DNA from: Teredinibacter turnerae
GTDB lineage: Bacteria; Pseudomonadota; Gammaproteobacteria; Pseudomonadales; Cellvibrionaceae
Direction: 5' to 3'
DNA: 64,000 nt
Assembly: GCF_037935975.1 (NCBI RefSeq)
Contig: NZ_CP149817.1
Location: forward strand, 1,302,001-1,366,000
Below, piece by piece: positions 1 to 64,000 of the stretch. A program made the position numbers and the translations under genes. Position 1 is the first letter of the stretch. Each line of letters begins with the position of its first letter. Below the pieces are notes generated by a model. It saw only the letters and a program-made list of their open reading frames with translations. It searched no databases and was not told where the DNA came from.

Positions 1-135
1 TATATCATTCAGGGAAAAATCGAAATGGAGTATGCTGTCGCTTTAACCCTATGCGCTGTGCCTTTAGTATTTCTATCTATTACATTGTTTGTCGCGTGTC
101 GCAATCTCAATAGGCTTCACGCAAAGGCCGCTTAG
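1..135 (+). CDS. C-terminal end of a membrane protein (cut by window start)
   Basis: The frame is open from the first base of the window to a TAG at 133-135 and encodes about 44 residues. They contain one strongly hydrophobic stretch (roughly AVALTLCAVPLVFLSITLFV) followed by a basic tail (CRNLNRLHAKAA), as expected for the last transmembrane helix and cytoplasmic tail of an inner-membrane protein. An ATG at 25 could instead start a 36-residue single-helix peptide, but the frame is open upstream of it, so a truncated larger gene is more likely. The family cannot be recognised from this fragment. Confidence 0.5.
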   Translation, partial: YIIQGKIEMEYAVALTLCAVPLVFLSITLFVACRNLNRLHAKAA

Positions 136-238
136 CTCGACAGCGTGGATAAACAGGCGCTTGTTAACAGGTGCAGCGCTTATGTCGAGTCATCAGTTCC
201 ATCACCCCAGCTCCAGTTGCATATAAAGAACTCAGTTT

Positions 239-1150
239 TTAACTGGGTTCTTCTGGTGACTGACATTCCTGCTTACTCATTTTCTGGCTGAGTGTACTGC
301 GCCCAATCTTCAATATTTTCGCTGCGTGCGTGATGTTTCCATCAGTTTTCGCGAGCGTCTCGTTGAGTATTTGAGTTTCGTATTCCTGTAGTACTCTCCT
401 AAGTCCTCTGTCGGGCTGTGCTACGGTTTCAGCCAGGGCGCGTAATATGCGGTTTTCTCTGGAAAGTGGCACATAGCTCATCAGTAAAAACTGATTTTTT
501 TCCGTGTGTGTGAAGCAAACGAGCCACAGGGTGATTGTAAAGAGTATTGAGGTGATTCCTGAAACGTAGATCGGTAGGCTGGAGGTGAACAGATTAACAA
601 TGCCGGGAGCTGCAGCCAGTAAGGGCAGTAGAGCCAGGAGTAGCGATTTTACTCTTAAACGCAGGTTATGACTTTTCGATGATGCCTGGGTATAGAGGAG
701 CACCGTAGCAATAACCAAGGGTTGTAGATAGTAGCCCAACTGCACCACAAAAAAGTAGGAGCCTGAAAGTTGGGTAAAACTGTCGTCCCAACGAACTATG
801 GTAGTAATGCCTGTGCCCGTCAAAAGGACGAATATTTGGGGGGCGAGTAGTAATCCGATTGTGATGATCTGCCACCAGGGTTGGAAATGAGGCGAAAACT
901 GCATGGCGTAAGACAGGACAGCATAGATCCCTAGCAGGGAAAAGACATAATAAAGCGTTACCACCGTATAGCCGCCATCTTGTTCAAGAAGAACATGTTG
1001 GAAGCAGAGTTCGCAGAGATTCATCGCTATAAACGAGAATGCAATCAAAAAAATGCATACGGGAAATGTGCGAAAACATTTCCTGAATTGCAACAATGTG
1101 AGTAGCTTGAGCAGCAATGAAATGCCACTAAGAATAAAAAGGTGCGTCAC
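239..1150 (-). CDS. Polytopic membrane protein with C-terminal Fis-type helix-turn-helix
   Basis: 303 residues. The first ~225 hold about seven hydrophobic segments separated by short loops. After a short linker, residues ~255-295 match the Fis/NtrC C-terminal DNA-binding fold: an E-T-L-A-K-T-D-G-N-I-T-H-A-A-K-I-L-K-I-G-like run, then R-S-T-L-S-Q-K-M. No AAA+ sigma-54 activator domain or kinase domain is present, so this looks like a one-component regulator anchored in the inner membrane. The ATG start leaves a hydrophobic N-terminus. It sits alone, with a long AT-rich region (1151-1960) upstream. Seen: helices plus Fis-type motif. Known: Fis-type domains bind DNA as dimers. Inferred: a membrane-bound transcription regulator of unknown target and signal. 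Confidence 0.75.
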   Translation of the reverse strand: MTHLFILSGISLLLKLLTLLQFRKCFRTFPVCIFLIAFSFIAMNLCELCFQHVLLEQDGGYTVVTLYYVFSLLGIYAVLSYAMQFSPHFQPWWQIITIGLLLAPQIFVLLTGTGITTIVRWDDSFTQLSGSYFFVVQLGYYLQPLVIATVLLYTQASSKSHNLRLRVKSLLLALLPLLAAAPGIVNLFTSSLPIYVSGITSILFTITLWLVCFTHTEKNQFLLMSYVPLSRENRILRALAETVAQPDRGLRRVLQEYETQILNETLAKTDGNITHAAKILKIGRSTLSQKMSKQECQSPEEPS

Positions 1151-1960
1151 TGAACCTGTCCTCTCCTAAAAGACAGCGCGCTCCTGCGGTCTGCGCTCTT
1201 AGAATCATTGTTTACGTCTTCCTTAACTTAAGGTTGTCAGTATTTTCTGGTGTGCCTTAAATTCGTGTTAAATCACTGAAAAAAATCTAATACTTCTGGA
1301 TGGGCGGGTTTTTGTTCGGTCTCCTTAGTTTTAACCACAATCAACGACTTGCTTATCGTGGGCCAAATGTTTTTTTACCGCTCTTATATTGCTAGTTTTC
1401 GAACAATTTTCTGTGTTTTGTGTTTGAGCCCTGACGTAAAAAATCTCAGGCAAATTTAGTTGCTCAAAACCCATTCCTGCCGCCCTCGCATTTTATTGGT
1501 AATTCACTGTAACAAAAGACACCCAACATTTCGGTCTATACTCTTTTCAGACGGTTTCGCCAAACTAAAAAGGCTCACGTGTTGAAGAGGTTCTCCATTG
1601 CGCCGGCAATAGTAGCTAGTTTTGATTACAAATTAATTGTATTGAAATTTGCGTTATGGCGGTAAAAATGGTGCTGAGAAATGGACAGATAGCGAAATTC
1701 TTACCACTTTTTGCGAAGTTTGGCGTGTTAGCGAACAGTATATTTATTTGAAAGTTAGAGTTCCGGCAATTTAAAAAAAATATTTGTTTAAATAGAAGAA
1801 TTTTGGCGTTAATAAATTTTTTTTGGCGTATTTGCTATGTCGAAAACTGGACGCCTATATCTATGCACCAAATAAGTTGACTCTGGAGCGATCCGAACTA
1901 ATCTCTAGATCCGGAGCAAATGGAATTTGCTGAAATCAGGATGTTAAAAAAGGGTATGAT
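1151..1960. other. Long AT-rich intergenic region
   Basis: About 800 bases without a convincing gene between the membrane HTH gene (transcribed leftwards) and a small rightward ORF. The 1600-1830 portion is notably AT-rich with poly-A/T runs. No terminator hairpin, sigma-54 element or repeat was recognised. It is long enough to hold promoters for both flanking genes or a small RNA, but nothing specific is visible. Confidence 0.5.
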
Positions 1961-2152
1961 ATGAAAATCAGAGGTTTTGATGATGTAGTTGCTGACGAGG
2001 TCGATTTACTGGTTTCCGCCATGCTGGAATCGATGCCTCCTGCAGAAGTAAGGTCTTTACTTGCAAACTTTCGCGCGCTGCGTTCTGGCTGCGCCCCCGT
2101 TATGCCTCTCGAACCGGAAATCCCTCGCCCTCAGGTCGAACTCACTTCTTAA
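1961..2152 (+). CDS. Small hypothetical protein
   Basis: 63 residues, acidic in the first half (FDDVVADEVDLLV) with an amphipathic helix-like middle (AMLESMPPAEVRSLLANFRALRSG) and a proline-rich tail. The ATG at 1961 follows an AAAAAGGG stretch about 8 bases upstream that can serve as a ribosome-binding site. No signal peptide, membrane helix or family was recognised. The preceding ~300 bp is AT-rich and could carry its promoter. It could be a chance ORF; the plausible ribosome-binding site and normal amino-acid composition favour a real short gene. Confidence 0.4.
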   Translation: MKIRGFDDVVADEVDLLVSAMLESMPPAEVRSLLANFRALRSGCAPVMPLEPEIPRPQVELTS

Positions 2153-2510
2153 CGAGCACATGCCTTGGTGGCGTATTAAGGGCAACTTTAGACGACCTAA
2201 CTTGACTTGAAAGCCGGGGATGTGCGAGTTCTACGCGTATGTTGTTCTATGGAATGACTCGTACACTACCGGCTTACAATCGCCGAGCCGCTTGGCTACA
2301 CTGGCGAAGCGATACTGTTTACACGGAGGCTGGTTAAGCAGCGGCTAGTTGAACGGTGGGGAGACGATCAGAGAATTCTCGGGCTTATTAAGTACGGGGC
2401 TTATTGAGTTTAGTACGGAGAGGGGGCTAGGTGAAGAGCGTACCAGAGCGAATGGGGAGTCTGTGGAGAGCGGTGTTAACGGGCGAGCGGAATAGTTCCC
2501 GTTACTGCCG
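2153..2510. other. Intergenic region with no recognised feature
   Basis: About 360 bases between the small ORF (plus strand) and the DUF2788 gene (minus strand), so transcription converges here. I see no clear intrinsic terminator, repeat or coding signal. Confidence 0.4.
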
Positions 2511-2717
2511 CTATTGCTGTTCCATTAAATACTGAATTACGAGTTTTACCGTAAATCCGAACAAACCCGCGCCCAGGCCAATAAAAAGTATCAGAGTTCC
2601 GAATTTTCCGGCTTTGCTTTGCCTGGCAAGGTCCCAAATAATAAACACCATAAAGCCCATTAGCGCTGTGAGCCCGAGTGTGAGGCCCCATTCGCTTATA
2701 AAGTGCTCTAACGTCAT
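2511..2717 (-). CDS. DUF2788 small membrane protein
   Basis: 68 residues with two transmembrane helices (about 10-28 and 40-60). The loop between them, IIWDLARQSKAGKFGTLILF, is characteristic of DUF2788, a short inner-membrane family common in gammaproteobacteria and of unknown function (recognised from memory). Length fits the family. The start ATG is preceded by GAGG six bases upstream. It is monocistronic as far as can be seen, and the region up to the next gene (2718-2983) contains only unconvincing ORFs. Confidence 0.8.
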   Translation of the reverse strand: MTLEHFISEWGLTLGLTALMGFMVFIIWDLARQSKAGKFGTLILFIGLGAGLFGFTVKLVIQYLMEQQ

Positions 2718-2983
2718 ACGTACCTCATGGATTCTTGCCCTGGCCCACGAAATTTGGCCAACAGGGCTGCCGATTGATTTCGGTCTTGTCGGCTTGGCAG
2801 TCCGCCTTGGTTGGGAGATACGTCCTGGGGACGACGGGTGATTTCAGGGGTTCGTGCCGCCCAGCCGGAAAGCCCGCCATCATACAGGTCGAGTGAGTTT
2901 TTTCAAATGGCCGGTTACGTATAGGTGCCGACATTGGAAAATACCCACTGACACTGGATCGCTCTCTTCTTTCTGCGGTGCCA

Positions 2984-3715
2984 TTATTGAAGGAATACCC
3001 ATACACCCATGCAAAGCATCAGCAGATTTTCTGTGAGTGATACTGCGCCGAGGGGGACGCGGCTATTGCCACCCACACAGGCACATTTAAGCTCCCGTTC
3101 ATCAATATAGACGGCTTTGATTACTGAGATTGCACCCAGCAGGCCGATAAATATCGCGGGCGGGCCGACTAACATCGCTGGTAGTGAAGCAAGCATGCCG
3201 ATTCCGGCGTAGGCCTCGACAAACGCGTAAACGTAAGCATAGCGCACCCAATGCATTGCGAGCAGGTCGTAGGTGATAAATTGCATGGAAAAAGCGCGCA
3301 AATCTCGCAACTTCTGTATCGCCAGAATACACATGCTCAACGCGATAAATGTTTGCGCAACGCCAGTTGCGGTGAACGGTTCGGGGTTGCTCAATTGCAG
3401 CCCGAGTGCCATCAAAAAGGCTGTCGCGAATATGGCGATAACGGGTGTATAGCTGGGCTCATCGTTGTTGGGTAAGGGCTCTCCAAAATACGCTTTCAGA
3501 TCGCTATAGCCACCAATGCGCTCCCCGTCGATAAATGTTTGGGGCGTGGTTTCAACGTTGTGCTCAGCTTTAAACGCGTCAGTCGCCTCTCGGGTTTTAA
3601 GTGGGTGATCCTCTAGTTCATAACCTTTACGTTTTAACAGTGCACGGGATTTAAGTCCGTACGGACAGATATGTTCAGGTGTGCTCATTCGATAAAGTAC
3701 AGCTTTCGATTTCAT
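2984..3715 (-). CDS. Glutaredoxin-MauE fusion membrane protein
   Basis: About 243 residues from the ATG at 3715, which has AGGA ~8 bases upstream; a longer in-frame start at 3760 adds 15 residues with no family support. Residues 1-~75 form a glutaredoxin domain with a CPYG active-site motif (one cysteine replaced by glycine, as in monothiol types) and the T-T-P-Q-T-F-I-D-G-E-R-I-G-G-Y substrate loop. The remaining ~160 residues carry four or five membrane helices with MauE/DoxX-type features, ending in a C-A-C-V-G-G motif followed by VPLGAVSLTENLLML. MauE-type proteins are linked to disulfide or thiol chemistry at the membrane. The likely role is membrane thiol redox handling; substrate unknown. 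Confidence 0.8.
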   Translation of the reverse strand: MKSKAVLYRMSTPEHICPYGLKSRALLKRKGYELEDHPLKTREATDAFKAEHNVETTPQTFIDGERIGGYSDLKAYFGEPLPNNDEPSYTPVIAIFATAFLMALGLQLSNPEPFTATGVAQTFIALSMCILAIQKLRDLRAFSMQFITYDLLAMHWVRYAYVYAFVEAYAGIGMLASLPAMLVGPPAIFIGLLGAISVIKAVYIDERELKCACVGGNSRVPLGAVSLTENLLMLCMGVWVFLQ

Positions 3716-3985
3716 GGTCGCATCCTGTTGGGTGTTCAGTTTTTGGCAATGGCTTTGCACTTATTTCCCGCCGTCTTTTTGCGGATTGGCAGGTCTTGTG
3801 CATTTATGCTGTAGTAGATTTCCACTAGCCTTAAGTAAGGCTACGCAAGCGATGTGCCAGCCAATTTTGCATCGAATTTTGCCTTAAGAACTCGGCAAGA
3901 TGATTTGAAGTTACAGTTTTTTGTAATGTTTACACTGATCGCGTTGCTCATAGTGCTTATTTCAGTTCACGGAGACACCTTAAGT

Positions 3986-4861
3986 ATGAAGCGCTTTAAA
4001 ATTACTCACACCACTCAGTACGACTACAATGAACCGGCAACGTTCGGCTCTCATGAGCTGCGGTTGCGTCCAAAAGAAAGCCACGAATTACGGATTGAAT
4101 CCTCCAAATTGGATATTCAGCCTGCGGCGCTTCTTTATTGGTGCCGGGATGCGGAAGATAATTCGATAGCGCTGGCAGAATTTACTGAGCCTGCGACGCA
4201 ACTGGTAATAAAAAGCGAAGTGGTCGTACAGCAGTACAACGAGGCTCCGCTGGATTTTATTTTGGCGAAGAGCGCCGAACTGTTCCCTTTCACCTACGAT
4301 GCCAGGGATCAAGCCTATTTGGATTACTATCTCAAAATCCCTCATGGACACGCTGGACGCCGTTTTAGAGAGTGGGCTGCAGGCGTGTTAAACAGCGCAG
4401 ATAATCTCGAAACATATGCATTCCTCAGCCACTTGAGTAAAAAAATTGAGCGCGAGTTTAAATACAATGTCAGGGAGGAGGCGGGCGTGCAGACGCCGGA
4501 GGAAACCCTGACGCTGGGAACGGGTTCGTGCCGTGATTTTGCTACGCTATTTTTAGAAACTGCAAGATTTTGGGGATGTGCTGCGCGATTTGTCAGTGGC
4601 TATCTGCACACATCGTCATCGAGTGAAATTCCGGGAGCCACCCATGCCTGGGCGGAGGTTTACCTCCCAGGAGCTGGCTGGAAGGGGTTTGATCCTACAA
4701 TTGGTTCAATTGTGGGGGTCGAGCATTTCCCCGTAGCGGTAACCGCGGACCCGGAAGCGGCTCCGCCAATCGCTGGCGAAGTCATATGTAGCGCGCCTGG
4801 CAAGTTAACGGTAGGTGTTTGGGTTGAAGAGTTAGCCAGCGAAGAATCTGAGGCTCAATAG
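3986..4861 (+). CDS. Transglutaminase-like cysteine peptidase family protein
   Basis: 291 residues from the ATG at 3986 (GGAG upstream). The frame extends back to 3854, but the family N-terminus begins with the KITHTTQYDYNEPATFGSHELRLRP-type beta region right after this Met. The N-terminal half is the bacterial transglutaminase N domain. The C-terminal half is the transglutaminase core with Cys182 (GTGSCRDFA), His220 (THAWAEVY) and Asp236 (GFDPT), so the catalytic triad is intact. No signal peptide is evident from this start, implying a cytoplasmic protein. Family members act as proteases or amide-bond transferases; the specific substrate is unknown. It is divergent from the glutaredoxin-MauE gene. 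Confidence 0.85.
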   Translation: MKRFKITHTTQYDYNEPATFGSHELRLRPKESHELRIESSKLDIQPAALLYWCRDAEDNSIALAEFTEPATQLVIKSEVVVQQYNEAPLDFILAKSAELFPFTYDARDQAYLDYYLKIPHGHAGRRFREWAAGVLNSADNLETYAFLSHLSKKIEREFKYNVREEAGVQTPEETLTLGTGSCRDFATLFLETARFWGCAARFVSGYLHTSSSSEIPGATHAWAEVYLPGAGWKGFDPTIGSIVGVEHFPVAVTADPEAAPPIAGEVICSAPGKLTVGVWVEELASEESEAQ

Positions 4862-4964
4862 TTCGCTAACAACAACACCTATGTTCGCAGTGGATGCCCA
4901 GCCTTAATAATTCGCCGGGCATTTTTTTGGGTCACGGTGTTTAACTCTTTTATGTGCTGCTTTT

Positions 4965-5474
4965 TTAGTAGTCCCAGCTTTTATATTCTGCGTTATTGTT
5001 TTTCATCGATTCATAGAGCCAAACCATCCGGTCCAGATACCAGCTCTTGCCTATATACGCAAGAGAGACGCCCAGCACTGCGCCCCAAATGGAGTAGTAA
5101 ACAATAGCCCATATTGCCAATAGCATCCCCACTGAAGAAATCAGGTTGAGTAAAGAAAACAGCGGGGTTTTGTGAATATCTGGGATGTCGATTTTGTCTC
5201 GATTGAGATACACCCTCTCACCCAATACAGATTTTGAAGCCCAGTTGCGCGTTGAGGCGGGTCGACTGAAAAAAATAGGATTCAAAAACATCCAGAATAA
5301 CGATGCCAAACCGGGAATTAAACACCACCAGCCAATCCAGATTCGACTCCAAAAAGCCAATACAATAAAGGGTAGAACAGAATATCGAGTCCATACACTC
5401 CAGGGGTTGGAGTGCTTCATCCAATTTTCGTCATCCAATTGAAATACGTTCGCTACTTTACGTTCCAGAGTCAT
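4965..5474 (-). CDS. DUF6653-like membrane protein
   Basis: 169 residues with four hydrophobic segments. The N-terminal motif DDENWMKHSNPWSVWTRYS and the NPIFF-R-P-A-S-T-R-N-W-A-S-K-x-V-L-G-E segment resemble DUF6653 proteins (recalled, not searched). The C-terminal part ends K-S-W-Y-L-D-R-M-V-W-L-Y-E-S-M-K. The start ATG at 5474 has AAGGA about 7 bases upstream. It appears to be a stand-alone gene with no functional clue from its neighbours. Confidence 0.7.
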   Translation of the reverse strand: MTLERKVANVFQLDDENWMKHSNPWSVWTRYSVLPFIVLAFWSRIWIGWWCLIPGLASLFWMFLNPIFFSRPASTRNWASKSVLGERVYLNRDKIDIPDIHKTPLFSLLNLISSVGMLLAIWAIVYYSIWGAVLGVSLAYIGKSWYLDRMVWLYESMKNNNAEYKSWDY

Positions 5475-5531
5475 GATTGTTCCTTATCGCTGAATTTAAC
5501 GGTGTTGCGAAATTTGACAGGGGTATTATAT

Positions 5532-5544
5532 GTGTTAACAGGCC
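5532..5544. repeat. Solitary MITE-2 end
   Basis: GTGTTAACAGGCC is identical to the inner part of the terminal repeat of the 28687-28951 element; the following bases (TTAG rather than CTAA) diverge. No partner end was found nearby. Confidence 0.35.
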
Positions 5545-5867
5545 TTAGTTAGTTTGCCTGCAAAGCCTATCACATACTATTCCATAAGTTGCGGTGAGCT
5601 AATTAAACTCGGTCGTGCTTCACACGAAACATGTACGCATGAATGGCAGTGCAGAATTTACTAAGTTAATCAGAAGTTCTTATATTAAGACTTGGCAGAA
5701 AGGAAACTGTAACGGTTTATTTCGTTAATACTCGATAAAAACCTTAGTGGCTTAATAAACCGGCTATTTGCATTGCACCAATGGCGGTTTAATTTTCCTG
5801 TTATTCAGGATGACAATCAAAGTGAATTTTTGAGCTCGGAAGAATTGGTGTTTACATGTCTGAGGTA

Positions 5868-5897
5868 AAGCGTCGTGCATGCCTAAGCACGACGCTT
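5868..5897 (-). terminator. Hairpin after the giant surface-protein gene
   Basis: AAGCGTCGTGC (5868-5878) and GCACGACGCTT (5887-5897) form a perfect 11-bp stem with an 8-base loop, 9 bases downstream of the stop codon of the 5906-14329 gene. No long T-tract follows on the minus strand, so it may act as an mRNA 3' stabiliser or factor-assisted terminator rather than a canonical intrinsic terminator. Confidence 0.65.
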
Positions 5898-5905
5898 CGT
5901 GTTAC

Positions 5906-8900
5906 TTAGAACTGATACCCGAAACCTATTCCCAGCGCTGTCGCGCTGGTTTCGTCCAATTTAAAATATTGGTAACTCACATTCACCGAGAGGGCTTGAT
6001 AATTTAACTGAATTCCCAAGCCACCCCATGGGTCCAGCCCCTTTTGTTCCCCTTCTATATCACTTTGGCCAACGTGAATTTTTGAGCGCCAGTAATAAAG
6101 TCCCGCATCGGCATAAATCGTAAACGCAGAGTGCAGGTCGTAGTGGAGTCGGGCATTGGCGGTGACACCTTTGCCCAGGTGAGGGTAAGATTCCTCCAAC
6201 GCCTTGGATACAATCTCGTCATCCTCGTCCAGGAAGCTCAGCTCTGTGTCTGCCTTGCCCAGATCCAAGTAACCAAACATGGATGAAACATAAGGTGTAA
6301 AAGTGTGGCCTACATTGATGTGGTAGCCGTTGGACTTGGCATCGTAGTTCAGTACCGTTGTTTCCACCCCATTCGCCGTCATGGTGGCCGCGTAGTCGCC
6401 GGCGCTCTGCTGTGATTCGCTCTTAACAACAGTTGCGTTTACAAAAAACGTTTCCGGTTCGTAGGCTTGTGCTGGGGCAGGAGCCGTTCCAATCAGGCCG
6501 CCAGCCAGCAGTATAGCCAGCGGCAGACTGCGGCTGACTTTTACACGTCGTCCCATCGCCAGCAGCGCAATCAGAAGCAGCAAAACACCGCTAGTGGCAC
6601 CACCGCCAGTTTTGATGGTGCGGCGTTTTTGCGTTGCTACTGCGCCTGGATCAGAAACGCTACCGTTCACCTCGCCATCGGCATCGTTGGGTCCACCATC
6701 TTCAATGGTGAGCTGCACACACCAGTGACCTTCGCTAAGCCCTGGCTGCCAGGCGCTGTCACCGGGTGGTGGGCAGAAGCCTTCAGTACCTGCGGTCGAG
6801 TGCAACAGGTTGTTGGCATCCTCGACAAAATTGCGCCACTCGCCATTTTGAAATTTACGGTACAACGCATTCGCAGGAATTGGAGCGATTTGCGGAATCA
6901 CCACCGAAGTGCTGCGCCCGGCTTCGGGCAGGTCCGCCAGTTCAAAGTCAAAAATGCCTGAGCTGTTGAAGTGAGTGTCCTCGTTGAAGTCGCTGAGGTC
7001 AGATCGCTCATCTTCCAGCAATCGCGCACCGCTACTCGGCGTCTGGATGGAAAACTCGCCGAGGCGGCAGCGTACCCCGGGATCGCACTCAATCAGGAAT
7101 GAGTCGGTCTGACGCGCTCGCTCGGGAAGCACGTTGGTCGCAGTGATGTTATCGAGATAATCGGCGATACCGTCGTCATCACTGTCGGCGGTACCTTCGG
7201 TTTCATCGTCAATACCGTCGTTGTCGGTGTCGTCCGTTGCCAAGAGCTGGGGCAAGCTCTGTACTACCACAAAGTGCAGTACGGCGGTGTTGCTGCTACT
7301 TGCGCTATCCGTGGCTTTGGCTTTTACTTTGTAGCGGCCGCTGGCGAGGTCTGCGGGGGAGAATGTCAGTACCGTTGGTGTGGCGCTGGTATCGTTCAGG
7401 GCGCTGTCAGTTCCGCTCCAGTCGATACTGTGGGTATCGTTAGGATTGGGGTCGACAACGGCACTTGTGACCGTAACCTCGCCACCGTTGGGCGTCACCT
7501 GGATGGTCTGTTTGCCTGCTTGACGCAGGGTAAGTGTCAGCTTGGGCGACACGTTGCGTTCAACAATGGTGAGTGCGAATGCGGTTTTCGCACCAGCGTT
7601 AATATCGTAGATATCAGCGTCGAAACCATCACTCAGGTCTTCAGTTTCGCTGGTACGATCATCCAATTGTACGCGCAGTACTTCATCGTTCTCAGCCGTG
7701 GTATCTGCCAGGGTGCGGATCGCGACAGAAATCTCGGTTTGCCCCTCACTAAATACAACGCTGGATGGCACTGGCTCATAGTCTGTATCTGTGGCTGTAG
7801 ACGAGGTATCGATCATTAGAGGTACTTCGAACGGATAGCGGATAGCGGGGCCGTTCAACAGCACCTGAAAGCTTGCGGTTGCACCTTCCACAGATGTCTG
7901 ATCTTTACTCAGGCTCACCAAAGGTCGCACAAACACGGTTTGGGTAACCTGGCTGCTGTTGCCCATAAAGTCTTCAGCGGTCCATTGGATGGCATGAACA
8001 CCTGGTCGCAACTGATAGCGTCCGTCAGTTATGCCTTGTGGTGCGGCGTTGCAGCAGCCATCGCCATTCACATTGTCGGTTACCAGCGCAGCAACGGCCT
8101 CGTCGACCTCTGCTTGGGTTGCATCCGCAGATAGTGAAAGCAGCTGCGCCAAGGTTACCCGGGTGAACAGACCGGTCGCATCCACAATAATATCTGACGG
8201 AGCGAGCAGGTCTGGCGGCGTCAAGTCGAGATAGTCCAGCGGGTCGTTCGGGTCGGTACCATCGAGCTGCTCCTGGTAGTCGCTGATGGTGTCATTGTCG
8301 GTATCGACATCGGCGAACACCTCCACAGTAAACGCTGTGAGCACGGTAGTATTAACGCCGTCAGACACGCTTAACGTGATGTTGTCATAGGCGCCGATGT
8401 CGCCGCTGGTTGGCGTGCCGGACAAACTTCCGGTGGCGCTGTCGAATGCCATCCAGGCGGGTAGGTTCTGCACACTGAAGCTGAGCGTGAACAGGCTGTC
8501 CGCATTCGTCACGGTTGGCGTGAAGGCGAATGCCTGGCCTTCGATGATGTCCTCCGCCGGCGTGCCGGAAATGACCGGTGTCGAGCCAGGTACAAATGTC
8601 AGGGTGACTGTTGCGGTGTTTGAGCTCTCTCCATCGTTGTCTGGCACAGTGTAGCTGAAGCTATCTCCATCAAGCGGCGTAATACCCCCATTGGGGGTGT
8701 AGCGCAATGTGCCATCGTTGTTGTTGCTTAAGGTGCCTTGAGCGGGCGCAGCCACCACGTTAATACCCGCCGCGTCCAGGCTGCCATCGATATCGGCATC
8801 GTTTTCCAGCACCACCAGGTCGCTGGCGCTTGCGGCGAGGATGCTGAAGCTGTCGTCAGCGGCTTTAGGCGCGTCGTTAACCGGGTCAACGGTGAGCGTT

Positions 8901-11900
8901 ACAGTTGCGGTGTTAGACACTGTGCCCGCGTTATCGGCCACGGTGTAAGTGAACGTATCGCTGCCCACGAAGTTATCCAACGGCGTGTACAGCACCTGGC
9001 CATTGTCCACCACAGCAATGCCGGACGTTGCGTTGGTCTCAATCAGCAGGGTTGCAGGTGCCAGGGTGCCGTCCACATCACTGTCGTTACCGAGCACATT
9101 GATGGTGAGACTTGCATCCTCTAACAGTCGCACAGTGTCGTCGTTGGCCTGTGGTGCGTCGTTCACGCTGTTGACTGTTATAGAAACGGTTGCTGCTGCA
9201 GATACGTCGCCATCATCATCGGCGACAGTGTAGGTGAAGCTATCGCTGCCGAAGTAGTTGCTGGCGGGCGTGTAGTTCACCGTGCCATTGCTGGCAACAC
9301 TCGTCGTGCCGTGCATTGGTGGCGTGGCGATTGCGACGCTGCTGGGGACCAAAGATCCGTCTGGATCAGAGTCGTTGCTGAGGACGGCGATGGTTACCGG
9401 TGTATCCTCATCTGTGGTGGCAGAATCGTTGACGGCACTGGGCGAGCTGTTAGGGTCGATCACGCTTATGGTGACCGTTGCCGCGTTGGAGCTGAGGCCA
9501 TTATTGTCGTCAATGGTGTAAGTGAAGCTGTCGTCGCCTAGATAATCCGTGGTTGGTGTATAGCTAACACTGCCGTTAACCACCTGCGCGGTGCCGTGCG
9601 ATGGCGCATTTACGACGCTCACGCTCGCGGTATCCAGACTGTCGCCCACATCAATATCTGAATCATTTGCTGCCACATCAATCGTGACGGGGGTGTTGAT
9701 GTCGGTAGACACCGCGTCAGCGACTGCGACAGGCGCATCGTTTACCGCGGTAATTGTGATCGACACCAGCGTCGAGGCAGAGGTGTCGCCGGTCGTATCC
9801 TGCACGGTGTAGCTGAAGCTATCCACACCGTTAAAATCTGCGTTCGGTGTGTAGGTGATATTGCCGTTGGCTGTATTAACGCTGGCCTGACCGTTACTGG
9901 CAGCCGCGACAATCAATACGCTGGCGGCATTGATGGTATCGTCCAGGTCAACATCGTTGGCCAGTACATCCACTGTTACCGGAGTATCCTCATTGGTTGT
10001 GGCGGCATCGGCTGTGGTGTCGGGGGCGTCGTTCTGTGGCGTCACCGTGATCGCAAACGTTTGTGGACTGCCGGTGTTGTCCAGTGCATCGGTCAGCGTA
10101 AAGCTGAAGCTGTCGCTGGTGCTTTCGCTGCCGTCGTGGCTGTATTGAATGTTGCCTTGTGTTATTTCCGTCTGATAAAAGCTGCTACCGGCGCTGAGTG
10201 CGACACCGTTGCGACGCAGATTTCCATTCACAGGGCTACCGCTCAGAGAAATCAGGATATCTGCTGCGGCAGTGGTCTGATCAGTCGCCGCAAGCAGGCT
10301 GGTGCTAATGGTGGCGCTGGCGCCTTCATCCAGGGTCAGGCCCGCGTTGGTGGCGAGTACTGGCGCAACTGAGTCTATGGTAAATGCGCTCAAGTTGAGC
10401 TGCGTGCTCAGGTTTCCGGCGCCGTCACTCACGCTAACGGTGCAATTGCTGTAAGTGCCGTCCGTCAACGCGCTGCTGTTATCTGGCTGGGTAAGTGTGA
10501 TGGTTTGGGTTCCCGCGCTAATGCTGCCTTCCGCAGCGCTGCCACAACTACCACTCACTGCTAGGGTGCCTGCTTCGCTTAACAACAAACCTACATCCGG
10601 CGTCGCGTCGCTGGTGGGCGTGGCCACTGCGGTCACCTCGGCGATGGTTGGTGGCGTGGTGTCGACAGTAAATTGTGCAAGCGCCAATGCGGTGCTGCTG
10701 TTGCCGACGCTATCGGTCACAATCACAGTGCAGTCGGCGTATGTTCCATCGCTCAGGCTGCTGCTGTTGTTGGTGGCGGTGAGGGTGATGGTGGTGTTGC
10801 CGCTACTGATCACGCCAATGTCGCTGCTGCCGCAACTGCCGCCGACCGCAAGCGTGCCAGCCTCTGAGCTGGAGAATGTCAGGCTCGGGGTCGAATCCGT
10901 ACCCAGGCTCGGTACGGCGGTTACCACTGCCAATATCGGCGCGCTGGTGTCGACAGTGAAACTGCTGATATTGAGTTGGCTGCTGGCGTTGCCCGCGGCG
11001 TCGGTGAGTATCGCCGTGCAATCGCTGTAGGTGCCATCCACTAAATTGGCGGACGCTGACGAGTTGAGCAGCGTGACACTGTTGTTGCCTGCACTCAGAG
11101 ATGGGCTGCTGCCCAGGCCACAACTTCCGCCGATAGCCAGGCTGCCGGCTTCGGATGCTGCGACCACTAATGTCGGTGAGTTGTCGTTGCCTGGTGTTGT
11201 CACTGGCGAAAATTCTGTGAGCGTTGGCGAGGTGCGATCAACCGTAAAGCTGCTTAAAGAGAGTGGCGGGCTGGCGTTGCCCCCTGCGTCGGTAGCGGTA
11301 ATCGCACAGTCGCTATAGGTGCCTTCGGTGAGGCTGGTGCTGTTATCTGGCTGGGTGAGCCGCAAGCTGATATTTCCTGCGCTCACACTGCCTGCATCCA
11401 GGCTGCCACAACTGCCGGAAAATGCCAGTGTCCCGTCTTCCGAAATGCTGACCACCACACTTGGCGTTGTTGCATTGGTGGCACTCGCCACGGCAGTAAA
11501 CTCCGTGAGCGAGGGTGCGAGGGTGTCGACCAGCACCGAAGTCAAGCTGCCTACACTGGCGAGCGTGGTGCTGATACTGTTGCCCGCGCTGTCGGTTATG
11601 GCGCCGCTGTTCAAGTCCAGCGAACCATTTAAGGAAATGCCATCGCTGTCGTTAAGGCCAGACTCAACAGAGTAAGAAAAAACCAGTGACGAGGTACCCG
11701 AGCCGGAAACATAGCTGGCGTAACGTGTAGCTGCGCCAATGGTCATTGCCAGCCGCGGCGTGCCGCCTGAGGTGTTGACTACAACCGTGTCGTCCAGATT
11801 AACCACGAAGCTAAGCGTGTCGCTCAAGCCATAGGTATTGTTGACTGGCACGGACACCGAAGTAACAGCCGGTGCGGTGGTATCGATAGTGACACTCAAA

Positions 11901-14329
11901 CCTGCCGATGCCGCCGATGTATTGCCTGCAATATCTGTCACGGTGCTGGTGATTGTGTGCGCCCCTTGAGACAGGGTTGATGCGGTAACCGTCCAGTTGC
12001 CGCTGCCGTCAACGGTTGCCGAGCCAATACTGCCATCCAGAGACGACTGCAGGCTCAGCAGCCCGTTTGCTTCAGCGGTGCCGGTGAATTGTGGTGTTGT
12101 GTTCGACGTCAGATCGTCCGAACTCGAGGTGCCGAGATCGCTCGCAGCGGCGAGATCCGCGGTGGATGGCGCTGATGGCGCGAGGGTGTCGATAAGGATG
12201 CTTAAACTGGTTGAGGAACCGGAAGTATTTGTCGCCTGATCAGTTGCCGTCGCGGAAATCTGATGCGCACCGGCGCTGAGCGTTGACGCGGTCACCGTCC
12301 AATTGCCGCTGCCATCTGCGGTTGTACTCCCAACAATGCCATCCACGTTGGAAGACAGAGTGATTGTTGCGCTGGCCTCGCTGGTACCCGTGAAGCTCGG
12401 TGTGGTATCGGCTGTAGTGTTGTCGCTGTTCGAGCCGCCAGTATCACTGCCAGCCTGCATATCTGGCGTGGAAGGGTTGGCGGGTGCAGTGGTATCAACA
12501 ATAAACGTGCTGAGTGCCAACGGACTGCTGGCGTTACCTGCGCTATCTGTCATTGTTAGCGTGCAGTTCGTGTAGGTCGAATCGGCTAGCGGTGTGCTGT
12601 TATCCGCTTGTGTTAGCGTAATTGTATGATTGCCCGTGGCGCTGATCGTTGTCGATGTACTGGTGCCGCATAAACCGCCGACGGAGAGGGTGCCTGCTTC
12701 GTTCGTCGAAAAGGTCACGTTGGGCGTGGCGTCGTTGGTTGGGCTGACGACTGGTGTCACCTCGCTCAACACCGGCGCACTCGCATCGACTGTAAAAGAG
12801 TTGATGGCCAGCGGAGTACTGCTGTTGCCGGAAGAATCCTGAACCGTGACCGTGCAGTCGCTGTAAGTGCCATCTGCCAAGGGGGTGCTGTTGTCGGTTT
12901 GGGTCAAGGTAATAGTGTTGGACCCGGAGCTTATTGCCCCTTCGTCAGAGCTGCCGCAAGAGCCGCCGACAGTCAGAGTTCCCGCTTCATCCGTGCTGAA
13001 GGTGTAGTCTGGTGTCGAGTCCGTTGTGGGCGAGGGTACCCCGGTGACAGCGGTTAGCGTCGGTGCAGTTGCGTCAGGGGCTTGCAGGTTATCGACGGTG
13101 AACGAGGCGATAAGGAAATAACGGTTGTTGGGAGCTGTGCCCTGATACTTAACCACAAACCGCGATAACGCCTTGCCCGCGCCAAAGGTTGAGGAAACAT
13201 CGACGGTGTCCACGTCCCCGTAGCCGCAAAAGGTGGTAGGCGTTGCCACGGTTACATTCTGGGTTCCGGCTGAAGAGTTGTTGGGGTAATAACCTTCAAT
13301 AGTGACGTTTACCGAAATGTCCGATGCGGTGCAGCCCGATTCTCCCACGGAAAGCTGCAAGGTATTGAGTTCGAAGGTGCCTACGTTGGTGCCGTCGGCG
13401 GCAATTTGCAGAGTTTTACCGTAAAGCCCGGAGCCTGCAGATGCATAGAGGTAGCCGTAACTGGCACCACCGTTTGCTGCTGAGACCCTACCGCCAAGGT
13501 TGGTAGCATCAAAATTACCGTCGCTGGTCGATATCACTGTCTGGTAGTAATAACTTGCTGGTGTGTTGTCGTTATAAAGCTGCAGCCCTGTGTATGTTTG
13601 TGGAGCCAGCACGCCGGAGAAATCTCGCAGCGCCTGCTCACTGAAAGGCGTTTGCGCGGTAATGTCTCCGCGGGCTATTTCAAGGTCCCAGTCACCGTCA
13701 TTCGCTGTGTTGCCGGTGAGGTCTGCGGAAGCTGCAGTGTCGAGACCAGTGGTATTACTCACCAGCTCCAGAAAATCTTCGCCCTCTGCGCTCGCGGCAA
13801 AATTACAACCGTACAACAAAAAGTCGCCACCTGCGTTTACCGCATGCTCCAACGCAGCGAATAATTCAGTTGTTTCACGCAGGTCTGTTGCTGGAATTTC
13901 CCGACCCGCGAGCTGTAAATGGCCACTGCTGCCGTGGCTGAATAAATGTACTGCGTCTAAATGCTGGTACTTAGCGAGAATTTCGACAAGCTGTGTTACG
14001 CCATCCTCACCAGGAACAATCTCTGCGACGGCTACTCCCGGCGCGATACCGTTGAACAAGGTCTGCTTGTCTTGCACTGCAGAGTCAATGATCACCAGCT
14101 CTCGCACCGGGCTGCCGTGCGTTAACACTGGCTCGTTCGTGTTCAACGCGTCGGGCGAATAAGGGGCAGCGACAGAGTGCGCCTTGTCGTTTGACCACAG
14201 CAGGGCGGCCTGTTGTGGTGTTTGTGCCCGCGCATTGCGCTGGTAGGTGTTGGCGTAGCTCCCTGTTGCCGCGTAGGCGGTGAACGGGAGAAGTATCGAG
14301 GTAATTCCTTGTGCGAGAAAATGTTTCAT
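5906..14329 (-). CDS. Giant DUF4347/Ig-cadherin repeat surface protein with internal sorting tail and C-terminal beta-barrel
   Basis: About 2,807 residues; ATG at 14329 (an in-frame TTG lies at 14335). Order: signal peptide (~1-22, ending AYA); DUF4347 (~75-240, with H-L-F-S-H-G-S-S-G and LLYGCNFA); a beta domain; about nine Ig-like repeats (~410-1390) typified by E-A-G-T-L-x-V-x-G-S-C-G and D-G-T-Y-S-D-C; a cadherin-like segment; five NDAP...NEDTPVTVDVLANDxD repeats (~1500-1960); a putative-Ig domain; calcium-binding D-x-D-x-D-T-I-S-D-Y type repeats; a Calx-beta domain; and a choice-of-anchor-U-like region with ECDPGVRCRLGE. Near residue 2577 comes GGGATSG, a hydrophobic stretch and GRR, resembling a GlyGly-CTERM sorting tail. 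It runs directly into a second signal peptide (ending APAPAQA) and a ~185-residue OmpA/OMP-type beta-barrel ending in F. Likely exported and cell-surface; probable roles are adhesion or carbohydrate contact (inferred). It lies 46 bp downstream of the sulfotransferase gene. Confidence 0.9.
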   Translation of the reverse strand: MKHFLAQGITSILLPFTAYAATGSYANTYQRNARAQTPQQAALLWSNDKAHSVAAPYSPDALNTNEPVLTHGSPVRELVIIDSAVQDKQTLFNGIAPGVAVAEIVPGEDGVTQLVEILAKYQHLDAVHLFSHGSSGHLQLAGREIPATDLRETTELFAALEHAVNAGGDFLLYGCNFAASAEGEDFLELVSNTTGLDTAASADLTGNTANDGDWDLEIARGDITAQTPFSEQALRDFSGVLAPQTYTGLQLYNDNTPASYYYQTVISTSDGNFDATNLGGRVSAANGGASYGYLYASAGSGLYGKTLQIAADGTNVGTFELNTLQLSVGESGCTASDISVNVTIEGYYPNNSSAGTQNVTVATPTTFCGYGDVDTVDVSSTFGAGKALSRFVVKYQGTAPNNRYFLIASFTVDNLQAPDATAPTLTAVTGVPSPTTDSTPDYTFSTDEAGTLTVGGSCGSSDEGAISSGSNTITLTQTDNSTPLADGTYSDCTVTVQDSSGNSSTPLAINSFTVDASAPVLSEVTPVVSPTNDATPNVTFSTNEAGTLSVGGLCGTSTSTTISATGNHTITLTQADNSTPLADSTYTNCTLTMTDSAGNASSPLALSTFIVDTTAPANPSTPDMQAGSDTGGSNSDNTTADTTPSFTGTSEASATITLSSNVDGIVGSTTADGSGNWTVTASTLSAGAHQISATATDQATNTSGSSTSLSILIDTLAPSAPSTADLAAASDLGTSSSDDLTSNTTPQFTGTAEANGLLSLQSSLDGSIGSATVDGSGNWTVTASTLSQGAHTITSTVTDIAGNTSAASAGLSVTIDTTAPAVTSVSVPVNNTYGLSDTLSFVVNLDDTVVVNTSGGTPRLAMTIGAATRYASYVSGSGTSSLVFSYSVESGLNDSDGISLNGSLDLNSGAITDSAGNSISTTLASVGSLTSVLVDTLAPSLTEFTAVASATNATTPSVVVSISEDGTLAFSGSCGSLDAGSVSAGNISLRLTQPDNSTSLTEGTYSDCAITATDAGGNASPPLSLSSFTVDRTSPTLTEFSPVTTPGNDNSPTLVVAASEAGSLAIGGSCGLGSSPSLSAGNNSVTLLNSSASANLVDGTYSDCTAILTDAAGNASSQLNISSFTVDTSAPILAVVTAVPSLGTDSTPSLTFSSSEAGTLAVGGSCGSSDIGVISSGNTTITLTATNNSSSLSDGTYADCTVIVTDSVGNSSTALALAQFTVDTTPPTIAEVTAVATPTSDATPDVGLLLSEAGTLAVSGSCGSAAEGSISAGTQTITLTQPDNSSALTDGTYSNCTVSVSDGAGNLSTQLNLSAFTIDSVAPVLATNAGLTLDEGASATISTSLLAATDQTTAAADILISLSGSPVNGNLRRNGVALSAGSSFYQTEITQGNIQYSHDGSESTSDSFSFTLTDALDNTGSPQTFAITVTPQNDAPDTTADAATTNEDTPVTVDVLANDVDLDDTINAASVLIVAAASNGQASVNTANGNITYTPNADFNGVDSFSYTVQDTTGDTSASTLVSITITAVNDAPVAVADAVSTDINTPVTIDVAANDSDIDVGDSLDTASVSVVNAPSHGTAQVVNGSVSYTPTTDYLGDDSFTYTIDDNNGLSSNAATVTISVIDPNSSPSAVNDSATTDEDTPVTIAVLSNDSDPDGSLVPSSVAIATPPMHGTTSVASNGTVNYTPASNYFGSDSFTYTVADDDGDVSAAATVSITVNSVNDAPQANDDTVRLLEDASLTINVLGNDSDVDGTLAPATLLIETNATSGIAVVDNGQVLYTPLDNFVGSDTFTYTVADNAGTVSNTATVTLTVDPVNDAPKAADDSFSILAASASDLVVLENDADIDGSLDAAGINVVAAPAQGTLSNNNDGTLRYTPNGGITPLDGDSFSYTVPDNDGESSNTATVTLTFVPGSTPVISGTPAEDIIEGQAFAFTPTVTNADSLFTLSFSVQNLPAWMAFDSATGSLSGTPTSGDIGAYDNITLSVSDGVNTTVLTAFTVEVFADVDTDNDTISDYQEQLDGTDPNDPLDYLDLTPPDLLAPSDIIVDATGLFTRVTLAQLLSLSADATQAEVDEAVAALVTDNVNGDGCCNAAPQGITDGRYQLRPGVHAIQWTAEDFMGNSSQVTQTVFVRPLVSLSKDQTSVEGATASFQVLLNGPAIRYPFEVPLMIDTSSTATDTDYEPVPSSVVFSEGQTEISVAIRTLADTTAENDEVLRVQLDDRTSETEDLSDGFDADIYDINAGAKTAFALTIVERNVSPKLTLTLRQAGKQTIQVTPNGGEVTVTSAVVDPNPNDTHSIDWSGTDSALNDTSATPTVLTFSPADLASGRYKVKAKATDSASSSNTAVLHFVVVQSLPQLLATDDTDNDGIDDETEGTADSDDDGIADYLDNITATNVLPERARQTDSFLIECDPGVRCRLGEFSIQTPSSGARLLEDERSDLSDFNEDTHFNSSGIFDFELADLPEAGRSTSVVIPQIAPIPANALYRKFQNGEWRNFVEDANNLLHSTAGTEGFCPPPGDSAWQPGLSEGHWCVQLTIEDGGPNDADGEVNGSVSDPGAVATQKRRTIKTGGGATSGVLLLLIALLAMGRRVKVSRSLPLAILLAGGLIGTAPAPAQAYEPETFFVNATVVKSESQQSAGDYAATMTANGVETTVLNYDAKSNGYHINVGHTFTPYVSSMFGYLDLGKADTELSFLDEDDEIVSKALEESYPHLGKGVTANARLHYDLHSAFTIYADAGLYYWRSKIHVGQSDIEGEQKGLDPWGGLGIQLNYQALSVNVSYQYFKLDETSATALGIGFGYQF

Positions 14330-14375
14330 AAACAAGCTCAGGTTTTAGTCGCTAAAAATATTGAGGGTATTTGTA

Positions 14376-15191
14376 TTATCGAGGGGCGATAGTGCTGGCG
14401 GCGGTGCCGGTTGTATCCTGCCAAAAGGCCATATCCTGGTATTTGGTAAACAGATCCGGCGGTAACAGGCTGCGCCTGGGCGAAAACTCCACTTTGCGCT
14501 GCACCGTATGTAAGTCGCGCACCCCAAGTTGTTGATCGAATTCGGTTGCCTCGTATTCCACATTGTCAAAATCGTGCTGATAAAAATCTTCGCCGATAAA
14601 CTGGTATAGCAGCTCCAGCGTGCGGCTGGGATGCTGGGTGAGCAGTTGATAGTCGACTAGAAGCAAACGATCAGAAAAATCGCCGTAATAGGCCTCCTTC
14701 AGTGCCGTCCAGGCTCCGCCCAATGTGCCGTTTGCGCTGGCGAGCGTTTCACAGCGTGAGTAGACGGTGGCGCGATTGCCAGCGGAGAACATGCGGCTGT
14801 AATCGAAAGGGTTCTTGCGATGAATACGTTCAAAGCTGTCCATAATCCAGGCGGGGTTACGCACGCAGCAAATTACCTTAAAGTCGCCGAACAGTTCGAC
14901 CAGTTGGTGCAGGCGTGCAGTCCATGCGCGACTGGTATCAAAAATAATCGGCGGATTTTCCTCTTCGGCGTAGTAAGCCTCAAATAGACTTTTACACAAG
15001 CGCTTGCGCTTATCGGCATTGAAAAAAGAATAAAACTCGCTTCCTGCGCCTGTTTGTTCCAGGATGGAATTCATTAAATTGGAGACAGGGCTGCTCATTG
15101 CAGCGTGGAATCGGGGATTTTGTCGCAACAGGCCCGCGAGCAGGGTCGAACCTGATCGTGGCAGACCCGAAATGAAGTGAAATTCAGACAC
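14376..15191 (-). CDS. Sulfotransferase family protein
   Basis: 271 residues, GTG start at 15191. The N-terminus has the sulfotransferase PAPS-binding P-loop (FISGLPRSGSTLLAGLLRQNP, residues ~6-26). VICCVRNPAWIMDSFERI (~109-126) is the 3'-phosphate-binding region with Arg and Ser. These enzymes transfer sulfate from PAPS to hydroxyl groups of carbohydrates, lipids or tyrosines. No signal peptide, so it is cytosolic. It lies 46 bp upstream of the giant surface protein gene and on the same strand, and downstream of the tail-collar, formyltransferase and methyltransferase-like genes. This suggests a joint role in making or modifying a surface product, though the acceptor is unknown. Confidence 0.85.
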   Translation of the reverse strand: MSEFHFISGLPRSGSTLLAGLLRQNPRFHAAMSSPVSNLMNSILEQTGAGSEFYSFFNADKRKRLCKSLFEAYYAEEENPPIIFDTSRAWTARLHQLVELFGDFKVICCVRNPAWIMDSFERIHRKNPFDYSRMFSAGNRATVYSRCETLASANGTLGGAWTALKEAYYGDFSDRLLLVDYQLLTQHPSRTLELLYQFIGEDFYQHDFDNVEYEATEFDQQLGVRDLHTVQRKVEFSPRRSLLPPDLFTKYQDMAFWQDTTGTAASTIAPR

Positions 15192-15552
15192 CTAGCTAAC
15201 CTTCTTGTTCTTGGCACGTTGCATAAACGCGCGGTGTAAAACACGTTTTAAGCTTAGCAGGCGGATTCAGAACTGTTAGAAATAAGGCCCTTTGGTTATA
15301 AAAATACCCCAAATAATTTAAATGCTGAGTAGACAGCTTTTAAATTCGTAACCGGGGTAGTGCCTTGGTCCCGAATTTTCTGCCTTTTGTCGGAAGTGCG
15401 CTCTGTTGACTCGTGCCGCCCGCACGCTTAAACACCGGGTTCCACATTTCGATGACACCTACTGTTGGCCCAGTTTTAAACGTACGGGTCAGTCTAAAAG
15501 TCGCTGCCGGAGTGGCGCAGTGTCAACAGGTTCTAGGTTAATCAGAGGTTCG
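15192..15552. other. Intergenic region between tail-collar and sulfotransferase genes
   Basis: About 360 bases. Apart from the solitary MITE-1 end at 15533-15551, no repeat or convincing coding signal is seen. It likely contains the promoter of the sulfotransferase/giant protein pair, but no clear elements were recognised. Confidence 0.4.
15533..15551. repeat. Solitary MITE-1 end
   Basis: CTAGGTTAATCAGAGGTTC differs at one position from the right end of the element in the GFA gene (27911-27929) and at one position from the complement of its left end. It lies one base from the stop codon of the tail-collar gene (15553-15555). The other end of an element was not found in the following 350 bases. 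Confidence 0.6.
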
Positions 15553-16140
15553 CTAGCTTCTATTCGGGTACACACCCTCGGTGGCGATTGCGTAGCTGAC
15601 CGCTAGGGAGGGTTGCAACAGGCTAAATAAACTGGAATTACCTGCGTTCCCCACTTGCACTTCTCCGGTGACATCCAGGCCGCCGAGTGCGACCGGGTTC
15701 GCGGTAGTTACTGTGTAAATTTTTTCTGGCTTATCGGCTCCCGTACCGCCGGCAACCACATTGGCCAGTACGGCGCCTGTTTCTGGCGTCGCCAGGTCTG
15801 CCGGATCGGTAGTGCCCACAAGACTTGATTGTGAGCTAAAGTTAGCCGGATGGCTGTGGGTCGGCATTTGCGACTCCTGGATGACACAGGTTTCGGAGCC
15901 TGCATCGCGCCCCATCGGCCATTGGCTGCCGCCGGGGGGATATCCTGTTCCCAGGGGCACTCGACCTCTCAGGTCGGGAATACCGAAGCTCGAGCGACCA
16001 TCGCCGCCGTAATGAGTGCCGATAAGCGAATAGAGTGCGGTGTTATCCTGGATGGCCATGAGCTGTCCCTGGCAAAGTGCCCAGCCTTCCTGTCCGAAAT
16101 TAAAGCCGAAAAGATGTATATCACCTAGGATGGGTTGCAT
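15553..16140 (-). CDS. Phage tail-collar/microcystin-dependent protein family
   Basis: 195 residues. The N-terminal GDIHLFGFNFGQEGWALCQG-L region with LYSLIGTHYGGDGRSSFGIPDLRGRVPLG is the tail-collar fold shared by phage tail fibres and the bacterial microcystin-dependent proteins (MdpB type). The C-terminus (SYAIATEGVYPNRS) matches the usual family ending, so the protein is full length. The ATG is preceded by GAGGGAA. No signal peptide. In bacteria these genes usually occur away from prophages and their function is not established; here no other phage gene is present. The gene follows the formyltransferase by 23 bp, so the two are probably co-transcribed. Confidence 0.85.
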   Translation of the reverse strand: MQPILGDIHLFGFNFGQEGWALCQGQLMAIQDNTALYSLIGTHYGGDGRSSFGIPDLRGRVPLGTGYPPGGSQWPMGRDAGSETCVIQESQMPTHSHPANFSSQSSLVGTTDPADLATPETGAVLANVVAGGTGADKPEKIYTVTTANPVALGGLDVTGEVQVGNAGNSSLFSLLQPSLAVSYAIATEGVYPNRS

Positions 16141-16163
16141 TGTGTTCCCTCATATCAAGTGAG

Positions 16164-17141
16164 TCAGGACTTCAGTTGAATTCCCGCGTCCAGAGAAAAC
16201 CGCTCTGCAAAGGCATAGCCAGTAAACAGACCGTCGGCGCAGGAGATGATGTCAAGGCGAACGGCATTTTCCCGAGTTGCGACAATTAATCCTTCGGGTT
16301 CGCCAATAAATAAAATTGTGCCTGCTGCAATACCGAATTGGGGGTAATCGACGGGTGTAGCCTGTTGCAACAGCAGTGGACAATTGTTGTAGTAAAACAG
16401 CGCGGAAAATGGCTGCCCGGCGCCCGCACGGCACATCGCACTAATCGCTTCTGCTGACATGTTTTGCCAGATAATCTGCAGATCGCTCGCGCGAGGCCGG
16501 CGAGCGTAGTTTTTACCTGGTATCGACTCCCAGTTTTTGTCCGCCGCAAATTGAGGCTGACAAGTGAGTTCCGGGCCTCCTAAACCCCTCTGCAATTCGG
16601 CGATCAGTGGTAGTGCCAGCCACGCCATTTGGTTGGAAAGGCTTTGTAGCGTATCCAGCGGGTGAATTGGAATATCCCGCGCAGCCACGATGTCTCCTTG
16701 ATCCGGCTCGTTGGTTGCCTTGTGCAGTGTGAGTGTGAGTACGGGCTCGCGATTGCGGATTTGCCAGTAAAGCGGGTAGGGACCCGGATAGGCAGGTAAG
16801 CGAGAGCCGTGGAGGTTGAAAACACCGCGCGCAAAATAAGCGAGTAATTTTTCTGGCAAAACGTGGGGGTAGGTGAATATAACCCCGACCTCTACTTGCA
16901 TGCGATCCAGATCGTGCGCCAATTCGGAGAGCTGCGCCTGGCCGCAGTTCAGGTATGGAATATCTTTTTCGTGTAGTCGTGCACGCAGGTTGAAAACTTC
17001 GTGAGCAAACGGCGAGCTATTGTCCAATGCGGGCAGAATGACCGTCGCCAATTGCCCGTTTTTCTGCAGTTGGCTAAGTAAAGGAAGAGCGAGAGACGAG
17101 GCGGTGAACACCACCAGGGGTTTAGTACTCTTATCGCTCAT
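16164..17141 (-). CDS. Formyltransferase family protein (methionyl-tRNA formyltransferase-like fold)
   Basis: About 325 residues from the ATG at 17141, whose ATGA overlaps the stop of the upstream gene; a longer in-frame start at 17375 overlaps that gene heavily and is rejected. A Rossmann-like N-terminus (PLVVFTASSLALPLLSQL) precedes the formyl-transfer core: VFNLHGSRLPAYPGPYPLYW with the catalytic Asn-x-His, and E-P-D-Q-G-D-I-V-A supplying the conserved Asp. The C-terminal part resembles the second domain of Fmt/ArnA proteins. These enzymes move a formyl group from 10-formyl-tetrahydrofolate to an amine. True Fmt is usually next to def, which is absent here, so the substrate is more likely an amino sugar or small metabolite (inference). 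Confidence 0.75.
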   Translation of the reverse strand: MSDKSTKPLVVFTASSLALPLLSQLQKNGQLATVILPALDNSSPFAHEVFNLRARLHEKDIPYLNCGQAQLSELAHDLDRMQVEVGVIFTYPHVLPEKLLAYFARGVFNLHGSRLPAYPGPYPLYWQIRNREPVLTLTLHKATNEPDQGDIVAARDIPIHPLDTLQSLSNQMAWLALPLIAELQRGLGGPELTCQPQFAADKNWESIPGKNYARRPRASDLQIIWQNMSAEAISAMCRAGAGQPFSALFYYNNCPLLLQQATPVDYPQFGIAAGTILFIGEPEGLIVATRENAVRLDIISCADGLFTGYAFAERFSLDAGIQLKS

Positions 17142-18433
17142 GAGGCCGCCCCACTTTCGCTGCCCGGTTCGGATTCGGGTTCGGTGACGGTGACCTTCAC
17201 AGGAAGAAACCCAGGAATACCCACGTGGCAGTAATAAAACTGCAGGATATCGCCCGAATTGACAATTAAATCTCCCGGCTCGGGTGAATTGGGTTGATAG
17301 TTGATACACACTTGTGGATCGGGCAGCGGATGAGTAATACCTGATTCGTATTCGGCGATGTCCAAGCCATCGCATACACTCACAGTGGAATGAATAATGA
17401 GTGTGTAGGGCCGCTGCGAAGCAGGAAGTGTTGGTAGTGTGACCGTGCCACAGGGAATGGGTTCGTCTGTGGCAGGGTCTGCTGCATTATTCCAGTGTCG
17501 TATCTGCTCAATATCCAGTGTGAGCAATTGTCCTAAAAAAAGACGTTGGGCTTGCGCTGGTTTCGGTTGGGTGCGCAGGAATCGATTTCCTGTTTCGCTG
17601 TGCCATTGATCGACAAATTCCGTTTGCGCATTTACCAGTGAAGCACCTACGACTATTTTTTTGGGCAGCAGTACGCCATCGGGAGTCAGGTAGCGCGCGA
17701 ATCGCATCGCCAGTTGCAAATGCGCTTCTCGGCTAAATCCGTGTTGCATGGCTTCCAGCACGACAATGTCGAAAGGCTGCGTGGGAGTGTACTCTAGCGC
17801 ATCCATGCAAACTGTATCCTCAACCAAGCGACTCATGCCCAATGTTGTCAGCAAAAATTTTAGTGCGTGTATCGCGCCGGGCTGAATATCGATAAATGTG
17901 AATGTGCAGGAGTGGGCATTTGGTATGGCCGAGTAATACGCCAGGAGCGGTAACACAAAGGGAGCGAAGGGCCCGCACGCAGGGTAGGCAATTCGCACTG
18001 GATGACCGTCGCTTGCCATGTGCGAAATTTGTTGATGTACGCCTTTAATAAAACAATAAACTCGCTTCGCATCTTTAATAGTATTCACACAGTGGTCCGG
18101 CGATATAACGAGGCCGCCTTTATTGATAAAGCGACGCGTACGCATATTTCTGGGTATATCGGCAGCCGCATATAATTTATAGAGCGAGGGAAAAATTGCT
18201 GCGAGCTTTTCTTCCACTGCCAGAGAAAAGTCCTGTTGCAAAATTAGATGAACGAGTTGATTTAGGTCTTTGAGCACTGAATCGCCCAGTTGTGCTACGG
18301 ATTGCGGTGTACTGGTCGATATCTGGTTGCGCAGATGCTCCTTGAATTCACCAATCGATATACCAGGCTGCGCCATAACCGTGGAGCGGGCAACGCTCTT
18401 GGCAAAAGTGCTGACGTTCAGTGGTCGCGACAT
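17138..18433 (-). CDS. SAM-dependent methyltransferase-like protein
   Basis: 431 residues, ATG with AAGGAG upstream. The middle carries features of a class I methyltransferase: RIAYPACGPFAPFVLPLLAY (~150-170) in place of motif I, T-F-I-D-I-Q-P-G-A-I (acidic end of beta-2), and DIVVLEAMQHG (motif IV region). The N-terminal ~100 residues are helical and the C-terminal ~130 resemble a beta-rich extension of the kind found in arginine-methyltransferase-like proteins. No signal peptide. It is the first gene of the leftward cluster and overlaps the formyltransferase start by four bases, which suggests translational coupling. Substrate unknown; the family call rests on motifs only. Confidence 0.6.
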   Translation of the reverse strand: MSRPLNVSTFAKSVARSTVMAQPGISIGEFKEHLRNQISTSTPQSVAQLGDSVLKDLNQLVHLILQQDFSLAVEEKLAAIFPSLYKLYAAADIPRNMRTRRFINKGGLVISPDHCVNTIKDAKRVYCFIKGVHQQISHMASDGHPVRIAYPACGPFAPFVLPLLAYYSAIPNAHSCTFTFIDIQPGAIHALKFLLTTLGMSRLVEDTVCMDALEYTPTQPFDIVVLEAMQHGFSREAHLQLAMRFARYLTPDGVLLPKKIVVGASLVNAQTEFVDQWHSETGNRFLRTQPKPAQAQRLFLGQLLTLDIEQIRHWNNAADPATDEPIPCGTVTLPTLPASQRPYTLIIHSTVSVCDGLDIAEYESGITHPLPDPQVCINYQPNSPEPGDLIVNSGDILQFYYCHVGIPGFLPVKVTVTEPESEPGSESGAAS

Positions 18434-18935
18434 TATTATTCTCCTTGTTGGCTACCTCAAGCGTAGACGCGCTAGTCCTCAGCTGCTGAAGAAAACCAGG
18501 AACGGGATTATGTACGTGACAAAATGTTTATGCAGGGAATTTGGGTAATTCATTTGTTTCGTTTCTACCCGGTTTGCGCAGGTGTCGGGTAATCCTTTAT
18601 TGTTGTTGGAGATATACGCCGAGTGAGGGTGACTATCAAAAGACCTAAAGCGAGTTTGATTAGATACAGGTGAAATAAAACCAGGTAGTTGTTAGTGTTA
18701 ACAGGCCCGAAGTGAATAACTTAGGATTTGAAACCACATTGGCGTGCAACCCATTCGGTGTGCTGGTAATACTCTTTAGACCGCTTCACCTTTGAACGGC
18801 CGGAAAGAGTTAAAGCCGTCGACTGGCGAATAAAGGAAAATACATTCGGTGAGCGAAAATATTGGTCGATGAAGTAACGCCAAGCGCCAGTGACGATAAC
18901 AGTACGCCGGGTACACAGGCGATAAGGGGGCAAGC
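18434..18935. other. Intergenic region with a solitary MITE-2 end
   Basis: About 500 bases between the divergent methyltransferase-like and acylphosphatase genes. It holds the repeat end at 18692-18708. A 70-codon minus-strand ORF (18721-18933) has no recognisable family and no ribosome-binding site of note. Promoters for both flanking genes should lie here but were not identified. Confidence 0.45.
18692..18708. repeat. Solitary MITE-2 end
   Basis: TTAGTGTTAACAGGCCC is identical over 17 bases to the right terminal repeat of the element at 28687-28951. No second end is visible in this gap. Confidence 0.6.
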
Positions 18936-19235
18936 ATGATTAGACTTTATCGAGTGCGGGGTAAGGTTCAAGGGGTAAGCTTCCGTGCTAACACGCGTAG
19001 GCGGGCTAGGGCATTACAGCTGCGAGGATGGGTGCAAAATTGTGAGGATGGTTCGGTGGAAGCCTGTGCTTCCGGTGATGAGTCTGCGCTCGAGGAATTT
19101 GAGCAATGGCTTGGTCGTGGTCCGGTATGGGCAAGAGTTGACTCGGTGCAAGCTAAAACACTTCCTGAAACCCTGATAGAAAATGAGCAGGCGCAATACC
19201 TGCTCACAGAATTTACTATTCGCTACACAGATTAA
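18936..19235 (+). CDS. acyP: Acylphosphatase
   Basis: 99 residues, the normal length of the family. The signature VRGKVQGVSFRANTRRRA contains the catalytic Arg17, and GWVQNCEDGSVE contains the catalytic Asn35. The enzyme hydrolyses the carboxyl-phosphate bond of acylphosphates in the cytosol. The ATG has a strong AAGGGGG ribosome-binding site. It appears monocistronic; a small repeat GTGCACTATGTT(GT) lies just downstream (about 19270-19295). Confidence 0.92.
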   Translation: MIRLYRVRGKVQGVSFRANTRRRARALQLRGWVQNCEDGSVEACASGDESALEEFEQWLGRGPVWARVDSVQAKTLPETLIENEQAQYLLTEFTIRYTD

Positions 19236-19320
19236 ACCGCACTAAGCGAGTAACGGATTTCGATTTCAGTGCACTATGTTGTGCACTATGTTGTGCGCTA
19301 AATAGTAAGCAGATACACAC

Positions 19321-20127
19321 TTAGTACGTGTACACGAACGTGACCGCCGTCTGGGTATCTGTTTGCTCTATATCCTCATCGGATACTACAGAATTATGCT
19401 CGTATTTAAACGAAGTCTTAATCGCAAAAGAGCCGTTGAGTGCGGCGGTGATCGCGGTTTCTGATTTGGTGCGCGTATTGTCTTCGTCACCAAATGCAAT
19501 ATCACTGCTCAAGCTCTGGGTGAACTTGGTGTTTGGATTAAACCGGTAGACGTATTTAGCGGACACGCGCAGTATAACGGCTTCTTGTTTGTCCGCCGGA
19601 ACGTAAACGCCATCCTCGTCTTCGCTAGGCTCGGTTTCCGCCATGGACATACCAGGACCCACGCTGTAGTCCATGTGCTGATTTTTCCCTTGAAACGCGC
19701 GATCCGAGTAACCGAACGCGGCGGTTGACTGGTATTTGTAGCCGCTGAATTTGTTTTCCTCGTAGGAAACGTAGCCGAACACACCCTGGTATTCCGAGTT
19801 CAGCTTGTAGTCTGTTTGCGCGGAAAAAAAGTATTTTTCTGCAGTGACCTGATCTTCTTTGTAGGCATCGTCCCCGTCACCTACAGTCACCTCATCGCGT
19901 TTATACAGACCCTCTACGATATATTCATTGCGCCAGTGCTTTAATTCGTGATTGATGTCCACTTTGCCTTTGAATGCACTGGATTGGGTGTTGCCGTTGG
20001 TGAGCAGTGCACCGACTTCCGCATCGACCGATACGGGGCCCTGATGTTCTTCATGCTCGGTGGCTAGGGCGTGAACAGATACAAATAAGGATGGAATTAA
20101 GAACAGCGGTACAGCTCTGTTGGTCAT
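19321..20127 (-). CDS. DUF481 outer-membrane-type protein
   Basis: 268 residues with a signal peptide (MTNRAVPLFLIPSLFVSVHALA). The mature part has alternating hydrophobic strands and the DUF481/YdiY pattern: VDAEVGALLTNGNTQSSAFKGK near the start, A-E-K-Y-F-F-S-A-Q-T-D-Y-K-L, and an aromatic C-terminus (TFVYTY). DUF481 proteins are predicted salt- or stress-associated outer-membrane beta-barrels of unknown function. It is divergent from trmO and convergent with acyP. Confidence 0.85.
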   Translation of the reverse strand: MTNRAVPLFLIPSLFVSVHALATEHEEHQGPVSVDAEVGALLTNGNTQSSAFKGKVDINHELKHWRNEYIVEGLYKRDEVTVGDGDDAYKEDQVTAEKYFFSAQTDYKLNSEYQGVFGYVSYEENKFSGYKYQSTAAFGYSDRAFQGKNQHMDYSVGPGMSMAETEPSEDEDGVYVPADKQEAVILRVSAKYVYRFNPNTKFTQSLSSDIAFGDEDNTRTKSETAITAALNGSFAIKTSFKYEHNSVVSDEDIEQTDTQTAVTFVYTY

Positions 20128-20288
20128 GCAGAATCCTATGTGATTACTTTGGCTTGGCTTTACGATAAAACGGAAGTGTTACGGGTTTGTGTGCTTTGCC
20201 GTAAAATGGCGGCAAGCGAAAACGCCGAAAAAATGGTCAACTTTTTGCTGACGTGATTTTGCCACGAAGTACTGATATTACAACCCTT

Positions 20289-21014
20289 ATGAGCCAAAAA
20301 AATTCACATTCCCACTACGAGTTCCCCGTCATTGGCGTTGTTCAATCCTGCTTTAAAGAGAAATTCGGGGTGCCGAGACAACCGGGCCTGGCACCGGCCG
20401 CGCGCGCGAGTATTGCGATGCAGGCCCCGTACGGCGTGAGGGCTGCATTCGATGGGCTGGAAAGTTGCTCTCACGTTTGGCTGCAGTTCGTGTTTCATCT
20501 GTCATTGCGCGAGCAGTGGAAGCCGAAAGTGCGGCCGCCTCGGCTGGGTGGCAACGCCAGCCTCGGTGTATTTGCGACCCGCTCCCCGGTGCGCCCTGCC
20601 GCAATCGGTCTTTCTGTTGTGCGCCTTGAATCGATAGAACACACCCGCGACAGTATATTGGTGCATATCGCCGGTTGCGATCTGGTGGAGGGTACACCGA
20701 TACTCGATATCAAGCCCTACGTACCCTACGTGGATTGTGTTGCCGACGCCCATTACGCTATCGCAAGTGATGAGCCTCCATACATCCCGGTACGATTTTC
20801 CCTCGAGGTGGAGCGGCAGCTGGAAGCCTGTGATAACCATTCTCAACTAGTGGAGCTTATCGTTCAGGTGCTCCAGCAGGACCCTCGGCCCAAATATCAA
20901 AAGCACCAGCCAGACCGCGTTTATGGCATGCTTTTACTGGAATATAACCTGCAATGGTGTTATCGCCAGCGTCCTCATGGCGAAGAGATCGAAGTCCTCG
21001 GAATACACGCTTGA
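20289..21014 (+). CDS. trmO: tRNA (N6-threonylcarbamoyladenosine-37-N6)-methyltransferase TrmO
   Basis: 241 residues from ATG 20289 (an in-frame GTG at 20253 adds 12 residues without a better ribosome-binding site). The TrmO/YaeB beta-barrel family is recognised by FPVIGVVQSCFKEKFGVPRQPGL, A-P-Y-G-V-R-A-A-F-D-G-L-E, P-P-R-L-G-G-N-A-S-L-G-V-F-A-T-R-S-P-x-R-P and V-E-G-T-P-I-L-D-I-K-P-Y-V-P-Y-x-D. It methylates t6A37 of certain tRNAs (tRNA-Thr in E. coli) using SAM. Full-length. Possibly transcribed alone, since the next gene starts 300 bp downstream. Confidence 0.92.
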   Translation: MSQKNSHSHYEFPVIGVVQSCFKEKFGVPRQPGLAPAARASIAMQAPYGVRAAFDGLESCSHVWLQFVFHLSLREQWKPKVRPPRLGGNASLGVFATRSPVRPAAIGLSVVRLESIEHTRDSILVHIAGCDLVEGTPILDIKPYVPYVDCVADAHYAIASDEPPYIPVRFSLEVERQLEACDNHSQLVELIVQVLQQDPRPKYQKHQPDRVYGMLLLEYNLQWCYRQRPHGEEIEVLGIHA

Positions 21015-21314
21015 GCGTTTAACGCCACATTCTTTCCCCACACCGGTTTAAAAGCTGCCGCCGGTTGCGTCAGGTCAATACCTTCGCTCGCGCATTCGCC
21101 TAATTTGATTCTGGGCGAATGTGAACCCCTGGCCCGACGGAGCATCGCACCGAGGCGAAGCCGCTCTGTCATCCACATCATTTAGCGACACCCGCTGTTC
21201 CAGGTGCGCACACTCGCATCCTCCAAATTCAGCACTGCGGTACGGCGTATCGCATCTTGCCCCAGCTACGGCAATTAGCGGGGAACCACAGAATAAACCA
21301 CGAGTGAGGCAATC
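21015..21314. other. Intergenic region upstream of the PFOR operon
   Basis: Exactly 300 bases between trmO and the GltD-like gene. It probably contains the promoter of the two-gene redox operon. No clear regulator box, hairpin or repeat was recognised. Confidence 0.4.
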
Positions 21315-22943
21315 ATGAGAATACGTTCCACGGATATGACGGCACCGCCGGATTTAACGCTGAGTAAAGGCACGGGGCCAGCGGCGAACCAGCGCCCGGT
21401 GTATCAGGACTATATGCCGCCCTGCAACAACGCATGTCCGGCGGGCGAGAACATTCAGGGCTGGCTGGCTCTGGTCCATGATGGTAAGTACGAGCAGGCC
21501 TGGGACCTGCTGATGGAGAACAACCCTATGCCAGCAGTGCACGGCCGGGTGTGTTACCACCCATGTGAATCCGGTTGCAACCGGGATCAGGTCGATGGCG
21601 CTGTCAGCATCCACCAGGTGGAGCGCTTTCTTGGCGATATGGCTATCGAGCAAGGCTGGATGCCAACCTTCACCAGCCGTAAAACCGGCAAGCGGGTGCT
21701 GGTCATAGGCGCGGGCCCCAGCGGTTTAAGCGCGGCCTATCATCTGGCCCGCCTCGGGCATACGGTGGAAATTCGCGAGGCCGGTAATGTAGCGGGCGGT
21801 ATGATGCATTTTGGTATTCCTGCGTACCGACTACCGCGCAATATTCTTAAAGCGGAGATTGCACGCATCGAAAAAATGGGTGTAAAGATCACGCTCAACT
21901 ACAAAGTGGAAGACCTGCAGCGGGAAAAAGACGAAGGCGCATTTGATGCGGTATTTGTCGCGGTCGGTGCGCACATTTCGAAAAAGGTGGAAATTCCCGC
22001 GAAAGAAGCGGGCCGCATTCTCGACGCTGTGACCTTTCTGCACGAGGTGAGTGAGGGCAACCAGCCTCTCATTGGCCGCCGGGTTGCAATTTACGGCGGT
22101 GGTAATACCGCGATGGATGCCGCGCGCACGGCCAAACGTTTGGGTGCCGAAGAAACCCTCATTATCTATCGCCGTGATATGGAGCACATGCCAGCCCATA
22201 AATTCGAAGCGGAAGAGGCGATGGAAGAGGGCGTGAAAATAAACTGGCTGCGCACTATCCACGAATTTGAAGACGATCAGATTAAGGTGGAAAAAATGGC
22301 GCTGGACGACGATGGTCGGCCACAGCCCACCGGCGAGTTTGAAACCCTGTCTGCGGACGCGCTGATTCTTGCGCTCGGGCAGAATATCGATTCCAAACTG
22401 ATGCAACATATTCCCGCCATCGATTTTTCCAAAGACGGTACCGTACAGGTCGACCCGAATATGATGACCGGTTCGCCAGGTGTCTTCGCCGGGGGCGACA
22501 TGGTGCCCAGTCAGCGCACCGTCACCATCGCCACTGGGCATGGCAAAAAAGCCGCACTGAATATTCATGCGTTTATCAGCGGGCAAACACCGCTAACCAA
22601 AAACAAAGCCAAAACGGTTGATCTGGAAGAGTTGAATATCTGGTACTACGCCAATGCCAGCCAGTCACAACAGCCCACTGTTCCGGCCGAAGAACGCAAT
22701 AAGAGTTTCGATGAAGTGTTGGGTGGCCTGAGTGAGCAGGAGGTGCAATACGAAGCCAGTCGCTGTTATTCCTGCGGGAATTGTTTTGAATGTGATGGCT
22801 GTTACGGCGCATGCCCTGAGCACGCCATTATCAAATTGGGGAGCGGACGTTTTTATCAAATCGATTATTCCCGCTGCACCGGGTGTGGTGCCTGCACCAC
22901 CCAGTGCCCAACCGCCGCCATCCACATGACTGAAAAAGCCTGA
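21315..22943 (+). CDS. GltD-like NAD(P)/FAD oxidoreductase with C-terminal 2[4Fe-4S] ferredoxin domain
   Basis: 542 residues, ATG with GAGG upstream. An N-terminal Fe-S-type segment (PPCNNACPAGENIQGWL, then C-Y-H-P-C-E-S-G-C-N-R) is followed by a FAD-binding GAGPSGLSAAYHLARLGH motif (~120-137), a pyridine-nucleotide GGGNTAMDAART motif (~250) and GVFAGGDMV. The C-terminus has CxxCxxCxxC and CTGCGACTTQCP ferredoxin clusters. This matches the small-subunit glutamate-synthase-like oxidoreductases that carry electrons between NAD(P)H and ferredoxin or a partner enzyme. Its stop is 17 bp before the pyruvate:ferredoxin oxidoreductase start, so it probably reoxidises or supplies electrons for that enzyme (inferred). 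Confidence 0.85.
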   Translation: MRIRSTDMTAPPDLTLSKGTGPAANQRPVYQDYMPPCNNACPAGENIQGWLALVHDGKYEQAWDLLMENNPMPAVHGRVCYHPCESGCNRDQVDGAVSIHQVERFLGDMAIEQGWMPTFTSRKTGKRVLVIGAGPSGLSAAYHLARLGHTVEIREAGNVAGGMMHFGIPAYRLPRNILKAEIARIEKMGVKITLNYKVEDLQREKDEGAFDAVFVAVGAHISKKVEIPAKEAGRILDAVTFLHEVSEGNQPLIGRRVAIYGGGNTAMDAARTAKRLGAEETLIIYRRDMEHMPAHKFEAEEAMEEGVKINWLRTIHEFEDDQIKVEKMALDDDGRPQPTGEFETLSADALILALGQNIDSKLMQHIPAIDFSKDGTVQVDPNMMTGSPGVFAGGDMVPSQRTVTIATGHGKKAALNIHAFISGQTPLTKNKAKTVDLEELNIWYYANASQSQQPTVPAEERNKSFDEVLGGLSEQEVQYEASRCYSCGNCFECDGCYGACPEHAIIKLGSGRFYQIDYSRCTGCGACTTQCPTAAIHMTEKA

Positions 22944-22960
22944 GCCACAAGGAGTTTGCC

Positions 22961-25900
22961 GTGTTAGATCCCAATATCAAACAAGTGACGCTTGATGGTG
23001 GTGAGGCAACTGCCTACGTTGCTTATCGAACCAACGAAGTGTGCGCTATTTACCCCATCACACCGTCATCACCCATGGCCGAGTTTGCCGATCAGTGGTC
23101 GGCAAAAAATGTGAAAAACCTCTGGGGAGAAACGCCATTAATTGCCGAAATGCAAAGTGAGGGCGGTGCTGCGGGTGCGGTGCATGGCGCGCTGCAAACC
23201 GGTGCCCTGACCACCACATTTACTGCATCACAGGGGCTCATGTTAATGATCCCCAATATGTATAAAATTGCGGGGGAATTAACACCCACCGTATTTCATG
23301 TGGCAGCCCGGTCGCTGGCCGCGCAGGGGTTGTCCATTTTTGGCGATCACCAGGATGTTATGGCGGTGCGCGCGACCGGGTTCGCGCAACTGGCGTCAGC
23401 GTCGGTGCAGGAATGTCACGATATGGCGTTAATCGCGCAATCCACCACCCTAAAAAGCCGGGTGCCGGTCATCCATTTTTTTGATGGCTTTCGCACCAGC
23501 CACGAGGTGAGCAAAATTACACTGCTGAGTGATGCGCAGATACGCGGCATGATCGACGATGAACTGGTGTTTGCGCATCGTCAGCGCGCGCTGAATCCCG
23601 ATCAACCGAAAATGCGCGGCACCGCGCAAAATCCCGATACCTATTTCCAGAGCCGCGAAACCGTTAACCCCTACTATCAGCAGAGCATTCGTATATTCGA
23701 AGAAAGCTTCGCACAGTTCTGCGAGCTCACCGGCCGCGAATATAAATTGTTTGAGTATACCGGCGATCCGGAAGCCGAGCGGGTAGTTGTACTCATGGGC
23801 TCCGCAACCGAAACAGCGAAATCCACGGTCAATTATTTAACCGCACAGGGCGAAAAAGTGGGTGTGCTGCGGGTGCGTTTGTATCGCCCGTTCAGTGCCG
23901 CGCATTTTCTTGCCGCGTTGCCCGAAACCGCGCAGCGCGTTGCAGTGCTCGATAGAACCAAAGAGCCTGGCGCTAACGGCGAGCCGCTTTATAAAGATGT
24001 AACTACCGAACTGGCGCAGGCATTCTGTGCGGGAACCCGCGCGTTTATGCCCAAAATAATTGGTGGTCGCTATGGGCTTTCCAGTAAAGAGTTTACGCCT
24101 GCGATGGTCGCGCGGGTTTTTGAAGAGCTGGCGAGTGATAACCCCAAAAATGATTTTACGATAGGCATTACAGACGACCTCTCGCACTCCAGCCTGGACG
24201 ATATTAAACCGCTGGATATTGAACCGGACGACACTGTGCGCGCCCTTTTTTATGGCCTGGGTTCAGACGGTACCGTGGGTGCCAATAAAAACAGCATTAA
24301 AATTATCGGTGATGAAGACCACTTCTACGCGCAGGGCTATTTTGTTTACGACTCGAAAAAAGCCGGCAGCATGACAACGTCCCATCTGCGCTTTGGGCCG
24401 CAACCGATTGAATCGCCTTACCTTGTTACTTCGGCCTCCTTTGTCGCCTGTCACCAATACAATTTTGTCGATCATGTGGAAATGCTGGAACGAGCGCGCC
24501 CTGGTGCGACTTTTTTACTTAACAGTCCGTACGATAAATCCGCTGTATGGGACAAACTGCCTCGTCATGTACAGAAAGAGATAATCGAAAAGCAGATTCA
24601 GTTTTATGTAATCGACGGTGCGAAGGTAGCGCGCTCAGTGGGTATGGGCAGCCGTATTAATACGGTTATGCAAACCTGCTTTTTCGCGTTGAGTGGGGTA
24701 ATGGATAAAGACGATGCCATCGGCAAGATCAAAGCCGCAGCCGAAAAAACCTACGGCAAAAAAGGCGAAGAGGTGGTAAAACGCAACTTTGCCGCTATTG
24801 ATCAGGCTCTGGCACATTTACAGCGGGTCGACTACCCCGCAGAAATTACCAGCGACTACGACCCCGATCCTATGGCCGCATTTGCCTGTGCGCCGGACTT
24901 TGTACGCGAGGTCACCAGCCAGATTATTCACGGCAAAGGCGATTTAATTCCCGTGACGCTGTTGCCCGATGACGGCACCTACCCAACCGGCACCACGCAA
25001 TGGGAGAAGCGCAATATTGCGATGGATATTCCTATCTGGGATTCCGAGCTGTGCATCCAGTGTGGCAACTGCTCGATTGTGTGCCCGCACGCGACTATAC
25101 GCGCGAAGTTCTATCGGGAAAGTGCGCTGGTTAATGCTCCGGACAGTTTCCGGTCTGCCGATGTTACCGCGCGCGGTTTCCCGGATTTACGTTACACCCT
25201 GCAGGTGTACCCTGAAGATTGCACCGGATGTGGTTTGTGCGTTCGCGCCTGCCCGGTCAATGATCCGCAGGACGAAAGCCGCCATGCGATTAATATGTTG
25301 GCGAAGCAAGAGTGGTTGGAGTCGGAAAAAGACAATCTCAACTTCTTTGATTCACTTCCATATAACGACCGCGCCACGGTGGATTTCTCCAATGTGCGCG
25401 GTGTGCAGTATTTGCAGCCACTGTTCGAATTCAGCGGTGCCTGTTCCGGGTGCGGCGAAACGCCGTATTTGAAATTAATAAGCCAGTTATTTGGCGACCG
25501 GACACTGGTGGCCAATGCCACAGGCTGCTCTTCCATTTACGGCGGCAACCTGCCCACCACGCCCTGGTCGCAAAACGCCGAAGGCAAAGGGCCTGCATGG
25601 TGTAACTCACTGTTTGAAGATAATGCCGAATTCGGCTTTGGTTATCGCCTTACCGCAGACCAGCATTTACAACTTGCCCGCCAGCGTTTGCAGGACTTGC
25701 GCGGTCAGTTGGATACAGACCTGGTGGATGCCACTCTGGCCGCACCGCAGGCGCTGGAAAGTGATATTCGGGCACAGCGGGCGCGGGTGGCACAACTGCG
25801 CGAGGGTTTGAGCAACCTGGATGACCCCAAAGCGCGCGACTTACTGTCAGTGATCGATTATCTGGTGCGGCGCAGTATCTGGATTGTTGGTGGCGACGGT

Positions 25901-26548
25901 TGGGCCTACGACATCGGCTACGGCGGTGTCGACCACGTATTGGCAAGCGGGCGCGATGTGAATGTACTGGTGATGGACACCGAAGTCTACTCGAACACTG
26001 GCGGGCAGGCCTCCAAAGCGACGCCAATTGGCGCCGTGGCCAAGTTTGCGGCGGGTGGCAAAGTCGTTCCGCAAAAAGACCTGAGTTTGCAAGCTATCGC
26101 CTATGGCAACGTGTATGTGGCGAGAGTCGCTATGGGTGCGAATCCACAGCAGGCTTTGCAGGCGTTCCGTGAGGCTGAGGCCTACGACGGGCCGAGCCTG
26201 ATCATTGCGTACAGTCACTGTATTGAGCATGGCATCAGCATGGACGAAGGGCTGAATCAGCAGAAACTGGCCGTGAAATCCGGTTACTGGCCACTGTACC
26301 GCTATAACCCCGGCCTCCACTCTGCGGGGCGAAATCCGTTTATTCTGGATTCGCTGCGCCCATCCATCACCATGGCCGACTACGCCTACCGCGAAAATCG
26401 CTACAAAATTCTCCGCAAAAATAATCCGGAAGAGGCGGAGCGTTTAATGCATTTGGCGCAGAAGGTCGTCAACCAGAAATGGAGTGTGTACGAGGAAATG
26501 GCAACGCGCGATCCCCACGAGTTTATTCCGGATACGCGTAGCAATTAA
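22961..26548 (+). CDS. nifJ: Pyruvate:ferredoxin (flavodoxin) oxidoreductase
   Basis: 1,195 residues, full length for the single-chain homodimeric PFOR. GTG start with AAGGAG 8 bases upstream. Domains in order: pyrimidine-binding TPP domain (YRTNEVCAIYPITPSSPMAE near residue 20), transketolase C-like domain, gamma domain, a 2[4Fe-4S] domain (CIQCGNCSIVCP and CTGCGLCVRACP, ~690-760), then the TPP diphosphate-binding domain with GDGWAYDIGYGGVDHVLASG and DTEVYSNTGGQASKATP. A further Cys pair (CSGCGET) ligates the third cluster. It converts pyruvate + CoA to acetyl-CoA + CO2 with reduced ferredoxin/flavodoxin in the cytosol. No nif genes are in view, so the symbol follows the family name only. 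Confidence 0.95.
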   Translation: MLDPNIKQVTLDGGEATAYVAYRTNEVCAIYPITPSSPMAEFADQWSAKNVKNLWGETPLIAEMQSEGGAAGAVHGALQTGALTTTFTASQGLMLMIPNMYKIAGELTPTVFHVAARSLAAQGLSIFGDHQDVMAVRATGFAQLASASVQECHDMALIAQSTTLKSRVPVIHFFDGFRTSHEVSKITLLSDAQIRGMIDDELVFAHRQRALNPDQPKMRGTAQNPDTYFQSRETVNPYYQQSIRIFEESFAQFCELTGREYKLFEYTGDPEAERVVVLMGSATETAKSTVNYLTAQGEKVGVLRVRLYRPFSAAHFLAALPETAQRVAVLDRTKEPGANGEPLYKDVTTELAQAFCAGTRAFMPKIIGGRYGLSSKEFTPAMVARVFEELASDNPKNDFTIGITDDLSHSSLDDIKPLDIEPDDTVRALFYGLGSDGTVGANKNSIKIIGDEDHFYAQGYFVYDSKKAGSMTTSHLRFGPQPIESPYLVTSASFVACHQYNFVDHVEMLERARPGATFLLNSPYDKSAVWDKLPRHVQKEIIEKQIQFYVIDGAKVARSVGMGSRINTVMQTCFFALSGVMDKDDAIGKIKAAAEKTYGKKGEEVVKRNFAAIDQALAHLQRVDYPAEITSDYDPDPMAAFACAPDFVREVTSQIIHGKGDLIPVTLLPDDGTYPTGTTQWEKRNIAMDIPIWDSELCIQCGNCSIVCPHATIRAKFYRESALVNAPDSFRSADVTARGFPDLRYTLQVYPEDCTGCGLCVRACPVNDPQDESRHAINMLAKQEWLESEKDNLNFFDSLPYNDRATVDFSNVRGVQYLQPLFEFSGACSGCGETPYLKLISQLFGDRTLVANATGCSSIYGGNLPTTPWSQNAEGKGPAWCNSLFEDNAEFGFGYRLTADQHLQLARQRLQDLRGQLDTDLVDATLAAPQALESDIRAQRARVAQLREGLSNLDDPKARDLLSVIDYLVRRSIWIVGGDGWAYDIGYGGVDHVLASGRDVNVLVMDTEVYSNTGGQASKATPIGAVAKFAAGGKVVPQKDLSLQAIAYGNVYVARVAMGANPQQALQAFREAEAYDGPSLIIAYSHCIEHGISMDEGLNQQKLAVKSGYWPLYRYNPGLHSAGRNPFILDSLRPSITMADYAYRENRYKILRKNNPEEAERLMHLAQKVVNQKWSVYEEMATRDPHEFIPDTRSN

Positions 26549-26592
26549 CCTGGCGCGTAAATAGGTTTATTGAAATACGTTGTCTTTTCGCT

Positions 26593-26640
26593 GGCGGATA
26601 AGCAGGGCTTCAGAGCCGGTTTATCCGCCGCTTATTTTTC
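26593..26640 (+). terminator. Intrinsic terminator after the PFOR operon
   Basis: GGCGGATAA (26593-26601) pairs with TTATCCGCC (26621-26629), followed by CTTATTTTTC on the plus strand. It lies 45 bases after the nifJ stop. The rest of the 26549-26854 gap shows nothing else that I recognise. Confidence 0.75.
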
Positions 26641-26854
26641 TCTGTTAAGTTAAGCGCATTTCTCTGGCGTACGGCAAAGCACCTAATTGAGTAGCGTGTT
26701 AACTTTGTCGCGCAGGCATCACGCCTTTTCGTATACCCTCTCGTAAAAGATTTCAGCGCGCTGGTTCCACTCAGCGTTTAGGAATGTGGCTAAGGAATGC
26801 CACGCAAATATCCCATTGCGCCCTTAAACAGCGCAACCACAACAAGGATTGTTT

Positions 26855-27280
26855 ATGTTGCTTTCTAATGCATCGGCGGCCAGTCGACGCTCGGTTATTG
26901 TCGAACTGGAAGGCGGTGTGTGCTATGCCTATTTAACACATCCACATGGTTCTCGTCCGGCGTTCGAGGTCCTCGTCGCCTCATCGGTTATTCTTACGGA
27001 TATTCGCGAAGCCAAACGTTTGGCAAAAGCTGGTTGTCCGCCGCCGCCCACCCGAGATTACACCACTGCGTTCACCGGCAACCTGCCGAGGTCTGCGCGG
27101 GATGTATCGTTTATCTGGTCGGACGCGGGGGACGCTATTATTATTCTGGTGCGGGGTGCCAAGCAGGCGGCGATTGCCGAAGGGCGGGTTTACTCGCGGG
27201 CGATTGGCAGGGTTGGCCCATACGGTTACCCCTGGGACGAAGAGGCTGTACGTCAGGCATTTCAGCATGTCTGTGCTTGA
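26855..27280 (+). CDS. Hypothetical protein
   Basis: 141 residues from ATG 26855 with AAGGA 6 bases upstream (an in-frame TTG at 26849 is less likely). No signal peptide or membrane segment. A mixed alpha/beta composition is suggested (SVIVELEGGVCYAYLTH, then EVLVASSVILTDIREAKRLAKAGCPPPP, later DAIIILVRGAKQAAIAEGRVYSRAIGRVGPYGYPWDEEAV). I do not recognise a family. The gene stands alone and is followed by a hairpin-rich stretch. Confidence 0.65.
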   Translation: MLLSNASAASRRSVIVELEGGVCYAYLTHPHGSRPAFEVLVASSVILTDIREAKRLAKAGCPPPPTRDYTTAFTGNLPRSARDVSFIWSDAGDAIIILVRGAKQAAIAEGRVYSRAIGRVGPYGYPWDEEAVRQAFQHVCA

Positions 27281-27346
27281 CGAGCATTGGTGTTTAAGGA
27301 CCGTCTATTTTGCCGTTGCCTTAAAAATCTGGCGGCTTTGTGCGAA

Positions 27347-27440
27347 AGCCCTGGCTTTTTTAGGGCTCGCATGAACTTTCAGTTCATGGCGGTGCGTCCC
27401 TGCACCGCCTATATAACCAGGCATAAACTGCCGCCTGGTT
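27347..27440 (+). other. Run of four tandem hairpins
   Basis: Four consecutive inverted repeats within 95 bases: AGCCCT/AGGGCT (27347-27367, loop containing six T), CATGAACT/AGTTCATG (27370-27388, 3-base loop), GGCGGTGC/GCACCGCC (27388-27409, 6-base loop) and AACCAGGC/GCCTGGTT (27415-27440, 10-base loop). The last ends just before the ribosome-binding site (AGGAGA) of the GFA gene. It could be a terminator region plus structured 5' leader, or a small structured RNA; no known RNA family was recognised. Confidence 0.5.
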
Positions 27441-27457
27441 AATAGGAGAACGTAACT

Positions 27458-28141
27458 ATGGCACAAGAAGTCACTGGGCACTGCCTTTGCGGTGCTGTAC
27501 ATTATCGCGTCGCAGATAATCTGGGTATTTTTCAATACTGTCATTGTTCCCGCTGTCGGCGGTTTACCGGGAGCGCCCATGCCGCCAATTTATTCGTCCT
27601 GCGTGACAACTTTTTTTGGGTTGCAGGGGAAGAAAATATGCGCGAGTACTCGCCGCCAGACACTAAAGGAACCTCTGATCAACCTAGTAATTTCTCTGCG
27701 TGACCTGCGGCGATTAGTTGTTAGGCGCCTTTCGCAGTTAATGGCCTTAGTCCTTAATAAGAAAGGCAACGCCACAAATGATCGCCGCAGGCCGCGCCCT
27801 ACGGGGCTTACAGGAATTTAACCTGAGGGTGTTGCGCTCGTTCGCCGTGCAACCAGCACGCCTCGCTCCCGCGCCTACTCACGTTAAATTCCTGTAAGCC
27901 AGAGGAATCACTAGGTTATTCAGAGGTTCCTGAATATTTTCGCACCGCATTTTGTGCTGTCTGTGGTTCATCGCTGCCATGGTTGTCGAAAAATGGCAAA
28001 GTGATGGTGGTGCCCGCAAGTACGCTGGATGCGCATCCGGGTGTGGAGCCGTCGCAAAATATATTTTGTGGTTCGCGGGCGGCGTGGTACAAAGCGGCGG
28101 CAGACTTGCCAGAATACGATGCGCTGCCGCCCAAAACTTAG
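27458..28141 (+). pseudogene. GFA/CENP-V family gene interrupted by a MITE
   Basis: The 5' fragment (27458 to ~27667, 70 codons) starts with TGHCLCGAVHYRV and Q-Y-C-H-C-S-R-C-R-R-F-T-G-S, the zinc-binding Cys motifs of the glutathione-dependent formaldehyde-activating/CENP-V fold. After the codons for PPDTK the frame enters an inserted element and stops at 27703. The 3' fragment resumes at 27932 with EYFRTAFCAVCGSSLPWL and runs in one frame to a TAG at 28139-28141. Excising 27668-27931 (264 bases) rejoins the halves in frame to give ~139 residues, the usual family length. The gene encoded a small zinc protein of the GFA family (substrate uncertain) and is now split. The 3' fragment is otherwise intact, so the insertion may be recent. 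Confidence 0.9.
27668..27930. mobile_element. MITE-1: non-autonomous element inside the GFA gene
   Basis: About 263 bp bounded by inverted ends GGAACCTCTGATCAACCTAG (left) and the complement of GGAACCTCTGAATAACCTAG (right), 18 of 20 identical. Inside are nested perfect inverted repeats: CCTGCGGCGAT (27704-27714) with ATCGCCGCAGG (27781-27791), and GGCTTACAGGAATTTAAC (27805-27822) with GTTAAATTCCTGTAAGCC (27883-27900). It has no room for a transposase and no convincing ORF. Target-site duplication is not obvious. A solitary end of the same family is at 15533-15551. Confidence 0.85.
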
Positions 28142-28160
28142 CAATGAATGAGGTAATTAG

Positions 28161-28604
28161 ATGACAATATGGGTTGATGCGGACGCGTGTCCAGTGGTGG
28201 TGAGAGAAATATTGTTTCGCGCCGCACGCCGCACCGGTGAACCATTAGTGTTAGTAGCCAATCAATCCATCGCGACGCCCTCCGTACCGAATATTTCCAT
28301 GATGCAGGTGCCTCAGGGGTACGATGCCGCAGATGACGAAATCGCCCGTAGAGTCGTGGCTGGTGATTTGGTTATTACCCAGGATATCCCCTTGGCCAAA
28401 GAGGTGATCGATAAAGACGCGCTGGCATTGAGCCCGCGCGGCGAATTGTTTACCCGGGCCAATATCGTAGCGCGCCTGAATATGCGTGATTTTCTGGAAA
28501 CCATGCGCAGCAGCGGCGTGCATACGGGTGGGCCCTCGGCGCTCTCGCAAAGCGATAAGCAGGCGTTCGCCAAACAACTGGATAAATGGCTGGCGAAGCG
28601 GTAA
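28161..28604 (+). CDS. yaiI: YaiI/YqxD family protein (DUF188)
   Basis: 147 residues, full length. The family is recognised by the N-terminal [18 protein letters not shown], then [26 protein letters not shown] and the terminal [38 protein letters not shown]. The fold is related to PIN-type nucleases with conserved acidic residues (D6, D8, D84-type), but the biochemical role of the family is not established. It starts 19 bp after the broken GFA gene and may have shared its transcript. Confidence 0.9.
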
Positions 28605-28686
28605 GCCTTGGGACGGGTTTTTGCGAGTGTGCCTATGTATCGCTAAAATGTATCGCTGAAATCTTTAAACGCATCGCCAAAAGCTT

Positions 28687-28951
28687 AGGGCCTGTTAACA
28701 CTAATTCAATTCGCTCTGCTGGAGCCTGTATTTTCAGGATGAAAGGCATTTTTTGAGTTGTTTAGCGGGCTAAACGAGCGAAAAATAACGCATCAGCCTG
28801 GAAATACAGGCCCAGCCCTGCGGGTTGCGGCTAAAATCCCGCTCTCAGCGTTGTTTATCGCTCATTTGGAACAACCAAACTATGCTCCAAACGCCTTGAC
28901 AGCGAAATTTTAGCCGCAACAGAATGAATCGAATTAGTGTTAACAGGCCCT
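28687..28951. mobile_element. MITE-2: palindromic non-autonomous element
   Basis: 265 bp with ends AGGGCCTGTTAACACTAATT and its complement, bordered on both sides by TA/TTA (possible TA target duplication). Internal inverted repeats include CCTGTATTT (28725-28733) with AAATACAGG (28802-28810), and GTTGCGGCTAAAAT (28824-28837) with ATTTTAGCCGCAAC (28907-28920). No coding capacity. It sits between yaiI and the CheW-CZB gene. Solitary copies of its ends occur at 18692-18708 and, less well conserved, at 5532-5544 and 61186-61217. Confidence 0.8.
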
Positions 28952-29062
28952 AAAACCCGACCACATATTCGCGCGTCTCGCTCTCGAAAACCTCCCCTTG
29001 CGCTATGCTCATGAAAACATCGAGCTAATTCGCCAGCGGCGTGGTGCACGGAGGATATCAAT

Positions 29063-29887
29063 GTGGTTGCTCAGGCATTCAACACAGACTTTACCGGGAA
29101 TACCCATGCGGAGGGCGCTTATATCACCTTCCGCGCCGGCGACACCCATTTTGCCCTTGCGGTTAGCTATGTACGCTATATCACCACATCACAATCGCTG
29201 AATCGCCGTAGTTCACCAACCAAAGAAGGTAAGACCCATATTGTGTTCGACTTTGGCGGTGAATCGCTCGCGCTTTACAACTTCAATGAAATGATAAAAA
29301 CCGGCGCCCACACGGAAGAGATTGAAGCCCTGATTACGTTGTTGAACGACCGGCAGGAAGACCACGTTAGCTGGCTCGCTGAGCTGGAGACCAGCCTGAA
29401 AACAGGCCAGCCCTTTACCAAGGCTGGCGATCATCACCAGTGTGCTTTTGGTAAGTGGTACGACAGCTACCAGGCCCAGGACGCGGAATTAAAACGCATA
29501 CTGGCTGCATTTCGCGACCCTCACCGGCGTCTGCATGCGCTCGCTGAAGAGTTAACCGGGCAGGTAAAACGCGGAATTGCGTTGGAGAGCGTGTTGCGTC
29601 AATTGCAACTGGCTAGAGAATCCACTTTTGGTGAGCTGCTGACCTTGTTCGACGACGCCCAGCGACGACTGGAAGAATTGAACAAGCCAGTGGTGATCGT
29701 TCTGGAAGATGGTCGCCACAAATTTGGACTCCAGGTGGAGTCTATTGGCGACATTAAGCAGTTTGAAAGCAGCGCCTGGTTGCCCGATCAGAATGCAGGC
29801 GACAACTGTTGTTACGACGGCTACTTTCAAACGGGCGACGCGCTTTATCTCAATATTATGCCGCAGAGCTTGCTGCAGATGGCGTGA
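29063..29887 (+). CDS. CheW-like protein with embedded CZB zinc-binding domain
   Basis: 274 residues, GTG start at 29063 with GGAGGA 7 bases upstream (an ATG at 29061 is out of frame). Residues ~18-80 resemble the first half of a CheW domain (Y-I-T-F-R-A-G-D-T-H-F-A-L-A-V). Residues ~95-165 form a chemoreceptor zinc-binding (CZB) domain with His101, Cys127 (CAFGKWY), His154 and His158 (PHRRLH) as the 3His/Cys ligands. After a helical linker, residues ~205-270 resume the CheW fold (VVIVLEDGRHKFGLQVESIGDIKQ). CheW scaffolds couple receptors to CheA; CZB domains sense zinc, hypochlorite or redox state. No signal or membrane segment. Likely a chemotaxis-type adaptor that senses through the CZB; no che genes are nearby. 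Confidence 0.85.
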   Translation: MVAQAFNTDFTGNTHAEGAYITFRAGDTHFALAVSYVRYITTSQSLNRRSSPTKEGKTHIVFDFGGESLALYNFNEMIKTGAHTEEIEALITLLNDRQEDHVSWLAELETSLKTGQPFTKAGDHHQCAFGKWYDSYQAQDAELKRILAAFRDPHRRLHALAEELTGQVKRGIALESVLRQLQLARESTFGELLTLFDDAQRRLEELNKPVVIVLEDGRHKFGLQVESIGDIKQFESSAWLPDQNAGDNCCYDGYFQTGDALYLNIMPQSLLQMA

Positions 29888-29990
29888 GTTGGGAGCGGCA
29901 AGGCCGCCCCCAAGAGTCACTATTGTTGTCTAGCGCTCCAGTACCGCCAATTCAGTACTGCCAACTCAGTAGAACCACTTCAGCTAAGTC

Positions 29991-32798
29991 CTAGTTGCAG
30001 CTCAGTCCAGCGGTCACGTCGTTGATCATCCTATTAAGCGCTGCCATGTTTACGCCTTCCAGGGTATCGCGTGGCGTGTCCATTCCGTCGGTGCGATTAT
30101 CGGCTTCGGCAAGCTTGTTACAGGCCTGGTTAAGGCGTCCTTCGCTGTTGAGATCGACAATATGTGCGAGTAGTCGGCTGAAATACCCGGCTCGATCAAT
30201 GCGCGCCAGTGGGTTTTCACCGGCACCTGATAGCGTGCCGTCGGCGATCCAGGTATCGAACGCGAGCTTCAGTGATTCCGGGTCTGCTACTGGCGCCGAG
30301 TCCATGCGCAACCCTACCAGCACCGGGTCATGGTCGGAATTGCGGGTCGCGGTGCTGCCGTCGTAATAGGTGAGGCTGCGCCCGTAATCGGTGTTGTAGT
30401 CCAGCGCATCAGCTTCGTCGGAATTAACGTGCCAAATCTCCGCCTGCTCGAATTTACTGTATAGGCTGTCGCTGAGCAGCACATAATCCAGTGTGCCTAC
30501 CTGGCCATCGAATACGTAGGAGTAGCTCTCGGCAGACTCGACATTGCTGTAGCCGTTGCTGAGCAAGAACGTGAGCGGCGCTTCAGCGGCGTAAGCGTTC
30601 AGGTCGCCCATAATAATCGCATCGTTATCGGCAATACCGGTGGGTGCGGTATGCAACCAGGCGTCCACTGCACGCGCGCCGTCCAGACGCCGCTGATTCC
30701 AGGCACCGGCGCCGTCCAGGTGATCGGCGTTGGGGTCGTCGGACGCCAGATCGTCGCCACTGCCTTTCGACTTCAGGTGGTTGACTACCACGGTAAAATT
30801 GTCGCCGCCACTGATGTGCGTAAAGGTTACCGCCAGGGAGGCGCGGTTAGTGGACGGGCCGTCAAACAGCGGGTCGTTTACAAAATCATGATCCGCGAAG
30901 ATCGGCAGTGTGGCCGCGACTGTATCGTCGAGAATCACAGGTATACTGCCGTCGGCTATAGCAACAACGGCCGGTTTGTAGATCACGCCTACGGCAATCG
31001 CATCGGTGCCCACAAACTGACTGCCTGGGTACACATAAGCGAAGGTGTTGCTGCCCGTGCGGCTGTTGAGCGCGTTCACCAGTAATTCAATAGCGGTTGA
31101 GCCATCGTTTACCGGGTCAAATTCGTTCTCCAGTTCCACTAGCCCCAAAACGTCCGCATCCAAAGACACAATCGCGTTAACGGTTTTCTGCAACTGTCGA
31201 GTCAACTCTTCGGCGTTGTTGGCGCCGCGCGGGTCGTGGCCGAGTGCTGTGCTGGCGCCGTTGTCGAGTGTTTTGAACAGGTTGAGCACGTTGAACGAGG
31301 TTATCCGCAGGTCGCCATTCACTTGCGGCGCAGCGGCTGGTCGCGGATTAGTGGCAATAAACGTATTGGCGTCATCGGTGTGCGCACGCAAGCGCCAGGT
31401 GGATTGTGAACTGCCGTTTCCAGCCCACTTGTAATCCATCACCCCGGTTAACCCATAGGCGGTATCACCCATGCGCGGTGCGGTTGCTTCAGCATAGGGG
31501 TTGAAACCTGCGAGCATGTCGATAGCAGCGTTCTGTTCGTTGAGGCCGTCGTCATACACAATTCCCCGAGCGGCCGTTTGCTGCAACCAGGCGTCGTAGG
31601 CGGCTGGGTCAGGTGTATTTAACTGGCTGAACTGGGCTGGACGGTCGCCAGCGGTTACGCGAATTTCGTTGAAGCGATCCAACTGAAACTGCTCGATGAT
31701 GTGCACCGGCTCCGCCAGGGTTACCAGCATGCCCTCATAGGCTTCCAGATCGGCCTGGTAGCGGTCAGCGCCACTCAGGGTTACCGCATCGCTGCTCAGT
31801 AATGAAACACTTGCCGCCGTGACGCTGCCGAGCTGATTTTGGGCAACGACCTCAATGCTTTCAACACTGCTCAACTGGGTTTCGCCAAAATACTGATCTA
31901 CGGTGGCCACAACTTTTACGCGGTCGCCAACATTGACGTCTGTGGTGGTCTCCGGGTCAAATACAAAGACCCCCTCGGACGATGCCGGGTCGCCATCTTC
32001 ATCAGTAGTTTCTTCCTGAATGTAAAAGCCGCTTAGGTCGCGCTTGGAATCGCTGTCGCTATCCTGAAAATCACCGACCACGACTGCCTCGACCACGACG
32101 CGTACATCCAGCATCGGGCTGACATCGGTTTCTCCAAAACTGTTGCTGGTCTGGGTATCCGGTGTGCCCTGAATTGCGGAAATAAACGCGGCAACCGGCT
32201 CGTTGCTACAGTCGCCGCAGCCGGTGCCACCGTCGGCGAAACTGCCAATGGGAATCAGGGTTTCGGCGTTATTTACGGTTTCCCCATCCAGCGCGTTTGG
32301 CTGAGAAAAAGACCATTGGGCGGTTGTGAAAATCGCGGAAGGTTCGCTGCCGGTCGCGCGGTAGGCCCAACCATCCATGTATTCCCAAGCGGTGCCGGTG
32401 CCGTCTGCGTTAGGCTCGCCAAACAGATCAAACAGGGTGCCGTTGTGGAACAGTTCAATGGCGTCGTCGCCGTTGATGCTCATGGCAGATGAGGTAAAGT
32501 CAGGCGCGAAGCCAAAGAACGCTGTGAAGCCGTCGTTTTCCGACGCCACATAGAGGTAAGTGCCTGCACTTACGCTAATCGGCGGAAAAGTAAACTCTTC
32601 GCCATCGCTGCCGCCGCCGTTGTTGGCACTGCCCAACCCGTAGCTGCTCAGGTCTGCGATATCGTCGAGCACATAGAGCTCAACGCCCTTGGGAACACCC
32701 CCACTGAGCGGGCCGTCGAACACTGCCGTTAATAAAAGATTTGCATGCGCACTGGCACAACCGCCAGCGAGGGCGATAGCCAAACCGAGTCGTTTCAT
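29991..32798 (-). CDS. ExeM/NucH family extracellular endonuclease
   Basis: 935 residues with signal peptide (MKRLGLAIALAGGCASAHA). Order: lamin-tail-like domain (~20-190: LLLTAVFDGPLSGGVPKGVELYV, then D-D-A-I-E-L-F-H-N-G), a linker with Cys pairs (GGTGCGDCSNE), an OB-fold region (~240-450), and an endonuclease/exonuclease/phosphatase domain (~490-840) with RITSFNVLNLF, D-V-L-G-L-V-E-L-E-N and N-S-D-H-D-P-V-L-V as catalytic motifs. Secreted DNases of this type degrade extracellular DNA for nutrients or biofilm turnover. The C-terminus is not a GlyGly-CTERM tail as in some relatives; it ends in a ~75-residue helical segment with two Cys. The ATG has AAAGGAA upstream. Confidence 0.9.
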   Translation of the reverse strand: MKRLGLAIALAGGCASAHANLLLTAVFDGPLSGGVPKGVELYVLDDIADLSSYGLGSANNGGGSDGEEFTFPPISVSAGTYLYVASENDGFTAFFGFAPDFTSSAMSINGDDAIELFHNGTLFDLFGEPNADGTGTAWEYMDGWAYRATGSEPSAIFTTAQWSFSQPNALDGETVNNAETLIPIGSFADGGTGCGDCSNEPVAAFISAIQGTPDTQTSNSFGETDVSPMLDVRVVVEAVVVGDFQDSDSDSKRDLSGFYIQEETTDEDGDPASSEGVFVFDPETTTDVNVGDRVKVVATVDQYFGETQLSSVESIEVVAQNQLGSVTAASVSLLSSDAVTLSGADRYQADLEAYEGMLVTLAEPVHIIEQFQLDRFNEIRVTAGDRPAQFSQLNTPDPAAYDAWLQQTAARGIVYDDGLNEQNAAIDMLAGFNPYAEATAPRMGDTAYGLTGVMDYKWAGNGSSQSTWRLRAHTDDANTFIATNPRPAAAPQVNGDLRITSFNVLNLFKTLDNGASTALGHDPRGANNAEELTRQLQKTVNAIVSLDADVLGLVELENEFDPVNDGSTAIELLVNALNSRTGSNTFAYVYPGSQFVGTDAIAVGVIYKPAVVAIADGSIPVILDDTVAATLPIFADHDFVNDPLFDGPSTNRASLAVTFTHISGGDNFTVVVNHLKSKGSGDDLASDDPNADHLDGAGAWNQRRLDGARAVDAWLHTAPTGIADNDAIIMGDLNAYAAEAPLTFLLSNGYSNVESAESYSYVFDGQVGTLDYVLLSDSLYSKFEQAEIWHVNSDEADALDYNTDYGRSLTYYDGSTATRNSDHDPVLVGLRMDSAPVADPESLKLAFDTWIADGTLSGAGENPLARIDRAGYFSRLLAHIVDLNSEGRLNQACNKLAEADNRTDGMDTPRDTLEGVNMAALNRMINDVTAGLSCN

Positions 32799-33146
32799 AA
32801 TTTCCTTTCCATGTTAATGATGACGAAGAGAGTGTTTACCTCAGTGAACGCTGGGTAACCTCTGCCGGTTTCGCAACTGTCTGGTTGGTTATCGTTATTG
32901 TTATGTCTTTGCGAGATTGAAGACGCACCTAAGCGGTGGAAACATTACGGCGGACTGCATGGCAGGCGGCGAGTTAATTGCCGGCTCTTTACGAAGCGCC
33001 AGAATGGGCATACCAAGGCTTGAATGTCGTGTCTCGTCGGACTGCGTAACAACAATTGCGAATGCAACAGAGCTTCACAGCCTTCAGTGACATTCGTATA
33101 ACGCTTTTTTGTAACTTGCGCGTCAACTTTATGACGAGCGACAGGC
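32799..33146. other. Intergenic region upstream of the ExeM-like gene
   Basis: About 350 bases between the ExeM-like start and the GH79-like stop, both on the minus strand. It presumably contains the promoter for the nuclease gene. No terminator hairpin with T-tract or known operator was recognised; the ORFs here are short and featureless. Confidence 0.4.
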
Positions 33147-34652
33147 CTATTGCAAATGATTGTTGATACGCACTCGCCAAAAATTTATCGAATTTGGCGG
33201 CAGTTGGTTGGTGACTTGCGGTTGCGGGAAATCCTGCAGGCTTACCCTGCCTTTGTCGAAAGACGGCTTGTGCCCGTTGATGCGCAGTTTTTTTGCGGTC
33301 AGTTTTGTGGCGGTGAGTTGATATATTTCTGTTGGTTCGCCGAAGTGGGGGGCACTGATCTCGAGGTGATCATTTGCGATGTTAATCAATAGCAGCCAGA
33401 TGTCTTCCGAATCCTGGCTTTGGTGCGCGTATACGCGTACATCCGGGTTGTTGCTCTGCACTCGATACACATCGTCGCCCATAAGTTGCGCCCAAAGCCA
33501 GCTTACCCAGTAATCGGGACGGGGTTTCAGCGTGATGCGATCGATCATGCCGTAGTCGCCGCCGATCAGGCTCTGGCGAATCATCACTTTCTGGCCTTGC
33601 GCGGCGCCCTGGCCGAGTTGATCCGCCCACCAGAAGCAGGAAGCAAAGCGGTCAGAAATTTTGGGCTGGCCTCCGCATTGAGCCGAGCCGGTTTCTCCAG
33701 TCCACAGTTGTGCGTTCGGCTGGTAGAGGTCGCGCCAGGCGCGCAGGCGTTTGCTGTAGTCGGTGAAATATTCAAATGATCGCGCGTGCAGCACATTTTT
33801 AACATTGGCGGCGCGGGTGCGAATGGGGGAGCGATCACTTTGGAACGGGTAATAGTGCCAGTCAACGATATCCAATTCGGTGGGCAGACTCTCTAGAAAC
33901 CGCTTGGTTAAATTGGAAAACGGTTTGATGGTTTCGCCCAGCTTCGGCCAGAAGGCACTGCCGGGGCCACAAATTTTGATGTCGGGATAGTAGCGTCGCA
34001 CCAGTTGCGCAAAGGTGGCGTAGTCCTGCGCGAGATTTTTCGGCCCCGGTTGGGCGCGCAGGCCATGAAATGCCCAGTAGGCATTGAGTTCATTGCCCAG
34101 TTCACAAACGTCGATGTGGTATCCCTGCTCCTTGGAATATTGCAGTAGTTTTTGAATTTCTGTGCCCTGCCATTCACCGTGGTATTTGCGTTTGAATAAA
34201 CCGTATTTAAAGGTGAAAGAAAATTTCAGGTTATTGCGTTGAATAAACGCGTGCAGGTTATCCCACATCGCTTTGGAGAGAATAAAATCGGAAGGGTTGT
34301 TTTCGGTACATTCAAAATAGTGAATCTTGTCGGCTTCGGAGCCACCTATGCGCAAGTAGGCGGGACCAAGCGCCTGGACCAGACGGTCCAGTTTCTTCGC
34401 ATTTAAGTCCAGTGGTGGAACCCGCAAGGTGCCGAGACCCTTGCGTACCCCATTACTGCCTTCCCACCAATACCCCCCTGCCAGCACTGAAATGTCGATA
34501 GAAAACGAGAGGTAGGCAGGGTCTATTTTTTCCACCGGCACGCGATTGAGTAACTCGACCTGTGCCCGCTGCTGGCCAACATGGTGATAGGGGTGGGTAA
34601 GATGTTTGCGTCGGCCGAAGCGGAGCAAACGTTGTAGGTGAGTCAGTCGCAT
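33147..34652 (-). CDS. GH79-like (heparanase/beta-glucuronidase family) glycoside hydrolase
   Basis: 501 residues. A TIM-barrel of clan GH-A is indicated by GPAYLRIGGSEADKIHY (~97-113), DVCELGNELNAYW with predicted acid/base Glu188, DIVDWHYYPF (~261-270) and QLWTGETGSAQCGG with predicted nucleophile Glu320. A C-terminal beta-sandwich follows (~410-500). These features match GH79 heparanase-like enzymes, which cleave glucuronic-acid-containing glycans. No convincing signal peptide: the N-terminus MRLTHLQRLLRFGRRKHLTH is basic and not hydrophobic, unusual for a polysaccharide hydrolase. The ribosome-binding site is weak, so the start is uncertain. Confidence 0.75.
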   Translation of the reverse strand: MRLTHLQRLLRFGRRKHLTHPYHHVGQQRAQVELLNRVPVEKIDPAYLSFSIDISVLAGGYWWEGSNGVRKGLGTLRVPPLDLNAKKLDRLVQALGPAYLRIGGSEADKIHYFECTENNPSDFILSKAMWDNLHAFIQRNNLKFSFTFKYGLFKRKYHGEWQGTEIQKLLQYSKEQGYHIDVCELGNELNAYWAFHGLRAQPGPKNLAQDYATFAQLVRRYYPDIKICGPGSAFWPKLGETIKPFSNLTKRFLESLPTELDIVDWHYYPFQSDRSPIRTRAANVKNVLHARSFEYFTDYSKRLRAWRDLYQPNAQLWTGETGSAQCGGQPKISDRFASCFWWADQLGQGAAQGQKVMIRQSLIGGDYGMIDRITLKPRPDYWVSWLWAQLMGDDVYRVQSNNPDVRVYAHQSQDSEDIWLLLINIANDHLEISAPHFGEPTEIYQLTATKLTAKKLRINGHKPSFDKGRVSLQDFPQPQVTNQLPPNSINFWRVRINNHLQ

Positions 34653-34946
34653 AGAAAACCGGTGTTAACACCTGCTAATGGGGTCGAGGTCTGTGTCATC
34701 TTATTTGCCGATGTGGTTACACGCTGTCAAAAAAATGCGCACAGAACGTTGCTTCAGCGATGTTCTAGTGGCGTCCATTGATCGCGGCTCGCGCATGGTA
34801 TGACATTCTTGTGACGGCTAGATTAAGGAAATGTGTTACGCGTGGTTGTTCCACCTGCCCGACTCAAAGTGGTCTTTAGAGTGTAGGTCAGGTGGAAATG
34901 GTATGACGGATATGTCGCTTATAATTTCATGCTTGAGTTACTGTCA

Positions 34947-36767
34947 CTAGCCCGCGTTTGCGATATAAGCTCGCCAACTGCCCAACGATGAGATCTCCTC
35001 CGCGCCGTCTAATCCCCAGTTATCACAGATAAACCCACTCAGCCAGCGGCCATCTGCCAGTTCGACTTTGCCAATCCCTAAAGGTGCCGGGATTTCCGCG
35101 ATAAATGTTCCCACGGCATCTGCGGGTAAGCGCCATACTTCCACCTCAATGGCTGTGTTTGCATCGGCATCGCGTAAAAGCGCGGGCCGCGCTGGGGGGC
35201 CTCCGGGGAGTGCGAACAACCGGTAGTTGTCGCTGGTGGTGGTACGCTCGACAAACTCGGCGCCGCGCTCGCGCAGCTGCCAGTTCAGCGGCAGACCGTC
35301 GAGGTGAGCACCGCACACTACAATATCTACCCAAGTTGCAGGCGGTAGAGATGTGGTTTGCCCTTGCACCTTAAACGGGCTGTGACCGCACCCGGGGGGA
35401 ATGACCAACATATTTTGCAATTGCGCGGCAATGCTGAGCAGGTCTTTGTCGCGCTGGGCGTGATGGAATAGCGTGACACCAAAGCCGACACCGTTGTCGA
35501 AAAAGCCCGCCGGTATCGCCAACGCGGCATAGTCCAGCAGGTTCATAAAATTGGTGTAGTAGCCCATTTGTGAGTTGAGCGCGATTGGGTCGGCTTCCAC
35601 CTCGGCGATGGTATAGGCGCGCGGATTAGTGGGCGTAATCACCGCATCGACCTTGGCCAGCACCGCATCGGCCGCCGCCTTCAGCGCCTGCAACCGGTAT
35701 TGTGCGGCGAATGCATCGGCCGCGCGGGGGTGTTTGCCGCCGCCGATGATGGTGTTGATTACCGGCAGCAGCGCCTCGGGGTTGTCGTCGATAAGCGGTT
35801 GCGTCGCCAGGTAGCGCTCTGCGACCCACGGCCCTTCGTAGAGTAGTTTGGCAGCTTGTAAAAACGGGGTGAAGTCCACCTCCACCACATCGTGGTCTAT
35901 CGACAGGGTATTGGCGAGAAAGTGGTTAAACAGGTACTCCGCTTCACTGCTACCAAAAAATTCGAGGCTGGCTTTGTCCGGCACCCCGATTTTGCGACGC
36001 TGAGTTTCTGCACGGTAGTAGCGCGGCCCATTCGCAAAGTGTGCTTTGCGGCTGAAGGGGTCGTTGCCATCGTGCGCCGCTGCCACATCCAGCACCTGAT
36101 TGGCATCATCGACATTGAGCGCGAATATGCTGACGCAATCGAGACTTTTACACGCGGGCACCACACCGTGGCAGCTGAGTAGCCCGCGGCTGGGTTTGAG
36201 CCCCACCAGATTATTGAGTGAGGCGGGCACGCGGCCGGAGCCTGCGGTATCGGTGCCCAGTGAGAAGCTGGCGAGACCCAGTGCCACGGCTACGGCCGAG
36301 CCCGAACTTGAGCCGCCAGAAATTATGTCGCTATTGAGCGCATTGCGGCACGCGCCCCAGGGTGAACGCACGCCCACCAGACCGGTGGCGAACTGGTCCA
36401 TATTGGTTTTGCCCATCGGAATTGCCCCTGCAGCAATCAATTGCGCTACCACTGTGGCGTTGTCGTTGGGGGTAAATTCGAAGGCTTTACAGGCGGCGGT
36501 AGTGGGTATTGCCGCGAGGTCGATATTATCTTTAATCGCGAAAGGTACGCCGTACAGCGGTAAGTCAGCTTGCCCTTGGCTATCAATATAAGCGAGGTAT
36601 TGCGCGATCTGAGCTTCGCTGAGGCGCGTAATCCAGATCGGGTTATCGCGCAGGCTGTCGGCTTTCGCGTTGAGTGCGGCAAACAATTGTGCCGGCGTAA
36701 AATCGCCGTTGCGGTAGTGTGCCTGCAGCCCGCTAATGGTTAAATCGATATGGTCGAGGTTAAGCAT
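34947..36767 (-). CDS. atzF: Allophanate hydrolase
   Basis: 606 residues. The amidase-signature domain (~1-440) carries PFAIKDNID (Lys of the Ser-cisSer-Lys triad), ISGGSSSGSAVAVALGLASFSLGTDTAGSGRVPAS with both serines, and GLKPSRGLLS. The C-terminal ~150 residues (~455-606) are the allophanate-hydrolase C domain (VVCGAHLDGLPLNWQLRERGA). It hydrolyses allophanate to ammonia and CO2, the last step of urea/guanidine catabolism. The ATG lies inside the last codons of the preceding carboxylase gene (8-bp overlap), which indicates translational coupling. It is the last gene of the operon. Confidence 0.93.
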   Translation of the reverse strand: MLNLDHIDLTISGLQAHYRNGDFTPAQLFAALNAKADSLRDNPIWITRLSEAQIAQYLAYIDSQGQADLPLYGVPFAIKDNIDLAAIPTTAACKAFEFTPNDNATVVAQLIAAGAIPMGKTNMDQFATGLVGVRSPWGACRNALNSDIISGGSSSGSAVAVALGLASFSLGTDTAGSGRVPASLNNLVGLKPSRGLLSCHGVVPACKSLDCVSIFALNVDDANQVLDVAAAHDGNDPFSRKAHFANGPRYYRAETQRRKIGVPDKASLEFFGSSEAEYLFNHFLANTLSIDHDVVEVDFTPFLQAAKLLYEGPWVAERYLATQPLIDDNPEALLPVINTIIGGGKHPRAADAFAAQYRLQALKAAADAVLAKVDAVITPTNPRAYTIAEVEADPIALNSQMGYYTNFMNLLDYAALAIPAGFFDNGVGFGVTLFHHAQRDKDLLSIAAQLQNMLVIPPGCGHSPFKVQGQTTSLPPATWVDIVVCGAHLDGLPLNWQLRERGAEFVERTTTSDNYRLFALPGGPPARPALLRDADANTAIEVEVWRLPADAVGTFIAEIPAPLGIGKVELADGRWLSGFICDNWGLDGAEEISSLGSWRAYIANAG

Positions 36768-39700
36768 GGCTTATGACTCCTAGCGTTTGGCCAGCGGCAA
36801 TGACATCGCCCTGGTGACGTTGTTGTTTTAGCAGGGTGCCGGCGGCGGGGGCGTAGATTTCAATTTCCATTTTCATGGATTCCAGAATACATACCACATC
36901 GCCTTCGTTAACGGTTTCCCCTTCGGCCACACACCATTGCCAAAGGCTGCCTGCGCCCGGGCTTTCCAGCGCGGTGCAGTTTGCGGCGAGGGGTGCCTCG
37001 TCCTCCGCCGGTGCGCTGGTCGTGGTTGCATCAAAGTTCATCTGGCCAGAGCTGATCCAGCGCGCCAATTCCTCATCGAATGCGGTTTGCCGCCGTTCTA
37101 CAAAATTGTCGATACTGGTTTGATGCTGCGCTAAAAACGCCTGGTAGTCAGCGAGGCTGAACTCGGTATTCTCAATTTTTAGCGGATAATCACCGTGGGG
37201 GAAGCGGCGGCGAATATCGACTAATTCCTCTTCACTCACTTCGTAAAAACGAATTTGATCGAAAAAGCGCAGCAGCCATGGGCGACTAAATTCTCGGGTG
37301 GTTTTGTTTTTGTTCCACATTTGCAGGGTGCGACCAATAAACTGGTAACCGCCAGGCCCTTCCATACCGTACACGCACAAATAGGCGCCGCCGATACCCA
37401 CCGAGTTTTCTGCGGTCCAGGTGCGCGCCGGATTGTATTTGGTTGTTACCAGGCGGTGGCGCGGGTCCAGTGGCGTTGCCACCGGCGCCCCCAGGTACAC
37501 ATCGCCCAACCCCATGACAACATAAGAGGCATCGAACACGATGCGTTTTACATCATCGACTGAGTCGAGACCGTTGATGCGGCGAATAAATTCGATATTG
37601 TCCGGGCACCAGGGCGCATCTTTGCGCACCGATTGGGTATATTTTTGTACTGCCAACTGGCAGGCCTGGTCGTTCCAGCTCAGTGGCAGGTGGACCACAC
37701 GCGCGGCAATTCGCTGTTGCTCGACATCTTGTAATGCGCGTTCGGCGCTCAACAACATTTGCAGCAGTGCCTCCGCAGACAGCGCGAGATTGTCGTAGTG
37801 AATTTGCAGCGAGCGAATTCCGGGTGTGAGCTCCATAACTGCCGGGTGGTTTAATTCCTGCAATTTCAGCATAAGTGCGTGCGCGCGAAAACGCAGTGCA
37901 ATATCCAATTGCTGGGGACCGTATTCCACCAACAAATAGTCATCGCCCGCCAGCCGATAACACACCTCTACCGCGTTTTCCTGTTCGCTAAGGCGATGTA
38001 AAACCGGGCTTGCAGTGGCAATATCTTCGCTGCTGTATTGCGGCTCGGCACTGGCATTTAACTGGGTGCAGCAGGCAAGTTGATGGCGTTCGAGTTTTTC
38101 TGCGGTGGCTAAATTTACGGGAGTGAATCGTACACTGTCGCCCGCTTTTAATTGGCCGAGTTTCCACAAGTCCGCTTTTATCACGGTGGCCGGGCATACA
38201 AACCCACCGAGAGACGGCCCATCCGGCCCAAGAATCACCGGCATATCGCCGGTAAAATCAATAGTGCCAACCGCGTAGGCGTTATCGTGAATATTTGACG
38301 GATGCATGCCGGCTTCGCCACCGGTAGTGCGCGCCCAGTCGGGTTTGGGGCCAATCAGGCGAATGCCCGTGCGACTGGAGTTGTAATGAATTTTCCAATC
38401 GCTGTTAAAAAATGTGGCGATGTCTTTTTCGGTGAAAAAATCCGGCGCACCGTGAGGCCCGTAAATCACCCGGATATTCCAGTCAGTATTGACCGCTGGT
38501 TTCAGGTGCTGAATATTGTCGGCCGCGATTGCGCTCGCGTCTTGCGCAAAATGCAGCACGTCGCCCGTGCGCAGAGCACGGCCGCTGTGGCCGCCAAACT
38601 GGCCCAGGGTAAAGGTGGAACGCGAACCCAAATACACATTGCCGTCGAGCCCGCCAGCGACCGCGAGGTAGGCCCGTGCACCGGCACCGAGAGGCTGGCC
38701 GATGCGCAGCACCTGGCCTGCACTGGCAGCGTAAACCCGATAGCTTTGCAGCGGTTCTGAGTCCAATGACGCGGAAAAATCTGCACCGGTCAAAATAAAC
38801 TGGGTGGCGCAATTAAAGCGCAACGTTGGGCCTTGCAGGGTAATTTCCAGACCTGCGGCATCAGCCGGATTGCCCAGCGCGGCATTGGCCAGGCGCAAAG
38901 CAAGGTTATCAAACGGCCCCGAAGGGGGTACGCCCACATCCCAGTAGCCGGTGCGCCCGGGAAAATCCTGCAGCGTAGTCAGCGTGCCGCCGCTGAGTAC
39001 ATCCATCGTTTGCGGTACAAAGCTACGATTATTGAGGTAGCGGGTGTACAGCCTGCCTTCCAGCAATACCGGGTCATCCAGCAGATCGCACAAGTACGCC
39101 ATATTGGTTTCGATACCCTGGATGCGGCTGGCGGATAGTGCGGCGCTTAGTTCGGCGATTGCCGCTTCGCGGGAATCCGCGCGGCAAATAAATTTGGCCA
39201 GCATCGGGTCGAAAAATGCCGATACTTCCAGGCCGGTTTCGATCCAGTGATCTATACGGCGCTGCGACGTGTTGTCCGGCAGCGCGACACAGGACAAAAG
39301 CCCGGCGCTCGGCTGAAAGTTTTTGTGAGGGTCTTCGGCGTACACCCGCGCCTGAATCGCGTGACCTTGCGGCGCGAGCTGAGCGCGCAATTTGGTAATA
39401 TCGCCGAGTTCACCTGCGGCTTGGCGCACCATCCAGGCGACCAGGTCCACCTTAAACACTTCTTCAGTAACCCCGTGCTCAACCTGCAAACGGGTATTGA
39501 CCTCCAGAAAGTAAAACTGGTGGGTGTTCTGGTCGTAAATAAATTCTACCGTGCCAGCATTGAGGTAATTCACCGCGGCCAGCAATTTGGTGGCCGTGAG
39601 ATGCAGTTGACTGCGTACGTCGTCGGGAATGTTGGGGGCCGGTGTTTCTTCGATAACTTTTTGATGGCGGCGTTGTGCCGAGCAATCTCTCTCGCCAAAG

Positions 39701-40365
39701 GCAACGGCGTTGCCTGCGCCATCACCGAAAACCTGCACTTCAATATGGCGGGCAAACTCGATGTATTTTTCGATAAACACGCCGTCGTTGGCAAAGTTGT
39801 TCGCGCCCAGGCGTTTTACCGACGCAAAATTTTTCTGCAGTTCGGCCGCGTCTTTGCACACCTGCATGCCGATACCGCCACCACCGGCGGTGCTTTTTAA
39901 AATAATGGGGTAGCCAATTGTCGCCGCAGCGAGAAGTGCTTCGTCTTCCGAATCCAACAGGTCACTGCCGGGCAAGAGGGGCACCTGTTGCGCCACCGCC
40001 AGCGCGCGCGCTTCGTGTTTTAATCCGAACGCCTGCATGTGTTCCGGGCGCGGGCCGATAAAAACAATATTGCGCTTATCGCACTCGGCAACGAAGTCGG
40101 CGTTTTCGCTGAGAAAGCCGTAGCCTGGGTGCACGGCATCAACGCCCGCCTGCGCCATAATGGCAAACAGTTTTTCGGTGTTGAGATAGGTTTCGGCGGC
40201 GCCGCCCTCGCCAAGCGAATAAGCTTCGTCGGCGGCGGTTACATGCAGCGAGCGCGCATCGGCTTCACTGTAAACCGCCACCGAGGCTACGCCCATAGCA
40301 TGTAACGTACGACTGATGCGGGTGCTGATTGCGCCGCGGTTGGCGATAAAAATTTTGTTAAACAT
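36760..40365 (-). CDS. Urea-carboxylase-family biotin enzyme, probably guanidine carboxylase
   Basis: 1,201 residues. Order: biotin carboxylase (~1-445, F-I-A-N-R-G start, ATP-grasp glycine-rich STAGGGGIGM, EVNTRLQVEHGVTEE); two KipI/KipA-type carboxyltransferase domains (~470-1100, with PSLGGFVCPATV, PLDPRHRLVTTKYNPARTWT and GPGGYQFIGRTLQMW); and a C-terminal biotinyl domain with ESMKM (biotinyl Lys1165). The family carboxylates urea to allophanate with ATP and bicarbonate. A large subgroup, found with DUF1989 partner proteins and guanidine-I riboswitches, acts on guanidine, forming carboxyguanidine (established work on Pseudomonas and others). Both hallmarks are present here, so guanidine carboxylase is preferred; the substrate-specificity residue was not checked. 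Confidence 0.9.
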   Translation of the reverse strand: MFNKIFIANRGAISTRISRTLHAMGVASVAVYSEADARSLHVTAADEAYSLGEGGAAETYLNTEKLFAIMAQAGVDAVHPGYGFLSENADFVAECDKRNIVFIGPRPEHMQAFGLKHEARALAVAQQVPLLPGSDLLDSEDEALLAAATIGYPIILKSTAGGGGIGMQVCKDAAELQKNFASVKRLGANNFANDGVFIEKYIEFARHIEVQVFGDGAGNAVAFGERDCSAQRRHQKVIEETPAPNIPDDVRSQLHLTATKLLAAVNYLNAGTVEFIYDQNTHQFYFLEVNTRLQVEHGVTEEVFKVDLVAWMVRQAAGELGDITKLRAQLAPQGHAIQARVYAEDPHKNFQPSAGLLSCVALPDNTSQRRIDHWIETGLEVSAFFDPMLAKFICRADSREAAIAELSAALSASRIQGIETNMAYLCDLLDDPVLLEGRLYTRYLNNRSFVPQTMDVLSGGTLTTLQDFPGRTGYWDVGVPPSGPFDNLALRLANAALGNPADAAGLEITLQGPTLRFNCATQFILTGADFSASLDSEPLQSYRVYAASAGQVLRIGQPLGAGARAYLAVAGGLDGNVYLGSRSTFTLGQFGGHSGRALRTGDVLHFAQDASAIAADNIQHLKPAVNTDWNIRVIYGPHGAPDFFTEKDIATFFNSDWKIHYNSSRTGIRLIGPKPDWARTTGGEAGMHPSNIHDNAYAVGTIDFTGDMPVILGPDGPSLGGFVCPATVIKADLWKLGQLKAGDSVRFTPVNLATAEKLERHQLACCTQLNASAEPQYSSEDIATASPVLHRLSEQENAVEVCYRLAGDDYLLVEYGPQQLDIALRFRAHALMLKLQELNHPAVMELTPGIRSLQIHYDNLALSAEALLQMLLSAERALQDVEQQRIAARVVHLPLSWNDQACQLAVQKYTQSVRKDAPWCPDNIEFIRRINGLDSVDDVKRIVFDASYVVMGLGDVYLGAPVATPLDPRHRLVTTKYNPARTWTAENSVGIGGAYLCVYGMEGPGGYQFIGRTLQMWNKNKTTREFSRPWLLRFFDQIRFYEVSEEELVDIRRRFPHGDYPLKIENTEFSLADYQAFLAQHQTSIDNFVERRQTAFDEELARWISSGQMNFDATTTSAPAEDEAPLAANCTALESPGAGSLWQWCVAEGETVNEGDVVCILESMKMEIEIYAPAAGTLLKQQRHQGDVIAAGQTLGVISHA

Positions 40366-40451
40366 GGCGGTCTACACTCATGTTTGCGGCGGGTCGTCCC
40401 GCGTGAGCTTGCGTCCTGATCCGGTCGTCCGGAGACGCGTGGAGCGGCAGA

Positions 40452-41087
40452 TTACCAGAGCGTAATTTCAACCGGCGTCGGGTTGTAGCCGTTGCAGGGG
40501 TTGTTCAGTTGCGGGCAGTTGGACACCAGCATATAGACGTCCATATGCGCCACCATTTCCACGTATTTGCCGGGCGCCGAGATGCCGTCTTCGAAAGTCA
40601 GTCCACCCTCTGCCGTGACGGGCACGTTCATAAAAAAATTAATGTTGTGGGTGATGTCTCGTTTGCTGATACCGACAGATTCGTGTTCGCCGATAGCCAG
40701 CATCCAACTGTCGCGGCAGGCGTGCATACAGCGCTTGTTCAGGTCGTAGCGCACGGTGTTGCTCTCGGTCGCACAGGCGCCGCCGAGGGTATCGTGGCGA
40801 CCGCAGGTGTCTGCGGTAATTTCCAGCAGCGGATTGCCAAAATTACTGCGCAACAGGGTTCCCGCGCTCAGGTATACATTGCCCTGTTCGCGAATGGTAT
40901 CCATGGCACTGTAGCGTTCGGCCGTATTGTTGGCGTTGTAAAACAAGGTGTCCGCGGCCTGATTGCCTTCCAGGTCGGTAATTCTCACGGTTTGGCCGCG
41001 TTTGATTTTTTTCAGTAAATAATCGCCAGCGGGTACGACAGTCGATTCCTGCGCTTCGCTTAACAACATGTCACTTTCTCTGATCAT
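40452..41087 (-). CDS. DUF1989 protein, urea-amidolyase-associated 2 (carboxyguanidine deiminase subunit)
   Basis: 211 residues of the DUF1989 family. Features are [31 protein letters not shown], a conserved [10 protein letters not shown] and [15 protein letters not shown] near the end. Members occur as a pair; in guanidine degraders the two proteins form the carboxyguanidine deiminase (CgdA/CgdB) that turns carboxyguanidine into allophanate. The ATG overlaps the stop of the preceding gene in an ATGA. Cys and His residues are conserved for metal binding (family knowledge). It lies 86 bp upstream of the carboxylase gene. Confidence 0.85.
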
Positions 41088-41818
41088 GCGCCCACCCCCA
41101 AATGGTACAAACGGTTATTTTCAAAACCCCGACCATTTTCCGGACGGAAATTTTTGCAATAGTCATCGTCGGCGACCGGCGCCGCTTCAAATAATTCACA
41201 TAACACCGGGGTACGGGGGTAGCTCGCTGCCTGGTTGAGCGGATGTGGGCAGCTGTGCATTACCACCAGGGTGTCCATTTCAAAGCGTAACGTCAGACTC
41301 GCGCCGGGTTTTGCCGCGCTGGTATCGAGACTGAGATTGCCGTTATCGTCGGCCACCACTTTGCTGAACAGGTTAAGGTTTGCCCCCATATCCCGCTCGT
41401 TGAGACCGTATTTGGTCAATTCAACCAGGAAGGCATCAAAGCCATTTTGGCGCCAGTCATTTTGTGCATCCTGATAGGAGAGCGACCCCCAGGTTTTTTC
41501 GATATGCTGCTTGCGGCTGTTGCCGCACACGGTCTCGTGCCAGCCAAAATTATCTGCGGTAATCGAGCAGAAAATGCGGCCCATATCCGAGTACAGGCAG
41601 TTGCCGCGCGTTAGTTTAAAGGTGTGCTGACATTTCAAGGTGTCGGGTGCGTTGTAACGTTCCAATAAATTTTCCGGGTTATAGAACATCATTCCCAGAT
41701 TGGCTCCACCGGTAATATCGGTGAGTGTCAGTTCGAGGCCACGTTTGATTTTTAGCGACCAGTGGCTGGCAGCGGGCAATTCAAACGTATAAAGCGATTG
41801 TGCTGTCGAGTGTGTCAT
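41084..41818 (-). CDS. DUF1989 protein, urea-amidolyase-associated 1 (carboxyguanidine deiminase subunit)
   Basis: 244 residues from ATG 41818, 10 bp after the ABC ATPase stop; the in-frame extension to 41950 overlaps the ATPase and is rejected. The family signature is [54 protein letters not shown] and [10 protein letters not shown]. It is the partner of the following DUF1989 gene. The pair is predicted to deiminate carboxyguanidine to allophanate, linking the carboxylase to allophanate hydrolase. Cytosolic. The conserved cysteines and histidines (H-x-T-V-C, SCPHP) fit a metal site. Confidence 0.85.
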
Positions 41819-41828
41819 GGAATCGGAT

Positions 41829-42623
41829 TCAGGCAAGGCTGGCCTGTACCTCCTCTGTGGATTGTGAGTGATGGTGAATAACGTGCTCCAGCTGCGCGCG
41901 GTCCTTGTGCGATACATCCAGGTCGTAAGTAATCTGTGCGCCGAACGCACCTGGTGCCTGGGGGTCGTAGCGGTCTTTGTCGAATACCCACAGGCGGGTG
42001 CCTAGATGAAAACCTTCTTTCAGGTCGTGGGTAATCATAAAAATGGTGAGCTGGTGTTCGCGCCATAGCTGTAACACTAGATTGTGCATGTCGGCGCGAA
42101 TGCCGGGATCAAGTGCGCCGAAAGGCTCATCTAACAATAAAATCGCAGGCTTTTTTATCAACGACTGCGCTAGTGCCAGACGCTGCTGCATACCACCGGA
42201 AAGTTCATGCGGGTATTTGTTTTTGGCGTGGTCGAGGCCAACCGCATTCAGCAACGTTTCTGCTTCTGCGCGCGCGGCTTTTTTTGCCTTGCCAAACAGG
42301 CGGCCCAATACCGGGCTTTTTTCCAGTTCGCGCGCGATAACCACGTTTTCCAATGCGGTGAGATGCGGAAATACGGAGTAGCGCTGAAAAACGATACCCC
42401 GTTCGGCATTGGGTTCAGGTTTCAGGGGCGCACCGTTCAGAGTGATGCGGCCCCGTGAGGGTTGCTCGGTACCGAGCAATAAATTGAGGAAGGTGGTTTT
42501 GCCACAACCGGAAGCGCCGACGATTGTAATAAAATCGCCTTTTGCAACCTGCTTGTTCAGTTGTTCCAGTACGACTTGATCGCCGTACTCCTTCCACAAA
42601 TGTTGTATTTCTAAAAACGCCAT
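41829..42623 (-). CDS. ABC transporter ATP-binding protein (guanidine/urea-type uptake)
   Basis: 264 residues from ATG 42623 with AAGGAG upstream (a longer frame to 42722 overlaps the permease gene). Walker A GASGCGKTT, Q-loop with VFQRYSVFPHLTALENV, signature LSGGMQQRLALAQ, Walker B ILLLDEPFGALD and the H-loop ITHDLKEG are all present. It resembles the nitrate/taurine/SsuB-type importer ATPases. The start overlaps the permease stop by one base (TAATG). It powers uptake of the substrate of the downstream enzymes. Confidence 0.92.
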   Translation of the reverse strand: MAFLEIQHLWKEYGDQVVLEQLNKQVAKGDFITIVGASGCGKTTFLNLLLGTEQPSRGRITLNGAPLKPEPNAERGIVFQRYSVFPHLTALENVVIARELEKSPVLGRLFGKAKKAARAEAETLLNAVGLDHAKNKYPHELSGGMQQRLALAQSLIKKPAILLLDEPFGALDPGIRADMHNLVLQLWREHQLTIFMITHDLKEGFHLGTRLWVFDKDRYDPQAPGAFGAQITYDLDVSHKDRAQLEHVIHHHSQSTEEVQASLA

Positions 42624-43447
42624 TAATCGTTCTCCTTGGCCTGACTGTGAAACCACGGATAGCAAAACAGGGATACCCGACGCAGCAGATAGTCCACAAC
42701 AAAGGCCAGGAACGTTATCCAAATGACGTAGGGCAAAATCACATCCATAGCCAGATAGCGCCTTACCAAAAAGATGCGGTAGCCGAGCCCGTCGGTAGAC
42801 GCGATGGCCTCTGCTGCAATCAGGAACAGCCAGGCAGCGCCAAGCGACAGGCGCACAGCGGCAATCAGGCGGGGCAGAATTTGCGGCAGTATCACCCGCA
42901 CAATAATCTGCCAGGTGTTGGCGCCCAGCGTTTGTGCTTTGATCAGTTGTTCCGGCGGGATTTCACGCACGCGCTGCAACAGATCCCGTGTCATAAAGGG
43001 CGTAATGCCGATCACAATCAGCACGATTTTGGATACTTCTCCCAGGCCGAACACAATAAAGAGTACCGGCAGAATGGCCATAGGCGGCACCAGCGAAACG
43101 GCGGTTACTAACGGCGAAAGCTTGGCGCGCGCAAAGGGGATTGCTCCCATCAGCACGCCGAGAATGAGCGCACAGGCGGCACTGATACTGACGCCCACCG
43201 CGAGGCGACCCAGACTGCTGAAGGTATCCCGCCATAGCAGCACGTCGCCGCTGCGTTTGTCTGGCTGGAACGCCATGCGCTCGATAGCCGCGCCAATAGT
43301 GCTAAGTGCGGGCAACAATTTATCGTTCGGGTTTTCCGCCAAGCGGGCATTGCTGGCGCCGAGATAGAGCACCAGCAGTAACAGGAATGGCAAAATCCCC
43401 AGGATCACGCGAACAGGGCGCGATGGCTTGCGATTGATAAGTTTCAT
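42623..43447 (-). CDS. ABC transporter permease (TauC/SsuC type)
   Basis: 274 residues from ATG 43447 (in-frame GTG at 43456 also possible). Six hydrophobic segments are seen. The binding-protein-dependent transport signature is A-L-G-A-N-T-W-Q-I-I-V-R-V-I-L-P-Q-I-L-P-R-L, with E-A-I-A-S-T-D-G-L-G-Y-R-I-F after it. It is the inner-membrane channel of the importer, placed between the binding protein (37 bp upstream) and the ATPase. Confidence 0.9.
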   Translation of the reverse strand: MKLINRKPSRPVRVILGILPFLLLLVLYLGASNARLAENPNDKLLPALSTIGAAIERMAFQPDKRSGDVLLWRDTFSSLGRLAVGVSISAACALILGVLMGAIPFARAKLSPLVTAVSLVPPMAILPVLFIVFGLGEVSKIVLIVIGITPFMTRDLLQRVREIPPEQLIKAQTLGANTWQIIVRVILPQILPRLIAAVRLSLGAAWLFLIAAEAIASTDGLGYRIFLVRRYLAMDVILPYVIWITFLAFVVDYLLRRVSLFCYPWFHSQAKEND

Positions 43448-43484
43448 AGCGGTCACGCCCTGGTGTTGCGGTTATGGGTGGCGG

Positions 43485-44594
43485 TTAGAGAGAGCCTGTT
43501 GCGGCCATTTCCATGTAGGTCGGGTCGAACCGCAGCTTGATGTTATTGCTATCGCCGTAGACGCCTGCTGGAGTTTCAACGCCAATAAAAGAGGCATCGC
43601 TGGCGCCTTCGCCCAACAGGCCATGGGCGAACGAGAATTCAGCAACGGTTTGCATTGTGGTTTTCAGCTTGTCGCTTTTTACGAATTCAACCGCTTCGGC
43701 AGGCTTGTAGAACATTTTGGTGGAGGCCAACTGCGCGTCGTAACCGGCAAGGTCAGTACCCGAGGCGCCGCCCATAAAGGTGCGCGCGGCCACCGCAGCG
43801 TCACTGTCGCCGTTCATCGTGCTCATGATTTCGTACCATGCACCGACCAGCGCTTTACCCAGCGCGGGATGTTCGCTAAGCGTTTTGGTGTTGACCACCA
43901 TCAAATCGATAATTTCGCCAGGAATGTTTGCTGAATCGAATACTTTGGTCGCGCCAGGCATAGCGGTGATTTCACTCAACAGCGGGTTCCAGGTGACTAC
44001 GGAAGAAACGCTGTCGGTGGAGTAAGCGGCGACCATGTCGGCGTCGGAGGTGTTCACCACGGTCACGTCTTTTTCGCTCATCCCGACCGATTCCAGCGCG
44101 CGTGCCAGCAGGTAATGAGACACACTCAATTCCACCAGGTTGACGTTTTGGCCTTTGATGTCAGCGAGTTCAGTTTTGTCTTTCAGCACAACCCCGTCGT
44201 TGCCGTTGGAGAAGTCACCCACGATCAACGCAGTGGAATCAACGCCGCCCGCAGCCGGAATTGTGAGCGCGTCCATGTTGGTCATGGTGCAACCGTCGTA
44301 TTCGCCAGCGGTGTATTGGTTGATGGATTCGATATAGTCGTTGATCTGGGTTACTTCGATCTCGATACCGTATTTATCGGCCCATTTTTTCACGATGCCT
44401 TGTTGCGCACCGAAATCCCAGGGCATCCAACCGACGTAAATCGACCAGCACACTTTAAATTTTTCGGCGGGCGCACTGGCGACCGGGGTAGGTGTTGCTT
44501 CAGACGTGGCGGGTGCCGGTGATTTATCGGAACAGGCGAAAAGCAGAGCGATGGTCGTGCCCAGAATTGCGCGGGCAAAGATGTTGTTATGCAT
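43485..44594 (-). CDS. ABC transporter substrate-binding lipoprotein (guanidine/urea-type)
   Basis: 369 residues. The signal sequence ends in a lipobox (ALLFAC, Cys21), so it is a lipoprotein. The mature part begins with a Pro/Ala/Thr-rich linker, then the NMT1/TauA-like fold: FKVCWSIYVGWMPWDFGAQQGIVKKWADKYGIEIEV, D-G-C-T-M-T-N-M-D-A-L and L-A-R-A-L-E-S-V-G-M. This subgroup is the putative urea ABC transporter binding protein found with urea carboxylase operons; given the riboswitch, guanidine is the probable ligand. First gene of the operon; the ribosome-binding site GGGAGG is followed by TTAACC and the ATG. Confidence 0.9.
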   Translation of the reverse strand: MHNNIFARAILGTTIALLFACSDKSPAPATSEATPTPVASAPAEKFKVCWSIYVGWMPWDFGAQQGIVKKWADKYGIEIEVTQINDYIESINQYTAGEYDGCTMTNMDALTIPAAGGVDSTALIVGDFSNGNDGVVLKDKTELADIKGQNVNLVELSVSHYLLARALESVGMSEKDVTVVNTSDADMVAAYSTDSVSSVVTWNPLLSEITAMPGATKVFDSANIPGEIIDLMVVNTKTLSEHPALGKALVGAWYEIMSTMNGDSDAAVAARTFMGGASGTDLAGYDAQLASTKMFYKPAEAVEFVKSDKLKTTMQTVAEFSFAHGLLGEGASDASFIGVETPAGVYGDSNNIKLRFDPTYMEMAATGSL

Positions 44595-44625
44595 GGTTAA
44601 CCTCCCAAGGGTTACACGGATAATT

Positions 44626-44889
44626 GAGGATTCAATAGCGCGGTGCTATTGAGAAGCGACCGGTAGCGCAGCCGAGTGCGCCTTGCCGTTGCTCCATTCC
44701 TCCCGGGCTTTTATCCCGCCGTGTAACCTGCCAGGGGTAGTGATGGTTACCCGTGGAAGGTCGACAGCTCTCGGACCAGTCGCTTTCTTGCTCATGTAAT
44801 ACAAAGATTACTTGAGCAAGAAAACCGGAACCCTAGCCGTCCATTAACGTCCTGTGGAAACTCAATAACCCGGCGGTTATTGAATCCTC
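44626..44889. repeat. Inverted repeat pair flanking the riboswitch
   Basis: GAGGATTCAATA (44626-44637) is the exact complement of TATTGAATCCTC (44878-44889). Each copy is also half of a small hairpin (CAATAGC/GCTATTG at 44633-44651; CAATAACCCGGCGGTTATTG at 44862-44881), so the two 28-29-base blocks (44626-44653 and 44861-44889) are imperfect inverted copies enclosing the whole aptamer. In the transcript the two 12-mers could pair and enclose the aptamer. Confidence 0.7.
44695..44842 (-). promoter_or_regulatory. Guanidine-I (ykkC) riboswitch
   Basis: Read on the minus strand, the segment starts with the conserved GGCTAGGGTTCCGG (44842 downwards). It continues with ACTGGTCCGAGAGCTG and then ACGGCGGGATAAAAGCCCGG followed by GAGGAA, the three hallmark blocks of the guanidine-I aptamer in the right order. 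It lies ~100 bases upstream of the ABC binding-protein gene, the first gene of the operon. It should turn the operon on when guanidine is bound. Confidence 0.95.
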
Positions 44890-44909
44890 GCGTTGTGTGC
44901 CTCTTAACC

Positions 44910-44925
44910 AGCAATTCTAATGCCA
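44910..44925 (-). promoter_or_regulatory. Candidate sigma-54 promoter of the guanidine operon
   Basis: On the minus strand TGGCATTAGAATTGCT matches the sigma-54 consensus (GG at -24, GC at -12, exactly 10 bases between). A start near 44898 would place the transcript just upstream of the riboswitch. A candidate NtrC-like site is at 44965-44981. Typical for nitrogen-scavenging genes, but not tested. Confidence 0.6.
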
Positions 44926-44964
44926 GTTGGCAGGGCATGTATTTGCTATTTTATACGCCATTCG

Positions 44965-44981
44965 CGCACCATAATGCTGAT
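44965..44981. promoter_or_regulatory. Candidate NtrC-binding site
   Basis: CGCACCATAATGCTGAT matches the NtrC box TGCACCATATTGGTGCA at 12 of 17 positions. It is about 65-80 bases upstream of the predicted start from the sigma-54 element. A weaker half-site (GGTGCG, 45005-45010) lies farther upstream. Spacing is shorter than usual for NtrC enhancers. Confidence 0.35.
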
Positions 44982-45157
44982 TTTATAATTGTTTGATCGT
45001 TTGTGGTGCGCTTTTTTACGGTTCTACCATAGAAGCCGGCGTTACAGGTTGTTCTATACTCAGGTTTAAACCACTCACGCTTGGCTATATCGCCGACGGT
45101 GATTTCACCTAAATTTTGTCTCGAGACTGTCATTCATGACGCGATAGCCGCCACGCA

Positions 45158-48100
45158 ATGAATACCAGTAAATTCATACATCGCAAGAGTTTTCTTACCG
45201 GCACTCTGATCGCAGCTGCCGTGGCACTGCTGTCGGCGGCTGCGGGGTTTACCGATTGGGTCAATAACGAGCGGTTCTACCAACAGCAACGCCTGCTGGC
45301 GCAAAATGAACTTGCGACTGTTCGCGCGCGCCTGGAAGGTAACCTGAATACGGATTTCGAAGTACTGCGCGGCCTGCAGGCGGTGGTGAGCCTGGAACCG
45401 CAAATGAGCCAGGCGCGTTTTGCGCAGCTTGCCCGTCAAGTTATCGAAGCTCACCCCCAATTGCGTAACATCGGCGCGGCGCCGGATATGGTGATCCGCT
45501 ATGTTTACCCTCTGGTCGGCAACGAAGCGGCTTTGGGGCTCGATTATAGAAATCACCCGGAGCAGCGAAAAGCGGCTGAAATGGCGCGTGACACGGGTGA
45601 AATGGTGGTGGCTGGGCCTATCCAACTGGAGCAGGGCGGGGTCGCCTTGATTGGGCGACTGCCGGTGTACACCCGCTCGGAAAGCGGGTTGTCGGATCAG
45701 TTTTGGGGCCTGTTATCGGCTGTGATCGACCTCGACGAATTCTACCTTGCGAGCCAATTAACCAAAGCAGAAACACTGCTTCAGATTGCCATTAAAGGGC
45801 GCGACGGCGACTTGGTTCAAGGTGATGTCTTCTATGGCGATGCCAGCGTTTTTGAGCAAGAACCCGTAGTGACTCGGGTGGATTTTCCCAATGGGGGATG
45901 GGAAGTTGCAGCCATCCCTCGCCAAGGCTGGCTCAGGGTCGCCGACGACGCCTGGATAATTCGTTTGCTGGAAACCATTACCATTGGCTTGTTTGCCGCA
46001 GCTGGCGCATTCGTCATACGCCTGTCACGTATACGCGAGTTACAGCAAGCGAGGCTGCGGAGTTTATTCGACATGTCGCCGATCGGGATTGCACTCAACG
46101 ATTTGGCGACGGGGAACTTTCTTGAAATTAATGACGCCCTCCTGGAACCAACAGGCTATACCAGAGAAGAGCTTTCGCAGTTGAGTTTCGCAGGCATTAC
46201 CGCAAGTCGCTTTCGCAAAGAGGAGTTGGAACAGAAAAAAATTCTATTGCGCGACGGTCGTTATGGCCCAGTCGAGAAAGAGTTTATTCGCAAGGACGGC
46301 AGCCGCTACCCGGTCAGCTTCATGGCTGTATTGGTGGACGATCACTCCGGACGACAATGCGTCTGGTCGATTGTGGAAGATTTATCGCAGCGCGAGGCAG
46401 CGCAACAGGCGCTGGACGAATCCCGCGAAAATCTGCACCGGTTTTTTGAATTATCCGGCAGTTTAATGTGTACCTTCACTCACCTGGGCGAGTTCAAAGT
46501 CTTCAACAATGCGTTTTTGTGGTTGTTGGGATATACCAAAGAAGAAGTGCAGTCATCGCCTTTTCTCAGCTTTGTGCATCCAGAGGATTATCGCGAAGTG
46601 GTGGCGGAACTGGAGCATCTGCTAAAAGTTAAAACCTCCACATCATTCGTTTGCCGGGTGCGCTGTAAGGATGGCAGCTATGTGCACCTTAACTGGAATG
46701 TGAGTGTCGACCCTGCGTCGGGCAACGTCTACGCGACTGCGGTCGACGTTACCAGCCATCGCGAACACGAGAGCCGGCTCGCGCAGCAGCAGGAAATGCT
46801 TCAGTCGATGAGCAAACTTGCGCGCATTGGCGCCTGGGAAATTAATCTGGCAGAGGCGGCAGTGCATTGGTCGGGAATGACTAAAGTCATTCACGAAGTC
46901 GACGAGGATTTCGAGCCATTTCTCGACTCCGCTCTGCAGTTTTATAAATCCGGCAAAAGCCTTTCCACCATTGAGCAGGCGATTCAGTTGTGTACTGAGT
47001 CGGGCCAGGCGTTTAGTGAGGAAGTGCAAATTACCACCGCGAAGGGGCACGACCTCTGGGTGCTGGTCACCGGAAAGGCTGAATTTCATGATGGGCGCTG
47101 CGTGCGAATCTATGGGTCGTACCAGGATATAAATGCACGCAAACTAATCGAACAAAACATTGAGCGTACCCAGCAGGAATTACAGCAGCAGATGAGTATG
47201 TTGCAATTAATTGCCGAATCTCAGGCGAGTTTCATCGAGCAAAACGATATCGACAGTGCATTTCAGGAGTTTCTTGATAATATTCTTAAGCTTACCCGTA
47301 CAGATTTCGGCTTTATCGCCGAAATCGATTACGACACTGATAAGCGTCCCTACCTTCATCGCTGGTATTTCGCTGGCACCCAAACTGTGTGCGATAAAGA
47401 TTTAAGCTCGTGCCAATTAAACGATTACGAGCAACACCTCCGCCAGGCACTTTTTCGCTTGCAGCCTGTGGTATTAGAAAACATTGATCAAACCTGGCAC
47501 ATGTGCACTTCACCCCAAACCGCTGTGCACATCAACAACTTTCTTGGCGTACCGATCACACACAGTGGTAACGGAATTGCGTTAGTGGGGCTCGCAAACC
47601 GCGTTGGTGGATTTAACGAGGACATTATCGAGTGGCTTAAACCGTTGATGAATACGGTAGGCCAGTTTGTACACGGTGCGCGAGGAATTCATGCGCGGCA
47701 GAAAGCTGAGAAGGCGTTGGTTGCCGCCAAAGAAGCGGCGGAGCAGGCGGCTCATGCGAAAAGTGATTTTCTGGCAATGATGAGTCATGAAATTCGCACA
47801 CCACTCAACGGGGTAATGGGTATGTTGAGCTTACTAAATCGCACGCAGTTGAGCGACGAGCAACGACGTAAACTTACTATTGCCAGCCACTCATCAAATA
47901 CGTTGTTGAATATTATTAATGATATTCTCGATTTCTCTAAAGTGGATGCCGGAAAAATAGAACTCGAGTCTATTGAGTTTAATTTGATCGCGCAGTTGGA
48001 GGAATTTTCTGAATCAATGGCGATGCGTGCGCAGGAAAAACACGTTGAGCTCATTTTGGATACTACGGACATTAATACCCCAATGGTATGTGGTGACCCA

Positions 48101-49801
48101 GGCCGTATTCGCCAGGTGCTCGCGAACCTGGTAGGCAATTCCATTAAATTTACCGCAGAAGGCGAAGTTCTGGTGCGCTGTGCACTTGTACCACAGAAAG
48201 ACGATTTGATTTTTCAGGTATCGGTAGTGGACACCGGCATAGGAATCGAAACCGACAAGCTCGATGAACTGTTTAACCCCTTCACTCAGGTTGACGCATC
48301 GACCACGCGGGAGTACGGCGGCACTGGGTTGGGGTTGGCGATTTGCAAAAAATTATGTGTATTAATGGGCGGTGACATTACGGCGCGCAGTGAACTCGGT
48401 ATTGGCAGTACATTCGATTTTCACGTCTTGCTTCAGGCGTGCGAACAGCAGGTCGCTGTGCCTGATATCAACCTGGAAAACAAATCGGTATTGCTGATTG
48501 AAGACAATAAATCGGTTCGCGATTTGGTGTACCGGTGGTTGGACAGTTGGGGAGCGAACGTATTCGCGGTGGAGGATGGTGCGCAGGGACTGGCTCGGTG
48601 TCAGGATTTAAAAGCATTGGAGAATCTGCCCGATGTGGTATTGATCGATCAGTACCTGCCGGATCAAACCGGCTGCGACCTGGCTAAACAGATACTGGGT
48701 ATACAGGGGTGTGCAGATTTACCGGTGCTGATACTCAGCCGCATCGCAGAGGGCGAATTGCAAAAGTTTTGCGATGCTGGTGCGCGAGGCTATGTTGCTA
48801 AACCGTTAACGCGGGCAGGCCTTGTGGAGTCGGTTAAAGTTCTTTTGGAGGGAGGCTCGACCTTGCGCGGTTGGACGCAAACCAAAGAACACAGTCAGGC
48901 GGCGGGTGACGGCGATGAACTGGACTCTAGTCAGGTTAACGGGCGTGTTTTACTGGTTGAAGACAACCCGGTAAATCAGGATGTTGCCCGTATGATGCTC
49001 GATGATGTCGGGGTCGTGGTCACTACCGCAGGCAATGGGGTAGAAGCACTGGACGCTTTGCAAAGCGCGCAACAATGGGATCTCTATTCGCTTGTATTAA
49101 TGGATTGCCAAATGCCGGAAATGGACGGCTACGAAACTACGAGGAATATTCGGGCTGGCAAAGCAGGAGAAATTTATAAAAAGATACCTATCATCGCGAT
49201 GACGGCGAATGCGATGAAAGGTGATAAGGAACGGTGCTTCGCGGCCGGCATGGATGACTACATCAGCAAACCTATTGACCCGCAAGTGTTGGAAGATCGT
49301 TTGCGTAAATGGTTGCCCCGCGTACCGGAGCCCAATTCTCAAATAACAGCCGCGGACACGTTGCAACCAAAAGCTATTAACCCAGTGGTGGAAATGTTCG
49401 CAGCGAATCTGGAAACCAATGCTAATTCTACAGCTGCAACCTCTGATAGCGAAGTAGCGCCAGATCAACGCTGGGATTACGACGCGATGCTGGCATCGCT
49501 CAAAAATCGTGATGATAGGGTAAGGCTCTTGTTGCGATCATTCTGCGGTCGAATGCCGGAAACGCTGGCAGAGTTTAAGCTTGCTCGCGACCATAATGAC
49601 TACGAAAAAATTGGTTTTATTGCCCATTCCACTAAAGGAAGTGCTGCACAATTGCGCGCCTACCAATTGCAGGGTATTTCCGCAGAGCTTGAAAAGCGGG
49701 TAAAAACGGGCGAACTTGACGGGGTTCCGGAGCTCGCTGCGGCTATGGCCACAGAAACATCGGCCTTGCTGATTGTATTGAACGCTCATCTGGAAAGCTA
49801 A
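45158..49801 (+). CDS. Hybrid sensor histidine kinase (CHASE-PAS3-GAF-HisKA-HATPase-REC2-Hpt)
   Basis: 1,547 residues. Transmembrane helix ~15-35; periplasmic CHASE domain (~45-215, with E-A-H-P-Q-L-R-N-I-G-A-A-P-D); second helix ~268-290; three PAS/PAC units (~300-670); GAF domain (~685-850, F-G-F-I-A-E-I-D-Y-D); HisKA with MSHEIRTPLNGVMGML (phospho-acceptor His877); HATPase with N-S-I-K-F and G-G-T-G-L-G-L-A-I; receiver 1 (phospho-Asp1164 in LIDQYLP); receiver 2 (Asp1316 in LMDCQMP); C-terminal Hpt with AHSTKGSA (His1490). A BarA/ArcB-like phosphorelay that senses through the periplasmic CHASE plus cytosolic PAS/GAF domains. Signal unknown. Divergent from the guanidine operon, with the regulatory region between them; no cognate regulator is adjacent. 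Confidence 0.93.
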   Translation: MNTSKFIHRKSFLTGTLIAAAVALLSAAAGFTDWVNNERFYQQQRLLAQNELATVRARLEGNLNTDFEVLRGLQAVVSLEPQMSQARFAQLARQVIEAHPQLRNIGAAPDMVIRYVYPLVGNEAALGLDYRNHPEQRKAAEMARDTGEMVVAGPIQLEQGGVALIGRLPVYTRSESGLSDQFWGLLSAVIDLDEFYLASQLTKAETLLQIAIKGRDGDLVQGDVFYGDASVFEQEPVVTRVDFPNGGWEVAAIPRQGWLRVADDAWIIRLLETITIGLFAAAGAFVIRLSRIRELQQARLRSLFDMSPIGIALNDLATGNFLEINDALLEPTGYTREELSQLSFAGITASRFRKEELEQKKILLRDGRYGPVEKEFIRKDGSRYPVSFMAVLVDDHSGRQCVWSIVEDLSQREAAQQALDESRENLHRFFELSGSLMCTFTHLGEFKVFNNAFLWLLGYTKEEVQSSPFLSFVHPEDYREVVAELEHLLKVKTSTSFVCRVRCKDGSYVHLNWNVSVDPASGNVYATAVDVTSHREHESRLAQQQEMLQSMSKLARIGAWEINLAEAAVHWSGMTKVIHEVDEDFEPFLDSALQFYKSGKSLSTIEQAIQLCTESGQAFSEEVQITTAKGHDLWVLVTGKAEFHDGRCVRIYGSYQDINARKLIEQNIERTQQELQQQMSMLQLIAESQASFIEQNDIDSAFQEFLDNILKLTRTDFGFIAEIDYDTDKRPYLHRWYFAGTQTVCDKDLSSCQLNDYEQHLRQALFRLQPVVLENIDQTWHMCTSPQTAVHINNFLGVPITHSGNGIALVGLANRVGGFNEDIIEWLKPLMNTVGQFVHGARGIHARQKAEKALVAAKEAAEQAAHAKSDFLAMMSHEIRTPLNGVMGMLSLLNRTQLSDEQRRKLTIASHSSNTLLNIINDILDFSKVDAGKIELESIEFNLIAQLEEFSESMAMRAQEKHVELILDTTDINTPMVCGDPGRIRQVLANLVGNSIKFTAEGEVLVRCALVPQKDDLIFQVSVVDTGIGIETDKLDELFNPFTQVDASTTREYGGTGLGLAICKKLCVLMGGDITARSELGIGSTFDFHVLLQACEQQVAVPDINLENKSVLLIEDNKSVRDLVYRWLDSWGANVFAVEDGAQGLARCQDLKALENLPDVVLIDQYLPDQTGCDLAKQILGIQGCADLPVLILSRIAEGELQKFCDAGARGYVAKPLTRAGLVESVKVLLEGGSTLRGWTQTKEHSQAAGDGDELDSSQVNGRVLLVEDNPVNQDVARMMLDDVGVVVTTAGNGVEALDALQSAQQWDLYSLVLMDCQMPEMDGYETTRNIRAGKAGEIYKKIPIIAMTANAMKGDKERCFAAGMDDYISKPIDPQVLEDRLRKWLPRVPEPNSQITAADTLQPKAINPVVEMFAANLETNANSTAATSDSEVAPDQRWDYDAMLASLKNRDDRVRLLLRSFCGRMPETLAEFKLARDHNDYEKIGFIAHSTKGSAAQLRAYQLQGISAELEKRVKTGELDGVPELAAAMATETSALLIVLNAHLES

Positions 49802-49865
49802 CTTTCCCACCGCTAGTCTGCTGGCGGGCCCATTCATTGGGAATGTCAACCACCCGCAAGCCAAC

Positions 49866-49888
49866 CATTGTTGCGCTGTGCAACAATG
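49866..49888 (+). terminator. Hairpin after the hybrid kinase gene
   Basis: CATTGTTGC (49866-49874) and GCAACAATG (49880-49888) form a perfect 9-bp stem with a 5-base loop. A short AT-rich tail (CTAAAAAAGTTT) follows rather than a T-run, so termination strength is uncertain. An AACAGGCCCTA repeat (49916-49926) of the MITE-2-end type follows. Confidence 0.5.
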
Positions 49889-49945
49889 CCCTCATCTAAA
49901 AAAGTTTAAACTCGCAACAGGCCCTACCTCATTTAAGGACGTCCG

Positions 49946-52630
49946 ATGTTTTTGTTTATCTCAACGCACTCACCACGCCTGTGCCTGTACCGGGCACTTC
50001 TCTTTCCGTTGTTGCTCTTCTGTGTTGATGCGCTGGCGGAAGAGCGCTTTGCGCAATCACCGATAAAGTCTTTCACGCAAACCGGGTTGGTGCCCTTCGT
50101 GCTTCCCTTCGACGACAATGGAACGGGTATTACCGCTTTTAATAATGGTTCGCACCAGCGCGGGGAGGGGCTTGCCCCACTCACTATCGATTCCGATGGG
50201 CATTTCTCCGTTGCCGGGAATAGGTTTAGGCTTTGGGGCGTGAACATTACGGGTGACTCAGCTTTTCCGTCACACGAAGACGCCGAAAAAATCGCCGGGC
50301 GCTTAGCAAAATTTGGCGTGAACATTGTTCGTTTTCATCACTTGGACAATAACTGGGGCGGTGCGGGCCTAATCGATTATCGGCGGGGAGACTCCCGACA
50401 TTTGAGCAAGGACAATCTCGATAAGCTCGATTACTTTATTGCCGCTCTAAAATTGCGTGGAATCTACAGCAATATAAACCTGCTTACCGCGCGGGAATTT
50501 TTACCTGCTGATGGATTACCCGCATCGATTACTCAGATTGACTGGAAGGCGCGGCAGATGCTCGGCGCGATTTCGCATGCGGTTCGCAATCTGGAAAAAG
50601 CCTACGCGAAAAAACTTCTGCACCATGTGAACCCCTACACGCGCCTGGCATACCGGACAGACCCGGCCATCGCGTTTGTTGAAATAAACAATGAAAACAG
50701 TCTGTTTCAACAGTTTTTTGACGGCAATATAGATCGCTGGCCAAAGGAGTTTAAACGGCCACTGGCGCAAGAGTGGAATGCTTGGTTGACTCGCAAGTAT
50801 AAAGATCAGAATGCACTCGAGCGCGCTTGGCAGGTGATTGATAAACCTCTGGGTAACAATCTGTTAAAAAATGCGAATTTTGTGGCCGGGTTACAGGGGT
50901 GGCATTTAGACCAGATCGACGGCGCAAAGGCGCAGGCGAGTCCGCTCGCATCCGCTGGTTTGCGTATTCAAGTAGATACCGTAGGGCCTGCGTTGTGGAA
51001 CATTCAACTATCCCAAAATTTACCTGAACTAAAAGACGGTGAGATTTACACACTGTCGTTTGCCGCACGATCGGCGTCGCACAGTAAAATTACACCGCTG
51101 GTGATGCAGCGTGCGGAACCCTGGCTGGTGGTTGAATCGTTTCCTGTAAAGCTCGATTCGAAATGGCAGGAATTCAGATTTCGGTTTGTGCACAGTGGAT
51201 CGGCGCAACCATTGCGTCTGACGTTAGGTGAATTGGGTTCGGTAATAGGAGCGATAGACATTAGGGATCTGCGCTTGCAGCCCGGCGGGACCGTCGGTGA
51301 ACTTGCCGCGAACCAAACGCTTGAACGCCATTCTATTGGGTTAAACCGCAACGATGAATCCTATCTCGCGCAGCGGCGGGAAGATTGGTTTGCATTTTTG
51401 TACAGCCTTGAGTTGACGTACTGGCAGGATATGCACCGCTATCTGGCTGAGGAACTCAAGGTTAAAAGCAATATCTATGGGACTATCGCGAGCCTGAGTC
51501 CGCCTTCAATTCAGCGCGAATTTGGATTTATCGATAGCCATATCTATTGGGCGCACCCACATTTCCCCGCTGGGGCCTGGGACGCGCAGCAGTGGAGTGT
51601 TGATATGTCGTCCATGGTTAATGCTTTTCCAAACAACACGTTGAGCGCGCTGGCGCGCCAGCGAGTTGCCGGCCTGCCTTTTGTTGTCTCTGAATACCAG
51701 CATGCTATGCCAAATCCCTATTCTGCAGAAGGGCCGCTTCTGGTAGCGGCCTATGCGGGTTTGCAGGATTGGGACGGCGTTTATCTGTTTTCTTACGACC
51801 AGGGGGAACTGGGTTGGCAACAGGAATTTATTGACGGATTCTTTAAAACCAATTTGAATCCCGCGGCAATGGTTAATTTTGCCGTCGGCGGTAATCTGTT
51901 TCGACGTGGTGATGTGCAGCCTGCGCAGGGCAAACGCTGGTTGAATTTTTCGCGATCCCGCGAGCTCGCACAAATTGCAAGCGCCGGTGCATCCTGGAGC
52001 GTGAGTCCGGCGGACTTCCCGGCGGACTGGCGTGGCTACGCATTTCATGAGCAAATAGGCTTGCAGTTGGAGGCGCCAGCAGCGGAGCCTAAACTGCCTG
52101 TGCTTGATGTTAACAAGGTAACTGCAGATACAGGAGCGCTCACCTGGGATACGTCTGTCCAAGCGCAGGGCAGGGTGACAATAAACACGGCGAAATCTGC
52201 TGGCGTAGTGGGCTTTATTGCAGATCAAGGCTTCCAGCTCGGTGCGCTCGAATTGAGAGTGGGCGATTTGCAGATGGGTTGGGCCAGTTGGATGATCACT
52301 GCACAAGAGGGAAGTTTGCAGGATCTTGCCCCAGGCGCATCGCTGTTGGCGGTTGCGACGGCAAAAATTGAGAACAGTAAAATGCGTTGGAACGACGCGC
52401 ATAATTCGCTTGGCCGCAATTGGGGTGAAGCGCCGACGAGGGTTGAGGTTGTGCCCTTTAGTCTCACGCTGCCAGTTGCTTCCAGGCGGGTAAATGCCTG
52501 GTGTCTGGATGAGCGTGGGCAGCGATTGCAGGCGTTGAAGGTCGAGCAAACAGCCACGGGCAGTCGTATCGACGTGGATAGCAAAGCGCGAACATTGTGG
52601 TATGAGATAGCCATCGCCCCCAAAATCTAA
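49946..52630 (+). CDS. Secreted GH5-like (clan GH-A) glycoside hydrolase with internal CBM-like domain
   Basis: 894 residues with a signal peptide (~1-31, ending DALA). The N-terminal barrel part has FRLWGVNITGDSAFPSHEDAEKIAGRLAKFGVNIVRFHHLD and V-E-I-N-N-E-N-S with predicted acid/base Glu250. A CBM4/9-type sandwich (~305-450: NNLLKNANFVAGLQGWHL, then L-R-L-T-L-G-E) sits before the second part of the barrel, which holds VVSEYQHAMPNPYSAEG with predicted nucleophile Glu583. A C-terminal ~200-residue beta region follows. The fold and catalytic residues suggest a GH5-like endo-acting enzyme on plant or algal polysaccharide; the subfamily was not determined. It stands alone, 145 bp after the kinase gene. 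Confidence 0.8.
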   Translation: MFLFISTHSPRLCLYRALLFPLLLFCVDALAEERFAQSPIKSFTQTGLVPFVLPFDDNGTGITAFNNGSHQRGEGLAPLTIDSDGHFSVAGNRFRLWGVNITGDSAFPSHEDAEKIAGRLAKFGVNIVRFHHLDNNWGGAGLIDYRRGDSRHLSKDNLDKLDYFIAALKLRGIYSNINLLTAREFLPADGLPASITQIDWKARQMLGAISHAVRNLEKAYAKKLLHHVNPYTRLAYRTDPAIAFVEINNENSLFQQFFDGNIDRWPKEFKRPLAQEWNAWLTRKYKDQNALERAWQVIDKPLGNNLLKNANFVAGLQGWHLDQIDGAKAQASPLASAGLRIQVDTVGPALWNIQLSQNLPELKDGEIYTLSFAARSASHSKITPLVMQRAEPWLVVESFPVKLDSKWQEFRFRFVHSGSAQPLRLTLGELGSVIGAIDIRDLRLQPGGTVGELAANQTLERHSIGLNRNDESYLAQRREDWFAFLYSLELTYWQDMHRYLAEELKVKSNIYGTIASLSPPSIQREFGFIDSHIYWAHPHFPAGAWDAQQWSVDMSSMVNAFPNNTLSALARQRVAGLPFVVSEYQHAMPNPYSAEGPLLVAAYAGLQDWDGVYLFSYDQGELGWQQEFIDGFFKTNLNPAAMVNFAVGGNLFRRGDVQPAQGKRWLNFSRSRELAQIASAGASWSVSPADFPADWRGYAFHEQIGLQLEAPAAEPKLPVLDVNKVTADTGALTWDTSVQAQGRVTINTAKSAGVVGFIADQGFQLGALELRVGDLQMGWASWMITAQEGSLQDLAPGASLLAVATAKIENSKMRWNDAHNSLGRNWGEAPTRVEVVPFSLTLPVASRRVNAWCLDERGQRLQALKVEQTATGSRIDVDSKARTLWYEIAIAPKI

Positions 52631-52698
52631 AAGGGGCGTGGTCGACTTAACACCGGTTTTTTGCTGGGCAACAGGCCTGCTGTGAGTTGACTGGAATC

Positions 52699-53646
52699 TT
52701 ACCGATGTGCCAATTCTTCGGGAAATGGCGCCAGGTAGTAAGAGTCGGCGATGTATTCGTTCGGGTGCTTGCGAAAGTGATGCTTGAGCAGCGTGCGAGG
52801 AATGGTGAGCGGTGCTTTTCTGATGCGACAGTTTTCTATCGCCTGTACCATCTCCTGCTTATCTTCGGCATCAATCTGGTCACCCAGAAAACCCTGAATG
52901 TGCTGCAGCACATTAATGTGGTTTTTGAGCGTGGCAGGTTTACGCAAACAAAACATCAGGCGAGCAATATAGCCTTCTGCATAGGTGTGCAGATCCTTTT
53001 TGGGTATGGCAGCGATGTATCGCCCCAATTCCCGATAGAGTTTCTGGTTGTGGGCCATTGCTATAAATTTGTGGCGGGCATGAAACTCTACCAATGATTT
53101 TGCTGTGAGACCCTCGGCAACGAGGCCACGCCAGCGGTGATAAACATAGACGCGTTCGATAAAATTTTCGCGCAGGTCTTCGTCGTTAAGCCGCCCTTCT
53201 TCTTCTACGGGAATCAGGGGGTTGTTTTCCATGACTGTGCGAGCAAAAAGGCCAACGCCTTGACGCGTAGGCTGTGAGTTGCGGTAAGCTTTTACACGTT
53301 CCATTCCACAGCTTGGGGAGTCTTTTTTGAAAATGTACCCGGAAAGGTCTGTCAACCACGCCTGCTGCGCATTAGCGCAGTCGATAAGGTCTTGGGTGAC
53401 ATCGATACTCGGATCTTTTGTGCCCACGACCCGTATCGGGCGATCGCGATCATCCTCTAATACCAACCGGATCGGTTCTCTGGGAATACCAAGTCCAATG
53501 GCCACTTCCGGACAAAATGAACGAAACTCAAAAAACTTTGCGAGTTCACGCGTAATATATTTTTGATGTTTGTGGCCACCATCGAATCGCACCTGTTCGC
53601 CTAGCAAACAGGAGCTGATTCCGATATGTATTTTCTCGTCAGCCAT
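52699..53646 (-). CDS. DUF523 and DUF1722 (YbgA-like) protein
   Basis: 315 residues. The N-terminal DUF523 half has IGISSCLLGEQVRFDGGHK, F-C-P-E-V-A-I-G-L-G-I-P-R-E-P-I-R-L and S-P-S-C-G. The C-terminal DUF1722/YbgA half has LVEFHARHKFIAMAHNQKLYRELGRY and D-S-Y-Y-L-A-P-F-P-E-E-L. YbgA-type genes often neighbour photolyase and light/oxidative-stress genes. Here the ATG overlaps the chrR stop by 8 bp, so it belongs to the sigma factor operon. Function unknown; conserved cysteines may bind a metal. Confidence 0.9.
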   Translation of the reverse strand: MADEKIHIGISSCLLGEQVRFDGGHKHQKYITRELAKFFEFRSFCPEVAIGLGIPREPIRLVLEDDRDRPIRVVGTKDPSIDVTQDLIDCANAQQAWLTDLSGYIFKKDSPSCGMERVKAYRNSQPTRQGVGLFARTVMENNPLIPVEEEGRLNDEDLRENFIERVYVYHRWRGLVAEGLTAKSLVEFHARHKFIAMAHNQKLYRELGRYIAAIPKKDLHTYAEGYIARLMFCLRKPATLKNHINVLQHIQGFLGDQIDAEDKQEMVQAIENCRIRKAPLTIPRTLLKHHFRKHPNEYIADSYYLAPFPEELAHR

Positions 53647-54322
53647 GGCTGTGATTGCGTTTCACCAAAGGGTTGAGAAAACGGGAGAACATGCCGGTAA
53701 ATTCAATAGGCGCATCCAGTACCATTAAACAAATACACTCAGAGTCTTTGGTGACCATGGGTTTGTGCTTGTGGCGGCTGTCGCGGCTAACAAAGTCCCC
53801 TTTACGGTATAACCCGGTTTCATCCGAAAACGCCCCTTCCAGTACAACAGTGAGCTCATCACCCGTATGGCGATGATGCGGCATCTTGCCGCCAGGTTTT
53901 ACGCAGCTGAGCGCTATTTGCGACCCGTCTTTATCCTTGAGCAGTGTTGTGATCTTTATGGACGGAGACACCTTTACCCAGGATAGTTCACTGTAGCCGC
54001 CCTGCAAGAATTGACCGAGTGCTCGGGGTACACGGTATTTTTCTATTGCCGAGGCGATTGTGGACTTGCTCGCACTATTGACTTCCGGTGTGTCGTCGTC
54101 CAGGCACGCAAAGACTTTTGCCTTGAGTGTATCGGTATCGGTCGCTGCGGGCGTGTGCAATTGATCAAACAATTGAGCCCCTAGCAGCTCGAGCTGCGTT
54201 GCCTGACGGCGGCAACTCTCGCACTGTTCCAGGTGAGCGGCGATACACAGCGAATGGCTCGGTTTCAGGCTGCCAGATACGTAATCGGCAAGCAATTCAG
54301 CAGATGGATGGTGTTTTATCAT
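53639..54322 (-). CDS. chrR: ChrR-type anti-sigma factor
   Basis: 227 residues. The N-terminal zinc anti-sigma domain has His-x3-Cys-x2-Cys (AHLEQCESC, ~31-39). The C-terminal cupin (~125-205) has MPHHRHTGDELTVVLEGAF and F-V-S-R-D-S-R-H-K-H metal-ligand histidines. This is the ChrR layout: it holds the ECF sigma factor inactive until singlet oxygen or organic peroxide triggers release. The ATG lies 5 bp after the sigma gene stop, with GAGG inside the end of that gene. Confidence 0.92.
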   Translation of the reverse strand: MIKHHPSAELLADYVSGSLKPSHSLCIAAHLEQCESCRRQATQLELLGAQLFDQLHTPAATDTDTLKAKVFACLDDDTPEVNSASKSTIASAIEKYRVPRALGQFLQGGYSELSWVKVSPSIKITTLLKDKDGSQIALSCVKPGGKMPHHRHTGDELTVVLEGAFSDETGLYRKGDFVSRDSRHKHKPMVTKDSECICLMVLDAPIEFTGMFSRFLNPLVKRNHSHG

Positions 54323-54327
54323 CGAAT

Positions 54328-54906
54328 TTACCTCGTTACGCTGATAGCCATTTTGTGCAGTGCGAGACGGATACGAGACTTCACCGTACCCAGGGGTAAG
54401 CCAAGGTCAGTTGCCACTTCTTTATGGGTTTTGCCTTCCATATAGACTTTCATAAGTGCGGTCTTTTGCTCCTCGGGTAGCTCTGCCAAGCTATCGCGAA
54501 TCATGGTTTCGTTTCGTTTTTGTTGCGCGGCGAGGAATGGATCATTGCCCTCGTCGACCAAATCACCCCATACGTTTTCGGGGTCGATATCGGATTGGTG
54601 ACGGCTGTTTTTGCGCAGATAGTCGATTCGCGCGTTACGAGCCAGAGTGAATATCCAGGTACTCACCGACGCCACGTCCGGGTTGTAGGTGTGCGCTTTC
54701 TTCCATACTTTGATCATTACTTCCTGGGCGACTTCGTCAGCCAGGATGTAAGCGCCGGGCTGAGCGCTCAAGCTGAACGCTCGCAAGAGCGGTACAAAGT
54801 GATCAAACAAGCGTTCGAAAGCTTGGCGGTCGCGTGTATCTGCAACCGCTTTGATATCTTTAAGTTGTTGTATTTGCTCGGGTTTTCTCTTTTCTACCGT
54901 CGCCAT
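54328..54906 (-). CDS. rpoE: ECF sigma factor (RpoE/ECF11, ChrR partner)
   Basis: 192 residues from ATG 54906 (AGGA 8 bases upstream); the frame runs back to 55017 but the family starts here. Region 2 has RAFERLFDHFVPLLRAFSL, ADEVAQEVMIKVWKKAHTY and STWIFTLARNARIDYLRK. Region 4 has A-E-L-P-E-E-Q-K-T-A-L-M-K-V-Y-M-E-G-K-T-H-K-E-V-A and GTVKSRIRLALHKM. Belongs to the ECF11 group paired with ChrR, which responds to singlet oxygen. A similar promoter motif precedes its own gene at 54955-54984. Cytosolic transcription factor. Confidence 0.93.
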   Translation of the reverse strand: MATVEKRKPEQIQQLKDIKAVADTRDRQAFERLFDHFVPLLRAFSLSAQPGAYILADEVAQEVMIKVWKKAHTYNPDVASVSTWIFTLARNARIDYLRKNSRHQSDIDPENVWGDLVDEGNDPFLAAQQKRNETMIRDSLAELPEEQKTALMKVYMEGKTHKEVATDLGLPLGTVKSRIRLALHKMAISVTR

Positions 54907-54954
54907 TTGCGCTGTCCTGAGATCGTTTATGCAGCAGTTGATATAACTTGAAGG

Positions 54955-54984
54955 AGTATACGCGCTGCGCCTCAAGTTGGATGA
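54955..54984 (-). promoter_or_regulatory. Candidate ECF11 promoter of rpoE-chrR
   Basis: On the minus strand TCATCC, 18 bases, then TATACT, close to the ECF11 consensus TGATCC-N18-TA (one mismatch in the -35 core). It is 49 bases upstream of the sigma gene start, consistent with autoregulation. Confidence 0.5.
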
Positions 54985-55093
54985 ATTCAATGTGAAAAGA
55001 ATTTTTCCCAGCAGCACCGGGTACTCCTAATCCCCCGATTAATCTGTTTTTGGCGACAAACTTCTCGTTTATGCCTTTGTTTTAATGCTTTTG

Positions 55094-55123
55094 TGATCTT
55101 GTGAATACCTCTGCACGTAAGCT
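55094..55123 (+). promoter_or_regulatory. Candidate ECF11 promoter of the divergent operon
   Basis: TGATCT, 18 bases, TAAGCT matches the ECF11 (RpoE/ChrR) consensus TGATC-N18-TA. It lies 28 bases upstream of the SnoaL-like gene, so the seven downstream genes are likely switched on by the linked sigma factor. Confidence 0.65.
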
Positions 55124-55150
55124 TATGAAACCGAATGTTAGGGGCGACAC

Positions 55151-55594
55151 ATGTCTGCAAAATCTACCGTTTTGATCGTCGAGACGTTTAAAGAGTTCTA
55201 CCGGGACCTCAATAGCTCCCGACTGGACAGCCTGCCGAACGTTTATGACAGCAAAATATTGTTCAAGGACCCGGTGCACGAAGTGCGTGGCATAAATGCA
55301 CTCCATTCGTACATGAGCGATATGTACAAAAATGTGACACGTTGCCGCTTTGAATACCTGGACCAGGTAGTGAAAGACAACCGTGCTTATATTAAGTGGA
55401 ATATGTATTTCAGCCATAAATCGTTAGGTAGTAAACAAATCAGTGTTCGTGGAATTAGCCAGATCGAATTTGGCGATCGAATTTATTACCACGAAGATGT
55501 ATACGACATGGGCGAGCTCTTATACGAGCATTTACCCGTTATGGGGCGGGTAACGCGCTGGTTGAAAAATCGCATGGCGACGGCGGTAAACTAG
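55151..55594 (+). CDS. SnoaL-like/NTF2-fold protein
   Basis: 147 residues. The cone-shaped NTF2-like fold is suggested by VETFKEFYRDLNSSRLDSLPNVYD, ILFKDPVHEVRGINALHSYM and RAYIKWNMYFSH; the last part carries G-I-S-Q-I-E-F. No signal peptide. Homologues in ECF11-ChrR loci are the first gene of the run with SDR, FAD oxidoreductase, DUF1365 and CFA-synthase-like genes (from memory). Probably an enzyme or carrier for a small lipid or aldehyde; not characterised here. Confidence 0.8.
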   Translation: MSAKSTVLIVETFKEFYRDLNSSRLDSLPNVYDSKILFKDPVHEVRGINALHSYMSDMYKNVTRCRFEYLDQVVKDNRAYIKWNMYFSHKSLGSKQISVRGISQIEFGDRIYYHEDVYDMGELLYEHLPVMGRVTRWLKNRMATAVN

Positions 55595-55595
55595 T

Positions 55596-56351
55596 ATGGC
55601 TGTGTGTAACGAAACGATTTGGATTACCGGCGCAACATCGGGTATTGGACGAGCGCTTGCTTTAAAACTGGCACGTCAGGGGAATCTGGTTATTGCCAGC
55701 GGGCGTTCGGTCGAAAAGCTGTCGGCGTTGAGGGTCGAGGAGCCCAGCATAGAAGTTGTACCGTTCGATGTAACCGCTGAAGATACTATCAAAACAACAC
55801 AGCAACGCCTGCGTACACTCGCGCCGGTGCTTGATCGCGCGATATTAAACGCCGGGGATTGCGAGTACCTGGACCTAAGCTCGGAGAACTGGGCTAGTCT
55901 TGAAAAGATGGTACAAGTGAATTTTCTCGGTATGGTAAATAGCGTGAGGGTGTGCCTGCCATTGTTGCGCCACAGTGAACGGGGGCATCTTATCGGTGTC
56001 GGGTCGCAAGCGATATTTGCACCTTTCCCGCGTGCAGAAGGGTACGGCGCGTCGAAAGCCGCTGTGAGCTACTTTCTCTCTTCTTTGCGCATGGATGTGC
56101 ACAAAGAGGGTATTGATGTTACTGAAATTCTTCCGGGCTTTGTGAAGACGCCTCTGACTGCGCGTAACGATTTTGCGATGCCGTTTTTACAGACTGTCGA
56201 TCAGGCTGCAGCCAAAATTGTGCGCGCGATAGAAAAACGTCCATTCCAGTACTACTTCCCTAAGCGGTTGTACCTAATGTTGCGTATCGCGTCTTGGTTG
56301 CCGCGTTTGTGGCTTAAATTACAAGCGCGTAGCGCGCAAAAACAAAACTAA
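55596..56351 (+). CDS. SDR family oxidoreductase
   Basis: 251 residues. N-terminal TGATSGIGRALALKL nucleotide-binding motif, NAGD, and active-site Tyr150/Lys154 (YGASK) with preceding Ser (GSQ) are present. It is a classical NAD(P)-dependent short-chain dehydrogenase of the DltE/acyl-type group. Its ATG directly follows the previous stop (1 bp). Probably reduces or oxidises a fatty-acid-derived intermediate of the pathway (inferred from context). Confidence 0.9.
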   Translation: MAVCNETIWITGATSGIGRALALKLARQGNLVIASGRSVEKLSALRVEEPSIEVVPFDVTAEDTIKTTQQRLRTLAPVLDRAILNAGDCEYLDLSSENWASLEKMVQVNFLGMVNSVRVCLPLLRHSERGHLIGVGSQAIFAPFPRAEGYGASKAAVSYFLSSLRMDVHKEGIDVTEILPGFVKTPLTARNDFAMPFLQTVDQAAAKIVRAIEKRPFQYYFPKRLYLMLRIASWLPRLWLKLQARSAQKQN

Positions 56352-56381
56352 TATAATTTTATACCGGGAGATCACAGGTTC

Positions 56382-57635
56382 GTGAAAATCGCCATTATAG
56401 GTTCAGGTATATCCGGCTTAACTTGCGCGTATCTTTTAAACGCCGAGCACGATATACACGTTTTCGAGAAACAGGGGCGCATAGGCGGACACACCGCCAC
56501 TAAAACAATTGAACACAAGAACCAGACCTACCACATAGATACAGGATTTATTGTTTACAACGACTGGACTTATCCCAACTTCATCAAACTAATGAACGAG
56601 TTAGGCATTGCCAGCCAGCCGACAGAAATGAGTTTTAGTGTCAGCTGTCAAAAAACCGGCCTTGAATATAGCGGAACTAATTTAAATACCTTGTTCGCCC
56701 AGCGGAAAAATATATTTAGCGGTAGTTTTTTGGGAATGCTGTTGGATATCTTGAGATTTAATAAAGAGGCGATAGCAGACCTCGAGGCAGACTCGTTGAC
56801 GACAGATATGTCGCTGGGCGACTACATACGTCTGCGCGGTTATGGAAAACTGTTTGCAAGCCACTACCTTGTTCCAATGGGAAGTGCGATTTGGTCGTCC
56901 ACGTTACAGGAAATGCTCGACTTCCCATTGCTGTTTTTTGTGCGATTCTTTAAGAACCACGGTTTACTAAGCGTGAAAAACCGGCCGCAATGGCGAGTGC
57001 TCAAAGGCGGTTCACATGCATACCTGGAACCACTGACCGCAAACTTCAAGCAGCGTATTCATACGTCCGCAACGATATCAAAAGTTAAACGCAATGAGGA
57101 TTCAGTCGTTTTGCTGTTTAAAGATGGCAGTACGCAGATTTTCGATCAGGTGGTGTTTGCATGTCACAGTGATGAAGCCCTTGCGTTGCTCGAAGACCCA
57201 TCAACTCGCGAAGCCGAATTGCTCGGTGCTATTCCTTATCGCAAAAATCAGGTAGTACTGCACACGGATGAGAGTATTTTACCGCGCAGACGACTGGCGT
57301 GGAGCAGTTGGAATTATCAGCTGGGTCTAAATCCAGATACGCCCGCGACCCTAAGTTACGACATGAATATTCTCCAGGGTATTCAATCTGAAGATACCTT
57401 TGTGGTGACGTTAAATTCAAAAGAGCGTATCGATGAGAAAAAAATATTGGGTGAGTACAGCTACGCTCACCCGGTATTTACGCTCGCGGGCATGTCTGCG
57501 CAGCAGAGGTGGGGTGAAATCAACGGCGTCAACCGCACCTGGTTTTGTGGCGCTTACTGGAAAAACGGCTTTCATGAAGACGGTTGTGCGAGTGCTGTGC
57601 GCGTTGCTGAAGGCTTGGGAGTGGCGTGGCCATGA
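56382..57635 (+). CDS. FAD-dependent oxidoreductase (amine-oxidase-like)
   Basis: 417 residues, GTG start. GxGxxG motif IAIIGSGISGLTCAYLL at the N-terminus; EKQGRIGGHTATKTIE is the FAD contact; HIDTGFIVYNDWTYPNF follows; the C-terminus has FCGAYWKNGFHEDGCASAVRVAE typical of COG2907/FAD-NAD-binding proteins. Such proteins accompany CFA-synthase-like enzymes in ECF11-ChrR regulons and are implicated in lipid oxidation; some relatives act in furan fatty acid synthesis in Rhodobacter, an assignment not made here. The next gene starts inside the last codon (ATGA). Confidence 0.9.
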   Translation: MKIAIIGSGISGLTCAYLLNAEHDIHVFEKQGRIGGHTATKTIEHKNQTYHIDTGFIVYNDWTYPNFIKLMNELGIASQPTEMSFSVSCQKTGLEYSGTNLNTLFAQRKNIFSGSFLGMLLDILRFNKEAIADLEADSLTTDMSLGDYIRLRGYGKLFASHYLVPMGSAIWSSTLQEMLDFPLLFFVRFFKNHGLLSVKNRPQWRVLKGGSHAYLEPLTANFKQRIHTSATISKVKRNEDSVVLLFKDGSTQIFDQVVFACHSDEALALLEDPSTREAELLGAIPYRKNQVVLHTDESILPRRRLAWSSWNYQLGLNPDTPATLSYDMNILQGIQSEDTFVVTLNSKERIDEKKILGEYSYAHPVFTLAGMSAQQRWGEINGVNRTWFCGAYWKNGFHEDGCASAVRVAEGLGVAWP

Positions 57636-58408
57636 GTGCGAAACCATTGAAAAGTGGTATTTATCGGGGGTGGGTGCGCCACCGACGATTGACGCCTGTT
57701 GAGCACAAATTCCGCTATCAGGTTTTTATGATGTATTTGGATTTGTCCGAGTTGGATGACGTGTTCGGGCAATCCGTATTTTGGTCTACCGGCCATGCCG
57801 CACCGGCACGTTTTTGTCGCAGTGATTATCTCGGCGACCCAGAGGTTCCTTTGGATAGCGCGGTGCGAAAGTGTGTGCGAGAGAAGTTGGCAATCGATAT
57901 CGTCGGTCCGATCCGTATGCTCACCAATGTGCGTTACTTTGGGTTCATCATTAATCCCCTGACAGTCTATTATTGTTTTGATGCACAGGAAAATTTGCAG
58001 GCCATGGTATTGGAAGTGACCAATACGCCGTGGAAAAAACGACACCAATATGTGGTTCGCTGTGATCCTGAACGCGCCCATCAGCGTAATGTTTTTGGAA
58101 AGCAAATGCATGTTTCGCCATTTAATCCCGTGGACATGTGTTACCAGCTCGATAGCACGCTACCGGATGCGACTGTGCTGGTGCACTTGGAAAACCACCA
58201 GACAATGGAAAGATCTTCGCGGGTATTCGATGCGACGCTTTCTATGCAACGGCAGGAAATTAGCGGGTTCACATTAAATTCGATTTTATTGTTGTACCCA
58301 GTAATGACGCTGAAGGTCGCCTGGGGTATTTACTGGCAAGCGCTGAGATTGTGGTTGAAACGCGTGCCTGTATTTAAATATGGCGAAGTCAGTTCATCTA
58401 AATCGTAG
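57632..58408 (+). CDS. DUF1365 protein
   Basis: 258 residues from ATG 57632, which overlaps the preceding stop (ATGA); an in-frame GTG at 57626 is an alternative. The family is recognised by S-G-I-Y-R-G-W-V-R-H-R-R-L-T-P-V-E-H, F-R-Y-Q-V-F-M-M-Y-L-D-L, VRYFGFIINPLTVYYCFD and NPVDMCYQL. DUF1365 proteins have been found between an FAD oxidoreductase and a CFA-synthase-like gene in many genomes and may be linked to lipid modification. Biochemistry unknown. No signal peptide; a hydrophobic patch near the C-terminus. Confidence 0.9.
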   Translation: MSAKPLKSGIYRGWVRHRRLTPVEHKFRYQVFMMYLDLSELDDVFGQSVFWSTGHAAPARFCRSDYLGDPEVPLDSAVRKCVREKLAIDIVGPIRMLTNVRYFGFIINPLTVYYCFDAQENLQAMVLEVTNTPWKKRHQYVVRCDPERAHQRNVFGKQMHVSPFNPVDMCYQLDSTLPDATVLVHLENHQTMERSSRVFDATLSMQRQEISGFTLNSILLLYPVMTLKVAWGIYWQALRLWLKRVPVFKYGEVSSSKS

Positions 58409-58418
58409 GAAGGCAAAG

Positions 58419-59684
58419 GTGAGTCAAGTGGATTCCGTTGGTCTGAGTACCCAAAAATTATTTAGTCTACCCAAGAGCAACTGGATGGAGTTGCTCGCTA
58501 AAAAGTTTGTACTGCGTTTTCTCGGTACGTTGAATAAAGGCCACCTGGTGCTTGAGGACGGCGATGAGCGCTACACGTTTGGCCAAGCTCGTGGTGAGAG
58601 CGATATAAACGCGCATATCGACGTAGTCGATAGCAGCGCCTACGTCGATTTAATGTTGCACGGTTCTACTGGTTCTGGCGAAGCTTATATCCGGCGGGCC
58701 TGGACATCGCCGGATTTGCTTAGCGTAATCCGATTTTTTGTAACAAATATCGACCAGCTGAACGAAATGGACAAGGATCGCCCTTGGCTTTTGCGTGCGG
58801 TAACGCGATTAGGTCATAAGCTGAATGCAAACAGTCGCAAGCGTGCAAAAGAAAATATTTCGGCGCACTATGATTTGGGAAATGATTTTTTTAGGGTTTT
58901 TCTCGATCCTACCATGATGTACTCGGCAGCGATATTTGCCACGCCCGATACAACTCTCGAGGACGCGGCGGTGGCCAAACTCGACGCGATTTGTAAAAAA
59001 TTGCAGTTGAAACCCGCGGACCACCTGCTTGAAATTGGCACCGGTTGGGGCGGTATGGCAGTATACGCGGCAAGTCACTACGGCTGTCGGGTTACCACCA
59101 CAACGATTTCGCGTGAACAATTTGAATTTACGCGCAACAAAGTGAAGGCGCTCGGTCTGGACGATAAAATTACTGTACTGCTCGAAGACTATCGGGACTT
59201 GAACGGTCGTTATGACAAGCTGGTTTCTATCGAAATGATTGAAGCAGTTGGTCACGAATACTATCGTGAATATTTTTCCAAATGTAACAGCCTGCTCAAA
59301 GCGGATGGCTTGATGTTGATACAAGCGATCACTATTCCTTGTCAGCGATTCGAGATCGCAAAGGATTCGGTCGACTTCATCAAAAAATATATCTTCCCAG
59401 GCGGTTGCTTACCGTCTGTCACTGAGATCGCGAATAACTGTCGTCGTTACACCGATATGGTGTTGGTACAGATGGATGAGATAGGCGAGCACTATGCCCG
59501 CACGCTCGCAGAGTGGCATACCCGCTTTGAGCGCAATCTGCACAATATCAAAGCTCAGGGGTTTGATGATAAATTCTGTCGCATGTGGGAATTTTATCTC
59601 AAGTACTGCGAGGGTGGCTTTCAAGAGCGGGTGATTGGTACCGGTCAGCTGTTGCTTGCAAAACCCGGCGCCCGCAATCTTTAA
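58419..59684 (+). CDS. Cyclopropane-fatty-acyl-phospholipid synthase family protein
   Basis: 421 residues from GTG 58419 (AGGAAGG 5 bases upstream); an in-frame ATG at 58380 adds 13 residues, overlapping the DUF1365 gene. Family motifs are NISAHYDLGNDFFRVFLDPTMMYSAAIF, L-E-I-G-T-G-W-G-G-M-A-V-Y-A-A (SAM binding) and V-S-I-E-M-I-E-A-V-G-H-E-Y. The C-terminus QERVIGTGQLLLAKPG matches the family ending. These enzymes add a methylene or methyl group from SAM to unsaturated acyl chains of phospholipids at the inner face of the membrane. In ChrR regulons relatives act in furan fatty acid or cyclopropane fatty acid formation. Confidence 0.93.
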   Translation: MSQVDSVGLSTQKLFSLPKSNWMELLAKKFVLRFLGTLNKGHLVLEDGDERYTFGQARGESDINAHIDVVDSSAYVDLMLHGSTGSGEAYIRRAWTSPDLLSVIRFFVTNIDQLNEMDKDRPWLLRAVTRLGHKLNANSRKRAKENISAHYDLGNDFFRVFLDPTMMYSAAIFATPDTTLEDAAVAKLDAICKKLQLKPADHLLEIGTGWGGMAVYAASHYGCRVTTTTISREQFEFTRNKVKALGLDDKITVLLEDYRDLNGRYDKLVSIEMIEAVGHEYYREYFSKCNSLLKADGLMLIQAITIPCQRFEIAKDSVDFIKKYIFPGGCLPSVTEIANNCRRYTDMVLVQMDEIGEHYARTLAEWHTRFERNLHNIKAQGFDDKFCRMWEFYLKYCEGGFQERVIGTGQLLLAKPGARNL

Positions 59685-59785
59685 TCTGCTTTACATCGTT
59701 TTGATTCTAAAGCTGCTTCGACAACGCAGGCAGGGTATAGCTGCCTGCTAAAACTTCCGCTTATTGATGTGTCGGTGTTATACCT

Positions 59786-60346
59786 ATGGTTAAACGCATT
59801 CTGATCAATAGCATTTTATTCCAGGGTGTTTGGTGGGTCGCCGTGCAGGGCAATAATACCCTGGCTGTAGCCGCGTTGGCGGTGTATTTTCTTCTGCAGG
59901 CCTCCTTTTTGCCGCGAAACGCGTTGTTTTGGGTCTTTTGTTTTTGTGGCGGTGTCGCAGGGTGGTTGCTGGATTCCGCTTTGGCGCATAGCAATATCAT
60001 CCACTATCAAACGGCAATATCCGTTTTCGGTGTGCAGGATCTGCTTGCGCCTGTCTGGTTGTTGTGTATCTGGCTGGCGTTCATGCCCCTGCTGCTGTTT
60101 GGCTTGCGATGGCTGATGCCTCATTTGTGGTTGGCTGCCCTGCTTGGATTTGCCCTTGCGCCGCTGAGTTATATCGGCGGAGCCAAGTTTGCCAATGCGT
60201 CTTTAAACCTTTCCTTACCTATTTATTACTTGGTTGAAGGGGTTGTGTGGGCGCTGGTGTTGCCGGGTTTCCTCAGCGTTGCTGCAAAGGTGGAACGAGC
60301 GATGAAGAGCCGTCGTCTGGTGGTAGGAGAAGAAACCAATGCGTAG
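59786..60346 (+). CDS. DUF2878 membrane protein
   Basis: 186 residues with six hydrophobic segments. NSILFQGVWWVAVQGN at the N-terminus, GWLLDSALAHS and W-L-L-C-I-W-L-A-F match the DUF2878 family, an inner-membrane family of unknown function often found beside CFA-synthase-like and ECF/ChrR genes. The stop overlaps the next gene's ATG. Continuation of the ECF11-type operon is likely, though 100 bp separate it from the preceding gene. Confidence 0.85.
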   Translation: MVKRILINSILFQGVWWVAVQGNNTLAVAALAVYFLLQASFLPRNALFWVFCFCGGVAGWLLDSALAHSNIIHYQTAISVFGVQDLLAPVWLLCIWLAFMPLLLFGLRWLMPHLWLAALLGFALAPLSYIGGAKFANASLNLSLPIYYLVEGVVWALVLPGFLSVAAKVERAMKSRRLVVGEETNA

Positions 60347-61160
60347 CCCAGGCTGTGCTTTTTTTTATGGGATACTGAAAAGAGCACTTGTGTGCGCATT
60401 TACGGTGTTTGCGTTCGCTCAACCAGTGCATGCAGAAAAGATCATTCATGGTACGGCGTTCGATTTAGAGTCGAATAAAGTCGCCTATATCGAGATCCAC
60501 CGCTTCCCCTCGGACACACGACACAAGGTTATTTATGCAGAGCCCTCAGGGGATGTGTTTGCGCGCAAGGAGCTCGACTATAGCAGCGGTAAGAGCACAC
60601 CGGGATTCACTCAAACCAATAGGCGTCTTGATGAAGTTATTGAAGTTTCGCATCTATCGGACGGCGCATTATCTGTGCGTTACGCGGTTGAGGGTAAATC
60701 GGTAAAAGAGAAAACCCTTAAAAATGCGGACGACCTGGTTATCGACGCGGGCTTTAATAATTTCGTGCTGGAGCATTGGGATAAATTGCTTGCGGGCGAC
60801 TCGCTTGAGTTCGATTATTTATTACCTACCCGTCAACAGCGATTCCGCTTGAAAGCAGAGCGGGACGACTGCAGGGACGAGGCTGCTACTTGTTTTACTA
60901 TACGGCCTGCCAATGGTTTTTTTGCGTTGTTGATGAAGCCGCTTAAGTTGAAATATGTGGATGGCGTCTTGGAGCAATTCAGCGGGCGCTCGAATATCGC
61001 CCAAGACAGTGGGGATTATCATCAGGTGAGGATCGAATATGTACCTCTGGAAATAGCAAAAGAGTGTGCAGACTCCGAGGCCTGTGTGCTAAACCATGCA
61101 CGGGAAGGTGTGAGCTTGCAAGGTGGCGGGGACCAATCTACCGCTCTGGCCCGATACTAG
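60339..61160 (+). CDS. Periplasmic hypothetical protein
   Basis: 273 residues; N-terminal signal peptide (a hydrophobic stretch ending P-V-H-A). The mature part is beta-rich: G-T-A-F-D-L-E-S-N-K-V-A-Y-I-E-I-H, FARKELDYSSGKSTPGF, then LAGDSLEFDYLLPTRQQRF. A Cys pair region (D-C-R-D-E-A-A-T-C) could form a disulfide. The family is not firmly recognised; it may be the lipid-related periplasmic protein that often ends these operons. Overlaps DUF2878 by 8 bp. Confidence 0.7.
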   Translation: MRSPGCAFFYGILKRALVCAFTVFAFAQPVHAEKIIHGTAFDLESNKVAYIEIHRFPSDTRHKVIYAEPSGDVFARKELDYSSGKSTPGFTQTNRRLDEVIEVSHLSDGALSVRYAVEGKSVKEKTLKNADDLVIDAGFNNFVLEHWDKLLAGDSLEFDYLLPTRQQRFRLKAERDDCRDEAATCFTIRPANGFFALLMKPLKLKYVDGVLEQFSGRSNIAQDSGDYHQVRIEYVPLEIAKECADSEACVLNHAREGVSLQGGGDQSTALARY

Positions 61161-61185
61161 ACACAGATTCTGAGTGCAGGGCTAT

Positions 61186-61217
61186 TACTAACAGGCCCTA
61201 GTACTAACAGGCCCTAG
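61186..61217 (+). repeat. Tandem AACAGGCCCTA repeat (MITE-2-end-like)
   Basis: ACTAACAGGCCCTAGT occurs twice in direct succession immediately downstream of the periplasmic gene. The core AACAGGCCCTA is the outer end of the 28687-28951 element. It may be leftover ends or a short palindromic repeat; no longer homology was seen. Confidence 0.5.
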
Positions 61218-61310
61218 TAAAAGCCCCACCGCAGCTAATGTTTTTGTACGTTTTTTACCGTTTTCTACCGCACTAGTTAGCGGTTAGATGATCTTGCTGG
61301 GCAATTGATA

Positions 61311-62705
61311 TCAGTAGTTAGATGCCGTCGTTTTTGTTGGCATAGCGCGTTTGTTGTTTGGGTTAAACAGCCACACTTCCACTCGTTCGTTCTTCGCACT
61401 GGTGTTGCCGTTGTCGTTGGCTACCAGCACATCAGAACCGAATCCCATAATTGGCGCTGTTGTTAAACCATTGCGAAACAACTCGATTTTCACTTTCGAG
61501 GCGCGTAATTTAGATAACACATCCGCCCGATTGTCGCTGTCTTCAGGGTTGCTGAAGCCCACTAGTTGTACATGAAGTGGTTCGCCTGGAAGGCTTTTAA
61601 CATAGTCTACCAAGCGCGATATATCGTGCAGCGCCTTGTTATCCAGGTTGGCTTTTCCCGGTTGAAAGCGAAAGTTGACTGATAACCGCTCAGCGTAATC
61701 TTTTAGCGCCTGATACTCGTTGGGGCCGTTTAAGTCAGGTATTTTCATGCTGACAGGATTCTGAGAAACGAAACCGATTTTTTCGACGACGGCCTGGCCT
61801 GCGCTACCTTGCGCAAATTTCAAAAACTCCAGAATGTTCGGGTCAGTTACCGTTTCTGGTGTGTACATGAAGAGGCGGCGTGACAGGGGATAGTCTTCAG
61901 TAGCGACGTGAATTTTCTCCGGCAGCAGCGCTACGGTTCGCGCTTCGCTTACCGCAACGGGCTTGGCTGAACGCACCGAGGCCAGCCCCACAAAACCGAT
62001 TCCCGATGGGTCAGCCGCAACGCTGTCCGAAAGGTTGTCATTCGATTCGTAGCGTCCTGCACTTGCAACCAACTTGTGCGTCTTTTTAAGTACCAGGCTT
62101 TTGAACGTGTCGTAGGTTCCAGATTTATCATCGCGAGCATAAACCGTTATAGGTCTGTTTGCGCCACCCACGTCAATCCAGTTACGGATCTCGCCGGCGA
62201 AAATCTGCTGTATTTGCGACACCGTCAAGCTGTCTATTCGGTTGGCAGGGTGAACAATGACCGCAAGCCCATCAATAGCAACAACATGCTCAGCGGAAAA
62301 ATCGAGCATATCGCCATTATCGGCCGCGAGAGATTCGACCTCGGACGATTTGATGGCGCGCGATGCCATAGCGATATCCGCGGTTTTCGCCAGTAGGCCT
62401 GCAAAGCCGGTAGTGGAGCCGTGGGCGTGAATATCGATGTACACCGGGTTGAGGCCGTTGCGGCCGAGTATGCGGTACTCGTTGTCTTTTTCAGACGGCT
62501 CTATGGAAACACCTGTAGCGCCTTTAGCGGTCAGCCACTCTTCAGCCCAGGTGGGCGCGAGATGAGCACCGATGGTGTTGGAGCCCTCCATAGTGAATAA
62601 CAGACCTGTAGTCGCGGGCGCAAATGGCTCGGGTTCAAGGCTACGGGCAATGGGCGATAAAACGAGAAAGAAAGCAAAACAGAGTAAACAGGTTCTGGAC
62701 AGCAT
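61311..62705 (-). CDS. PstS-like substrate-binding protein fused to OmpA domain
   Basis: 464 residues from ATG 62705, giving a proper signal peptide (MLSRTCLLCFAFFLVLSPIARS). The longer frame from 62774 lacks a leading signal. The N-terminal part (~30-330) is a phosphate-binding-protein-like fold: FTMEGSNTIGAHLAPTWAEEWL, then G-S-T-T-G-F-A-G-L-L-A and DDKSGTYDTFKSLVL. The C-terminal part (~350-455) is OmpA-like: F-R-F-Q-P-G-K-A-N-L-D-N-K-A-L and N-E-R-V-E-V-W-L-F, predicted to bind peptidoglycan. It is thus a periplasmic or outer-membrane-anchored phosphate binder. It is divergent from a TonB-dependent receptor with a Pho box. Confidence 0.88.
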   Translation of the reverse strand: MLSRTCLLCFAFFLVLSPIARSLEPEPFAPATTGLLFTMEGSNTIGAHLAPTWAEEWLTAKGATGVSIEPSEKDNEYRILGRNGLNPVYIDIHAHGSTTGFAGLLAKTADIAMASRAIKSSEVESLAADNGDMLDFSAEHVVAIDGLAVIVHPANRIDSLTVSQIQQIFAGEIRNWIDVGGANRPITVYARDDKSGTYDTFKSLVLKKTHKLVASAGRYESNDNLSDSVAADPSGIGFVGLASVRSAKPVAVSEARTVALLPEKIHVATEDYPLSRRLFMYTPETVTDPNILEFLKFAQGSAGQAVVEKIGFVSQNPVSMKIPDLNGPNEYQALKDYAERLSVNFRFQPGKANLDNKALHDISRLVDYVKSLPGEPLHVQLVGFSNPEDSDNRADVLSKLRASKVKIELFRNGLTTAPIMGFGSDVLVANDNGNTSAKNERVEVWLFNPNNKRAMPTKTTASNY

Positions 62706-63208
62706 CTTAGTAAGGGAGTCTCGACAATAGGTAAATCGGATAGTCTGTTCGCGGCTTTTATACCGGAATGGCATAGGAAACCACGTGGCTGTGTCAAAAT
62801 TGTTACGCTAAGGTGTGCAGATACTGGAAAATCTTCATCTACTCTACCAGCGAAAAATTAACACTTTGTTGCGATCTTGTAGTCTTTGACGAAAAATTAC
62901 AGTTAACAAGAAAGCGATATTGCGCCCAGAAGCATACTTATGCGGCAAAATGTGAGCAACGCTGCCTACTGATTTCTGAGACGTGTCAAAGCTTTTTGAT
63001 CGCATGTCACTTATCTGCAATAAAACCTTCATAAAACAATCGTACGAACGTAAAGATCCGCATTTACCGTAACGGGCTGCGGATTCGATCCTGTCTTGGC
63101 GGTCACTGCCTAATTATTTGAACAAAAAACGCACAAAATCGTGTCATTGGCCGACCATAACTCATCACATTACTTACACGGGACAACCTTTGTTTGTTAG
63201 TCACGCGG

Positions 63209-63226
63209 CTGTCATATATCTGTAAC
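63209..63226 (+). promoter_or_regulatory. Pho box upstream of the TonB-dependent receptor
   Basis: CTGTCATATATCTGTAAC matches the PhoB consensus CTGTCATA[AT]A[AT]CTGTCA[CT] at 17 of 18 positions, with the two TGT repeats 11 bases apart. It is ~170 bases upstream of the receptor ATG. Confidence 0.8.
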
Positions 63227-63308
63227 AGATGGCGGACAGAATGCCGAGGGAAATCAAGGTGACAACAGTGCGCTGGAGTAGCCGCGTTCCAATCCTGAAT
63301 TTGTAATG

Positions 63309-63331
63309 GGGCGATTCCATTGGGGTCGCCC
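63309..63331 (+). terminator. Hairpin in the receptor leader
   Basis: GGGCGA (63309-63314) pairs with TCGCCC (63326-63331), followed by TTAATTAATTAG. It lies between the Pho box and the receptor start, so it may attenuate transcription or be a chance hairpin. The stem is only 6 bp. Confidence 0.3.
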
Positions 63332-63393
63332 TTAATTAATTAGCCTATATGCTGGCCCGAGCGGCCCACTCAACTTTACTTGGGGTGTAATAG

Positions 63394-64000
63394 ATGAAAT
63401 CCACTAACTGGTCACCGACTGTGGCCGTTCTTGTTGCCTGCGGTGTAAGTCAGGCATTCGCCGATTCTGCCACTGCCGATGCCACAACAGATTCAGCCGC
63501 CCCAATGGTTGAAGAGATGATGGTTCTGGCGAGCTACACGCCGATGGAGAACGCGACGGATGTAGAACGTCAGTCCTCTGAAATTGTTGATGCGGTAGAT
63601 GCGGACCAATTGGCAAAGTTTGGTGATTCCAACGTTGCCGCTGCGGCCAAGCGAGTTGCGGGCGTTTCAATTAATGACGATAAATATGTTGTATTGCGCG
63701 GTTTGGATGGTCGTTATGTTTCTGCCACGCTTAATGGCAACCTGATGCCGACGACTGACCCATTGCGTCGCGATGTACAGCTCGACCTGTTTCCGTCGAA
63801 CATATTAAAAAATATCCAAATCCAGAAAAGTTATTCCGTTGATTTGCCGGGCACGACCACGGGTGGTTCTTTGGGGATGGCTACCAAAGGTTTACCTGAT
63901 GAGCGCGTAACCAAATTATCTGTGTCGGGCGGTTATAATTTTGATGTGACCGGAAGTGATATTGTGTCGTACGAAGGTAGTGGTACGGACTGGTTAACCT
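63394..64000 (+). CDS. TonB-dependent receptor, N-terminal part (cut by window end)
   Basis: The first 202 codons; the frame is open to the last base. Start ATG at 63394 with GGGGTG upstream. A signal peptide (MKSTNWSPTVAVLVACGVSQAFA) is followed by a TonB-box-like EEMMVLA (~residue 42) and the plug domain: S-S-E-I-V-D-A-V-D-A-D-Q-L-A-K-F-G-D-S-N-V-A, YVVLRGLDGRYVSATLNGN, D-V-Q-L-D-L-F-P-S-N-I-L-K-N and K-S-Y-S-V-D-L-P-G-T-T-T-G-G. It is an outer-membrane energised importer; the substrate is unknown, but the Pho box suggests phosphate or a phosphorylated compound. The barrel is outside the window. Confidence 0.9.
   Translation, partial: MKSTNWSPTVAVLVACGVSQAFADSATADATTDSAAPMVEEMMVLASYTPMENATDVERQSSEIVDAVDADQLAKFGDSNVAAAAKRVAGVSINDDKYVVLRGLDGRYVSATLNGNLMPTTDPLRRDVQLDLFPSNILKNIQIQKSYSVDLPGTTTGGSLGMATKGLPDERVTKLSVSGGYNFDVTGSDIVSYEGSGTDWLT

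Follow-up and report, generated by a model that had tools for sequence, protein, structure and literature searches.

A giant gene of Teredinibacter turnerae with an internal GlyGly-CTERM-like tail: a probable precursor of a surface protein and an OmpA-like barrel

Why would a sorting tail of the kind described at the extreme C-terminus lie inside a protein, ahead of a second signal peptide and a beta-barrel? The question is raised by the giant gene of the window, by which we mean the whole 64,000-nucleotide stretch of Teredinibacter turnerae DNA analysed here (contig NZ_CP149817.1, positions 1,302,001 to 1,366,000). The gene corresponds to an ORF on the minus strand, 5906-14335, coding for 2809 amino acids. 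The preliminary description had placed GGG at residue 2577 (first base 6607) and an internal Met, residue 2594, at 6556, and these coordinates are exact. With a probability of a little more than three in four, we take the gene to encode a two-protein precursor (polyprotein) that would be cut by rhombosortase and signal peptidase I to give a surface protein and a barrel. The parts of the ORF are collected in Table 1. The Ig/cadherin-type domains of the giant surface part do not cover it continuously. The choice-of-anchor U domain matches NF041766 with 39.7 bits in the full protein and 53.3 bits in a fragment (cut-off 32).

Table 1. Parts of the giant ORF of the window, from the N- to the C-terminus (all on the minus strand)
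Part	Residues	Window coordinates	Basis and remarks
N-terminal signal peptide		14270..14329 (-)	MKHFLAQGITSILLPFTAYA in the translation, by eye; likely start ATG 14329, extent approximate
DUF4347 domain	80-243	13607..14098 (-)	Pfam PF14252, 172.3 bits
Giant surface part: Big_9, Big_13, cadherin-like, tandem-95 repeats, He_PIG, Calx-beta		6962..13606 (-)	Pfam and NCBIfam
Choice-of-anchor U domain, directly before the sorting tail	2459-2567	6635..6961 (-)	NCBIfam NF041766
Internal GlyGly-CTERM: GGG and hydrophobic helix 1	2577-2579 (GGG), 2580-2594 (helix 1)	6554..6607 (-)	TIGR03501
Basic loop GRRVKVSRS, predicted cytoplasmic	2595-2603	6527..6553 (-)	Sequence of locus L023
Internal signal peptide: hydrophobic helix 2 and APAQA	2604-2624	6464..6526 (-)	Read in the sequence
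OmpA-like barrel, predicted second product	2625-2809	5909..6463 (-)	OMP_b-brl, OmpA_membrane; AlphaFold2 model; Foldseek

The GlyGly-CTERM-like character claimed beforehand for the internal tail agrees with the profile search, in which TIGR03501 (GlyGly_CTERM) matches the window tail with 15.9 bits, narrowly above the cut-off of 15.5 and weakly at a per-genome E of 0.219. By arithmetic, 215 residues follow helix 1, so the tail lacks the extreme C-terminal position of this class. The second signal peptide ending in A-P-A-Q-A, also proposed earlier, is borne out as a sequence pattern: the basic region GRRVKVSRS, the hydrophobic core LPLAILLAGGLI and APAQA, with small residues at -3 and -1, have the composition of a type I signal peptide. 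YEPETFF follows directly after APAQA, its Tyr being residue 2625 with the codon from 6463 (by arithmetic). The claim of an OMP-type barrel ending in F holds as well, since the last residue of the 2809-aa protein is Phe and the barrel is matched by OMP_b-brl (PF13505, 47.9 bits) and OmpA_membrane (PF01389, 31.8 bits). The AlphaFold2 model of residues 2403-2809 (26 aligned sequences, mean pLDDT 81.9) consists of a beta domain, a poorly defined junction of low confidence and a barrel starting just after APAQA. Foldseek gives OmpA as the best match of the barrel model, then Ail and OmpX, with autotransporter barrels lower. By profile and by predicted fold the domain is an OmpA-type barrel of eight strands, as we group the ten strand elements that DSSP assigns after the junction.

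Three other giant ORFs of the same genome (G000), of 2984, 2392 and 3223 aa, carry the same succession of GG, helix, basic loop, helix and barrel, making four with that of the window; behind the barrel, two of these three have an OmpA-like extension (by eye). Ordinary terminal GlyGly-CTERM-like tails are also present in this genome (L013, L015 and L017, with one more in an ORF of locus L003 by eye), as are rhombosortase (contig C1, 5219767-5220231; 139.2 bits, cut-off 84), signal peptidase I (154.9 bits) and the type II secretin (T2SS, 574.8 bits). An E. coli genome searched as a control has no rhombosortase above that cut-off. As for the surroundings of the giant gene, a Sulfotransfer_3 gene lies directly upstream (14376-15191, minus strand), and an ORF with the same motif is found beside the fused giant gene of locus L090 (G138), which suggests a conserved neighbour. 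Also near the giant gene is a phage tail collar domain gene (PF07484; 15553-16140, minus strand); an ORF resembling it by eye lies downstream of a tail-ending giant gene in G017 (L060).

If a sorting tail lies inside a chain and a signal peptide comes after it, two cuts are expected, and with them two exported proteins. In our preferred reading, the giant surface protein at the N-terminal side would be exported by Sec until helix 1 of the internal tail stopped the transfer, with the basic loop remaining in the cytoplasm, and helix 2 would restart export for the barrel as a second signal peptide. Rhombosortase would cut at the Gly-Gly motif, after which the surface protein would be processed like ordinary GlyGly-CTERM proteins, probably through a lipid-like modification and then type II secretion. 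A cut by signal peptidase I after APAQA would free the barrel for insertion into the outer membrane, and a hairpin of about 45 residues would be discarded. Surface protein and barrel would then be released 1:1, the barrel probably anchoring, receiving or partnering the surface protein. We infer the two cleavages, the topology and any interaction of surface protein and barrel from the anatomy of the protein, and the mechanism draws on GlyGly-CTERM processing in Vibrio cholerae as set out in PMC13393428. The preliminary description had left three options side by side. Gene fusion stands, and a tail cut to yield two partners appears to be the best mechanism; the third, an internal start at 6556, fares poorly, as discussed below.

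The architecture of surface protein, junction and barrel in one ORF is real and widespread. A comparison of split and fused relatives had been suggested for this locus, and both forms exist, with 82 fused and 11 split loci. The fused loci come from 62 gammaproteobacterial genomes (32 of the family, 22 others of the order and 8 others of the class), the genome of the window among them. A profile made from the window tail and a paralogue had matches in 58 of 144 family genomes (E ≤ 1e-6), and the loci that we read are a part of the matches listed. The family accounts for 45 fused loci in 32 genomes, again counting the window's own. Two helices are present in 44 of them and absent in L086, where the join runs through a single hydrophobic stretch; the net charge of the loop is at least +2 in 43 of the 45 as scored (median +4). 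A second profile, A2, which favours finding fused tails as it was built from 31 of them, had matches in 126 of the 390 genomes of the order at E ≤ 1e-6 and, at the stricter E ≤ 1e-10, in 65 of the 369 genomes of the class, many of those listed being a barrel alone. The order search added 29 fused loci, of which three belong to family genomes included above, and the class search eight. An assembly frameshift, raised beforehand as a possible source of the fusion, is excluded by the recurrence of this open junction elsewhere, G136 for instance having a copy with 93% identity. None of the homologues among the loci read has a junction that is clearly a plain linker. GG is not clear at the fused junction of L133, L134 and L151. 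In L127 (G321), the fused form has extra sequence, perhaps a domain, between helix 2 and the barrel.

The motifs of the junction were counted by one rule throughout, two hydrophobic segments with a basic loop, which scored 79 of the 82 fused loci; L005, L141 and L145 escaped it despite showing the two segments to the eye, and for L086 it picked up a spurious pair. As controls we took 271 hairpins from the remaining ORFs of these loci and of the window. A GG motif precedes helix 1 in 75/79 fused loci versus 35/271 control hairpins, and a signal-peptidase-like motif, its pattern chosen after the family data had been seen, follows helix 2 in 61/79 versus 69/271. Both occur together in 57/79 fused loci versus 6/271 controls. 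Since the fused loci are mutually related, p-values overstate these differences. Bare AxA after helix 2 does no better than shuffled sequences in the family loci (21/45; shuffle mean 15.4, maximum 25). The pattern AxA or [ASTV]QA, set post hoc, is found in 35/45 (shuffle mean 16.7, maximum 25) and is weaker in the later loci (26/36; shuffle mean 16.9, the top of 2000 shuffles also being 26). At E up to 10, internal tails match TIGR03501 as often as terminal ones do (13/31 internal versus 6/21 terminal or split tails).

Rhombosortase scores over its cut-off in 57 of the 62 genomes with a fused locus, namely 30/32 in the family and, among 40 genomes searched in a second round, 27/30 outside it. 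The exceptions are G030 and G457, which lack a clear rhombosortase and are drafts listed with 7 and 5% contamination, respectively, and G126, G321 and G152, which have sub-cut-off relatives of fitting size. Ten of the 11 split genomes, all but G398, are also over the cut-off. Within the family the contrast with the other genomes is modest (30/32 versus 77/112; Fisher p 0.002, ignoring kinship), and the protease is so common there (107/144 genomes) that its co-occurrence with the fusion is weak. Gene adjacency is more telling. The rhombosortase gene lies directly downstream of the fused gene on the same strand in G821, G486 and G354, and in G152 a sub-cut-off relative is convergent beside it. 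A compact fused gene of 691 aa is the one next to rhombosortase in G821. By listed coordinates, the two genes are non-adjacent in the other 58 of the 62 genomes.

These data bear on the possibility of one cut only, in which signal peptidase would free the barrel while the surface protein kept helix 1 as an inner-membrane anchor or was cut elsewhere. The signal-peptidase-like motif is well supported, GG could be a feature that flanks helices, and some tails do without it. Against this stand the excess of GG over the control hairpins, the relatives that terminate at the same tail and the four genomes in which a rhombosortase or its relative adjoins the fused gene, and we consider a single cut unlikely.

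Split and barrel-less relatives offer a further view of the junction. In the eleven split loci (L053-L058, L124-L126, L114 and L115), a tail of helix and basic residues closes the surface ORF, and the next gene codes for the barrel with its own signal peptide. A GG motif is present in these surface tails except in L055, L056 and L124 (3 of 11). Surface and barrel genes overlap by ATGA in L055, L056 and L058 and are separated by 14-nt gaps in L053 and L054. Genus g118 has both arrangements, fused in G481 and split in G512 and G275. Other relatives (L059-L067, L069, L080, L130 and L131) end at the tail, and we saw no barrel in the ORFs that follow them; six have another C-terminal end in place of the tail (L068, L070 and L072-L075). 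In a tree of 75 anchor domains (49 fused, 8 split, 12 terminal and 6 other), fused, split and barrel-less forms interleave, and the fused state changed at least 12 times, four of the changes being forced by starred branches; gains and losses are not distinguished. The fusion is evolutionarily labile.

Some of these relatives deserve separate mention. The six with another end are choice-of-anchor U relatives that terminate in a ...VTYQF-like sequence, followed in some cases by small lipoprotein-like ORFs; rhombosortase is over the cut-off in G011, G069 and G095 from this set and not in G072, G093 and G098. L059, L060 and L061 of G017 are three giant paralogues within about 25 kb, all ending at a GlyGly tail, and the genus to which G017 belongs (g9) has the fused form in 14 of the 16 genomes read. 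In L155 (G694), the surface ORF has a Cys-containing GGGGGGC tail, perhaps another type of sorting tail, and a barrel match lies beyond the stop.

An uncut fusion, with helices 1 and 2 as a permanent inner-membrane hairpin and one chain spanning inner membrane, periplasm and outer membrane, has to be weighed against this distribution. Direct covalent linkage does occur: in L149, L153, L157 and L158, which together with L086 are the related barrels joined without a two-helix junction, the matching barrel is attached directly, the GG motif, the helices and the signal peptide all being absent, and a covalent form may therefore be functional as well. In this group a rhombosortase over the cut-off is found in three of the four genomes (not in G615), and its presence is thus no guide to the junction. 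An uncut chain for the window protein is nevertheless very improbable, given that the same pair exists as separate genes, the barrel having its own signal peptide, and that the junction is modelled with low confidence and, outside GGG and a basic residue, is gappy in the alignment of fused tails.

Separate production of the barrel by internal translation from ATG 6556, beside the full-length protein, seems hardly credible. A Met is indeed placed there and a signal peptide follows it, 12/45 fused family loci combine a start codon and an SD-like motif in the region, and start codons of split relatives overlap the stop of the surface gene. However, no Shine-Dalgarno-like sequence was seen before ATG 6556, the equivalent region contains ATG in only 16 of the 45 family loci and any start codon in 30, and an internal start leaves the open frame across the junction unexplained. 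The least credible reading is that the C-terminal barrel carries the N-terminal passenger across the outer membrane: the domain order and the giant passenger recall an autotransporter, but type Va was rejected on account of eight strands (our own grouping of the model) instead of a 12-strand translocator and of the two helices between passenger and barrel, the barrel is also found as a separate gene, and the autotransporter NalP comes 20th in Foldseek with a query TM-score of 0.20, behind OmpA, Ail and OmpX.

Among known systems, the two-cut precursor favoured here resembles GlyGly-CTERM/rhombosortase (TIGR03501 and TIGR03902; VesB and RssP of V. cholerae; PMC3237569) in the Gly motif, the helix, the basic cluster and the protease in the genome. 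The known tail stands at the extreme C-terminus, whereas the window tail is internal, with a further export signal and a barrel behind it. The choice-of-anchor U family (NF041766) is alike in that its domain lies just before the anchor in the window protein and in 21/21 terminal or split relatives, which were found with a profile containing this domain; it differs in that the window anchor is followed by another protein. The closest concept is NF033207, midcut-by-XrtH, by name a mid-protein sortase cut. The likeness is seen in L173, where a signal peptide, a helix, basic residues, a second helix, AQ and a C-terminal domain follow one another. Most matches over the cut-off are, however, in ORFs of about 160-230 aa, and the family is named for an exosortase. 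Matches of NF033207 exceed the cut-off in 8 of 143 family genomes, with none in the T. turnerae genome at E ≤ 0.01; against the 31 fused tails of A2 the profile gives one weak match (best E 0.025), and no barrel was seen in the four midcut-by-XrtH ORFs read. The NCBIfam name suggests that its curators have something similar in mind for an exosortase, and literature with the word "midcut" was unrelated by title. The matches L173-L176 (genera g14 and g25) have a two-helix middle and then a C-terminal stretch, a similar topology under another protease name. Two proteins also arise from one chain in the cytochrome b/c1 precursor FbcH of Bradyrhizobium, in which signal peptidase cuts an internal signal peptide; these are inner-membrane respiratory proteins, with no sorting signal and no second protease.

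None of the matches listed in the literature searched describes an internal GlyGly-CTERM by its title or the start of its abstract. The architecture is most likely a new variation on the GlyGly-CTERM/rhombosortase system, an internal sorting signal in a bacterial polyprotein. Reports of bacterial envelope proteins made as polyproteins and divided by the cell's own proteases are, to our knowledge, few. Because tails of the GlyGly-CTERM class have been described at the C-terminus, their internal use would escape annotation confined to protein ends. Fused and split forms link giant GlyGly-CTERM surface proteins to OmpA-like barrels, a lead on what these proteins attach to at the outer membrane. 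It is likely, in our estimate, that an internal sorting signal serves Gammaproteobacteria as the junction of a polyprotein, at which rhombosortase and signal peptidase I would release a surface protein and its dedicated barrel 1:1, with repeated interconversion between the fused gene and two-gene operons, and where rhombosortase is encoded next door, the fused gene may supply its main substrate.
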